This document shows positions 1 to 40,763 of a stretch of 40,763 nucleotides of DNA, in pieces. A program made the position numbers and the translations under genes. The stretch comes from Bacillota bacterium. Its GTDB lineage: Bacteria > Bacillota > Sulfobacillia > JAJZYS01 > JAJYTV01. Positions within the stretch are counted from its first letter, which is position 1; every line of letters begins with the position of its first letter. Under the pieces are notes generated by a model. That model did not search any database. It worked only from the letters and a program-made list of their open reading frames with translations, and was not told where the DNA came from. Where the stretch lies: contig JAJYTE010000023.1 in NCBI GenBank assembly GCA_021793215.1, positions 1 to 40,763 on the forward strand, written 5' to 3'.

Positions 1-13
1 CGATCTGGTTCAT
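1..13 (-). CDS. Start of a leftward gene that leaves the window (4 codons)
   Basis: On the minus strand an ATG at position 13 is preceded by a strong ribosome site (AAGGGAGG, about 20-28) at normal spacing. It opens a frame reading Met-Asn-Gln-Ile before the window ends. It lies after the glnA terminator, so it is probably a separate transcription unit in the same direction. Nothing can be said about the product. Confidence 0.5.
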
Positions 14-177
14 CAGGCTTCCTCCCTTGCGCCGATCGTACGGGTACGGGTTCTCCGCGAACGAAGGACCGAAGGGGGGCGACGAGTGGAGCTGGGGAGG
101 GCACGCACCGCCTCCCCCTCGGGATATCTCGCCAGCTTCCTCGGTGGCGAACGCTTGTCCTGCCGCGCGAAGCGAAG

Positions 178-209
178 GGGGCCGGCGAAGGTAGCCCTTC
201 GCCGGCCCC
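178..209 (-). terminator. Hairpin terminator after glnA
   Basis: A perfect 13-bp inverted repeat (178-190 with 197-209, loop of 6 nt) starts about 20 nt beyond the glnA stop on the minus strand. The tail is not T-rich (CCTTCGC), so termination efficiency is uncertain, but the position fits the end of the merR-glnA unit. Confidence 0.65.
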
Positions 210-231
210 AAGCCGCGTCCGCCTCCGAGGT

Positions 232-1662
232 CTAGATGTCGAGGTAGAGGTAGTACTCCATCGGCACAGGGCGCAGGTTCACGGGGTGCAGCTCCTCGCG
301 CCGCTTGTAGTCGATCCAGGCGTGGATGACATCCTCCGGGAAGACGCCGCCCTCCGTAAGGAAGGCGTGGTCGGCCTCAAGGCTCTGAAGCGCCTCCGAG
401 AGTCCGCCCGGAACGGCCCCGATCTTCGCCGCCTCCTCATCCGACAAGTGGTAGATGTTCTTGTCGAGCGGGCCGAAGCCGAGTGCCGTCGGGTCCAACT
501 TGCGCCTCACTCCGTCGAGCCCCGCCATCAGCATCGCGGCGAAGGAGAGGTATGGGTTGCCGGTCGCGTCCGGCGTGCGGAACTCGATGCGCACCGACTT
601 CGGGCTAGACTGCGCGATCGGCACGCGCACGGCGGCCGAACGGTTCCCCTTCGCGAACACGAGGTTCACCGGCGCCTCGTAGCCCGGCACCAGCCGGCGG
701 TAGGAGTTCGTGGTCGCGTTCGTCAGGCCCACCAGCGCCGGCGCGTGGGCAAGGATGCCCGCGATGTAGTGCAGCGCCATCTCGGAGAGGTTGCCGTACC
801 CGCCCTTGCCGTAGAAGAGCGGCTCGCCGTTCCGGAAGATCGACTGGTGGGTGTGCATGCCGGACCCGTTGTCGCCGAAGAGTGGCTTCGGCATGAAGGT
901 TGCGATCTTGCCCGCCTGGCGGGCGATGTTCTTCACGATGTACTTGTAGAGCAGCACGTTGTCCGCGGTGCGGGTGAGGCGGTCGAAGCGGATGCCGATC
1001 TCGCCCTGGCCCGCCGTCGCGACCTCGTGGTGGTGACGCTCGACCTCGATGCCGCAGTCCATCATCGTGCGCACCATCTCGCCGCGCAGGTCGGAAAGCT
1101 GGTCGTGCGGTGACACAGGCGCGTACCCGGACTTCGGGCGGATGCGGTGCTGCAGGTTCGGCGCGCCGAGATCGCCGGTGCCCCATGCGGACTCCTCCGA
1201 CCCGATCGAGAAGAACGACTCCTCGGGGTTCACCTGGTAGCGCACGTCGTCGAAGACAAAGAACTCGAGTTCCGGCCCGAAGTAGGCCATATCTCCGATG
1301 CCGGACTCCTGGAGGTAGCGCTCGGCCTCCTGCGCGATGTGACGGGGATCGCGCGCGAAGCGCTTGAGTCCCGGCTCGTAGACGTCGCAGTTGATCGAGA
1401 GCGTACGGCGCGCGTGGAAGGGATCGAGGAATGCGGACGCGGGGTCGGGGAGCATGATCATGTCGCTCTCCTCGATCTCGCGGAAGCCGCGCAGGGAACT
1501 GCCGTCGAACGGCACGCCGTCGGTGAGGGCCTCCGGCCCGATCTCGCTGGCGGGGAGGGTGATGTGGTGCCAGGTCCCTGGTAGGTCGATCAGCTTCAGG
1601 TCGACGAACTCAACCTCACCGCTCTGAAGCATTGCCAGGATCTCATCCCTAGTCAACGTCAT
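232..1662 (-). CDS. glnA: Glutamine synthetase, type I (GS-I beta-like)
   Basis: Catalyses ATP-dependent synthesis of glutamine from glutamate and ammonia in the cytoplasm, as a dodecamer. The 476-aa product has the N-terminal beta-Grasp region followed by the catalytic domain with GPELEFF, the HHHEVA segment, the KPLFGDNGSGMHTH motif and the NRSAAVR nucleotide/glutamate region. The roughly 25-residue insertion typical of GS-I beta is present (around residues 140-170). A KNIYHL segment matches the adenylylation-site context of that class, and the C-terminus (RPVPMEYYLYLDI) is also beta-like. ATG 1662 is chosen because GGAGGAGG lies directly upstream; an in-frame ATG at 1674 has no ribosome site. 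The gene overlaps the end of the merR regulator, so the two are probably co-transcribed and coupled. Confidence 0.96.
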   Translation of the reverse strand: MTLTRDEILAMLQSGEVEFVDLKLIDLPGTWHHITLPASEIGPEALTDGVPFDGSSLRGFREIEESDMIMLPDPASAFLDPFHARRTLSINCDVYEPGLKRFARDPRHIAQEAERYLQESGIGDMAYFGPELEFFVFDDVRYQVNPEESFFSIGSEESAWGTGDLGAPNLQHRIRPKSGYAPVSPHDQLSDLRGEMVRTMMDCGIEVERHHHEVATAGQGEIGIRFDRLTRTADNVLLYKYIVKNIARQAGKIATFMPKPLFGDNGSGMHTHQSIFRNGEPLFYGKGGYGNLSEMALHYIAGILAHAPALVGLTNATTNSYRRLVPGYEAPVNLVFAKGNRSAAVRVPIAQSSPKSVRIEFRTPDATGNPYLSFAAMLMAGLDGVRRKLDPTALGFGPLDKNIYHLSDEEAAKIGAVPGGLSEALQSLEADHAFLTEGGVFPEDVIHAWIDYKRREELHPVNLRPVPMEYYLYLDI

Positions 1663-2014
1663 CCTCCTCCTCATCGTGCTGGGAGATCATGCGCTCGAGT
1701 TCCGCTCGGTTCGTCACGGGGTAGAGCGAGCGCAACGCCTGACCCGAGAGAAGGCGGCTGCGCACGTCCGACTCCGCGGCCAACGCGGAGCGCTGCTGGC
1801 CGAGCGCGCGGCGGACAGCGTGGAGCGTGTGCCCCTCGTCGAGCAGCTTGCGGATCTGCTGCAGTCTCGCCACCTCGACCGGTCCGTAGAGACGCTGGCG
1901 GCCGGGCGTGCGCCGTGGCGCGATGAGCCCCTGGCTCTCGTAGTAGCGGATCTGCCGCTCCGAGAGTCCCGTGAGCCCGCTGACAGGGCCGATGCCCAGA
2001 AGACCCTCTGCCAT
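1649..2014 (-). CDS. glnR: MerR-family regulator, GlnR-like
   Basis: A 121-aa DNA-binding repressor. The N-terminal winged helix-turn-helix (GIGPVSGLTGLSERQIRYYESQ, then the RLYGP wing) is typical MerR, followed by the LLDEGHTLHAVRRAL helix and an acidic tail. In Bacillota, GlnR proteins of this size sit directly before glnA and repress it when nitrogen is plentiful; here the gene overlaps glnA by 14 bp, which supports that role. I place the start at ATG 2014, preceded by AGAAGGGTGG at 8-nt spacing. A longer in-frame start at 2062 is unlikely because the promoter's -10 box would lie inside the coding region. The symbol rests on context and general similarity, not on a full alignment. Confidence 0.85.
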   Translation of the reverse strand: MAEGLLGIGPVSGLTGLSERQIRYYESQGLIAPRRTPGRQRLYGPVEVARLQQIRKLLDEGHTLHAVRRALGQQRSALAAESDVRSRLLSGQALRSLYPVTNRAELERMISQHDEEEDDVD

Positions 2015-2039
2015 GCGCGCGGCCACCCTTCTGTCAGGT

Positions 2040-2069
2040 ATACTAGTGTCCGGCCGCGACAACGGTCAA
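2040..2069 (-). promoter_or_regulatory. merR-glnA promoter with a dyad in the spacer
   Basis: On the minus strand TTGACC (2064-2069) and TAGTAT (2040-2045) are separated by 18 bp. Inside the spacer is a TGTC-N7-GACA dyad (2047-2061), the usual placement of a MerR-type operator, which suggests autoregulation. Two CCTGACA copies flank the promoter (2032-2038 and 2075-2081). The predicted transcript has a short leader ending in the AGAAGGGTGG site of the start at 2014. It does not match the Bacillus GlnR box TGTNA-N7-TNACA exactly. Confidence 0.55.
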
Positions 2070-2126
2070 TGTTTTGTCAGGTTTCGGCGCAAACTTAACG
2101 TCTTCCTTCCCAAAAGCATGTCAAAC

Positions 2127-2152
2127 GGCCGCCGAGCTCTCGCCCGACGGCC
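2127..2152 (-). terminator. Hairpin terminator after phoU
   Basis: An 11-bp stem (2127-2137 with 2142-2152, one G/T wobble pair at position 6 and another within the stem, loop of 4 nt) lies about 20 nt past the phoU stop. On the minus strand it is followed by GTTTGACATGCTTTT. It separates the phosphate operon from the merR promoter. Confidence 0.6.
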
Positions 2153-2171
2153 ATAGTCTTCCTCCGGAATG

Positions 2172-2825
2172 CTAGTGGTTGAGGTCCTTGCGCTCGCCCG
2201 AAACCATGTAGATGACGGCTTCCCCGAGGTTCGTCGCGTGGTCCGCGACGCGCTCGAGGTGCTGCGCGACGAACAGGAGGTGCGTCGCCTGGTGGATCGT
2301 TCGGGGATCCTCCATCATGTAGACGAGCAGTTCACGCAGCACCTGACTGTACAGGTGATCGACCTGGTCGTCGGTGCGCAGTAGCTCATGCGCGGCGTCC
2401 GGATCGCGCCGCACGTAGGACCTGAGCGCGTCGCGCGTCATGCGCTGCGCGAGTTCCGCCATGCGTGGTACGTCGATCAGCGGCTTCATGAGGGGTTCGC
2501 CGGCGATGCGCAGCGTCACTTTGGCGATATCGACCGCGTGGTCGCCGATCCGCTCGAGGTCGCCGACGATCTTGATCGCCGTGCCGACGATCCGGAGGTC
2601 GCTCGCGATCGGCTGCTGCAGCGCGATGATCTGGAGGCAGCGCGTCTCGATGTCGATCTGCATCGCATCGACGTGGTCGTCGCCGTCGATGATCTCCTTC
2701 GCCACCTGCATGTCGCCCGCCGCCAGCGACCGCACCGCCTGTCCGATGCGCTCCTCGACGAGCGTGCCCATGCGCAGGACGTCCTGCTGCAGTTCCTCGA
2801 GCTCTTGATGGAATGTGCTTCGCAC
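2172..2825 (-). CDS. phoU: Phosphate uptake regulator PhoU
   Basis: A 217-aa all-helical protein of two PhoU repeats that links Pst transporter activity to the PhoR kinase. The N-terminus (MRSTFHQELEEL) and the metal-binding-type stretches GDDHVDAMQ, ERIGDHAVDIAK, RTDDQVDHLY and ERVADHATNLGE match the family. The GTG at 2825 is preferred: GGGAGGG sits about 6 nt upstream and the resulting N-terminus is the family one. An upstream in-frame TTG at 2846 would overlap pstB. It is the last gene of the first phosphate operon, 13 nt after pstB, and is followed by a hairpin terminator. No second phoU is seen near the other pst locus. Confidence 0.95.
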   Translation of the reverse strand: MRSTFHQELEELQQDVLRMGTLVEERIGQAVRSLAAGDMQVAKEIIDGDDHVDAMQIDIETRCLQIIALQQPIASDLRIVGTAIKIVGDLERIGDHAVDIAKVTLRIAGEPLMKPLIDVPRMAELAQRMTRDALRSYVRRDPDAAHELLRTDDQVDHLYSQVLRELLVYMMEDPRTIHQATHLLFVAQHLERVADHATNLGEAVIYMVSGERKDLNH

Positions 2826-2838
2826 GCGAATCCCTCCC

Positions 2839-3597
2839 TTAGCCAAAGCGGCCCGTGATGTAGTCCTCGGTCCTCTGGTCCTGCGGCCGTGTGAAGATCT
2901 CCTTGGTCGGGCCGAACTCGACGAGCTGCCCGCTCAGGAAGAACGCCGTGTAGTCCGAGATGCGTCCAGCCTGCTGCATGTTGTGCGTCACGACGATCAA
3001 TGTGTACCGCTCCTTGAGCGTTACCGCCAGCTCCTCGATCTTCGCCGTCGCAACGGGGTCGAGCGCCGAGGCCGGCTCGTCCATCAGCAGCACTTCAGGC
3101 TCCACGGCCAGCGCGCGCGCGATGCACAGCCGCTGCTGCTGGCCGCCGGAGAGTTCGAAGGCGCTCTTCTGCAGCTTGTCCCGCACCTCGTCCCACAGCG
3201 CCGCCGCGCGCAGGCTCTCCTCGACGACCTCGCGCAGCCGCCGCTCGTTGCGCTGGCCGTGGATCCTCGGGCCGTACGCGACGTTCTGGTAGATCGTCAT
3301 CGGGAAGGGGTTCGGACGCTGGAAGACCATTCCGACGCGTCGGCGCAGCGATACGGGATCCCGTCCGCGCGCGTAGATGTCCTCGCCGTCCAGAAGCACG
3401 CTGCCCTCGATGCGTGCGCCCGGCACGTGGTCGTTCATGCGGTTCAGCGTGCGCAGGAACGAAGACTTGCCACAGCCGCTCGGTCCGATGATCGCCGTGA
3501 TCGAGTTCTCCGGAACCTTGACGCTGATCTCCTTGAGTCCCGGAGCCGCGCCGTACCATAAGCTCAGTCGATCGGCTTCCATCTTCGCTGCATTCAA
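2839..3597 (-). CDS. pstB: Phosphate ABC transporter ATP-binding protein
   Basis: A 252-aa ATPase that powers phosphate import through PstA/PstC. Walker A (GPSGCGKSS), Q-loop ([18 protein letters not shown]), signature LSGGQQQR, Walker B ([11 protein letters not shown]) and the switch histidine (VVTHN) are all present in order, and the ARIEG/NRMND stretch is PstB-specific. The start is TTG 3597, whose TTGA overlaps the pstA stop. AGGAGGG lies about 9-10 nt upstream, while the ATG at 3582 has no clear site. It is the only pstB in the window although there are two pstC/pstA pairs, so it may serve both permeases (inference). Confidence 0.96.
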
Positions 3598-4358
3598 CGG
3601 GCGTGACCCTCCTGTCCACGTTGAAAGAAGAGCTCGACCGCCGCCGCCGAGAGCGCCGCCAGCGCCAGCAGCAGCGAAACCGGCCAGAAGGCCTGCGCCG
3701 TTCCGATCCGTCCTTGCATCTCAAGATACCATAGCGCCGCTGCGAGCGTCGCACCGGCGCGCAGGGCGCCTTCGCCATGCGCCGCAAGCGGGCCCGCGAG
3801 CAGTGAAACGAGCGCCGCCTCGCCGAGCGAACGCCCGGCGGCCTGCAAGAGCGCCTGTCCGACCTGCCGCCGCGCTGCGGGGAACACGGCGCGGGCAGCC
3901 TGCGGTGCGGTTGCGCCGAGCGCGACCGCCGCCTGGGCGATCCCCTGGTAGCCCGAGAAGTCCTCGGCGACCTGCAGGACGGCCGTGGGCAGGTTCAGGA
4001 GACCGAGCCCAAGCGCCGCGAGCCAGATCCCGGCCGGCAGGTGGACGAGGTCCGACCAGGCGATGAGCATCGCCGCCCCGACCACCACCGACGGCACTGC
4101 GGCGGCGGCCTGCAGCACCCCGCGCACGGCGCCCTCGTACCGCCCCGCCCCGCCGAGCGCCAGTTCCGCCCCCGCCTCCAGCCCCAGCGTCGCGCAGAGC
4201 GCGACGGCCGCAACGGACGTTAGCGCGGTCGCGAAGAGTCCGCCAAGGTCCGGCGGCGTGCGCGGCGCGCCGCCGGCGGCCGCCGCGGCGAGAAGCCACG
4301 CCGCGGCGGTCGCGAGCACGACCGCCCAGTAACGCCGCTCACCGCTGCGCAGGCGCAT
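3594..4358 (-). CDS. pstA: Phosphate ABC transporter permease PstA-type, short and divergent
   Basis: A 254-aa inner-membrane protein with about six hydrophobic segments. The cytoplasmic coupling (EAA-type) loop is recognisable: [20 protein letters not shown] followed by [10 protein letters not shown]. The protein is shorter than a usual PstA (about 280-300 aa) and very Ala/Leu-rich, so identification relies partly on its place between the pstC-type gene and pstB. ATG 4358 lies inside the end of the preceding pstC-type gene (20-bp overlap), and an AGAGGA stretch precedes it. The other PstA-type permease at 17652-18488 is much more canonical. Confidence 0.85.
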
Positions 4359-5106
4359 GGTGTCCTCTTCCCAGGAGGCCGGCCGCCGCGCCCGCCAGCG
4401 CGAGCAGCAGCGCGATCGCCCCGAGCCCCGCCTGCCAGCGCCCGCCCGCGGGGGCCTGCGGCAGCTGCGCCAGAAGCGACGCGGCGAGTGCTCCCGACGG
4501 AGCGAACAGCCGTGGCAGTCCGCCGGAATTGCCGATCAGCACCGACGCGACTGCCGCCTCCCCCACGATGCGCGTCGCGGCAAGACCGAGAAGGCGCAGC
4601 CGCGTCCCCCGAAGCCCGCCGCGCAGCGCGAGCAGGACGTCGTCCGCGCGCGCGCCGAGCGCGAGCGCCCCGTCGCGGGCAGGGCCCTGCGCCGAGAGGG
4701 CCGCGGCGATGCCCTGGGCGACGAGCGGCGTCTGCATGAGGCCGAGGCCGAGGGCGGCCAGCGCGACGCCCTCGCCGAGTGAGATGCGGTGAAGTAGAGG
4801 CAGTAGGAACGCGAGCAGTCCCGCCCCGAGCGCAACGCCAGGCGTCGCCGCAAGGAGCCGCAGCGCGCCGCCGCCGCGCCCGAACGCGACCTGGGCTCCG
4901 GCGCCCTCGCCGAGCCAGAGCGCCAGCCCGCCGCCCAGCGCCGCAAGCAGCACCGATCCGAGACCAAGGCCGACGATTCCGAAGGCGAAGGGCGGAGACC
5001 AGAGCGTCGCCAGCGAGACGCGCGCGAGCCCCCCTACGCCCCAGACCAGGACGACGGTGAGCGGCACCGCCGAGGCCAGGAGCGCGGCGCGCAGCCCGGC
5101 GCTCAC
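4339..5106 (-). CDS. pstC: Phosphate ABC transporter permease PstC-type, short and divergent
   Basis: A 255-aa membrane permease with about six transmembrane stretches and an EAA-type loop (ALALGARADDVLLALRGGLRG, then RIVGEAAVASVLIGNSGG). It starts at GTG 5106, whose GTGA overlaps the stop of the binding-protein gene. A frame continuing upstream is only a shadow of pstS. Usual PstC proteins are about 300-340 aa, and the second copy in this window is 362 aa, so this one lacks much of the N-terminal and periplasmic extension. It pairs with the 254-aa PstA-type protein downstream. Confidence 0.85.
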   Translation of the reverse strand: MSAGLRAALLASAVPLTVVLVWGVGGLARVSLATLWSPPFAFGIVGLGLGSVLLAALGGGLALWLGEGAGAQVAFGRGGGALRLLAATPGVALGAGLLAFLLPLLHRISLGEGVALAALGLGLMQTPLVAQGIAAALSAQGPARDGALALGARADDVLLALRGGLRGTRLRLLGLAATRIVGEAAVASVLIGNSGGLPRLFAPSGALAASLLAQLPQAPAGGRWQAGLGAIALLLALAGAAAGLLGRGHHAPAQR

Positions 5107-5843
5107 CGCGCCGCCTCGCGCCGCAGGGCGACCTGCCGCAGCACTGCGGCGGCGAGCTTCGCGCGGCGGTCCCCCCGGCGGTAAAGGGTGTAGGCCGCGA
5201 AGCGCAGCGCGTAGCCCTTGTCCCACGGTGCACGCCCGCCCAGGCGCACCACGAGCTCCTTGGGCGCATACGCCGCCTCCACGAAGCCGAGCGCGCCCGG
5301 CAGGTGCTTGACGGCCGGTGCGACCTGGCCGCTCGCCAGCACGACGAGCGCGCCTTGGGGCAGCGGCCCGCCGGCGAAGCGCTCGAGCAGCGCGCGCACA
5401 CCCGAGCCCGGTGCGCGCAGCACGAGTCGCACCGGCAGGTCCAGCCCCCCGACCTCGCGCCAGTTGCGCACCCGCCCGCGGAGGAGCCCCTTGAGATCGG
5501 ACTCCGTCAGGTCGCGCGGCACGCCGGGCGCCCCGACGAGCGCGATGGCGATGCGCGCGAGCGGGACCCGGACGATGCCGGGCGCCGAGAGCGCGAGGTC
5601 CGAGAGCGCAATGTCCGCGGCGCCGCGGCGTACGGCAGCGAGCCCCTCCGAGGATCCGAGCGTGCCGACCTCCACGCGACCGCCCAGCGCCACGGAGAGC
5701 GGCCCCCTCGCCGCCTCGGCGAGCGGCGCGAGCGACGTCGACCCGGCGATCACGAGCGCGGGCGCCGGCAACAGCGGGGTCAGCGCGAGCAGCGCGAGCA
5801 CGGCGATCATCACCCCCCACCAGTGGCCAAGGAACCGGTCCAT
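5103..5843 (-). CDS. pstS: Phosphate-binding protein PstS-type, short, no lipobox
   Basis: A 246-aa solute-binding protein. A hydrophobic N-terminus (about residues 8-34) leads into IAGSTSLAPLAEA, the start of the mature PstS fold. Ligand-contact motifs GSSEGLAAVRRGAADIALSD and RAPGSGVRALLERF are visible. Unlike the second PstS here there is no lipobox cysteine, so it is either cleaved and free or held by an uncleaved membrane anchor. At 246 aa it is shorter than typical PstS (about 300-370). ATG 5843 lies 24 nt after phoR in the same operon; its ribosome site is weak. Confidence 0.87.
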   Translation of the reverse strand: MDRFLGHWWGVMIAVLALLALTPLLPAPALVIAGSTSLAPLAEAARGPLSVALGGRVEVGTLGSSEGLAAVRRGAADIALSDLALSAPGIVRVPLARIAIALVGAPGVPRDLTESDLKGLLRGRVRNWREVGGLDLPVRLVLRAPGSGVRALLERFAGGPLPQGALVVLASGQVAPAVKHLPGALGFVEAAYAPKELVVRLGGRAPWDKGYALRFAAYTLYRRGDRRAKLAAAVLRQVALRREAAR

Positions 5844-5867
5844 CCGCGGAAGGCCCCCTGATGCTCG

Positions 5868-7214
5868 CTATGACAGAGCGGGCGGGTCCATGTCCGGCAG
5901 CGAGAGGATGAGGGTCGTACCCTGCCCAAGCTCGCTCTCCACCGAGAGGTCGGCGCCGATGGACAGGGCGAGGTGACGAGCGATCGAGAGCCCGAGCCCC
6001 GACCCGCCGGTCGCCCTCTGGCGCGAGCGGTCGACGCGGTAGAACCGCTCGAAGATGCGCGGCAGATCGTCCGCCGGGATGCCCGGGCCGTCGTCCACGA
6101 CGCGCAGGTACGGCCCAAGCGCACCGTGCCCCGTCTCGACGCGGACGTGGCCGCCCTCCTGGGTGTACGTCACGGCGTTGTCGACGAGCGAGATCACGAT
6201 GCCCTCGATGCGGTCGCGGTCGCTCAGCACGCGAGTCTCCTCACCGGCGACGTCGAGCGACACGCCGCGGGAGCGTGCGGTCTCGCCGTAGCGATCGGCG
6301 ACGGCCCGGGCGACTTCCCGCAGCGGCACCTCGGCGCGCTCGGGGCGCGTGCGTCCGCTCTCCAGCGCCGCGAGGCGCAGGAGGTCGTCGACGAGCAGCG
6401 TCAGGCGCTTCGTCTCATCGTTGATGTGGCGCAGGAAGCGCTCCCGGCGCTGCTCGTCCACGCTGCCGCCGAGGAGTGTCTCGGCGAAGCCGCCGATCAC
6501 CGTCAGCGGCGTGCGCAGCTCGTGCGACACATTGGCAACGAACTGGCTGCGCACCTCGAGGAGGCGCCGCTCCTCCGTCACGTCGGTGGCCACCAGCAGG
6601 ACGCCGCCGGCGCCGCGCACCGGCGCGAGGTCGATCTGCAGCACGCGACCGTCCTCGCGGCGCTCGATCTGCATCACCTCACCCTGCTCCACGCGGTCGA
6701 GCGCCGACTCGAGCGCGTAGGCATGCGTGATCGCCAGGTGGTAGGTCTCCACCACCTCGGGCGCCCAGACGCCGAAGATCCGCTCCGCCGCGGGGTTGAC
6801 GACCTGGACGCGCCGCCGCTGGTCGAGTAGCACGACGCCGCTCTGCAGGTTGTGGATGATCGCCTGGAAGCGGGCCCGGTCGACCTCGAGCGCCGAGAGG
6901 GCGCCCTGCAGCCGCGCGAGGCCCTGGTTGAACTGCTCTCCGACGTCGCCGGCGTCGGCGCGCGCGAGGTAGAGCCGCTCCGTCCGACGACCGTCGGCGA
7001 AGGCGTCGAGCGCGCGCGTCGCCGCCTCGAGGTCAAGGCGCGCGCGCCGCTCCAAAAACCCGCCCAGCAGCACGCCGGCGATGGCGCCGCCCACTCCGCC
7101 GACGATGCCAAGTTCGACCCCGTTCGGCGCCCCCTGGATGATCCACGCGAAGGCGCCGACCAGGACGAGACTGATCCCCGCGCCCAGGAGCGCCCCGGCC
7201 TTCCAGGTGCTCAT
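5868..7214 (-). CDS. phoR: PhoR-type sensor histidine kinase with PAS domain
   Basis: A 448-aa membrane kinase. Two N-terminal transmembrane segments (about 7-27 and 34-53) have almost no extracellular loop between them, as in kinases that sense through the Pst/PhoU complex. A linker, then a PAS domain (about 113-215), and HisKA with FVANVSHELRTPL (His231) follow. The HATPase has the VDNAVTYT N-box, DDGPGIP, FERFYR and GGSGLGLSI. ATG 7214 overlaps the phoP stop as ATGA. Its place between phoP and pstS makes phosphate starvation the likely signal. Confidence 0.93.
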   Translation of the reverse strand: MSTWKAGALLGAGISLVLVGAFAWIIQGAPNGVELGIVGGVGGAIAGVLLGGFLERRARLDLEAATRALDAFADGRRTERLYLARADAGDVGEQFNQGLARLQGALSALEVDRARFQAIIHNLQSGVVLLDQRRRVQVVNPAAERIFGVWAPEVVETYHLAITHAYALESALDRVEQGEVMQIERREDGRVLQIDLAPVRGAGGVLLVATDVTEERRLLEVRSQFVANVSHELRTPLTVIGGFAETLLGGSVDEQRRERFLRHINDETKRLTLLVDDLLRLAALESGRTRPERAEVPLREVARAVADRYGETARSRGVSLDVAGEETRVLSDRDRIEGIVISLVDNAVTYTQEGGHVRVETGHGALGPYLRVVDDGPGIPADDLPRIFERFYRVDRSRQRATGGSGLGLSIARHLALSIGADLSVESELGQGTTLILSLPDMDPPALS

Positions 7215-7888
7215 GCCTGGGCGAAGCGGTAGCCGACGCCCCGCACCGTTTCGACGAGGCGCGGTCGCGACGGCTCCTCCTCCACTTTCTCGCGCAGGTG
7301 GCGCACGTGGACGTCGACGGTCCGCGCATCGCCGTAGAAATCGTAGCCCCAAACTCTCTGCAGCAGGATCTCCCGCGTCAGCACCTGGCCAGGCCGCTCC
7401 ATCAGGGCGCGCAGGAGCCCGAACTCCGTCAAGGTCAGCGCGACCTCCCGCTCTGCGACGTAGCAGCGATGCGCCGCCAGATCGAGCGTCACTCCGCCCG
7501 CCGAGATGCTCTCGGCGTCCGGCTCCGACCGCCGCAGCACGGCCTTGACGCGCGCCACGAGTTCCCTCGGAGAGAACGGCTTGCCCATGTAGTCGTCCGC
7601 GCCGAGCTCGAGCCCGCGCACCCGGTCGGCCTCTTCGGTGCGGGCCGTGAGCATGATCACCGGCAACCTGCCGAGCTTGCGCAGTTCGCGCAGCACGGCG
7701 ACGCCGTCCACCTTCGGCAGCATCAGGTCCAGCACGGCGAGCTGCAACTCCTCTTCGCGCGCGAGCGCGATCGCCTGCTCGCCGTCCACCGCCTGCACTA
7801 CGGTGAACCCCGCCTCCTCGAGGTGGAAGGCGACGAGCTCACGGATCGCTTCCTCGTCCTCGACCACCAGCACCCGGTCGCGGCGCAA
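7211..7888 (-). CDS. phoP: PhoP/PhoB-type response regulator
   Basis: A 225-aa OmpR-class regulator. The receiver domain has the acidic pair (EDEE), phospho-acceptor Asp54 (VLDLMLP), the T/S switch (LTAR) and Lys in GKPFSPREL. The C-terminal winged helix has the ALTLTEFGLL and GDARTVDVHVRHLR stretches. It starts at TTG 7888 with GGGGG 7 nt upstream. It is the first gene of the phoP-phoR-pstSCAB-phoU operon, and a candidate Pho box (7939-7955) lies directly upstream, suggesting positive autoregulation. Confidence 0.94.
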   Translation of the reverse strand: MRRDRVLVVEDEEAIRELVAFHLEEAGFTVVQAVDGEQAIALAREEELQLAVLDLMLPKVDGVAVLRELRKLGRLPVIMLTARTEEADRVRGLELGADDYMGKPFSPRELVARVKAVLRRSEPDAESISAGGVTLDLAAHRCYVAEREVALTLTEFGLLRALMERPGQVLTREILLQRVWGYDFYGDARTVDVHVRHLREKVEEEPSRPRLVETVRGVGYRFAQA

Positions 7889-7923
7889 GGCAGTTCCCCC
7901 TGTCCTCGGCGGCTCCTGCGGCC

Positions 7924-7955
7924 ATCATCGCGGCCGCGGGTTACGGATCTGTTAT
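7924..7955 (-). promoter_or_regulatory. Candidate Pho box and -10 before phoP
   Basis: Minus strand: ATAACA (7950-7955), 5 nt, GTAACC (7939-7944), then 9 nt to GATGAT (7924-7929) as a -10-like hexamer. Half-sites repeat every 11 bp, the spacing of PhoP/PhoB direct repeats. The same arrangement occurs before the second pstS (20712-20743). Confidence 0.55.
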
Positions 7956-7964
7956 GGACACCGC

Positions 7965-8813
7965 CTACGGCGTGCCGATCAGGCGCCGCATCTCCTCCGG
8001 CGACGGCAGTTCGACGCGCTTCGCAGTGATGTTCGCCGCCAAGACGTTCAGCGCCGTCATCTGCTCCACCATGTGGCGCACGTGGTCTCGGGCGCCCTGC
8101 AGCACGGTTGGGATGTGGTTGCCGAACACGACGCTCACGTCGAGGTGGAGGACGAGACCGTCCGACCACGTCTCCATCGTCACCCTTCGGACGCGGGCGA
8201 TCCCCGGCGCCTCCTGCGCCGCCCGCGCGGCGATCGTCGACACGCAGGTGTCGTCGATCGTGAAGCGGCCGAGGTAGCTCCAGGTCGGCCGCACGACCGA
8301 CTTCTCGATCACCATCTCGCGGCGCTCCTTGCTGCGCAGGATGAAGCGCAAGGGGTCGACCAGGTAGCCCGAGAAGGTCCGCTTCACCTCGACCGTTGGC
8401 GCAGGGATGACGTGCTTGCCCTGCTCGCGGCGCACGCGCTGCGCGTGCCGGATCTCCTCCGGGCTCGCGACATCTTCGATGTGCAAGACGCGCGAAGGCT
8501 GCGGCAGCCCCAGTACGCTGCAGATCCGCTGCACCATGCCGAGGGACGTGCCCAGCACGAGCACGCGCTCGGGAGGCACCTCGCTGAGGCGCCTTCGCAT
8601 GCGCTCCGCGTCGGCGGCGTGTCCGAAGATGGCGCGCCGCACCGCCTCGAGCTTCGAGGGGGCGCGCTTCGCCGACTCCCCGGCGAGGATCTTTCCCTCA
8701 CGCACCAGGAGGCCGTCGTCGATCACGGAGTCGGCGCCGAGTTCGACGGCGACGAGCGACGCGCGATGGCTCTTCCCGGAGCCGCTCGGGCCGACGAACG
8801 CGATGACCTCCAC
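7965..8813 (-). CDS. P-loop NTPase fused to an Asp23/Gls24-like domain
   Basis: A 282-aa cytoplasmic protein. The N-terminus has a Walker A motif (GPSGSGKS, residues 8-15) and a kinase-like middle with a hydrophobic RVLVLGTSLG strand. The C-terminal part (about 181-270) matches the Asp23/Gls24 (DUF322) pattern: TIDDTCVSTIAARAAQE, then VDVSVVFG-type strands and EQMTALNVLAANI. GTG 8813 is preferred over ATG 8834 because AGGAGGG lies 7 nt upstream and the protein then begins MEVIAFVGPSGSGKS. It is the last gene of the thioesterase-tyrA-aroH group, 29 nt after aroH. The substrate is unknown. Asp23 proteins in Bacillota are linked to the cell envelope, so an ATP- or GTP-driven envelope role is only a guess. 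Confidence 0.75.
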   Translation of the reverse strand: MEVIAFVGPSGSGKSHRASLVAVELGADSVIDDGLLVREGKILAGESAKRAPSKLEAVRRAIFGHAADAERMRRRLSEVPPERVLVLGTSLGMVQRICSVLGLPQPSRVLHIEDVASPEEIRHAQRVRREQGKHVIPAPTVEVKRTFSGYLVDPLRFILRSKERREMVIEKSVVRPTWSYLGRFTIDDTCVSTIAARAAQEAPGIARVRRVTMETWSDGLVLHLDVSVVFGNHIPTVLQGARDHVRHMVEQMTALNVLAANITAKRVELPSPEEMRRLIGTP

Positions 8814-8842
8814 GCCGATCCCTCCTGAGCGCATGATATCAC

Positions 8843-9208
8843 TCAGCCGGGCGGGGCAAGATCAGGGCGCAGCGAGAGGGTCTCCCCGAGGTAGACCGGC
8901 CGAAGCTTCTCGCGCTGCGGCCGCTCCACCTCGACGAGGATCCGGATCATCCGGCGGGGCGCGGTTTCGACCGCCGTCTCCACGGCGCCAAGAAGCGGCA
9001 CGTCGGTCCACCCGAGGCGCCGCGCGGCGTAGGCGGGAAAGGCCGCGTCGAGGTCCGGGGTCATCGTGAAGAACGCCGCGACGACCTCGTCCTTCTCGAT
9101 CCCATTGCGCTCGATGAGCGCCCGCAGGAGCTCCTCCGTCGCATCCCAAATGGCCTGCTGGCTGTTCTCCGCCGCCACCGTGGCACCGCGCACCGCGCTA
9201 ACCGCCAT
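8843..9208 (-). CDS. aroH: Chorismate mutase, AroH type
   Basis: A 121-aa monofunctional enzyme converting chorismate to prephenate, the substrate of the neighbouring prephenate dehydrogenase. It has the trimeric AroH fold pattern: VRGATVAAEN at the N-terminus with Arg7, Glu77 in GAVETAVET, and Arg89 in RMIRILVEV, corresponding to the Arg7/Glu78/Arg90 set known for the Bacillus enzyme. ATG 9208 is chosen because GGGAGG sits 6 nt upstream; an ATG at 9214 would be directly against the ribosome site. It overlaps the tyrA stop by 11 bp, indicating a coupled tyrosine branch. Confidence 0.93.
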   Translation of the reverse strand: MAVSAVRGATVAAENSQQAIWDATEELLRALIERNGIEKDEVVAAFFTMTPDLDAAFPAYAARRLGWTDVPLLGAVETAVETAPRRMIRILVEVERPQREKLRPVYLGETLSLRPDLAPPG

Positions 9209-9992
9209 CTCCATCCTCCCGTAGTCTGCGCGCGATCCGCGAAGCGGCCGAGAGCAGCGCCTCGTCGCCCGACGCAGCCGCCTCGAGTGCAGCCTGCGCA
9301 TCGCGCACGGCGTCGTCGACCCCCGACCGGTTCATCTCCAGGATCTCGCGCCAAAGTGCGATAGGGCTCGTCGCAACGCGCAGCATCTCGCGCGCCGCCG
9401 GGCCGATCAGTTCCTCGGGGACGCCCTGCAGGAGCTCCGCGAGCGCGCAGCTCCAGGCGTAGACGAGGTGGGAGGAGCGGGCGACGAGGCGGTCGTGCTC
9501 CTCCGCGTCGATCCAGATCGGTCGCGCACCCAGCGCCCGCACGATCTCCTCCGCCGCCGCGCGTGGCCCGCCGCCCGGGCAGAGCGCGAAGCCGCGTCCG
9601 GCGAACAGTCCGGCCAGGGCACCGAAGGGTCCTGCGCCCTCCGTCCCGGCCAGGGGGTGCCCGCCCACGAAGGGCAGTCCCGCCGCCCCGGCCCGCCGCA
9701 CGATCTCCTGCTTCACCGAGCCCGTGTCGAGCCAGAGCGGTGCGGCGGCGCCCGCGGCGAGCAACCCGAGGTTCGCCCGCGGCGGCGCGGCCAGTACGAT
9801 CGCGTCGAAGGCGCCGGAGGGGGCCTCGAGCGCCTCGTCGATCGCCTGAAGTCTTCGCGCCTCGCCCAGGTGCTCTGGCTTGAGGTCGTAGCCGTAGACC
9901 CTGAAGCCCTGCACCCGCAAGTCGAGCGCCAGCGACGTGCCGATCAGTCCGAGTCCGAACACGGCGACTCGCGGCCGAGAGGGGTTGCCCAG
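9198..9992 (-). CDS. tyrA: Prephenate dehydrogenase, probable CTG start
   Basis: A 264-aa NAD(P)-dependent enzyme turning prephenate into 4-hydroxyphenylpyruvate for tyrosine. The Rossmann motif RVAVFGLGLIG (GxGxxG at 13-18), the DTGSVK stretch, the GGHPLAGTE catalytic histidine loop and DRLVARSSHLVYA are all present. The usual starts are unsatisfying: GTG 9962 would cut the first beta-strand and has no ribosome site. An in-frame CTG at 9990-9992 has a perfect AAGGAGG (10000-10006) 7 nt upstream and gives a complete Rossmann strand, so CTG initiation is proposed. The protein lacks a C-terminal ACT domain. Confidence 0.9.
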   Translation of the reverse strand: MGNPSRPRVAVFGLGLIGTSLALDLRVQGFRVYGYDLKPEHLGEARRLQAIDEALEAPSGAFDAIVLAAPPRANLGLLAAGAAAPLWLDTGSVKQEIVRRAGAAGLPFVGGHPLAGTEGAGPFGALAGLFAGRGFALCPGGGPRAAAEEIVRALGARPIWIDAEEHDRLVARSSHLVYAWSCALAELLQGVPEELIGPAAREMLRVATSPIALWREILEMNRSGVDDAVRDAQAALEAAASGDEALLSAASRIARRLREDGDGG

Positions 9993-10088
9993 AGCGACGC
10001 CTCCTTGCGCGGGCGCCGCCCCCGCCTGCGGCGGAGACGGCGCGCATCGTGCGACCTATCCTACGCGGAGCCGCGCGGACGGTCAAGC

Positions 10089-10529
10089 CTAGTCCGGGCG
10101 CGCTACGACGCGATTCCTGAGCGCAGAGAGGATCTCCGCGGGGAACGGGACGGCCCGGTGCTGGGAGCGCTCGAGGTGCGCTGCGATCAGTTCGCTCGTC
10201 GCGGCGAGCTCGCCGGTGACGGAGCGGTGAATCTGGTGGCGGTAGCGGATCGTCTTCTCGCGCACCTCGAGGAGCTCGGTGAACGCGACGACCGTGTCGC
10301 CCGGGAAGAGCTCCTTGTGGTAGGTCGTCTCCTGCGCCAGCGCAGCCATGCCGCAGCCGCTCATGTCGAAGTAGGGTCGGCTCAGGCCATTGCGGGCGAA
10401 GAACGTCCAGTTGGCCGCATCGAAGATCTGCGCGTACCTCGCGATGTTCACGTGCCCCATGTGGTCCGCGTCGGACGGGTACACGACGCCGACGAAGGTC
10501 GGGGTCTCCTCTGCCGAAAGACCGCTCAC
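10089..10529 (-). CDS. Acyl-CoA thioesterase, 4HBT (hotdog) family
   Basis: A 146-aa hotdog-fold hydrolase of acyl-CoA thioesters. The YPSDADHMGHVNIARY segment carries the catalytic-type Asp22 in a DxxGHVN context, and the ETTYHKELFPGD and RYRHQIHR strands follow as in YbgC/FatA-like proteins. GTG 10529 is preceded by AGGGGGAG, while the frame extends upstream only as a shadow of asnB. It heads the leftward group with tyrA, aroH and the P-loop/Asp23 gene, 96 nt before tyrA. The physiological substrate cannot be told from sequence. Confidence 0.87.
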   Translation of the reverse strand: MSGLSAEETPTFVGVVYPSDADHMGHVNIARYAQIFDAANWTFFARNGLSRPYFDMSGCGMAALAQETTYHKELFPGDTVVAFTELLEVREKTIRYRHQIHRSVTGELAATSELIAAHLERSQHRAVPFPAEILSALRNRVVARPD

Positions 10530-10662
10530 GGCTCTCCCCCTTGCTCCTGCACTCTGGAACCGTTTGCCTCGCCGCGCAATACGGTACGGGTGGCGTCGGG
10601 ACGGCGGGCGGCCACGCACGCTCGCCATCCCGGCCACGTTGCGGCAAGGGGAGCGAAGTCTT

Positions 10663-12552
10663 GTGTGCGGAATCGCCGGCTGGGTCGATTGGCGACGGGA
10701 TCTCAGACAGGAGGCGGCCACGCTGGAGCGGATGGCGGCCGCCATGGCTCCACGGGGTCCCGACGACGCGGGCCTCTGGCTCTCGCCGAACGCGGGGTTC
10801 GCCCACCGGCGCCTGATCGTAGTGGATCCCACGGGAGGGGTCCAGCCGATGCAGCGGCGCTACGGCACGCGTCGCTTCGCGATCGTCTACAACGGCGAGC
10901 TCTACAACACGGAGGACCTGCGCCGTGACCTCGTGGCCAAGGGGTACCGCTTCGAGGGGCACTCCGACACGGAAGTGCTGCTCGCCGCCTACGCCCACTG
11001 GGGCGAATCGTGTCTTCCCCGCCTGAACGGCATCTTCGCCTTCGCGGTGTGGAACGAGGCCGAGGAGACGCTCCTTCTGGCGCGCGATCGGCTCGGCGTG
11101 AAGCCACTGTTCTACACGGAGCGCCCAGACGCCTTCCTCTTCTCCTCGGAGCTCAAGGGCCTCTTGGCGAACCCGCTGGTGCCAGCCGAGCTGGACCGCG
11201 AGGGGCTGAGCGAGGCGTTCCTGATGGCGCCGTCGCGCACGCCGGGCCACGGCGTCTTCCGCGGGGTCAAGGAGCTGCGCCCTGGCTTCAGCATGCGCGT
11301 GACGCGCCGCGGCGCGCGCGCGCGCCAGTACTGGTCGCTCTCGGCGCGCGAGCACACGGAGGGGCCCGAGGAGACGGCCCAGCGGGTGCGCGAGCTACTG
11401 CGCGACGCGGTAGAGCGCCAGCTCGTCTCCGACGTGCCGATCTCCACGCTGCTCTCGGGCGGCCTCGACTCGAGCGCCGTCACGGCGTTCGCGGCCCAGG
11501 GCATGAAGGACCAGGGGCGCGGAGCGCTGCGGACCTTCTCCGTGGAGTTCGCGCAGATGGACCGCCATTTCCGCCCCTCCGCCTTCCAGAAGTCCCTGGA
11601 CGCGCCGTGGGTGGAGCGCGTCTCGCAGCTGTTCGCCACGGACCATCGCCGCGTCGTGCTCGACACGCCAGAACTCGTGCGCTACCTGGGTGCCGCGCTC
11701 ACGGCGCGCGACCTGCCGGGCATGGCAGACGTCGACACCTCTCTCCTCCTCTTCTGCCGGAATGTGCGAGAGGATGCGACCGTCGCACTGTCGGGCGAGT
11801 CCGCCGACGAAGTGTTCGGCGGCTACCCCTGGTTCTTCCGCGAGGACGCGCTCGCGGCCCACACCTTCCCTTGGGCCTTGCGCCAGAAAGACCGGGTGGC
11901 CCTTCTCAATCCGGAGTTCGCCGACTGGCTGCGTCCGGAGGAGTACGTGGCGGGCCGGTACGAGGAGGCGCTCTCGGAGGTGCCGGCCCTGGAGGGCGAG
12001 GATCCGCAGGAGGCGCGCATGCGACAGCTCCTCTACCTCAACATCACGCGCTTTTTGCCGACGCTCCTGGACCGCAAGGACCGCATGAGCATGGCCGCGA
12101 GCCTCGAGGTGCGGGTCCCGTTCTGCGACCACCGCCTCGTCGAGTACGCCTACAACATCCCGTGGAAGCTCAAGACCCTGGGCGGCCACCCGAAGGGCAT
12201 CCTGCGCGCGGCGCTGCGCGGCGTGCTGCCGGACGACGTGCTCTACCGCCCGAAGAGCCCCTACCCCTCGACGCCCAACCCGAACTACCTCGCCGCGATG
12301 CGCCGCCAAGCGCTCGAGGTGCTCTCGGACCCCGGCTCGCCGCTCGGCGCCTACCTGAACCGCCCGGCGATCGAGCGCCTCGCGCGCGATGAGCAGGATC
12401 CCTTCGCCCTGCCCTGGTTCTCGCAGCTGATGGGCCTCGCCCAGTGGTTCTCCTACGTCGTGCAGCTCGACCTCTGGCTGCGCTCGTACAGCATCCGGCC
12501 CGTCGCCGACGCGGCCGCCCCCGCCCCGCTGCAGGTCGCCGCGCGGACCTGA
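10663..12552 (+). CDS. asnB: Asparagine synthase (glutamine-hydrolysing), class II
   Basis: A 629-aa cytoplasmic enzyme making asparagine from aspartate, ATP and glutamine. The GTG start is directly followed by Cys2, the glutaminase nucleophile (CGIAGWVD), with RGPDDAG, RRLIVVD and NGELYN as the rest of the Ntn domain. The synthetase half has the PP-motif SGGLDSS (265-271), LSGESADEVFGGY and LDRKDRMSMAASLEVRVPFCDH. GTG 10663 is fixed by the Cys2 rule and by AAGGGGAG 9 nt upstream. It is transcribed divergently from the thioesterase group; 133 bp separate the starts. Confidence 0.95.
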   Translation: MCGIAGWVDWRRDLRQEAATLERMAAAMAPRGPDDAGLWLSPNAGFAHRRLIVVDPTGGVQPMQRRYGTRRFAIVYNGELYNTEDLRRDLVAKGYRFEGHSDTEVLLAAYAHWGESCLPRLNGIFAFAVWNEAEETLLLARDRLGVKPLFYTERPDAFLFSSELKGLLANPLVPAELDREGLSEAFLMAPSRTPGHGVFRGVKELRPGFSMRVTRRGARARQYWSLSAREHTEGPEETAQRVRELLRDAVERQLVSDVPISTLLSGGLDSSAVTAFAAQGMKDQGRGALRTFSVEFAQMDRHFRPSAFQKSLDAPWVERVSQLFATDHRRVVLDTPELVRYLGAALTARDLPGMADVDTSLLLFCRNVREDATVALSGESADEVFGGYPWFFREDALAAHTFPWALRQKDRVALLNPEFADWLRPEEYVAGRYEEALSEVPALEGEDPQEARMRQLLYLNITRFLPTLLDRKDRMSMAASLEVRVPFCDHRLVEYAYNIPWKLKTLGGHPKGILRAALRGVLPDDVLYRPKSPYPSTPNPNYLAAMRRQALEVLSDPGSPLGAYLNRPAIERLARDEQDPFALPWFSQLMGLAQWFSYVVQLDLWLRSYSIRPVADAAAPAPLQVAART

Positions 12553-12557
12553 AACCC

Positions 12558-12579
12558 GGCGGACCCCCAGGGGCCCGCC
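12558..12579 (+). terminator. Possible hairpin after asnB
   Basis: Just past the asnB stop an imperfect inverted repeat (12558-12567 with 12570-12579, one mismatch) can fold into a GC hairpin with a tiny loop. There is no T-run after it, so it may be a weak terminator or a chance structure in GC-rich sequence. Confidence 0.25.
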
Positions 12580-12694
12580 CCCTCCCAGACCGCAGGGGGA
12601 GATGCGCCCCGCGGCGAAGTCGCAGGGCAAGGAACGGCGCCGGCGCATGCCGCGCCGCGGCGGGGCAGAGCCTCGCCGGCCGAGGAGGTGCCCT

Positions 12695-13939
12695 GTGGCG
12701 GTCATAGCGCTCTGCGACGTCAACGCGATGTTCGCCAGCTGCGCCGCGCTCGAGGATCCGTCCCTGCGAGGAAAGCCTCTGCTCGTGGCGGGCGACCCGG
12801 GCGATCGACGCAGCATCGTGCTCACGGCGAGCTACGAGGCGCGCGCCTTCGGCGTGCGCACCGCGATGCCCGTCGCGATGGCGCTGCGCCTCTGCCCCGG
12901 CGCGAGCATCGTCGCCCCCGACCACGATCTCTACCGGCGCTACAGCCGGCGGCTCTTCGACTGCCTGCAGGAGTTCACGCCGATCGTCGCGCCCGTCAGC
13001 ATCGACGAGGCGTTTCTGGACCTCACCGGATGCCCTGGCATCTCTGCGGGCCCGCAGGCGCTGGGCGAGCAGATCCGCGCGCGCGTCCTTAGCGCCATCG
13101 GCCTCACGGTCTGCGTTGGCCTCGCACCCGGACGCTGGCTCGCGAAGATGGCGGCGGACCTCGCGAAGCGGCGAGAGGGCGGCGTGCTGCATCTCCTCGG
13201 CGAGGACATGCCGCGGGAGATCTGGCCGCTGCCCGTCGAGGCGTTCTACGGCGTCGGGCCGAAGACCGCCGAGCGCCTGCACGCGCTAGGCATCCGCACG
13301 ATCGGCGAGATCGCGCAGAGCGACGCGATCGCGCGGCTTGGCCACCACGGCGAAGAACTGCGCCGCCTCGCGCAGGGCGAGGATCCCTCGCGCGTGGAGG
13401 CGGAGGGCGCCGCGAAGTCCGTCTCCCACGAGCTGACGTTCGGCAGCGACATCGCCCGCCCGGAAGAGCTGCGCGGCGTTCTCCTGTCCCTGTGCGACCA
13501 GGTGGCCTACCGCCTGCGGCGAAGCGGCCTGCGCGCGGGCAGCGTGACCCTGCGCCTTCGCAGCAGCCGATTCCAGACCTTCACGCGCCAGGCTCCGCTG
13601 CCCGCGCCCGCGCAGCGCGCCGACGCCCTCTTCGCGCGCGCGCTCGAACTCCTGCCGCGCATGCCGAAGGCCGCGTTCCCCGCCCGCCTCGCCGGGATCG
13701 CGGCAGGTGCGCTCAGCGAGGCGAGCGCGGATGCGCCGTCCCTCTTCCCAGACCCGGAGACGGAGCGGCGCGAGCGCCTCGCCGACGCGGTGACCGCCCT
13801 TCGCGCCCGCTACGGCGAGGCCGCCGTGCTGCCGGCGGAGACACTCGGCAGCGCCGCGGAGGAGAGCTACGACCGGCGCCGCCACGGCACGTCGTTCGGC
13901 AAGCCGGGGCGGCGCCAGGAGCCGCGCGACGAGCCGTAG
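12695..13939 (+). CDS. dinB: DNA polymerase IV (Y family)
   Basis: A 414-aa low-fidelity translesion polymerase. The first catalytic motif is DVNAMFASC (Asp8), then TASYEARAFGV, and the second acidic pair is SIDEAFLDL (Asp104, Glu105). The KMAADLAKR and YGVGPKTAERLHALGI helix-hairpin-helix follows, and a little-finger domain ends near 350. GTG 12695 has GAGGAGG 6 nt upstream; the longer frame to 12602 is Arg-rich and not conserved-looking. No beta-clamp motif is obvious, and I see no LexA-like (GAAC-N4-GTTC) box before it. Confidence 0.92.
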   Translation: MAVIALCDVNAMFASCAALEDPSLRGKPLLVAGDPGDRRSIVLTASYEARAFGVRTAMPVAMALRLCPGASIVAPDHDLYRRYSRRLFDCLQEFTPIVAPVSIDEAFLDLTGCPGISAGPQALGEQIRARVLSAIGLTVCVGLAPGRWLAKMAADLAKRREGGVLHLLGEDMPREIWPLPVEAFYGVGPKTAERLHALGIRTIGEIAQSDAIARLGHHGEELRRLAQGEDPSRVEAEGAAKSVSHELTFGSDIARPEELRGVLLSLCDQVAYRLRRSGLRAGSVTLRLRSSRFQTFTRQAPLPAPAQRADALFARALELLPRMPKAAFPARLAGIAAGALSEASADAPSLFPDPETERRERLADAVTALRARYGEAAVLPAETLGSAAEESYDRRRHGTSFGKPGRRQEPRDEP

Positions 13940-13941
13940 TC

Positions 13942-13957
13942 CCGCGAGATCTCGCGG
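13942..13957. repeat. 16-bp perfect palindrome after dinB
   Basis: CCGCGAGA/TCTCGCGG starts 3 nt after the dinB stop. It could be a small hairpin ending the asnB-dinB transcript or a protein site. No T-run follows. Confidence 0.35.
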
Positions 13958-14002
13958 ACCGGCCCAGAGGCGCTCGTCGATCTCCCACAATTCCGATTTG
14001 TG

Positions 14003-14011
14003 TGCTATGCT
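14003..14011 (+). promoter_or_regulatory. Extended -10 promoter of cysK
   Basis: TGCTATGCT (TG-N-TATGCT) lies 33 nt before the cysK start, with no good -35 at 16-18 bp. An extended -10 promoter is likely. The region around it is locally AT-richer than its surroundings. Confidence 0.45.
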
Positions 14012-14044
14012 TTACGCAACACGGCAGTCGGAGGGATGCAGTCG

Positions 14045-14971
14045 ATGAAGGTCGCGAGTTCCGTCCTGGACCTGATCGGGCACACGCCGCTCGTCCGCCT
14101 CGACTACCTGAGCGAGGGCACGGGGGCAGAGATCCTCGCGAAGCTGGAGAGCCGCAATCCCGGCGGCAGCGTGAAGGACCGCATCGCTTTGAACATGGTG
14201 CGCCGCGCCGCGGAGAGCGGGAAGCTCCAGCCCGGCGGCACGATCGTCGAGCCCACCTCCGGGAATACGGGCGTCGGGCTCGCGATGGTCGCCGCGGCCA
14301 GCGGCTACCGCTTGGTCGTGACGATGCCGGAGTCGGCTTCCGTGGAGCGTCGCCTGCTCATGGCCGCCTACGGCGCCGAGGTGATCCTGACGCCGTCTCC
14401 GCTGGGCATGAAGGGCGCGATCGCCAAGGCGCAGGAAGTCGCGAAGGAGCGCGGCGGCGCGTTCATCCCCCAGCAGTTCGAGAACCCGGCGAACCCCGAA
14501 GTGCACCGCATGACGACGGCGGAGGAAATCTGGGAGGACACCGACGGCAAGGTCGACGCGGTCATCTCCGGCGTCGGCACCGGCGGCACGATCACCGGCG
14601 TCGGGCAGGTCCTGAAGGCGCGACGCGCCGTCGCCGTCTTCGCCGTCGAGCCGGCGAACGCCGCGGTGCTCTCGGGTGAGGAGCACCACCCCCATAGGAT
14701 CCAGGGCATCGGCGCCGGCTTCGTCCCGGCCGTGCTCGACCGCAGGGCCTTCGACCACATCGTCAAAGTCTCGGAGCAGGAGGCCTTCGACGCGGCCCGC
14801 GAGGCGGCGCGGCGCGCGGGCCTCGTGGCCGGCATCTCGTCGGGCGCCGCGCTGCACGCCGCGCGCCTTGTGGCGCAGCGGCCCGACATGAAGGGCAAGC
14901 TGATCGTGACCATCCTGCCCGACACCGGCGAGCGCTACCTCTCGACTCCGCTCTACAACCCCTCGGTCTGA
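14045..14971 (+). CDS. cysK: Cysteine synthase (O-acetylserine sulfhydrylase)
   Basis: A 308-aa PLP enzyme making cysteine from O-acetylserine and sulfide. The internal-aldimine Lys44 sits in [20 protein letters not shown] is the substrate-carboxylate loop, [10 protein letters not shown] binds the PLP phosphate, and [10 protein letters not shown] carries the serine contacting the pyridine nitrogen. ATG 14045 ([12 protein letters not shown]) is chosen because GGAGGG lies 9 nt upstream; the ATG at 14036 abuts the ribosome site. It has its own extended -10 promoter. Its 3' end overlaps the convergent histidine kinase gene by 19 bp. Confidence 0.95.
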
Positions 14972-16437
14972 TCTGCGTCCGTGGCGCGCCCCGGCGGCTC
15001 CTGCCGCCCGGGGCGCGCACCCTTGTCCTCCGCAGCGTCGCCCGCACTGATCTCGTCGAGCCCTGCGCCGTCGGCGCGCGCGAGCGGAAGCTTCAGGCGC
15101 ACCGTGGTGCCGCGGCCGAGTTCGGACGCGATCGTCAGTTCCGCGCGGTGCGCGTCGGCGATCTCCTTCGCGATCGCCAGACCGAGTCCGACCCCCGCGC
15201 CCGAGAGGCGCGCCGGGTCGGCGCGGTAGAAGCGCTCGAGGGCGTGCGCGCGCGCCTCCTCGGACATGCCGGCTCCCTCGTCTTCGACCGAGAGCACGGC
15301 GCGCTTCCCTTCTCTGAGGGACTGCAGGCGAATCTCCTTCCCTTCGGGCGTGAACTTGATCGCATTGTCGAGAAGGATCCAGAGCAGCTGCTTGACGAGG
15401 TCGAAGTCGGCGTGCACCGGCACCACGTCGCGCGTCGCGTCGACGATCACGCGGCCGGAGTGCAGGGCCTCCGCCTCCTGGGCAGTCTCCGCGACGACCT
15501 CCGAGAGGTCGAAGTAGCTGGGCATGAGCTGCAGCCCCTGGGCCCCGCGCGCCAGGAACAGAAGGTCGTGGACGAGCCGCTGCAGCCGCCCCGCCTCGCG
15601 CCCGATCGCCGAGACCGCCTCGCGCCGCACCTCCTCCTGCGTGCCGCCCCAGCGCTCCAGGAGTTCCGCGTAGCCGGAGATCACCGCGAGCGGCGTGCGC
15701 ATCTCGTGCGAGGCGTCCGAGACGAAGCGGGACTGGCGCTGGAACGCGATGTGCAGACGGTCGAGCATGCTGTTGAAGGCCTGCGCGAGGGCGGAGAGCT
15801 CGTCCCTGCCGCGCGGCTCCTCGAGTCGCTCTGCGAGGTCCCGCTCGGACATTTGCATGGCGAGCGCCGTGAGCCGCCCGACCGGCTGTAGCGCCCTGCG
15901 GGCGAAGAAGTAGCCGACGAGGCTGACCAGAAGGAGGCCCGCGAGCCCCGCCCAGATGAGGAGGCCGCGCAGGAGAAGCAGCGCCGCCTCGCTCGCCCGC
16001 AGCGTGACGGCCACCTCGACGGCGCCCGGCACCGTGCCGTTCGGCCCGTTCACTTGGAACGGCAGGGTGTAGTAGACGGCCTGGGCGCCGCGGTAGGTGA
16101 TCCTGCCGCTCGCGGACGCAGTCAGGTCCTGGGGCTTCGGCAGGTAGGGCGTCTGAGAGTACTGCCAGATCTGGCCGTTCAGCCATGTGTTCACGATCAC
16201 CTCGTCGGGGCGCGCGCCGAAGAGGTATGACGTGTTGTTCACGGTGATCGGGTCGTTCAGGTCGTGCCGACTCGCGATCGCGGCGAGCGTCTGCTTCGCC
16301 GTCGTCTGCGCCGTGCTCAGCGCCTGCTGCGACACCTCGTTCTCGAGCAGCGTGAAGACCGTGCCCCCGAGCAGCAGAAGGACGGCCCCCATCGCGACCG
16401 CGATGAAGACCGTCAGCCGTACGGAGAGGCTACGCAC
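14953..16437 (-). CDS. Sensor histidine kinase with HAMP domain
   Basis: A 494-aa membrane kinase. Transmembrane segments (about 8-30 and 153-178) enclose an extracytoplasmic domain of about 120 residues. HAMP follows (179-230), then HisKA with [13 protein letters not shown] (His244), and HATPase with [16 protein letters not shown] and [12 protein letters not shown] charged 40-residue tail follows the ATPase. GTG 16437 overlaps the response-regulator stop by 8 bp. It ends the second phosphate operon but differs in design from the PAS-type PhoR at 5868-7214: it has a real sensor domain. Its signal may therefore not be phosphate. Confidence 0.92.
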
Positions 16438-17107
16438 TCTCCGGCGCCGCCCTGAGAGCGTATCCGATGCCGCGCACCGTGTGCAGCAAGGGCTCTTGGA
16501 AGGGATCGTCGATCTTCGCGCGCAGCTGGTAGATGTACACGTCGACGACGTTCGTCGTGCCGTAGAAGTCGTAGCCCCAGACGTGCTCGAGGATCGCCTC
16601 GCGCGACTGCGGGTAGCCCTCGTGCAGCATGAGGTACTCGAGCAGCGAGAACTCGCGCTTCGTGAGGCGGATCTCGCGGCCCTGGCGCGACACGCTGCGT
16701 TCCGCCCGGTCGAGGCGCAGGTCGCCCACCTCGAGCACGTCCTGCACCGGCCCCTGGTGGCGGCGCGTCACGGAGCGGATGCGCGCCAGGAGTTCCTCGA
16801 GCGAGAAGGGTTTCGTCAGATAGTCGTCCGCGCCGTGGTCGAGCCCCTGCACCTTGTCCTCCAGGCGGTCGCGCGCCGTCAAGAGGATCACCGGCACGTT
16901 CGAGCGACGCCTGAGGCCCTGCAGCACGTCGAGGCCCGAGATGCCGGGCAGCATCACGTCCAGCAGAATGAGGTCCTGGCCGGATGAGCCGTAGGAGAGC
17001 CCCTCCTCACCGTCGCGCGCGACGGTGACGGTGTGGCCCTCATGCGTCAGCGCGATCTCGAGGTAGCGCGCGAGGTCGCGATCGTCCTCCACGACGAGGA
17101 TGCGCAT
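16430..17107 (-). CDS. OmpR-family response regulator
   Basis: A 225-aa regulator. The receiver has Asp8/Asp9, phospho-acceptor Asp50 (LLDVMLPG), LTARD and TKPFSLEEL. The winged helix has RLTKREFSLLEYL and TTNVVDVYIYQLRAKID. ATG 17107 is chosen because GGAGGG lies about 8 nt upstream; the earlier in-frame ATG at 17125 contains that ribosome site inside the coding region. It is 20 nt downstream of the 144-aa unknown gene and overlaps the kinase gene, with which it forms a two-component pair. Confidence 0.94.
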   Translation of the reverse strand: MRILVVEDDRDLARYLEIALTHEGHTVTVARDGEEGLSYGSSGQDLILLDVMLPGISGLDVLQGLRRRSNVPVILLTARDRLEDKVQGLDHGADDYLTKPFSLEELLARIRSVTRRHQGPVQDVLEVGDLRLDRAERSVSRQGREIRLTKREFSLLEYLMLHEGYPQSREAILEHVWGYDFYGTTNVVDVYIYQLRAKIDDPFQEPLLHTVRGIGYALRAAPESA

Positions 17108-17127
17108 CCCCATGCCCTCCGCCATGG

Positions 17128-17562
17128 CTAGCGCGCCCGCGCGCTGCGCACGAGGTCCGCTGCGGCGCGCAGCCAGTCCATGCGCAGGCCCATCAGGGCG
17201 TCGGAGAGGCGTACGCTCACGACGAACGGCCGGCTGCCGGAGACGATGTCATCGTACGGCAAGTCGCGCAGCGCGCCCTCGATCAGGCGGATTCCGCCCG
17301 CGATGTCGAAGGAGCGCACGACCGCGAGCGACGCGACGTCGACGCGGATGGTCACGGACCCAGACTCCTCGAGCGAGGCGCCCAGCAGGTAGATCCCGCC
17401 GTCCTCGCCGATCCGCATCACCGACGGGGCGATGCCAGCGGGCTTCGGAGAGTGTGCGGTCACGATCTCCACGAGCGCGTCGATCTCCTCCGGGGTCAGC
17501 ACAGGGAGCGCGACGATCTCCTCGAGCATGTCCGGCGAAAGGGCCTGAGCGATATCGTCCAT
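17128..17562 (-). CDS. Unknown 144-aa protein in the second pst operon
   Basis: I do not recognise a family. The protein is soluble and acidic. The N-terminal third is helical and Glu/Asp-rich (SPDMLEEIVALPVLTPEEIDALVEIV), the middle suggests beta-strands (GGIYLLGASLEE, SVTIRVDVASL), and a SVRLSDALMGLRMDWLRAA helix is near the end. No signal peptide or membrane segment is seen. ATG 17562 has AGGAGG 6 nt upstream. It sits between pstA and the response regulator in the same direction, so a role connecting the transporter with the two-component system is possible but purely contextual. Confidence 0.8.
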   Translation of the reverse strand: MDDIAQALSPDMLEEIVALPVLTPEEIDALVEIVTAHSPKPAGIAPSVMRIGEDGGIYLLGASLEESGSVTIRVDVASLAVVRSFDIAGGIRLIEGALRDLPYDDIVSGSRPFVVSVRLSDALMGLRMDWLRAAADLVRSARAR

Positions 17563-17651
17563 CCTCTGCCTCCTGCGTGCACAGATTCCTTGCACACAGC
17601 ATAGCAGTAGTTCCTCAGGCCCGGATGAGGAAGCTGAACCGAGCTCCTGGC

Positions 17652-18488
17652 CTACGCCGTCGCGCGCTTGATCAGGCGGCGCGCGATCACGTTGACGAGG
17701 ACGATGAAGAGGAGCAGCAGGAAGCCCGCCGCGTACGCGAGCGCGTTCAGGCTCTTGTAGGGCTCGTTGATGAAGGTCCACACGACGTAGGTCAGGTAGC
17801 CGATCGGCGAGTGCGTCAGCGCGAGCTTCGGCATGTACATCGAGTAGCCGGCGGTGTAGATCAAGGGCGCCGTCTCGCCGATCGCGAGCGAGATCGCGAG
17901 CAGGACGCCGGTGAGCACGCCGGGGGCGGCCGCGCGCAGCGAGACCCGCCAGACGGTCGTCGTCAGCGGGGCGCCGAGCGCCATCGACGCTTCGCGCATG
18001 CCGCGCGGCACCTTCGAGAGCGCGATCTCCGTCGCGCGCACGACGTAGGGGATGCCGATGAGGGCCAGCGCGATCGCGCCCGCCAGGGTCGAGAAGCCCC
18101 ACCCGAGACCGAGCACCATCGTCACGTAGCCGAAGTAGCCGATCACGATCGAGGGCACGCCGGCCAAGACGTCCGTGGTGAATCGGACGACCGCGGCGAA
18201 TCGGCTCGCCGGCGCGATCTCCCCGAGGAACACGCCCGCGGCGATCCCGAGCGGCGCGGCGATCAGGATGCCGAGGAAGACGAGGTAGAACGTTCCGACG
18301 ATCGCGTTCGCGATGCCGCCGCTCGTGCCGACCGTCACCTGGGTCAGGGTCTGCAGGCTGAGCGCGGGCAGGGCGTTCGACACGACGAGCCAGATCATGC
18401 CGAGCACCGGGACGGCCAGGATCAGCCCGAGCACTGCGGCGAGCACTAGCATGAACCGGTCCTTGACGTTTCTCCAGGTGAGGCTCAT
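17652..18488 (-). CDS. pstA: Phosphate ABC transporter permease PstA
   Basis: A 278-aa membrane protein with six transmembrane segments. Typical PstA landmarks are present: the GGIANAIVGTFYLV segment, VLAGVPSIVIGYFGYV, the EAA loop EASMALGAPLTTTVWRVSLRAAAPG, and ISLAIGETAPLIYTAG. ATG 18488 overlaps the pstC stop (ATGA), implying coupled translation. It belongs to the second, canonical Pst system. No ATPase gene follows: the next gene is the 144-aa unknown. Confidence 0.95.
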   Translation of the reverse strand: MSLTWRNVKDRFMLVLAAVLGLILAVPVLGMIWLVVSNALPALSLQTLTQVTVGTSGGIANAIVGTFYLVFLGILIAAPLGIAAGVFLGEIAPASRFAAVVRFTTDVLAGVPSIVIGYFGYVTMVLGLGWGFSTLAGAIALALIGIPYVVRATEIALSKVPRGMREASMALGAPLTTTVWRVSLRAAAPGVLTGVLLAISLAIGETAPLIYTAGYSMYMPKLALTHSPIGYLTYVVWTFINEPYKSLNALAYAAGFLLLLFIVLVNVIARRLIKRATA

Positions 18489-19573
18489 TGCGCCTGCACC
18501 CCTCCCTTGCGCGCGGCGGCCGACAGCAGAAGGCGCGCCGGCACGTTCACGACGACCGAGATGACGAACAGCACCAGCGCGACCTCCGCGAGCGCGTGGA
18601 CGGCCATGTGCGTCGGGTCGGACATCGCCGAGTCGAGGAACGAGACGATCGTCGCCGCCATCGTGCCGACCGGGCTGTAGATGTTGTGCGGCAGATAGTT
18701 CGCCGCGTTGCCGGAGACCATCAGCACGGCCATCGTCTCACCGAGCGCGCGACCGAGGCCGAGCACCACCGCCCCGAAGATGCCGCTTGAGGCCCAGGGC
18801 AGCGAGACGGCGCGGATGACCTCCCAGCGCGTAAGGCCGAGCGCGAGCGCCCCGTCCTTCGTCTCGCGCGGGGTCTGGCGCAGCACGTCGCGCGTCGAGG
18901 CGGCGATGATCGGCACGATCATGACGGTCAGGACGATGCCCGACGCGAGAAGTCCCTGGCCGGAGCCGATCGGTCCCTTGAAGATGGGGATCCAGCCGAG
19001 CCAGTGCGCGAGGAACGGCCCGAAACTTTGCCCGATCCACGGGATCAGCACCGCGAGGCCCCAAAGGCCAAGCACCACGGACGGGATGCCAGCGAGCATC
19101 TCGACCATGAAGGAGAGGCTATCGCCGATCTTCGCCGGCAGGTACTCGACCAGCAGAAGGGCGAGCGCCACCGCGAGCGGGATCGCGAGCACGACCGCGA
19201 TCAGCGACGAGAGCACGGTGCCCACGATGAACGGGAGGATCCCGAACGATGCGCCGGCCGCCGCCGTGGCGCCGTTTCTGTGCGTCACCGCGGTGCTGTA
19301 GAGACTGCCGATGTTCCATGTCTGGCTCGTGACGAAGTGCCACCCGTTGTAGACGATCGACGGCCACGAGTCGCGCAGCAAGAAGACGAGGATCGCCAGC
19401 ATGGCAAGGATCGCCCCGCCGGCGACGACGCCCGTGAGCACCTTCAGAAGCACGTCCCCGACCCGCACGCGGCCCATGCGCTGCAGTACGCCAAGGGCGC
19501 CGCCGGCCTTCGGGCCGGCGGCTCCCTTGCGCACGCGTTCGGCAATCTGCCCTCTGCCGGACGTTGCGATCAC
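18485..19573 (-). CDS. pstC: Phosphate ABC transporter permease PstC
   Basis: A 362-aa membrane permease with an N-terminal cytoplasmic stretch of about 40 residues. A long periplasmic loop contains WNIGSLYST, and the conserved MLAGIPSVVLGLWGL segment follows. The EAA-type loop is DGALALGLTRWEVIRAVSLPWASSGI with LGLGRALGETMAVLM after it. The start GTG 19573 is uncertain because GAGGG sits directly against it; a downstream GTG is possible. It lies 19 nt after pstS. It is about 100 residues longer than the first-operon homologue. Confidence 0.94.
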   Translation of the reverse strand: MIATSGRGQIAERVRKGAAGPKAGGALGVLQRMGRVRVGDVLLKVLTGVVAGGAILAMLAILVFLLRDSWPSIVYNGWHFVTSQTWNIGSLYSTAVTHRNGATAAAGASFGILPFIVGTVLSSLIAVVLAIPLAVALALLLVEYLPAKIGDSLSFMVEMLAGIPSVVLGLWGLAVLIPWIGQSFGPFLAHWLGWIPIFKGPIGSGQGLLASGIVLTVMIVPIIAASTRDVLRQTPRETKDGALALGLTRWEVIRAVSLPWASSGIFGAVVLGLGRALGETMAVLMVSGNAANYLPHNIYSPVGTMAATIVSFLDSAMSDPTHMAVHALAEVALVLFVISVVVNVPARLLLSAAARKGGVQAQ

Positions 19574-19592
19574 CCCTCAGGGAAGTTGGATG

Positions 19593-20681
19593 CTACTGGA
19601 TCTCCGCGATCTGCTTCTGGCTGAGCGTCACGGTACCCGACGGCAGCGGCTGGAAGTGCACCTGGCTGAGGAAGCTCGACGCGTTGCCGCCGGAGCCGCT
19701 GATCGCCCAGTCGAGGAACGTCCGCACGGCCTTCGCCACCTGCGGCGAGGACTGGGTCTTGCTGACGATCGCGTACTCGTAGTTGATGATCGGGTAGGCG
19801 TTCGCGCCGAGGCCGTAGATCAGTGAGATGCTCTCGTTCGCCGGGGTCTGCGAGACGAGGCCCGCTGCCTCGGCCTGGATCGAGGTCTGCGTCGGCAGGA
19901 CGAAGCTTCCCGCCTTGTTCTCTAGCGCCGCGTAGCCGATGCCCTGCTGCGTGGCCTGGTTGAGGTAGGAGATGCCGACGTACGCGATGCTGCCCTTGTT
20001 CTGCGCGAGGGCCGTAACCATCCCGCCGTTGCCGGTGGCGCTCACCGAGCCCTGCACGGACGGCCAACTGATCGAGGTGCCGAACTGCGGGGTCCAGGTC
20101 GACGGGCTGGATTTCGTGAGGAACTGCGTGAAGAGGAAGGTGTCGCCCGAGCCGTCAGCGCGGTGGATCGGCACGATCTTGAGGTTCGGCAGCGGGACGC
20201 CCGGGTTGAGCTTGGCGATCGCGCTGTCGTTCCAGTTCGTGATCTTGCCGGTGTAGATCCCCGCGATCACCTGGCCAGAGAGGTTAAGGTGCTTCGTGTT
20301 GAAGCCGGGGACGTTGTACATGATCTGCTGCGCCGAGATAGCGAGCGGGATATTCAGCATGCCGGAGGGCGCGTTCGGCGGCAGGTAGGCGTCGGAGGCG
20401 CCGATCTGCACGGTGCCGTTCTCCGCGTCGGAGATGCCCGTCCCCGAGCCGGTGCTCGCGGCGTTGAGGGTAACGTTCTTGTGTGATCCGGTGTACGACG
20501 GGATCCAGAGCTGGAACAGCGGGAAGAGCAGCGAGGAGCCCGTTTCCTGGAGCGCCACGGTCGTGGCCGCCTTCGGCTTCGAACCGGTCTGCGCCGTCGT
20601 GGAACCGCAGCCTGCGAGCGCGAGGCCGAGCGTCGACGCGAGCGCGATCCCGACGGCTGCGCGGCGGACGGAAAGCTGCAA
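19593..20681 (-). CDS. pstS: Phosphate-binding lipoprotein PstS
   Basis: A 362-aa extracytoplasmic lipoprotein. The signal peptide ends in a lipobox (LALAGC, Cys25), followed by a Ser/Thr/Lys linker. The mature fold has QETGSSLLFPLFQLW, STGSGTGISD, IGASDAYLPP and HRADGSGDTFLFTQFL, the phosphate-contact regions of PstS. TTG 20681 is supported by GGGAGGG 6 nt upstream. It is the first gene of the second phosphate operon and has a candidate Pho box just upstream (20712-20743). Confidence 0.95.
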   Translation of the reverse strand: MQLSVRRAAVGIALASTLGLALAGCGSTTAQTGSKPKAATTVALQETGSSLLFPLFQLWIPSYTGSHKNVTLNAASTGSGTGISDAENGTVQIGASDAYLPPNAPSGMLNIPLAISAQQIMYNVPGFNTKHLNLSGQVIAGIYTGKITNWNDSAIAKLNPGVPLPNLKIVPIHRADGSGDTFLFTQFLTKSSPSTWTPQFGTSISWPSVQGSVSATGNGGMVTALAQNKGSIAYVGISYLNQATQQGIGYAALENKAGSFVLPTQTSIQAEAAGLVSQTPANESISLIYGLGANAYPIINYEYAIVSKTQSSPQVAKAVRTFLDWAISGSGGNASSFLSQVHFQPLPSGTVTLSQKQIAEIQ

Positions 20682-20711
20682 ACGAAACCCTCCCTTTCGT
20701 CGTGCGGCCTC

Positions 20712-20743
20712 AGGATAACGAGGCTGTGTTACGGGGGAGTTAA
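20712..20743 (-). promoter_or_regulatory. Candidate Pho box and -10 before pstS of the second operon
   Basis: Minus strand: TTAACT (20738-20743), 5 nt, GTAACA (20727-20732), 9 nt, then TATCCT (20712-20717) as the -10-like hexamer. Half-sites are 11 bp apart. The geometry is identical to that before phoP (7924-7955). The predicted leader to the TTG start is about 25 nt. Confidence 0.6.
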
Positions 20744-20766
20744 CGTTTGTCCATCCGCGTCGACTG

Positions 20767-22023
20767 CTACGTGGCCACGGCGTCCGGCAAGGGCGCCGCG
20801 ACCGTCACGCGGCCGAACGAGAGCACGAGCGCGAGCGCCGCAAGAAGCGATGCGACGCAGACGATGAACATCGTCTGGTACTGGCCGTGCGACGCGTTGA
20901 TCACAAGGCCCGCGACGGGCGCGGCCACCATCAGGCCCAGCGACTGCACGAGGTTCGCGCCGCCGTAGAGCGCGCCGTGCAGCTCCACGCCATCGGCGTG
21001 CGCATCCTTCGCCGAGCGTCCGCTGCGCACGAGCGCCCCGCGCAGCATGTCCGCCGCGAGCGGATACGAAGTCACCTGGATGCCGCCCCAGGCGATCCCC
21101 GCGACGAACAGCAGCAGGAAGGCCTCCCAGACCGTCGTCAGCCAGAGCCCATTCACGGCCGACAGCGCGAACAGCAAAAGCGTCAGCGAGAGCAGGAGTC
21201 GCGGATCGTGGCGCTGGTAGAGCTTTCCGAACCAGAGCGCTGTGAGGATCGCGGGCACCGTGAAGATCGCCATGCCGAGCCCGGAGTCGAGCTGGCTGCC
21301 GTGCAGCACGTGGATCACGTAGGGCGTGAAGAAGCTCGCGATCGCCTCGAAGCCGAGCCACCAGAGCCCCTGCGCGACGTAGTACTTGAGGAGCTGGCCG
21401 CCGAGAAGCGGTCGAATGCTGAGGCGCGGACGCGTCCACACGTCCCCGCCCGACCTCTCCTTCGCCCCGATCGCCGTCCAGAGGCCGCCCGCGAGCAGCA
21501 GCAAGGCGCCGAGCGCGAAGCCCACGAGGTGGCTGACGTAGAGGTAGACGAGCGGGATCACGAGGAACGCGATCAGGTTGCCGCCCGACCACAGGAGGTT
21601 CAGGATTCCGGACGCCTGGCCGTAGGAGTGCTCGTCGACGCTGTCCGGCATCATCGCCTGGTACGGCGTCGGGCTGAGCTGCTGGAAGAAGTAGAACAGC
21701 ACGATCGCGGCGATCGCGACGTCGAGGCTGCGCGTCAGGTACATGAGCATCAGTCCGATGGCGGCGCCGGGGAACGCGACGAAGAGGTACGGCCGGCGGC
21801 GCCCGATCCGCGTCGAATGGCGGTCGGAGACGTATCCGGAGAGAGGATTCAGGATGAGTCCGAAGAGACCCTCGACGCCGAGCACGGCGCCGATCAGACC
21901 GGTGGAGCTGGTGAGCGTGCCGAGCAGTGCCGCGGTGAACACCTTGTTCATGCCCCAGCCGACGTTGCGGCCGAGGCCGGCCATCCCGAGCACCCAGACG
22001 TAACGGCGCCTACGCTTGTCCAA
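20767..22023 (-). CDS. MFS carrier of the GPH/SLC45 (sugar-cation symporter) type
   Basis: A 418-aa membrane protein with about 12 hydrophobic segments in two halves. The SDRHSTRIGRRRPYLF loop after TM2 is the signature of GPH and sucrose-type symporters. FFQQLSPTPYQAMMPDSVD and a charged central loop (about 190-210) are also typical. The start TTG 22023 overlaps the stop of the glycerophosphodiesterase gene by 14 bp, with only a weak G-rich ribosome site, so translation is probably coupled. A glycoside or a breakdown product of the upstream enzyme is a plausible substrate; sequence alone does not say. Confidence 0.85.
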   Translation of the reverse strand: MDKRRRRYVWVLGMAGLGRNVGWGMNKVFTAALLGTLTSSTGLIGAVLGVEGLFGLILNPLSGYVSDRHSTRIGRRRPYLFVAFPGAAIGLMLMYLTRSLDVAIAAIVLFYFFQQLSPTPYQAMMPDSVDEHSYGQASGILNLLWSGGNLIAFLVIPLVYLYVSHLVGFALGALLLLAGGLWTAIGAKERSGGDVWTRPRLSIRPLLGGQLLKYYVAQGLWWLGFEAIASFFTPYVIHVLHGSQLDSGLGMAIFTVPAILTALWFGKLYQRHDPRLLLSLTLLLFALSAVNGLWLTTVWEAFLLLFVAGIAWGGIQVTSYPLAADMLRGALVRSGRSAKDAHADGVELHGALYGGANLVQSLGLMVAAPVAGLVINASHGQYQTMFIVCVASLLAALALVLSFGRVTVAAPLPDAVAT

Positions 22024-22699
22024 CGCCCTGCTGCCCCCCGATCAGGCGGTCCGGATGGTTCGTCGCGATCCCGTCGACCCCGATCTCCTGGGCGCGCCGG
22101 AGCTCCTCCGGCGTGTCCGCCGTCCACACGGAGCAGTAGAGCCCATGCTGGTGCGCCGCAGAAACCTCCTCCCGCGTCGCCGTCTCGAGCGCCGGCAGCA
22201 GGATCTTCGCACCGGCCGCCTCGGCGAGCGTCCACGGCTCGACCGGTGTCCCGGCGTAGAGAACGCCGGCCGTCAGGCCCGGCACGCGGTCCGTCAGCGC
22301 CTTGATCAGCGGATGCGAGAAGGAGATCGGCCAGAGCCGCTCCCTCAGCTCAGGGTCTTTTGCGTAGAGCGCGAGGAGCGGCGCGAGCGCTCCCTGAGAC
22401 TTCACCTCCACCACGACCGGCAGCGCGACGGCGGCGAGGACCTCCTCGAGGGTCGGGATCGTCTCGCCCTCGCCCGCGTCGATCTCCTGCAGTTCCCGCA
22501 TCGTGCGCGCGCGTACGGGCCCGCTCGCATCTGTCGTGCGGTCGAGCGTCGCGTCGTGGATCACCGCGAGGCACCCGTCCGCGCTCGCGTGCACGTCGCA
22601 CTCGACCATGTCGACACCGAGCGCTTCGGCCGCGCGGAACGCGCGCAGCGTGTTCTCTGGATGGCGCCCGGAGAAGCCCCGGTGCGCGATCACCCACAT
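22010..22699 (-). CDS. ugpQ: Glycerophosphodiester phosphodiesterase, cytoplasmic type
   Basis: A 229-aa TIM-barrel enzyme that cleaves glycerophosphodiesters to glycerol-3-phosphate and an alcohol. Catalytic and metal residues are visible: His6 and Arg7 in AHRGFSGRHPENT, Glu33 and Asp35 in ECDVHAS, and His48 in VIHDATLDR. Later strands VVEVKS and GIATNHPD complete the family pattern. ATG 22699 has GGGAGG about 11 nt upstream. There is no signal peptide, so it acts in the cytoplasm (UgpQ-like rather than secreted GlpQ-like). The enzyme can supply phosphate and lies next to the pst genes. I found no Pho-box-like repeat before it. Confidence 0.9.
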   Translation of the reverse strand: MWVIAHRGFSGRHPENTLRAFRAAEALGVDMVECDVHASADGCLAVIHDATLDRTTDASGPVRARTMRELQEIDAGEGETIPTLEEVLAAVALPVVVEVKSQGALAPLLALYAKDPELRERLWPISFSHPLIKALTDRVPGLTAGVLYAGTPVEPWTLAEAAGAKILLPALETATREEVSAAHQHGLYCSVWTADTPEELRRAQEIGVDGIATNHPDRLIGGQQGVGQA

Positions 22700-22837
22700 C
22701 TTGCAGATCGCCTCCCGGGCGCATGCTTCGCGACGAAGCGGCCGCGATCCTGTGACCACCCGTACCCCACCCGGCAGGAGAGTCCTCATCTGGTGCGGAA
22801 ATGCCAATGTTGTCAAATCCTTGTAAGGAGGGAGCGC

Positions 22838-23728
22838 GTGGTCACGAGCCCGTTCTTCCGCATCCAGCAGGTCGCCGACGGCGTCTTTGCCGCCCTCGCG
22901 AAACCAGGGACTGGCGCCGGCGCGAACGCGGGCATCGTCGACCTCGGACGCTCCGCGCTCGTCGTCGATGCGATGTTCACCCCGGCGGCCGGCGCCGCGC
23001 TGCGGGATGCCGCCGAACGCCTCACGGGAGGCGCCGTGCGCTGGCTCGTGCTGACCGGCGCGGACCACGACCACGTGCTCGGCGCGCAGGCGTTCACCCG
23101 CGCGACCGTGATCGCGACGCCGAGGACGGCCGGCAACGTGCTCCGACGTGCGCCGCGCTTCCTGCGCGCCGCCAGGCGCGACGGCGCGCGCTGGCTCGAG
23201 GAGCTCGGAGCCGCGGCGCACGCCCAGCCAGACCCAGGCGAGCGAAGGGCGCGCGAGGCGATGCGCCAGGACCTTCTGGCGCTACTGGGGTCGAGGAACC
23301 TGCGGCCGGTGTGGCCCTCCCTCACGTTCGGATCGCATCTGACCATTTACGGCCGATCGCGGCACGCCGAGATCCTGAGCTTCGGCGGGGTGCATGGCGA
23401 GGGCGACGCCGTCCTCTTCCTGCCACAGGAGCGGGTGCTCTTCTGCGGCGACATCGTGCCGGTCGGTCGCCACCCTGCCGTGGGCGCCGGAGATCCCGAC
23501 GCGTGGGCAAGGGTCGCCAGCCGCATCGCGGACCTCCCGGCCGACGTCGTGGTCGGCGGGCATGGACCGGTCGGCGCGCGCGAGGACCTGCTGCTCGCGG
23601 AGCGCTACTACTGGGAGCTCCCGGACTGGGCGCGCGGGACGCCGGTGCCGGAGCCCTTCGCGAGCTGGGATGCCCAGCGCTCGCTCCTCGAGAACCTGCG
23701 CTACGCGCAGGGCGTCGGGGAACGCTGA
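22838..23728 (+). CDS. MBL-fold hydrolase-like protein with altered first metal motif
   Basis: A 296-aa protein of the metallo-beta-lactamase fold. The usual HxHxDH motif reads TGADHDH here (73-79), so the first two metal histidines are replaced by Gly and Asp. The later ligands are kept: His in GGVHGEGD, Asp in LFCGDIVP and His in GGHGPV. GTG 22838 has AAGGAGG 6 nt upstream; the frame extending far upstream is a shadow of the phosphodiesterase. It is divergent from the phosphodiesterase and convergent with the propeller lipoprotein. The substrate is unknown, and a single-metal or different-metal site is possible. Confidence 0.85.
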   Translation: MVTSPFFRIQQVADGVFAALAKPGTGAGANAGIVDLGRSALVVDAMFTPAAGAALRDAAERLTGGAVRWLVLTGADHDHVLGAQAFTRATVIATPRTAGNVLRRAPRFLRAARRDGARWLEELGAAAHAQPDPGERRAREAMRQDLLALLGSRNLRPVWPSLTFGSHLTIYGRSRHAEILSFGGVHGEGDAVLFLPQERVLFCGDIVPVGRHPAVGAGDPDAWARVASRIADLPADVVVGGHGPVGAREDLLLAERYYWELPDWARGTPVPEPFASWDAQRSLLENLRYAQGVGER

Positions 23729-23772
23729 AGCGTCCGTCGCCTGTGACGCCGGGCGCACGGTTCCGGAAGTGG

Positions 23773-25953
23773 CTAGGGCTCGAGCTCGGCAAGGGCGTGC
23801 ACCTCGGTCCACGTGAGTCCGCCGTCCTGGGTCGACCAGAGTGCGGAGCCGTTCAGCAGCCATCCCTGTTTTGCATCCAGAAAATCGATCGTCGCGGGCG
23901 TGCCACCGAACAGCACGGGTGTCGTGAACGCGTGCTGCGTCCACGTCTTCCCTCGGTCGGACGTCGTGAGCAACTCGTACTCCCCTGGCTGTCCCGGCGT
24001 CTTGAACACAAACGCCAACATATAGCCGTCCTCGGGCGTCGGGAACTGCGTCTGGAGCGTAGCGCTCTGGATGGGCAGCGTCGCGAGCGTCGTCCACGTC
24101 TTGCCGCCGTCCGCCGTCTGGCCGAGCCAGGAGGCGTTGCCGCTCGTGCTCGACGCGACGACGTAACGGTCGGGTCCAAGCACGCTGGCATCCTGCGGGT
24201 AGTACGGCATCGTGCCGAGGGGCGACACCCGCCACGTCTTCCCGCCGTCCTGGGTCTTCCCCACTTCCGGGGTGCAGGAGGTGTAGCATCCGCCCTCAAG
24301 ATCGACGAAGAGTCCCGTGCTCGCCGAGAAGAACTGCACCGCGACGGGCACACCGCCGCCGCCCGCCGACAGGTCGTAGGCTTTCGTCCACGTTCGCCCG
24401 CCGTTTGTCGTGCGCAGGAGCTCCGAGACATGGCCCTCCGCGTCCACGGATCCGGCGCTCACGTAGCCGTCCTGGAGCGTCGGGAAGTCGAGTGCATTCA
24501 CGCCGAGGTTCGGGACCGTCGAAATCTCCTGCCACGTTCGCCCGCCGTCGCTCGTGCGCAGGATCGCCCCGGGGTCGAGCGCATCCCCCGCGCCGAAGCC
24601 GTCGGAAGCGTTCACGAAGTCGATGGACCCGACCGGCGCCAGCGCCGGGAAGCTCTGGTGCCACGTGCCGTCCACGCCCGCCAGCGCGAGCGCACCGCCC
24701 CCCAGGGCCCACATGCCGCCGCCCGGGACGAACCCGAGCGCCCCCACGTCGAGGTTCTGCCAACGCTGGGCCACATGGAACGCCCCGCCGCCGTCCTGCG
24801 AGAGGAAGAGCGTGCCCTCTGGCCCTTGGCAGGCACCGAGGTTGACACCCTGCGCGACCGCGACCTCCTCCCCCGACGCGGCGAGCACCGGTTGGAATTC
24901 GCAGCCGACGGTGGGTGCGGTGTCCTTGGTCCAGGTGCGCCCGCCGTCCGTTGTGCGGTAGACGTCGCTGATGCCGCAGCCGTGCATGGCGCAGCTCTGC
25001 AGGGAGTAGAGCGTGACCCAGCCGTCCTGCGCATCCGTAAACTCGACCTGCGAGTGCAGCTGCGACGGATCCGCGAAGAAGCTCAGCTCATCTCCGGTCG
25101 GCAGCGTCGCGAGCTTCGTCCAATGCGCGCCGCCATCCGCGCTGGAGTAGACCTGCGCCGTGCTGACCTTGCCGTCGCCGCTGCCGACAACCGCCCACGC
25201 CTGCTGCCCCTGCGTCGTGACGGCGAGCACGGCGCCCGGTGCCGTCCAGAGAGTGGACCACGAAGCACCTGGTTCGTGGGACGCGGAGAGGATCTTGCCC
25301 GAGCACTCGCCGTTGCTGCAGCTGCCCGACGCAGCCGCCCATACCTTGCCGGAGGGCGCGGTGGTGAGGCTGAGGCCGGTCACGTCGCTGCCCGCGTTGA
25401 GGACGGTCGACCAGCTGCGGCCCCCGTCGCCGGAGCGCAGAACGAGGTTCACTTCGGGAAGGCCGAAAGGCCCAGGAATCGCCCCGGCGGTTGGCTCGCC
25501 GACATGACCGGCGACGGCGAAGCCGGTCTCGGCGTTCGGAAAGAGGATCTGCGTCGGCACGAGGCCAGGCAGTCGCGCGACCTGCCAACTGCCTCCGCCG
25601 TCGGTCGTCCGCGCGACGATGCCATCTGACAGCGACGGACCCCCGATCTGCCCGCCGTACCCGCCAGAGATCCAGCCGTCCTGGGCGGTCGCGAAGTCCG
25701 CATCGGTCAGGGTGAGCCCCGGCAGCGTCCCGGGCAATGCCTGCATCGACGCCGGGTGGCCGCTTGCGAGGCGGGACGGCGACGCGTTCCCTGTGCTCGG
25801 AGTCGTTGGGGGCTGCGTCGGCTTCTTCGGCGTTGTGCCCTGCGTGGGCGACTTGGATTGCTTTTGGGCCCCGGACGGGTGTACGGCGTTGGTACCGCAC
25901 CCGCCGAGCAGCAGGATGGCCGCAAAGGTGCAAACGAGAACGCGGGACCGCAT
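23773..25953 (-). CDS. Large lipoprotein with Asp-box (BNR) propeller repeats
   Basis: A 726-aa secreted lipoprotein. The signal peptide ends LLLGGC, and a Pro/Thr/Ser/Lys-rich linker (about 25-65) follows. The rest is built of repeats with S/T-x-D-x-G-x-x-W motifs: I count eleven clear copies, such as TTDGGRTW and TADGGKTW (one with Phe in place of Trp), plus a degenerate one. A DGW/DGY element lies between many of them. This predicts one or two sortilin/Ycf48-like beta-propellers outside the membrane. ATG 25953 has GGAGG 8 nt upstream. The function is unknown; binding or carbohydrate recognition are possibilities. No sialidase catalytic set is evident. Confidence 0.87.
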   Translation of the reverse strand: MRSRVLVCTFAAILLLGGCGTNAVHPSGAQKQSKSPTQGTTPKKPTQPPTTPSTGNASPSRLASGHPASMQALPGTLPGLTLTDADFATAQDGWISGGYGGQIGGPSLSDGIVARTTDGGGSWQVARLPGLVPTQILFPNAETGFAVAGHVGEPTAGAIPGPFGLPEVNLVLRSGDGGRSWSTVLNAGSDVTGLSLTTAPSGKVWAAASGSCSNGECSGKILSASHEPGASWSTLWTAPGAVLAVTTQGQQAWAVVGSGDGKVSTAQVYSSADGGAHWTKLATLPTGDELSFFADPSQLHSQVEFTDAQDGWVTLYSLQSCAMHGCGISDVYRTTDGGRTWTKDTAPTVGCEFQPVLAASGEEVAVAQGVNLGACQGPEGTLFLSQDGGGAFHVAQRWQNLDVGALGFVPGGGMWALGGGALALAGVDGTWHQSFPALAPVGSIDFVNASDGFGAGDALDPGAILRTSDGGRTWQEISTVPNLGVNALDFPTLQDGYVSAGSVDAEGHVSELLRTTNGGRTWTKAYDLSAGGGGVPVAVQFFSASTGLFVDLEGGCYTSCTPEVGKTQDGGKTWRVSPLGTMPYYPQDASVLGPDRYVVASSTSGNASWLGQTADGGKTWTTLATLPIQSATLQTQFPTPEDGYMLAFVFKTPGQPGEYELLTTSDRGKTWTQHAFTTPVLFGGTPATIDFLDAKQGWLLNGSALWSTQDGGLTWTEVHALAELEP

Positions 25954-26166
25954 GGCAACCGCCTCCGCAGCCGACATTCGTACGATCTTCTCCGCCTGTC
26001 TCCAGACCCGGAGTAGGCATCCATACAGCGACGAACACCGATCGAGCTGGGTCGTGACCCGCACCGCGCCACCCTCCGCCGGCAGGGCGATTCCCCCCGC
26101 CTCCCTTGGCGCTGAATGGGTCCGCGGTCTCGCCCCGCGCGAGGCCGCAGTCTTTCCACCCAAGGA

Positions 26167-26210
26167 GACTGAACGCCCGCGCGGAACTCTGACCGCGGAG
26201 GTGTTCAGTC
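26167..26210 (+). promoter_or_regulatory. Hairpin leader enclosing the ribosome site of the 43-aa ORF
   Basis: GACTGAAC (26167-26174) pairs perfectly with GTTCAGTC (26203-26210), whose last base touches the ATG at 26211. An inner CCGCG/CGCGG pairing is possible, and the ribosome site GGAGG (26197-26201) lies in the enclosed part. This could control translation. Confidence 0.4.
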
Positions 26211-26342
26211 ATGGCCCGGATCGTGGGGGTCGAGTGCGCCGCGCTACTCCGCTTCTGGCTTGGGCGCTCGTCTGGCCGAAGGGGCCGGGCGATGGCCGTG
26301 AGGCGGCTCTATATGGGGGACGCGCCGGGTGATGCGACGTGA
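26211..26342 (+). CDS. Small 43-aa ORF upstream of the winged-helix gene
   Basis: Reads MARIVGVECAALLRFWLGRS and then an Arg-rich stretch (SGRRGRAMAVRR) before a short acidic end. GGAGG lies 9 nt before the ATG. Its stop overlaps the GTG of the winged-helix gene (GTGA), the same coupling used elsewhere in this window. It may be a leader peptide or a small protein. No homologue is recognised, and coding status rests only on the ribosome site and the overlap. Confidence 0.4.
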   Translation: MARIVGVECAALLRFWLGRSSGRRGRAMAVRRLYMGDAPGDAT

Positions 26343-27361
26343 CCGGAACTCGGCTGGACTTGACGCGGGAGCAGATCCTTCGGTTCAGGCGGCGCGTCGG
26401 CGCGCTCGACGAGCGGCTTCCTCGGGGACGACCCTCACTTCGGCGCGCGGCCTGGGCAGGGCTGCAGGACAGCATGCCGCGAGCCGCCCTCCTTTCAATC
26501 CATGCGCGCGTCGAGGGAACCGAACCGTCCACCTGGGAGGACCCGTCGCTTGTACAAATATGGGGACCGCGGTTCAGCGTCTTCGTCGTCGCCGAGCGCG
26601 ACCTGGCCGTCTTCTCGCTGGGGACGCTGCCGGACGATGCGAGGGGCCAGGAGCGCGCAAGGGACCTTGCCGGTCGGCTGAGGGCCGCCCTGGCCGGCGG
26701 GCGGATGCCCTACGCCGAAGCGGGGCGCCTGCTCGGCGTGCACCACAATAGGCTCAGGTACGCGGCTGCCACCGGCACGGTGCTGATCCGGTGGGACGGC
26801 GCGCGTCAACCGACCGTGTGGACCGTGCCGGCGCCCGAGGTTGACGCGCGCGAGGCCCGCCTCGAACTCGCCCGTCGGTACCTGCACATCTACGGGCCCA
26901 CCACGCCCGAGGCGTTCGGTCGGTGGGCGGGAATCGGCTCGCGTCACGGCATCGCGGCATTCCTGGCGCTGCGCACGTCCCTGACGCCTGTGCGGACATC
27001 TGTCGGCGACGCGTGGATCCTCACCCAAGATGAGGCGGCCTGCCGTGCTGCCGTGGGGCCCGCAGCTCCCGTGCGGGTGCTCCCGAGCGGCGACGCGTAT
27101 CTCCTCCTGCAAGGGGCCGACCGAGAACTCCTGGTCCCGAACGCCGACCACCGGAACGCGCTTTGGACACCGCGGGTCTGGCCCGGTGGCCTCCTGGTGG
27201 GCGGAGAGATTGTCGGAACGTGGCGGCGCGCTGACGCGGCGATGACAGTGCAGCCGTGGCGAAGGCTCTCGCGAGCGGAACGCGATGCGGTAGTGGCCGA
27301 AGTGCAGTCGCTGCCACTACCCGGTATCGGGGGACGGATCGCCGTCCGCTGGGAGGACTGA
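26339..27361 (+). CDS. Winged-helix DNA-binding protein, HTH_42 (AlkZ/YcaQ-like)
   Basis: A 340-aa protein of the HTH_42 family, which includes the DNA glycosylases AlkZ/YcaQ and related actinobacterial proteins. Family-like stretches are LDLTREQILRFRRRVGAL, AGLQDSMPRAALLSIHARV, ARRYLHIYGPTTPEAFGRWAG and the C-terminal WRRLSRAERDAV. GTG 26339 overlaps the stop of the 43-aa ORF; no strong ribosome site of its own is visible, so coupled translation is likely. I cannot confirm the catalytic residues of the glycosylase members, so a repair role is only suggested by family. Confidence 0.8.
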   Translation: MTGTRLDLTREQILRFRRRVGALDERLPRGRPSLRRAAWAGLQDSMPRAALLSIHARVEGTEPSTWEDPSLVQIWGPRFSVFVVAERDLAVFSLGTLPDDARGQERARDLAGRLRAALAGGRMPYAEAGRLLGVHHNRLRYAAATGTVLIRWDGARQPTVWTVPAPEVDAREARLELARRYLHIYGPTTPEAFGRWAGIGSRHGIAAFLALRTSLTPVRTSVGDAWILTQDEAACRAAVGPAAPVRVLPSGDAYLLLQGADRELLVPNADHRNALWTPRVWPGGLLVGGEIVGTWRRADAAMTVQPWRRLSRAERDAVVAEVQSLPLPGIGGRIAVRWED

Positions 27362-27733
27362 GTCGGCGCTGCAATGCCGCTGGTCCCTGCGCGGCCACAA
27401 GCGGAGATTGGCACCACTTCCCGGCCCGCAAGCCCGCCCATGATCACGTTCACGGCGGCTTCGGCGGAGGAATGTGGGCAGGAGTGAGCGAGAATCTTCC
27501 TGGGCGCCCCAGCTCTCAGTCGCCGGCGCGCGAGTCGCGGGAACAAGGCAGGGCCAGAATCGAACAGGCGAGGCCCGAATCAATTGGCAATGGCACGATC
27601 CCCCGGGTAGTCGTGGTCTAGAAAGCTGGATTTCCGGGTATACAACCGGGGCGCGCCTCCCAGAAGAAGAGCGCTCCCCATTGCCGGCGGTCCGACCCGT
27701 CGCAGAGTACCTACCTGATCAGGGTCCCAGCGA

Positions 27734-27768
27734 AGTAGCCCGCTGCTATCGGGCTACTGCTCCTTTTT
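27734..27768 (+). terminator. Intrinsic (Rho-independent) terminator
   Basis: A perfect 9-bp stem AGTAGCCCG/CGGGCTACT (27734-27742 with 27750-27758, loop of 7 nt) is followed by GCTCCTTTTT. It is one of the few hairpins in the window with a real T-run. The nearest plus-strand gene ends 370 nt upstream, so the transcript has either a long 3' UTR or is an unrecognised RNA. Confidence 0.85.
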
Positions 27769-27846
27769 ACAGACCCGCGGGCCAACCACCGTGCCTGCAA
27801 GGGCGAGAACTGCCAACGCAACCTTCACCGAAAGCACCAGGTGCAT
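27754..27846 (-). CDS. Possible 30-aa hydrophobic peptide
   Basis: Reads MHLVLSVKVALAVLALAG and then a short polar tail ending KKEQ: one membrane-spanning stretch. GGGAGG is present, but 14 nt before the ATG, which is too far. A GTG at 27861 would abut it. A hairpin (27864-27888) precedes it, and the stop codon falls within the stem of the plus-strand terminator. It resembles small membrane or toxin-like peptides only in general shape. Confidence 0.2.
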   Translation of the reverse strand: MHLVLSVKVALAVLALAGTVVGPRVCKKEQ

Positions 27847-27863
27847 GGTAAGGTGTACCACCT

Positions 27864-27888
27864 CCCGTCGCTTCCGTCTTGCGACGGG
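27864..27888. repeat. Hairpin with perfect 8-bp stem in the intergenic gap
   Basis: CCCGTCGC (27864-27871) pairs with GCGACGGG (27881-27888) around a 9-nt loop. On the minus strand its 3' arm runs into a GGGAGG ribosome-like site ahead of the short hydrophobic frame. Confidence 0.45.
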
Positions 27889-28140
27889 CCGGCCGCTGGA
27901 GGCCGACGGGAGGCGAGTTCGCGAGGAGGCAAGCCCTTCGCGGAAGTATTTCTCTCCCTTCTCCACCTTCGCCTTCCAGGACTAACGCGCTCCCGCGCGC
28001 AGCGGCGCCCCCGAGAGTCGAGCCGGCGACGGGCGCTCCGATGACCCCTACTTCCTCTGCCGCGCTTTGCGGTTCGCTTGTGTCCCCACTCCTCCAAAGA
28101 TTGCGAGCCTGCACGGGTTGCGCTGCGGAGTGCGCCTCGT

Positions 28141-29439
28141 CTAGACCGCCGCGCCCGCAGCGGCGAAGGCCGCCGGCAGTGCCGCCGCGATTCGCTCCAC
28201 GTGCTCGTCCTCCAGCGCGAGCGACGGGAAAGCTGCCTCGTTTGCGGCCGGCGCCAGAAGAACGCCCTGCTCGGCCATCGCCTGCCAGAACGCGCGGTAG
28301 CGCCGCGCGTCGGTACGCGACGCACCCTCCTGATCCTCGATCGGTCCTTCGGCGAAGAAGCAGGTGAGGAGGCCGTGCGAGACCTGCACCGTCGCCGTGA
28401 CGCCCTGCGCACGCGCCGCCTCGCGCATCACCTCTCCGATCGTCTCGGCGAGGCCATAGAGCCGCTCGAAGGCGCCGGGCGTCCCCTTGAGCACCCGGAG
28501 CTGGGCGAGGCCGGCGGCCATCGCAAGGGGGCTGCCGGAGAGCGTGCCCGCCTGGTAGACGTCGCCCTGCGGCGCGATGCGCTCCATGATCTCACGTCGC
28601 CCGCCGTACGCGCCGACCGGCAGCCCGCCGCCGATCACCTTGCCGAGACACGTCAAGTCGGGCTGGATGTGGAACGCCTCCTGCGCACCGCCGATACCCA
28701 CGCGGAAGCCCGTGATCACCTCGTCGAACACGAGCAGCGCACCTGCGGCCGTGCACTCGCGGCGAAGGCCCTCGAGGAATCCCGGTTTCGGCGGCACGAC
28801 GCCCATGTTCGCGGCGATCGGCTCGACGATCACGCAGGCGATCTCCCCGCCGCGCAGTCGCATCAGCCGCTCGACCGCCGCGATGTCGTTGTAGGGAAGC
28901 ACGACGGTATCCTCCGCCGCCTTGCTTGGCACGCCCGGCGACACGGGCAGCGCCGAAAGCGCCGCGCCGGACCCCGCGCGCGCCAAGAGCGCGTCGACGT
29001 GGCCATGGTAGCAGCCGGCGAACTTGACGACGACGTCGCGGCCGGTGAAGGCGCGCGCCAGTCGGATCGCGCTCATCGTCGCCTCCGTCCCCGAGCTGAC
29101 GAAGCGCACTTCCTCCACAGACGGGATGGCCGACGTGACGAACTCCGCGAGCTCCACCTCGAGTCGACTCGCGAGTCCGAACGTCAGGGCCCGCTCCGCC
29201 TGGTCGCGGATCGCCGCGACCACAGCCGGATGCCCGTGGCCGAGGATCAGGGGACCCCAGGAGTTCAGGAGATCGATGTACGCGTTGCCATCCGCGTCGT
29301 AGAGCAGCGCGCCCTCGCCGCGCTCGGCGAACAGCGGGAAGTCCCTGACGCTGCGCATCGCCCGAACGGGGCTGTTCACGCCGCCGGGGGTGACGTGCCC
29401 TGCGCGCGCGAAGAGCGCGCGCGACCTCTGATCGTTCAC
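28141..29439 (-). CDS. hemL: Glutamate-1-semialdehyde 2,1-aminomutase
   Basis: A 432-aa PLP enzyme of the C5 pathway forming 5-aminolevulinate for haem and other tetrapyrroles. Landmarks are TPGGVNSPVRAM at the N-terminus, VSSGTEATMSAIRLAR, YHGHVD, FDEVITGFRVG, and Lys267 in LGKVIGGGLPVGAYGG, where PLP binds. GTG 29439 overlaps the stop of the upstream peptidase gene (GTGA), with GGAGG about 10 nt before it. It is the last gene of a ychF-peptidase-hemL unit. No other haem gene is in the window. Confidence 0.96.
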   Translation of the reverse strand: MNDQRSRALFARAGHVTPGGVNSPVRAMRSVRDFPLFAERGEGALLYDADGNAYIDLLNSWGPLILGHGHPAVVAAIRDQAERALTFGLASRLEVELAEFVTSAIPSVEEVRFVSSGTEATMSAIRLARAFTGRDVVVKFAGCYHGHVDALLARAGSGAALSALPVSPGVPSKAAEDTVVLPYNDIAAVERLMRLRGGEIACVIVEPIAANMGVVPPKPGFLEGLRRECTAAGALLVFDEVITGFRVGIGGAQEAFHIQPDLTCLGKVIGGGLPVGAYGGRREIMERIAPQGDVYQAGTLSGSPLAMAAGLAQLRVLKGTPGAFERLYGLAETIGEVMREAARAQGVTATVQVSHGLLTCFFAEGPIEDQEGASRTDARRYRAFWQAMAEQGVLLAPAANEAAFPSLALEDEHVERIAAALPAAFAAAGAAV

Positions 29440-30512
29440 GACGACACCACCTCCAGATCACGCGGATACTGCGTCAGCGTCTCGGCGCCCGCCTCGGTCA
29501 CCAAGAGGTCGTCCTCGATGCGCACGCCGCCCTTGCCGGGCAGGTAGACGCCCGGCTCCACCGTCAGGCACATGCCGGGCGCCAACGGGTCCTCGCGCCC
29601 CGGCAGGAGGAACGGCTCCTCGTGCGTCTCGAGGCCCAGCCCGTGGCCGACGCGGTGGGGGAAGAACTCCCCGTAGCCGGTGGCCGCGATGTGCCGTCGC
29701 GCCGCCGCGTCGACGTCCCCCATCGCCGTTCCCGGCCGGACGGCCGCGCGACCCAGTTCCTGCGCCTTCTGCACTACGGCGTAGACGCGGCGCATCTCCT
29801 CGCTCGGCTCTCCGAGGAAGAACGTGCGCGTCGTGTCGGCGACGTACCCCTCCCAGGCGAAGCCGATGTCGACGAGCACGGCCTCCCCCGAGGAGAGCGC
29901 GCGGTCCGTGGGACCGCCGTGCGGCAGCGCGCTGCGCTCGCCGAACAGCACGATGCTGGGGAAGCCAGGCTCACCCTTCAGCTCCTCACGCATGTAGCGC
30001 TCGATCTCGGACGCCATCTGGCGCTCCGTGACGCCTGGACGGATGAGGCGCTTCGCGTGGGCGGTCGCCTCGTCGAGCCGCCGCGCAGCCTCGCGCAGCG
30101 ACTTCGCCTCGCGCTCGTCCTTCGTCACGCGCAGCGAGGCCAAGAGCGGCGCGATGTCCGCGAGGCTTCCGATCTCGCAGCCCGCCGCGTCCGCCACCGC
30201 GAGCGACCAGCCGAGCGTGATGTGGTCGCGCTCCACTCCGATGCGCCCGGCGAGGCGCCCGGCGAGCACGTCCGCGATCCGGTCCTGGTCCCGTACGGCG
30301 AAGAACGGCACGCCGCGACCTTCGAGCTGGCCCGCCTCGAGCGCGGGACCGAAGAGGGTCGCCTCGCCCGACGCCGGCACCGCGAGCGCGAAGAAGCGCT
30401 CGTGCGGGTAGATGAACGCACCCGTCAGGTAGCCGATCTGCACCGGTCGGGTGACGAGCGCGACGTCGAGGTTCTCCTGCTGCAGCCTTCTCTGCAGGGT
30501 CGCAAGGCGCAT
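29436..30512 (-). CDS. Xaa-Pro dipeptidase/aminopeptidase, M24 family
   Basis: A 358-aa cytoplasmic metallopeptidase acting on Xaa-Pro bonds. The N-terminal creatinase-like domain is about 1-125. The pita-bread domain carries the five metal ligands: Asp in VLVDIGFAWEG, Asp in VADTTRTF, His in HRVGHGLGLETHEEP, Glu in LTVEPGVYLPG and Glu in VRIEDDLLV. ATG 30512 has GGGAGAGG 7 nt upstream; the frame extending beyond is a shadow of ychF. It lies 50 nt after ychF and overlaps hemL. Confidence 0.94.
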   Translation of the reverse strand: MRLATLQRRLQQENLDVALVTRPVQIGYLTGAFIYPHERFFALAVPASGEATLFGPALEAGQLEGRGVPFFAVRDQDRIADVLAGRLAGRIGVERDHITLGWSLAVADAAGCEIGSLADIAPLLASLRVTKDEREAKSLREAARRLDEATAHAKRLIRPGVTERQMASEIERYMREELKGEPGFPSIVLFGERSALPHGGPTDRALSSGEAVLVDIGFAWEGYVADTTRTFFLGEPSEEMRRVYAVVQKAQELGRAAVRPGTAMGDVDAAARRHIAATGYGEFFPHRVGHGLGLETHEEPFLLPGREDPLAPGMCLTVEPGVYLPGKGGVRIEDDLLVTEAGAETLTQYPRDLEVVSS

Positions 30513-30562
30513 GTCGCAACCTCTCCCTCCGTGATGATCCGTGCAAAATACGTCGTTCCGAA

Positions 30563-31615
30563 TCAGACCGCGAAGCGGAAGTTGATGATGTCCCCGTCCT
30601 TCACGATGTAGTCCTTGCCCTCGAGCCGCACCGTGCCGGCGTCCTTCGCCTTCGGCATCGAGCCGGCCGCGGCGAGGTCCTCGTACGCGACCACCTCCGC
30701 GCGGATGAAGCCACGCTCTATGTCGGAGTGGATCGCGCCGGCCGCCTCGCGGGCGCGCACGCCGCTCGGCACCGTCCAGGCGCGTACCTCGTCGCTGCCC
30801 GCCGTGAGGAAGGAGATGCGGCGAAGCCCGCCGTAGACGCCGTGGCTCAAGCGGCTGAGGCCGGGCTCCGAGAGTCCGAGGTCGCTGAGGAACGCCTCCT
30901 GCTCCTCCGCGGGCAGCTCCTGGATCTCGCGCTCGAGGAGCACCGACATCGTCACGAGCGGCACCCCGCGCTCCTCGGCGTACGCAGCGACGGCGGCGTG
31001 GAGCGGCGCCGTGGCGGGGATCTGCGACTCGTCCCCGTTCAGCACCAGCACGAGGGGCTTCTGGGTCAGCAGGGTGAAGCCCCTCAGCGCCTGGTCCTCC
31101 TCCTCTGAGAGCGAGACGGAGCCGGCGCGGCGCCCCTCGCCGAGCTCGGCGGCGATGCGCTGCAGGGCGTCCTTCTCCACGTCGGGGCTGGGCCGCTTCT
31201 TCTCGCGCGCGATGCGCTCGAGCCTGCGCTCGACGACGTCGAGGTCGGCGACGCCGAGTTCGAGTTCGAGCGCCTGCGCGGCCGCGACGGGATCCGGGGC
31301 CTCTGCCCCCGCGAAGCCCTGCAGGACGTGCACGAGCGCGTCCACCTCCCGGATGTCGGTGAGGAAGCGCTTCGCCTCCTGCGCCGCCCCGCCGACGCGC
31401 ACCCCTGGGATGTCGACGAACTCGAGCTTCGCGTGGGTGACCTTGCGCGGATGGAACATCTCGGCGAGCACCACGAGGCGAGGGTCGGGCACGTCCGCCG
31501 AGCCGACATGCGTCTCGGGGCGCGAGAGCGCCCCCGTGGGCAGGTCGGCGCCCGTCAGCAAGTTGAAGAGGGTTGTCTTCCCGGAGCCCGGGAGTCCGAC
31601 GAGTGCCGTACGCAA
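30563..31615 (-). CDS. ychF: Ribosome-associated ATPase YchF (Obg-like)
   Basis: A 350-aa P-loop protein of the Obg/YchF group that binds ribosomes and prefers ATP. Walker A is GLPGSGKT (8-15), G3 is DIPG, and the G4 position reads LNGDE rather than NKxD, as expected for YchF. A coiled-coil insert (about 120-165) and a C-terminal TGS domain (EGKDYIVKDGDIINFRFAV region) complete the family order. TTG 31615 is supported by GGAGG 7 nt upstream. A plausible promoter lies at 31669-31698. Confidence 0.95.
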   Translation of the reverse strand: MRTALVGLPGSGKTTLFNLLTGADLPTGALSRPETHVGSADVPDPRLVVLAEMFHPRKVTHAKLEFVDIPGVRVGGAAQEAKRFLTDIREVDALVHVLQGFAGAEAPDPVAAAQALELELGVADLDVVERRLERIAREKKRPSPDVEKDALQRIAAELGEGRRAGSVSLSEEEDQALRGFTLLTQKPLVLVLNGDESQIPATAPLHAAVAAYAEERGVPLVTMSVLLEREIQELPAEEQEAFLSDLGLSEPGLSRLSHGVYGGLRRISFLTAGSDEVRAWTVPSGVRAREAAGAIHSDIERGFIRAEVVAYEDLAAAGSMPKAKDAGTVRLEGKDYIVKDGDIINFRFAV

Positions 31616-31642
31616 GAAGATACCTCCAAAGCTGCCCTGTCT

Positions 31643-31661
31643 GCCGGCCGGGTCGGCCGGC
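31643..31661 (-). terminator. GC hairpin between the SDR gene and ychF
   Basis: GCCGGCC (31643-31649) pairs with GGCCGGC (31655-31661), loop of 5 nt. It may end the upstream operon, although no T-run follows. If the promoter at 31669-31698 is real it would sit at the 5' end of the ychF mRNA instead. Confidence 0.35.
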
Positions 31662-31668
31662 CCATCCG

Positions 31669-31698
31669 ATCATACGGTTCCAGGACGGGTTCCGTCCA
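31669..31698 (-). promoter_or_regulatory. Candidate promoter of ychF-pepP-hemL
   Basis: Minus strand: TGGACG (31693-31698), 18 bp, TATGAT (31669-31674). Transcription would begin near 31662, at the edge of the hairpin at 31643-31661. Confidence 0.4.
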
Positions 31699-31704
31699 CG
31701 CAAC

Positions 31705-32457
31705 CTAGATGTCGATGCGCCGCGCGACCCAGTCCACGGCGCGCGGCATCGCCCGCGCGAGCGCGATCAGCACGCGGTAGAAGCCGGGGACGACGACGAG
31801 CCGTCGGCGCGTCCGCCAAAGGCGCGCCACCGCGTTCGCGACGATCGAGGGCGGCGGCATGCGCAGGGAGATGCCCTGCTGCTTCGTCATCTCCGTCGCG
31901 ATGAACCCGGGCAGCACGACGCTCACCGCGACGCCGCGGTGGCCGACCTCACGCCGCAGCCCCTCGCAGAGCGCGATCAGCGCGGATTTGGTCGCGGAGT
32001 AGAGCGCGAGGCCGGGCAGCGGGATCGCGCCGGCCACAGACGCGATCACGACGATCTGTCCGCTCCCGCGCGCGAGCATGCCCGGCAGCGCGGCGCGCGC
32101 CGCGCGCACGACCCCCAGGAGGTTCGTCTCGACCATGGCCGCGATCTCTTGGTCCTCGAGCTCCGCGAGATGCCCACCGCCGCCGACCCCGGCGTTCGCG
32201 ACCAAAAGGTCGACCCGACCGAAGCGTTCCTCCGCGGCGCCGACGAAGTCGCGCACAGACCGAACGTCGCGCACGTCGAGCGGTAGGTCGAGCACCTCTG
32301 CACCCATGGCGCGCAGCCGCTCTGCGACCTGCGAGAGCATGTCCCCGCGGCGCGCGCCGATCGCCAGGCGGAACCCATCTTTGGCCAGTCGTTCCGCGAG
32401 CGCTGCCCCGATGCCGCTCGAGGCCCCGGTGACCACGGCCACGGGCTGGCCGCTCAC
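31705..32457 (-). CDS. Short-chain dehydrogenase/reductase
   Basis: A 250-aa classical SDR. Cofactor motif TGASSGIG (10-17), ANAGVGGGG, and the catalytic Ser140, Tyr153 and Lys157 (YSATK) are in place. The Arg36-Arg37 pair after the second strand suggests NADPH preference. The C-terminus is basic and hydrophobic (RVLIALARAMPRAVDWVARRIDI), possibly membrane-associated. GTG 32457 overlaps the stop of the deacetylase gene (GTGA); its own ribosome site is weak. It is the last gene of a four-gene unit. The substrate is unknown. Confidence 0.9.
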   Translation of the reverse strand: MSGQPVAVVTGASSGIGAALAERLAKDGFRLAIGARRGDMLSQVAERLRAMGAEVLDLPLDVRDVRSVRDFVGAAEERFGRVDLLVANAGVGGGGHLAELEDQEIAAMVETNLLGVVRAARAALPGMLARGSGQIVVIASVAGAIPLPGLALYSATKSALIALCEGLRREVGHRGVAVSVVLPGFIATEMTKQQGISLRMPPPSIVANAVARLWRTRRRLVVVPGFYRVLIALARAMPRAVDWVARRIDI

Positions 32458-33170
32458 CCCGTCACGTCCGACGGGTCCGGGATGTGCAGCGCGCTGCGCT
32501 CTCGCACGTGCAGCGGCTCGGCAGCCGGCGCTCCGACCTTCTCGCCGTAGCGCGCGAGCTGCGCCTGCAGTCGCGCGAGGTACGGATCGCCCTTCCGGAA
32601 CTGACTCTCGTGGCATGCGATCGCGCGCTCGCGCGCCAAGGACGCCGCCTCATCGAGCGGCGAGAGATCGGTGGGGTGGTGCGGGAAGTAGTAGACGACG
32701 CCCTCTACGTCGTGCGGCGCTCCGTGACCGGGCGCGTAGTGCGGCAGTCCCGAGAGCAGCGCAGCCTCGCTCACCGCGCGGGCGACCATGCGGTGGTCGC
32801 TGTGCGCTTCGTAGGGCAGCTCGGGGTCGCAGACGAAGACGAAGTCCGGGCGGACCTCGCGCACGAGGGCTACCGCCCGGTCGCGCAGGCGGTAGTAGTC
32901 GTGCGGGCCCCCGTCGGGCAGCCCGAGCATGCGCAGCTTCGCCCCGAGCACGCCAGCCGCCGCCTCCTGCTCCACACTGCGGATCCGCGCGACGGCTTCG
33001 GGGCTCAGGTCGGCGTCTCGCGTGCCGAGCCGCCCGTCGGTGAAGACGGCGATCTCTGCCGTCGCGCCGGCGCGCACGAGCGCCGAGAGCGTACCGCCGC
33101 AACCGAGTTCGACATCGTCGGGATGCGGCGAGACGAAGAGGAAGCGGCGGGCGTCGTGCCATGCGGTCAA
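32454..33170 (-). CDS. LmbE/PIG-L family deacetylase, BshB1-like
   Basis: A zinc-dependent N-acetylglucosaminyl deacetylase family protein of 238 aa. The metal/catalytic motif SPHPDDVELGCGG and the later HSDHRMVARAV stretch are diagnostic, and HESQFRKG is typical of the BshB1 branch that makes bacillithiol. TTG 33170 is preferred because AAGGAG lies 8 nt upstream. GTG 33179 is also possible: it overlaps the previous stop as GTGA but abuts the ribosome site. The bacillithiol role is likely for a Bacillota member, but bshA and bshC are not in the window, so another sugar substrate cannot be excluded. Confidence 0.87.
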   Translation of the reverse strand: MTAWHDARRFLFVSPHPDDVELGCGGTLSALVRAGATAEIAVFTDGRLGTRDADLSPEAVARIRSVEQEAAAGVLGAKLRMLGLPDGGPHDYYRLRDRAVALVREVRPDFVFVCDPELPYEAHSDHRMVARAVSEAALLSGLPHYAPGHGAPHDVEGVVYYFPHHPTDLSPLDEAASLARERAIACHESQFRKGDPYLARLQAQLARYGEKVGAPAAEPLHVRERSALHIPDPSDVTG

Positions 33171-33175
33171 GGGGA

Positions 33176-33466
33176 TCACTCCTTGGTTGGTTGGGTCTCT
33201 TTGAGGGATGAGACCCCTTCGGGTTCACAGACATCCATCAGGAACCGGACGGCCATGGCCGCGAGCTGCACGGCCTCAGCGCGCATCGCAGCCAAGTCGC
33301 GCTTCTTGGGGGACTTCCAGACCTCCGCCTTGAGCTCGTCGAGCTCCTCGAGGATCACGGCGTACCCCTCGTGCGCGCTGTGCATCGGGCCGTACCGCTC
33401 CCGTGCGGCCAAGAGTTCCTCGCGCACCTCGTCGAGCAGATCGGCCACCAGAAGTTCCGCGGGCAT
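33176..33466 (-). CDS. MazG-like all-alpha NTP pyrophosphohydrolase domain protein
   Basis: A 96-aa helical protein. The EELDELKAEVWK helix and the later AEAVQLAAMAVRFLMD helix fit the EExxE...D/E-type arrangement of the MazG/all-alpha NTP-PPase superfamily, whose members hydrolyse nucleotides or related pyrophosphates. ATG 33466 follows a G-run. It lies 50 nt downstream of the amidinohydrolase gene and directly before the deacetylase. A housekeeping nucleotide role is possible, but the substrate is not apparent from sequence. Confidence 0.75.
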   Translation of the reverse strand: MPAELLVADLLDEVREELLAARERYGPMHSAHEGYAVILEELDELKAEVWKSPKKRDLAAMRAEAVQLAAMAVRFLMDVCEPEGVSSLKETQPTKE

Positions 33467-33516
33467 GTCGCTGCACCCCCCCTTCTGTAGTGTTGGCGCG
33501 GAGCGCGGGGGCTCCC

Positions 33517-34434
33517 TCAGGACGCTCGCACGGGGTCTCGGCGCAGAAAGCCCGTCATGCAGTGCACGGAGCCGCCGCCCCGCAGGATCTCGTCGACCTC
33601 CACCTCGATCGCCTCGACGCCGTGCCCCTCGAGGAGCGCCTTCGTCCGCGGGAACCCGGCGGCCGTCACGACCCTGCGCGGCGCGACGCAGACAAAGTTC
33701 GTGCCGAGCCGCCCGACCTCGTCGAGATGCTCCATGACGATCAGCTCGAAGCCGCGGTCGAGCAGCCAGCGCCGGAGGTCCCAGGTGATCAGCCAGGGCG
33801 AGATCACCGCGCAGCGCCGGTCGACCATCGACAGGAAGCCGTCGATGTGGATCTGACCGTAGGGTACGGCGACGCGCATGACCTCCTCCACGCCCAGGCC
33901 GCGCAGCTCGCGCTCCACCTGGTCGGCGCCGGCCGCGTTCGTACGGCTGCTCGTCCCGAGGAGGCACGTCGTGCGGTCGAGCCACATGACGTTGGAGCCT
34001 TCGAAGGTGCCGCGTCCGTTCACGGTCTTGAGGATCGGCACCCCCAGCGCGAGCAGCGAGCGCGCCACGGCGCGCTCCTCCCCCCGGCGCTGCAAGGTCG
34101 CCGGGCGGGCGAGGATCGCACCCTCCGGTGTCATGGTGTAGAGGTCGCGGACGTACACGGCGTTCGGCCGGTCCTCGCGCTGCCCCTGCACCAGCTGCAC
34201 CTCGACGTCCAGGCTGGAATACGTCTCCACCAGCGCGTCAAACTGGTCACGAAAGCGTGCGTGGTCGATGGGTGCGTCGAACAGGAGGTCCTGGTACGTC
34301 GCCTCGGTGACAGACTCCAGCTCCCGTCCGGGCCTATGCATCAGCACGGCGCGCAGCCGCCCGACCTCGGAATCGCAGTAGAACTCCCCCCAGACCTCCG
34401 GCATGTCCTCGGCGAAGGGCGTCTCCGCCGGCAT
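33517..34434 (-). CDS. Amidinohydrolase/amidinotransferase-fold enzyme (arginine deiminase/DDAH type)
   Basis: A 305-aa enzyme of the guanidino-modifying superfamily (five-bladed alpha/beta propeller). Catalytic-type residues are Asp97 in AVYVRDLY, Glu145 in FEGSN, His196 with Asp198 in QIHIDGF, and Cys292 in GGGSVHCMTGF near the C-terminus, which forms the thiouronium intermediate in this fold. Single-domain size and the lack of an arcA-type insertion favour a DDAH-like or arginine/ornithine-related member over classical arginine deiminase. ATG 34434 has GAGGAG 8 nt upstream. It is the first gene of a unit with the MazG-like, deacetylase and SDR genes. Confidence 0.85.
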   Translation of the reverse strand: MPAETPFAEDMPEVWGEFYCDSEVGRLRAVLMHRPGRELESVTEATYQDLLFDAPIDHARFRDQFDALVETYSSLDVEVQLVQGQREDRPNAVYVRDLYTMTPEGAILARPATLQRRGEERAVARSLLALGVPILKTVNGRGTFEGSNVMWLDRTTCLLGTSSRTNAAGADQVERELRGLGVEEVMRVAVPYGQIHIDGFLSMVDRRCAVISPWLITWDLRRWLLDRGFELIVMEHLDEVGRLGTNFVCVAPRRVVTAAGFPRTKALLEGHGVEAIEVEVDEILRGGGSVHCMTGFLRRDPVRAS

Positions 34435-34528
34435 CCAGCGGTCTCCTCGCACCCGCAATCGCTTCCCCTCCGCTTCGCGCGACCAAGGGGTCTTCGCGAT
34501 CCCGTCCGCCGCCGCCTTCCGGACACGA

Positions 34529-34560
34529 CGAAAGGGCACCCCGCGCGGGGTGCCCTTTCG
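34529..34560 (-). terminator. Strong hairpin terminator after the DUF4363-like gene
   Basis: A perfect 14-bp stem (34529-34542 with 34547-34560), loop GCGC, starts 7 nt after the stop of the gene at 34568-35218. CCCTTTCG ends the stem on the minus strand. It also isolates the amidinohydrolase operon. Confidence 0.75.
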
Positions 34561-34567
34561 AACGGAC

Positions 34568-35218
34568 CTAGAAGCCCTGCCCGATCTGCTGCATCATCTT
34601 CTGGAGCATCTGGGCGTCCTGCTGCACCTTCGTCCAGTCCTTGGCCGCCGCGGCCGTGTTGAGGTCGCCGACGAGACTCGACATCTCCTGGAACGTAGGG
34701 CCGGAGCCGGAGACGTAGTTCGTCGTCATCCACGCGAGTGTTTTCTGCGCGTTCTGCACGCCGCTCGCCACCTGCGAGGAGTTCTTCTCGGCGATCGCGA
34801 GCGCCAGGTTCGCGAGGTCCGCCGTGAACCCGTTCAGGTCGGCGCTCGCGATGCCCGCCTTGCCGTACGTCTCCTCGACGCGCGCCCAGCTCGCCTCCGC
34901 TGCGCGCAGCTGCTCTCCGGCGAGCTGCCAGTCCTGCGTCTTCGACGCCGACTGAACGCTCGACAGCGCCTGCGTGAGGGACTGCGCGTCGGCGGGGCCC
35001 GCCGACGGCGGAGCGATCGACGTCACCGACGGCGTTCCGGAGAAGTAGGTACCCAGCGAGCGCAGGATCTGCTGGCTCTGCTGGGAGTGGTAGATGAGAC
35101 CAAGCGCCACAAGGATCAGGAGACCGCCCACGAGCTGTCCCCGCCACTTCGGCGCCGAAGCCCGCGGCCCCGGGTGGGGCCCCGCCACGTCACGCCACGG
35201 AATGCGCCGCGTCCGCAC
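34568..35218 (-). CDS. Membrane-anchored DUF4363-like protein
   Basis: A 216-aa protein with a basic N-terminus, one transmembrane helix (about 27-43) and an extracytoplasmic helical region. The repeats of the type ALSSVQSASKTQDWQLAGEQL and WARVEETYGKAGI, with spaced tryptophans, resemble DUF4363 proteins of Bacillota, whose function is unknown. The C-terminus is Gln/Met-rich. GTG 35218 is chosen because GGAGG lies 7 nt upstream; the frame before it is Arg-rich shadow. It is followed by a strong terminator. Confidence 0.75.
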   Translation of the reverse strand: MRTRRIPWRDVAGPHPGPRASAPKWRGQLVGGLLILVALGLIYHSQQSQQILRSLGTYFSGTPSVTSIAPPSAGPADAQSLTQALSSVQSASKTQDWQLAGEQLRAAEASWARVEETYGKAGIASADLNGFTADLANLALAIAEKNSSQVASGVQNAQKTLAWMTTNYVSGSGPTFQEMSSLVGDLNTAAAAKDWTKVQQDAQMLQKMMQQIGQGF

Positions 35219-35283
35219 CGCCGCACCTCCAGTACGACCCGCTCTCTTGGCGATGCCTATGGCGCGTCCGCGAACGCTAGAAC

Positions 35284-35305
35284 GGGCAGGCTCCAAAGCC
35301 TGCCC
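35284..35305 (-). terminator. Hairpin terminator after the 54-aa gene
   Basis: A perfect 9-bp stem GGGCAGGCT/AGCCTGCCC (35284-35292 with 35297-35305), loop of 4 nt, lies 7 nt beyond the stop of the small gene at 35313-35477 on the minus strand. Confidence 0.65.
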
Positions 35306-35312
35306 GCCCTCC

Positions 35313-35477
35313 TCACTCCGTCTCCTGGGACTGCTCACCCGGTACCGCGAACTGCGTCGGGCTCTGCGACTTGGTCCCGCCGCCCTGCCTGCCGAGGTCC
35401 GCGGCGATCTCCGCCGCGACTTCCTGCGCGAACTGCTGCGGATCGATGCGAAGTTGAGGACGCTTCTCCTCTGCCAC
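35313..35477 (-). CDS. Small acidic 54-aa protein
   Basis: Reads MAEEKRPQLRIDPQQFAQEV and then AAEIAADLGRQGGG before a Ser/Gln/Glu-rich tail. An amphipathic helix with a flexible tail is likely. GGGAGG lies 7 nt before GTG 35477, and a hairpin terminator follows the stop, so it looks like a complete one-gene unit. I do not recognise the family; it does not match alpha/beta-type small acid-soluble spore proteins. Confidence 0.6.
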   Translation of the reverse strand: MAEEKRPQLRIDPQQFAQEVAAEIAADLGRQGGGTKSQSPTQFAVPGEQSQETE

Positions 35478-35642
35478 TCCACCACCTCCCGCGGTTATGG
35501 TTCCCCGCGACGCGCGCGTTGCCACTGGAAGTTTGCGCTGTATGGAGCGAGGCGATCTGGGCATGATGCGCTGGGCAGGCCCGCGCGGCCCGAACCTTGC
35601 GCCGGCGCCTGCGTAGCATGGAGCGCGGAGGTGCAGAGCGCG

Positions 35643-35741
35643 ATGGTCTGGGCATTCATCGAAGTCGGACTTTTGGGCGTCGTGTGGCTCGTCGTGATCG
35701 TTCTGCTGTTCGCGCGCCACCTCTTCGGCTCAATCGACTAG
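35643..35741 (+). CDS. Single-span 32-aa membrane peptide
   Basis: Starts MVWAFIEVGLLGVVWLVVIV and ends ARHLFGSID: one transmembrane helix with very short ends. GGAGG lies 11 nt before ATG 35643; a GTG at 35631 is an alternative. It precedes the polysaccharide deacetylase by 61 nt and may share its transcript. Its coding status is uncertain, but the long uninterrupted hydrophobic run with polar ends argues for a real small protein. Confidence 0.4.
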   Translation: MVWAFIEVGLLGVVWLVVIVLLFARHLFGSID

Positions 35742-35802
35742 CCGGGTCGCATCGTGGGCCTCCTAGGAACGTAGGATTGCGTTCGCGGGAGGTCGAGAAC
35801 CC

Positions 35803-36576
35803 ATGGTCCTCACGTTGCACCGTGGCTGGGTCGCGTTGGGTGCCCTCTCCGCCGGTTTGGGATTTGCGGCACTCGTGTTCTGGGCGAGCGCGCCGCTCGA
35901 CATCTCGGCGCGCGTCGCCCCCGCCGCCGCGCCCGCGGCGGTGATCTCCTCCATCCCCACCCAGGCGCGCGAGGTGGCGCTGACGTTCGATGACGGACCG
36001 AGCCCGCAGGCGACGCCTGCCATCCTGCATCTCCTGGACCAGTACGGCGCGAAGGCGACGTTCTTCGTCCTCGGCAGCGAAGCGGAGCACTTCCCGGCGA
36101 TCGTCGAGATGATCCATCGCGACGGCGACGAACTGGGCAACCACGCGATGACGCACCGGTCGCTCGCTGGCATGCGGCCGTCGCGCGTCGCGTACGAACT
36201 CTCCTCGACAGCCGGCCTCATCCAGGAGCTGACCGGCACTCGACCGCTCTTCTTCCGGCCGCCCTACGGCAACCTCAGCCCGGTCGTCATCTCGGCGGCC
36301 GCGAACCTGCACGAGACCGTGACGCTCTGGACGATCGACACGCGCGACTGGACGGGGCGCAGCGCCGCCTCGATCACCACGACGGTGCTCTCGGACATCC
36401 GGCCCGGCGCGATCGTCCTGATGCACGACGGCGGCGGGCCGAGGGGCCGGACGGTCAAGGCGCTGCGCTCGATCCTCGCAGGGCTTCGGGCGCGGGGCTA
36501 CCGCGCGGTCACACTGGAGACGCTCGTGCACGATTCGACGCCGGAGAAGGGTGCGACGCCCGCCACCCAGGGCTGA
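35803..36576 (+). CDS. Polysaccharide deacetylase, CE4 (NodB) family, exported
   Basis: A 257-aa enzyme removing acetyl groups from peptidoglycan, chitin-like or other surface glycans. The N-terminal hydrophobic segment (about 8-30) exports or anchors it. CE4 motifs follow in order: TFDDGP (Asp63, Asp64), NHAMTH with metal His114 and His118, RPPYG, DTRDW, and LMHDGGG near the end. All catalytic residues appear intact. ATG 35803 has GGGAGG about 10 nt upstream. The gene converges on the aminopeptidase at 36584 with only 7 bp between stops. Confidence 0.93.
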   Translation: MVLTLHRGWVALGALSAGLGFAALVFWASAPLDISARVAPAAAPAAVISSIPTQAREVALTFDDGPSPQATPAILHLLDQYGAKATFFVLGSEAEHFPAIVEMIHRDGDELGNHAMTHRSLAGMRPSRVAYELSSTAGLIQELTGTRPLFFRPPYGNLSPVVISAAANLHETVTLWTIDTRDWTGRSAASITTTVLSDIRPGAIVLMHDGGGPRGRTVKALRSILAGLRARGYRAVTLETLVHDSTPEKGATPATQG

Positions 36577-36583
36577 GCGCGCG

Positions 36584-37816
36584 TCAGAATGCCCAGCGTC
36601 CCTCGCGCAGCAACGGGACGAGGCCGCCGCTCGCGTCCTCGGCCGTCACGTTCAGCCGGTCCGAACCGATCATAAAGTCGACGTGCGCCATGCTGTGGTT
36701 GCGCCCCTCAGCCGTGAGCTCTTCCTCCGACATGTCGCGGCCGCCCTCGATGCAGGTGGGGTACGCGTCGCCGATCGCCAGGTGGCATGAGGAGTTCTCG
36801 TCGTAGAGCGTGTTGTAGAAGAGCCGCCCGGTCGCCGCGATCGGCGAGTCCTGCGACACGAGCGCCACCTCGCCGAGCCGCCGCGCGCCCTCGTCGGTCT
36901 CGATGATCGATCGCAGGGCCTCAAGGCCCTTTTCAGCCGTGTAGTCGACGATCTCGCCACGGCGCAGGGTCAGGCGGATGCCCTCGACCGTCACGCCCTC
37001 GTAGTTGAGCGGCATGCTGGCGACAACCGTGCCGTCCACGCCGTCGCGCGTCGGCAGCGTGAAGACCTCCTCGGTCGGCAGGTTGACGACGCACGGCACG
37101 CCGAGTTCGTCCGTCTCCCGGGCCGACTGCCAGACGTGGCGCGGCGGAAGCTCAATCCGCAGGTCCGTGCCCGGACCCTCGTAGTGCAGCCGCCGAAAGC
37201 GCCGCTCGTTGAGGAACGCGGCCCGCCGCCCGAGATCCTCCACGTGCTCGCGCCAGGCGCCGATCGGGTCGTCGCGGTCGATGCGGCAGAGGCGGAAGAT
37301 CTCGTCCCAGAGGTGGTTGAGCGCCTCCTCGGGCGCCTCGTCCGGGTAGACCTCCGCCGCCCAGGCCGGCGTCGCCGGCGAGATCACGAGCCAGCTCGAC
37401 TTCGTGACCATCGTGGCGTCCTGCACCCTCTTCATCGCCTTCTGCTGCGCGAGCGTCGAGCTGGCGAGGCGCTTGGGGTCGACATCCTTCAGGAGGCCCG
37501 GGGTCGGCGCGTACACAGAGATCCGTGCGGCGCGCTGCTCCATCAGCGTCTCGTGCTTGCTCACGAGCCAGTTCGGAACGTCGCGCAGCGCTGCGTCGGG
37601 CGCCATCAAGAGGCGCGTAAGGCCCGTCTCGTCGTCGTGCCAGTCGACGTGCACGTCGTACGCCCCGGCGGCGTACGCCTGCCGCACCAGGCTTCGAACA
37701 TAGCCTGCCGCCTGCAGGGGTGCGCCGATCGACAGGCGCTGACCGGGCTGCAGGTTCACTCCGACCTCGATCGCGAGTTTCGCGTAGAGGCTAAGGTTCT
37801 CGTCGAACGATCGCAT
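36584..37816 (-). CDS. Aminopeptidase, M29 (AmpS/AmpT) family, copy 2 of a tandem pair
   Basis: A 410-aa metal-dependent aminopeptidase. Metal ligands known for M29 enzymes can be placed: Glu in NLPTEEVF, Glu in RRLGEVALV, His in SCHLAIG, and His/Asp in AHVDFMIG. The N-terminus MRSFDENLSLYAKLAIEVG is typical. ATG 37816 has GAGGAGG 6 nt upstream. It follows a paralogue (37875-39104) by 58 nt; both begin MRSF and share the same ribosome-site sequence, indicating duplication. Confidence 0.93.
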   Translation of the reverse strand: MRSFDENLSLYAKLAIEVGVNLQPGQRLSIGAPLQAAGYVRSLVRQAYAAGAYDVHVDWHDDETGLTRLLMAPDAALRDVPNWLVSKHETLMEQRAARISVYAPTPGLLKDVDPKRLASSTLAQQKAMKRVQDATMVTKSSWLVISPATPAWAAEVYPDEAPEEALNHLWDEIFRLCRIDRDDPIGAWREHVEDLGRRAAFLNERRFRRLHYEGPGTDLRIELPPRHVWQSARETDELGVPCVVNLPTEEVFTLPTRDGVDGTVVASMPLNYEGVTVEGIRLTLRRGEIVDYTAEKGLEALRSIIETDEGARRLGEVALVSQDSPIAATGRLFYNTLYDENSSCHLAIGDAYPTCIEGGRDMSEEELTAEGRNHSMAHVDFMIGSDRLNVTAEDASGGLVPLLREGRWAF

Positions 37817-37874
37817 GGGTTGCCTCCTCGTCTGCCGGTACGACTTCGCAGGGTGCGAACTCCTGCTGCGGTGT

Positions 37875-39104
37875 CTAGAACGCCCAGCGCCCGCGCCGCA
37901 GCAGCGGAACCGCCTCGCCGCCCGGCCCCTCGCCGGTGACCGAGAGCTCATCCGAGCCGATCATGAAGTCGACGTGGGCAATGCTGCGGTTCCCTCCCGC
38001 CGCCAGCATCTCCTCCGCGGACATCCCGCGGCCGCCTTCGATGCAGGAGGGGATCGCCGCGCCGATCGCCAGATGGCAGGACGCGTTCTCGTCGTAGAGG
38101 GTGTTGTAGAAGAGCCGCCCCGACCGGGCGATCGGTGAATCCTGCGACACGAGCGCCACCTCGCCCAGACGGCGGCTCCCCTCGTCCGTTGCGATCAGCG
38201 CGGCGAGCGACTCGCGCCCGGCGTCCGCGTCGTACGCCACGATCTCGCCGTCCTTCAGCTCGAGACGGATCCCCTCGATCATGACGCCGCCGTAGTTCAG
38301 CGGCTTCGTGGCGCGCACCGTACCCCGCACGCCGTCGCGCCGCGGCGCCGTGAACGCCTCCTCGGTCGGGATGTTCGCAACGTAGCGCGTGCCTGCCTCG
38401 TTGACCATCTCCGCGGTCTCCCACACGTGGGCCGCCGGCAGCTCCACCTCGAGGTCCGTCCCCGGTCCCTCGTAGCGCAGGCGCCTGATCCTCTGGCCGT
38501 TCAGGTAGTCGGCGCGCCGGCGCAGGTCCAGGGCGTGCTCCCGCCAGACGGCGATCGGGTCCGAGGCGTCGATGCGGCAGAGCTCGAACACCGTATCCCA
38601 AAGGTGTTCGACGGCCTGCTCCACGGGCTCGTCCGGGTAGACCTTGCGCGCCCAGTCGGGTCCGGCCGCCGCGATCAGGAGCCAGTTCGTCTTCGCGAGC
38701 CGCTCTTCGTTGGCTCGCTGCATCGCCAGGTTCTGCGCGCGGCGCGACGCCGCAAGACGGGCGGGCGGAACGTCCCTCAGCAGATCGGGGGTCGGTATTC
38801 CTATGGAGATCTGGCAGGCGCGCTGCGCCATCAGCGTCTCGTAGCGCTCCACGAGCCAGGCGGGTACGTCGGCGAGCGCCTCCTCGGACGCCTGCAGCAG
38901 GCGAACTTTCGCGACTGCGTCGTCATGCCAGTCGACGTACACGTCGTACGCCCCGGCGGCGTACCCCTCCCGCACCAGTCGGCGCACATACTCGGCAGCC
39001 TCCAGCGGGGCGGAGATCGTGAGCCGCTGGCCGGTCTGCAGGTTCGCGCCGACCTGGATCGCGAGCCGGGCGTAGAGATCGAGTTTCTCCGAGAACGATC
39101 GCAT
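37875..39104 (-). CDS. Aminopeptidase, M29 (AmpS/AmpT) family, copy 1 of a tandem pair
   Basis: A 409-aa paralogue of the next gene, alignable over its entire length. The ligand contexts IPTEEAF, RRLGEVALV, SCHLAIG and AHVDFMIG are all retained, so both copies should be active. ATG 39104 has GAGGAGG about 5 nt upstream. Copies differ mainly in the middle region (about 70-200), which may alter substrate range. A hairpin (39173-39212) separates it from the upstream c-di-AMP receptor gene. Confidence 0.93.
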   Translation of the reverse strand: MRSFSEKLDLYARLAIQVGANLQTGQRLTISAPLEAAEYVRRLVREGYAAGAYDVYVDWHDDAVAKVRLLQASEEALADVPAWLVERYETLMAQRACQISIGIPTPDLLRDVPPARLAASRRAQNLAMQRANEERLAKTNWLLIAAAGPDWARKVYPDEPVEQAVEHLWDTVFELCRIDASDPIAVWREHALDLRRRADYLNGQRIRRLRYEGPGTDLEVELPAAHVWETAEMVNEAGTRYVANIPTEEAFTAPRRDGVRGTVRATKPLNYGGVMIEGIRLELKDGEIVAYDADAGRESLAALIATDEGSRRLGEVALVSQDSPIARSGRLFYNTLYDENASCHLAIGAAIPSCIEGGRGMSAEEMLAAGGNRSIAHVDFMIGSDELSVTGEGPGGEAVPLLRRGRWAF

Positions 39105-39172
39105 GGTTGCCTCCTCGTGGCCCGGGGGCCGGGCCTCCGTACGTTTGTCGAACGCGTGCTTCTCTGCAGCCA

Positions 39173-39212
39173 CAGGGGAAGGCCGCCTCCGGTCGGGAGC
39201 GGCCTTCCCCTG
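39173..39212 (-). terminator. Hairpin terminator after the DarA-like gene
   Basis: A perfect 14-bp stem (39173-39186 with 39199-39212) with a 12-nt loop starts one base beyond the stop codon at 39214. The tail is not T-rich. Confidence 0.65.
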
Positions 39213-39213
39213 T

Positions 39214-39516
39214 TCAGAACCTCATGTCGAGCGTGAGCGGCAGGACGAACAGTACCGTGCCCACCTCCGCCTCATGCGGCGCGGGGCGCTGTGCGGTGCC
39301 CGCCGCGCCGCGGATTTCCTGTAGGATCTCCTCGACGTCTCCGGGGGACGCCACCAGCATCAGCACGGTCGTTCCGCGGCGCATGAACCCGCCCTGCGCC
39401 GTGAGCCGCGTGTAGCGCCTGTCCTGGTGCCGGAGGCGCGCCTCGACGCGCTGCACGCGCGTCTCCGGCACCACCGCGAGGATGCACTTCTTCGCCTCGG
39501 TCACCTCCTGCGCCAC
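39214..39516 (-). CDS. darA: Cyclic-di-AMP receptor, DarA/DUF970 (PII-like)
   Basis: A 100-aa PII-like protein that in Bacillota binds c-di-AMP as a trimer. CILAVVPETRVQRVEARL is the first strand-helix unit. TAQGGFMRRGTT (39-50) is the ligand loop, comparable to TGGFL-x-x-GNTT of known members, and the TVLFVLPL strand closes the fold. GTG 39516 has GGGAGGGG about 6 nt upstream; earlier in-frame ATGs have no ribosome site. A TACAAT -10-like box is at 39575-39580. The IS607 element lies directly upstream. Confidence 0.87.
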   Translation of the reverse strand: MAQEVTEAKKCILAVVPETRVQRVEARLRHQDRRYTRLTAQGGFMRRGTTVLMLVASPGDVEEILQEIRGAAGTAQRPAPHEAEVGTVLFVLPLTLDMRF

Positions 39517-39574
39517 GTAACCCCTCCCATCGGTCGCCGCGCTCGCCGTTTTGTTCGCCCCGTTCATCCTTTTC

Positions 39575-39580
39575 ATTGTA
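39575..39580 (-). promoter_or_regulatory. -10 box candidate of darA
   Basis: TACAAT on the minus strand, about 60 nt before the GTG start. No good -35 is found 16-18 bp further upstream, near where the IS607 element appears to begin. Confidence 0.3.
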
Positions 39581-39616
39581 CGCGCAGGTGGGGGTAGATA
39601 CTGCATGAGTCTCAAC

Positions 39617-39632
39617 AGATCTCCAGATCTCC
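39617..39632. repeat. Tandem 8-bp repeat at the IS607 left end
   Basis: AGATCTCC occurs twice without a gap, about 33 nt before tnpA. It is possibly a TnpA (MerR-like head) binding site. Confidence 0.4.
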
Positions 39633-39652
39633 ACAGGTATTAGGAACTTGAG

Positions 39653-39658
39653 TAGAAT
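39653..39658 (+). promoter_or_regulatory. -10 box of tnpA; transcript probably leaderless
   Basis: TAGAAT ends 6 nt before the tnpA ATG (39665), and no ribosome site is present. Transcription would therefore begin at or next to the A of the start codon. Confidence 0.45.
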
Positions 39659-39664
39659 ATTGCC

Positions 39665-40330
39665 ATGAGGATTGGCGTTGGCACCGCTGCACGAGAGCTG
39701 GGTGTGCATCTCGAGACCTTGCGGCGCTGGGAGAAGGCTGGCAAGATCGAGGCCGAGCGGACGCCGACTGGCTTCCGTCGCTACGATCTCGCCAAGCTAC
39801 GTGGACTCCTGCCGCAGCACACGGCGCCCTCGACGCGCCAGACCCTGCTGTACGCGCGTGTCTCGAGCCACGACCAGAAGGAGGACGTGGCGCGCCAAGT
39901 GGCACTGCTTGCGTCCTTCAGCGCAGCGAATGGCTGGACCTACGAAGTGCTGCAGGACCTGGGCTCCGGCCTCAACTACCCAAAGAAGGGCCTGCGCCTG
40001 CTGATCAAACGCATCTGCAGCGGCGAAGTCGGGTGCCTGGTGATCACGCACAAGGACCGCCTGCTGCGCTTCGGCTCGGAACTGGTCTTCTCGCTCTGCG
40101 AACAATTCGGAACGGAAGTCGTCATCGTCAACGCCTCGGAGGATGCCTCGTTCGAAGAAGAGCTCGTACAAGACGTGCTGGGACCGACCTCCACTGGAGG
40201 TCAGTCCATCACGGTGTTCTCGGCTCGGCTCTACGGCAGCCGCAGCCGCAAGAACAAGCAGGTGCTCGACGCCCTGAAAGCAGCGGCGAACGAGGTGGCG
40301 GGCAAGCGTCGACCGGAGGCTCGCCCGTGA
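39665..40330 (+). CDS. tnpA: IS607 TnpA serine recombinase with in-frame palindromic insertion
   Basis: A 221-aa transposase that cuts and rejoins DNA with a serine nucleophile. The N-terminal MerR-like helix-turn-helix (IGVGTAARELGVHLETLRRWEKAGKI region) is followed by the catalytic domain: YARVSSHDQKED with Arg65 and Ser67, DLGSGLNYPKKGL, and VITHKDRLLRFG. Family members read DVLEIITVFSARLYGSRS; here DVL is followed by GPTSTGGQS (173-181) before ITVFSARLYGSRS, a net gain of seven residues at the start of the long oligomerisation helix. The extra DNA is a palindrome (40181-40207). The frame stays open, so activity is uncertain. Confidence 0.93.
   Translation: MRIGVGTAARELGVHLETLRRWEKAGKIEAERTPTGFRRYDLAKLRGLLPQHTAPSTRQTLLYARVSSHDQKEDVARQVALLASFSAANGWTYEVLQDLGSGLNYPKKGLRLLIKRICSGEVGCLVITHKDRLLRFGSELVFSLCEQFGTEVVIVNASEDASFEEELVQDVLGPTSTGGQSITVFSARLYGSRSRKNKQVLDALKAAANEVAGKRRPEARP
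40181..40207. repeat. 27-bp imperfect palindrome inside tnpA
   Basis: GACCTCC-ACT-GGAGGTC is flanked by GGAC and GTCC, giving 11 of 12 paired positions around a 3-nt centre. It coincides exactly with the codons that are extra relative to the IS607 family. Confidence 0.8.
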
Positions 40331-40763
40331 AGCGAACAGCGCAGTATGCGACCCGTCCCCTGAACCGCGGCAAGCGCAACATGCTGCGCTCTCTGATGGA
40401 AGCCTTCGCGGGCCTGAAGGGCCTCGCGCTGCGCTCGCTCGCCATGACCAGGGAGTGGCACTATCTCGACGGTCGCTGGCAGGTCTTCCGCGACGCGATC
40501 AAGCCGCGGTACCGCAAGGACGTTCCCGTTCACCTTCAGGACCAAGCCATCAAGGACGCCGTGCTCACCATGCGCCGCTGGATCGATGCCGCCCTCGTCC
40601 TCATGCACGTCAAGCAGCGCATCTTTGTGCGGTTCGAGAAGGCACAAGGGCACTATGCCTTCTGGCTCCTCCTGCGCTATGAGCGCATCGGCGCCGTGCT
40701 GCGGGGCGAGGCGCCTGAACCGAGCTTCGCCATCACCCTGCGGGAGCGCAAGGGGGTCGTACG
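40327..40763 (+). CDS. tnpB: IS607-associated TnpB, N-terminal part (cut by window end)
   Basis: The GTG at 40327 overlaps the tnpA stop (GTGA). The 145 residues visible read MKRTAQYATRPLNRGKRNML at the start and contain a RRWIDAALV helix and strands FVRFEKA and AFWLLLRYE, as in the N-terminal wedge/recognition part of TnpB proteins. TnpB is an RNA-guided nuclease with a C-terminal RuvC domain, which would lie beyond the window. Completeness, catalytic residues and the guide RNA cannot be judged here. Confidence 0.75.
   Translation, partial: MKRTAQYATRPLNRGKRNMLRSLMEAFAGLKGLALRSLAMTREWHYLDGRWQVFRDAIKPRYRKDVPVHLQDQAIKDAVLTMRRWIDAALVLMHVKQRIFVRFEKAQGHYAFWLLLRYERIGAVLRGEAPEPSFAITLRERKGVV

Follow-up and report, generated by a model that had tools for sequence, protein, structure and literature searches.

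The window analysed here, a stretch of 40,763 nucleotides from a Bacillota bacterium (contig JAJYTE010000023.1), carries on its minus strand, in this order, tyrA, aroH, a gene in which a P-loop domain is fused to an Asp23 domain, phoB, phoR, pstS and further pst genes. The parts of the fusion gene and its two immediate neighbours are as follows.

7965-8813, minus strand: P-loop/Asp23 fusion gene (282 aa, GTG start, stop at 7965)
8821-8826, minus strand: ribosome-binding site AGGAGG, seven bases 5' of the GTG at 8813, read from the sequence
8421-8813, minus strand: P-loop kinase-like domain, residues 1-131 (66 sequences; model block with pLDDT 74-98)
8256-8420, minus strand: conserved linker, residues 132-186, with the motif GKHVIPxPTxEVK (from pairwise identity)
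8010-8255, minus strand: Asp23 domain, residues 187-268 (PF03780; predicted CDF-like fold)
8843-9214, minus strand: aroH-type chorismate mutase, upstream, start inferred (PF07736, 125.7 bits; TIGR01796, 108.5 bits, above cut-off)
7211-7888, minus strand: phoB-like (OmpR-type) response regulator, downstream (PF00072 and PF00486)

An alternative start (ATG at 8834) would lengthen the product to 289 residues. Since AGGAGG precedes the GTG at 8813, and since the aligned relatives begin at the residue equivalent to this codon, the product is likely the one of 282 residues, the same length that the first-pass annotation had given. Substitution rates relative to the nearest relative (locus L034; dN 0.058, dS 0.632) and to locus L035 (dN 0.168, dS 0.66) follow a pattern that implies selection on the protein, and the frame is therefore not a product of chance.

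The two halves of the fusion protein

The C-terminal half, which had at first been named as Asp23-like, is a true Asp23 domain: the window protein matches PF03780 with 38.7 bits (cut-off 28, E 1.5e-9), and so do, at E<=1e-3, all 25 members of the family alignment (25 full-length relatives, window protein included). When ten members were scanned one by one, nine exceeded the cut-off; a Sulfobacillus member (L087) scored 23.8 bits, under it. The fusion thus has, like the other members of the Asp23/Gls24 family (YqhY, YloU, S. aureus Asp23), an Asp23 domain above the curated cut-off, and it has in common with the YqhY of its own genome the C-terminal pattern IPxVxQxxxDxVxxxVExMTxLxV. It differs from these stand-alone proteins in the invariant P-loop domain and linker added at the N-terminus, and in the divergence of its Asp23 part (about 23-47 bits, where most stand-alone copies among the matches listed reach 83-142). 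In AmaP-like proteins as in the fusion, it is chiefly the C-terminal half of the Asp23 profile (positions ~50-107) that is matched, although the fusion has no obvious hydrophobic anchor (by eye) and has a P-loop instead. In the predicted model, the Asp23 part (residues 185-269) can be superimposed on the C-terminal domain of the CDF transporter MamM (Z 12.8, rmsd 1.9, 79 residues). This predicted fold is similar to that of the C-terminal domains of MamM, MamB and YiiP, which dimerise, but the identity is 13%, the fusion lacks the transporter part, and the common fold shows no function.

Of the two halves, the Asp23 part varies more, with a mean pairwise identity of 0.30 and one invariant position in the 25-sequence alignment, where the P-loop part reaches 0.53 with 25 invariant positions and the linker 0.62 over residues 132-158 (0.52 over 132-186). 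Almost all invariant residues fall within the P-loop part and the linker, and this far stronger conservation suggests that the conserved activity seems to reside there, and not in the domain after which a database names the protein.

The proposal of a P-loop domain with a Walker A motif (GxxxxGK[ST]) in the N-terminal half is borne out by the invariance of GxxGxGKS in all 66 aligned relatives, so that the protein likely binds ATP. The positions invariant throughout the 66 N-terminal sequences include G8, G11, G13, K14 and S15 of the Walker A motif, the D32-D33 pair with which strand 29-32 ends, and also T89, S90, R128, H134, P137 and P139. The 66 sequences have no conserved acidic residue in common at the usual Walker B place (the end of strand 83-88, LGTS), and their consensus is devoid, by inspection, of the N/TKxD base-recognition motif of TRAFAC GTPases. 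The Pfam profile AAA_33 (PF13671) gives 22.8 bits for the window protein (below the cut-off of 27) and matches 56 of the 66 members at E<=1; the window protein stays below the cut-off of all Pfam P-loop families, and no NCBIfam model fits it. Sequence searches against solved structures returned only weak P-loop or designed proteins, and the best match in PHROGs (E 7e-4) extends over 30 residues. A likeness to HPr kinase, whose C-terminal domain (PF07475) has a similar spacing between the P-loop and the two aspartates, was also tried and is weak (E<=1 in four of 66 members, best 0.028).

The full-length model has a mean pLDDT of 78.6, with residues 134-185 below 50. Because the Asp23 part dominated the fold search with the whole protein, residues 1-187 were modelled and searched separately (pLDDT 77.6); the linker is of low confidence in both models. 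A Foldseek search of the PDB with this N-terminal model found nothing at E<=0.001, and its best matches, all above this value, were cytidylate (CMP), shikimate, dTMP and gluconate kinases. VIA-align returned Clp1, adenylate kinase and others with Z about 5-6 (best 6.2), values that may reflect a common arrangement and nothing more; taken as a whole, the comparison of predicted folds leans weakly towards small-molecule and nucleotide kinases. The domain therefore resembles those of AAA_33 and of the NMP, shikimate and gluconate kinases in its Walker A motif, in the alternation of strands and helices, and in weak profile and fold similarity, but in the window protein it stays under every curated cut-off, and it has no conserved Walker B residue at the usual place, an acidic pair after strand 2 and a linker motif of its own.

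Two ways of joining these halves into a function were weighed at this point. The nucleotide switch put forward by the first-pass annotation, in which the P-loop domain would bind and hydrolyse ATP and so turn Asp23-Asp23 assembly on and off, can draw on the invariant Walker A motif and on S. aureus Asp23, which forms filaments and polymerises in vitro and in vivo according to PMC6954212. We call it a guess and consider it unlikely, given that no switch motif was seen, that the consensus has no GTPase NKxD-type motif, and that the conserved linker and the kinase-like fold neighbours suggest chemistry over a pure switch. We also find it doubtful that the protein is a soluble small-molecule or nucleotide kinase, whose Asp23 domain would be a dimerisation module only, with no role in the envelope: the kinases among the N-terminal fold matches and the CDF-like fold predicted for the Asp23 part speak for such an enzyme, but the scores are weak, no LID-type region is resolved in the N-terminal model, and no neighbouring gene recurs across lineages to hint at a pathway.

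Distribution and genomic company

The fusion is old and common in clostridia-like bacteria. In a sample of 199 genomes across the phylum, it is present at full length in 87 genomes and in 44 of 100 families (we counted the long matches of a single-sequence search, whose raw tally of 117 genomes takes in matches to stand-alone Asp23 proteins), and it is therefore no peculiarity but a widespread conserved family. A profile of the N-terminal part matched 88 of the 199 genomes, 87 of them at 183-302 bits and one (G017) at 29 bits, leaving a gap from 30 to 183 bits. Each of the 87 strong matches sits in a frame no shorter than 269 aa, and the genomes have one copy each, except for G153, a fragmented assembly with the fusion on two contigs. 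From this gap in the scores and the length of the frames it follows that the P-loop module is always fused; a P-loop-plus-linker module lacking room for an Asp23 domain was never seen in the 199 genomes, and the two modules form an obligate pair in this family of clostridia-like Bacillota, which is present in single copy. The match in G017 (contig 73, 12611-12700) is a 30-residue P-loop remnant in a 44-aa frame, either a decaying copy or a contig edge.

A scan of genome contigs gave at least 558 confirmed relatives, and every title among the best-scoring 80 names Bacillota/Firmicutes, Clostridia or their subgroups; being the best-scoring, these 80 loci lean towards the kin of the window and one gut group. 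A phage or plasmid origin was rejected, as the fusion occurs in none of 50,697 phage records and in one of 72,556 plasmid records (Monoglobus pectinilyticus), and is thus not a mobile gene. This plasmid copy is annotated in RefSeq as 'Asp23/Gls24 family envelope stress response protein', and the large family is indeed named in the database by its less conserved half only. The possibility of a known widespread family with an assigned function, raised in the first-pass annotation, is right as to the spread, but no assigned function was found in the literature, where we found neither a description of the P-loop/Asp23 architecture nor an experiment on any member; two papers have 'Walker A' alongside 'Asp23 family', in both cases as the name of an author.

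Asp23 proteins as such are nearly universal in the phylum (196 of the 199 genomes). A sporulation factor was rejected: of the 26 genomes that have no SpoIVA match (six of them assigned by absence from the match list), 10 carry the fusion, as do 77 of the 173 that have one (Fisher p 0.67). As a rule, the fusion is present in addition to YloU and does not take its place: among the matches listed, in a hand-chosen sample of 50 of the 199 genomes (near-complete, mostly from different families), YloU adjoins YloV in 15 of 25 genomes with the fusion and in 21 of 25 without it (p 0.11).

Gene neighbourhood

The aromatic and phosphate genes reported beside the fusion in the first-pass annotation are present in the window, where a prephenate dehydrogenase also lies upstream and, beyond the response regulator, a histidine kinase is followed by a PstS-like binding protein. 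The frames at the places of PstC and PstA had no Pfam match at E<=1e-5, and PstB and PhoU were identified by eye from the sequence. Elsewhere in the window, a Y-family DNA polymerase-like gene (12602-13939) stands beside an asparagine synthetase-like gene (10390-12552), both named by eye.

Within the best 80 of at least 558 contig loci, a TyrA-like gene is upstream in four, which are all close kin (L034-L037), and the gene downstream of the fusion is PhoB-like in 13; 11 of these 13 regulators have 53-84% identity to that of the window and two are distant (37%). Gene order was counted over 75 of these best 80 of at least 558 loci (in L034, L043, L045, L050 and L073 the fusion was lost in the overlap filter). 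The commonest downstream gene is cmk, often joined to plsC (39 of 75; domains checked on one example locus), followed by an OmpR-type regulator (12), an iron-sulphur electron-transfer protein (six) and rpoN (five). A set of 29 loci has gapA next in five (L005, L008, L009, L011 and L012, of the same class as the window and from two other families), a phoB-like gene next in one (L017) and, by eye, hisC-like, DNA glycosylase and DnaD-like genes among others in the remainder. A gapA-pgk pairing lies beside the fusion in some lineages, and the genes on either side of the Monoglobus pectinilyticus plasmid copy are rex and one for a DNA glycosylase.

The aromatic and phosphate neighbours thus look like a lineage-specific, local arrangement, and the coupling to aromatic genes tells little about function. 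The aroH neighbour is context, outside the conserved anatomy of the family, and the phoB-like neighbour is context only. The fusion is kept while its neighbours vary, which argues for a self-standing function. That the protein is a component of phosphate signalling, working with PhoB/PhoR and Pst, is highly improbable, for while the gaps to the adjoining PhoB-like genes are often tiny or overlapping, 67 of the best 80 of at least 558 loci have no such neighbour and the five gapA loci of the same class have gapA in its place.

A possible role on the Asp23/AmaP scaffold

We tentatively prefer to read the protein as a divergent enzyme or regulator with a kinase-like P-loop domain, which would be attached through its Asp23 domain to an Asp23/AmaP membrane scaffold. 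In this proposal, the N-terminal module would be a compact kinase-like P-loop domain, probably binding ATP and Mg2+, in which D32 and D33, the acidic residues closing the second strand, may take the part of Walker B or of a catalytic base, and the conserved linker would probably complete the active site or bind a partner. The Asp23 domain would most likely dock the enzyme on other Asp23 proteins (YqhY, AmaP, YloU) under the membrane, allowing a phosphotransfer or hydrolysis step to act on envelope or lipid metabolism. Both the docking and the reaction are what we infer, and the link to lipids is suggested by analogy with other family members and by gene neighbours sampled mostly from one gut group.

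Support for this reading comes from the window's own genome, whose three Asp23 matches are the fusion, the YqhY encoded after accC, and an AmaP-like protein that has half an Asp23 domain; the frequency of cmk with plsC as downstream neighbour, in the best-scoring loci described above, also favours it. It is weakened by the different neighbours of other lineages, by the absence of any Pfam P-loop match at cut-off and of any PDB match at E<=0.001, by fold matches at Z values that a common arrangement might explain, by the want of a conserved acidic residue at the usual Walker B place, and by the low-confidence linker. Regarding the known proteins, S. aureus AmaP binds and anchors Asp23 (PMC6954212), the YqhY of B. 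subtilis has a link to acetyl-CoA carboxylase and appears to restrain this enzyme (PMC5437119), yqhY is essential in C. difficile (PMC12548448), and the cyclophilin-bound proteins of this organism include YloU and YqhY (PMC6459899).

A more specific version, in which ATP turnover by the divergent P-loop kinase domain controls the Asp23/AmaP scaffold, or is delivered by it, and the family is an undescribed, widespread regulator, seems to us rather unlikely, if still worth stating. If true, the fusion would be the first catalytic member of the Asp23 family and would give an enzymatic handle on envelope lipid control. In any case, an Asp23 protein that is conserved and also carries a nucleotide-binding domain provides an activity to assay, and with it a route to asking what the Asp23 domain does.

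Two further observations concern the same genome (G000). The AmaP-like protein (183 aa; L001:905-1456, contig 39) lies behind yqhY and matches the second half of the Asp23 profile only; it may share its origin with the fusion. Its YloV, a short YloV/FakA-like frame of 336 aa (L115:1411-2421, contig 79; profile positions 2-302 of 530), has no YloU beside it and directly follows DegV-like and PlsX-like frames, these two named by eye.
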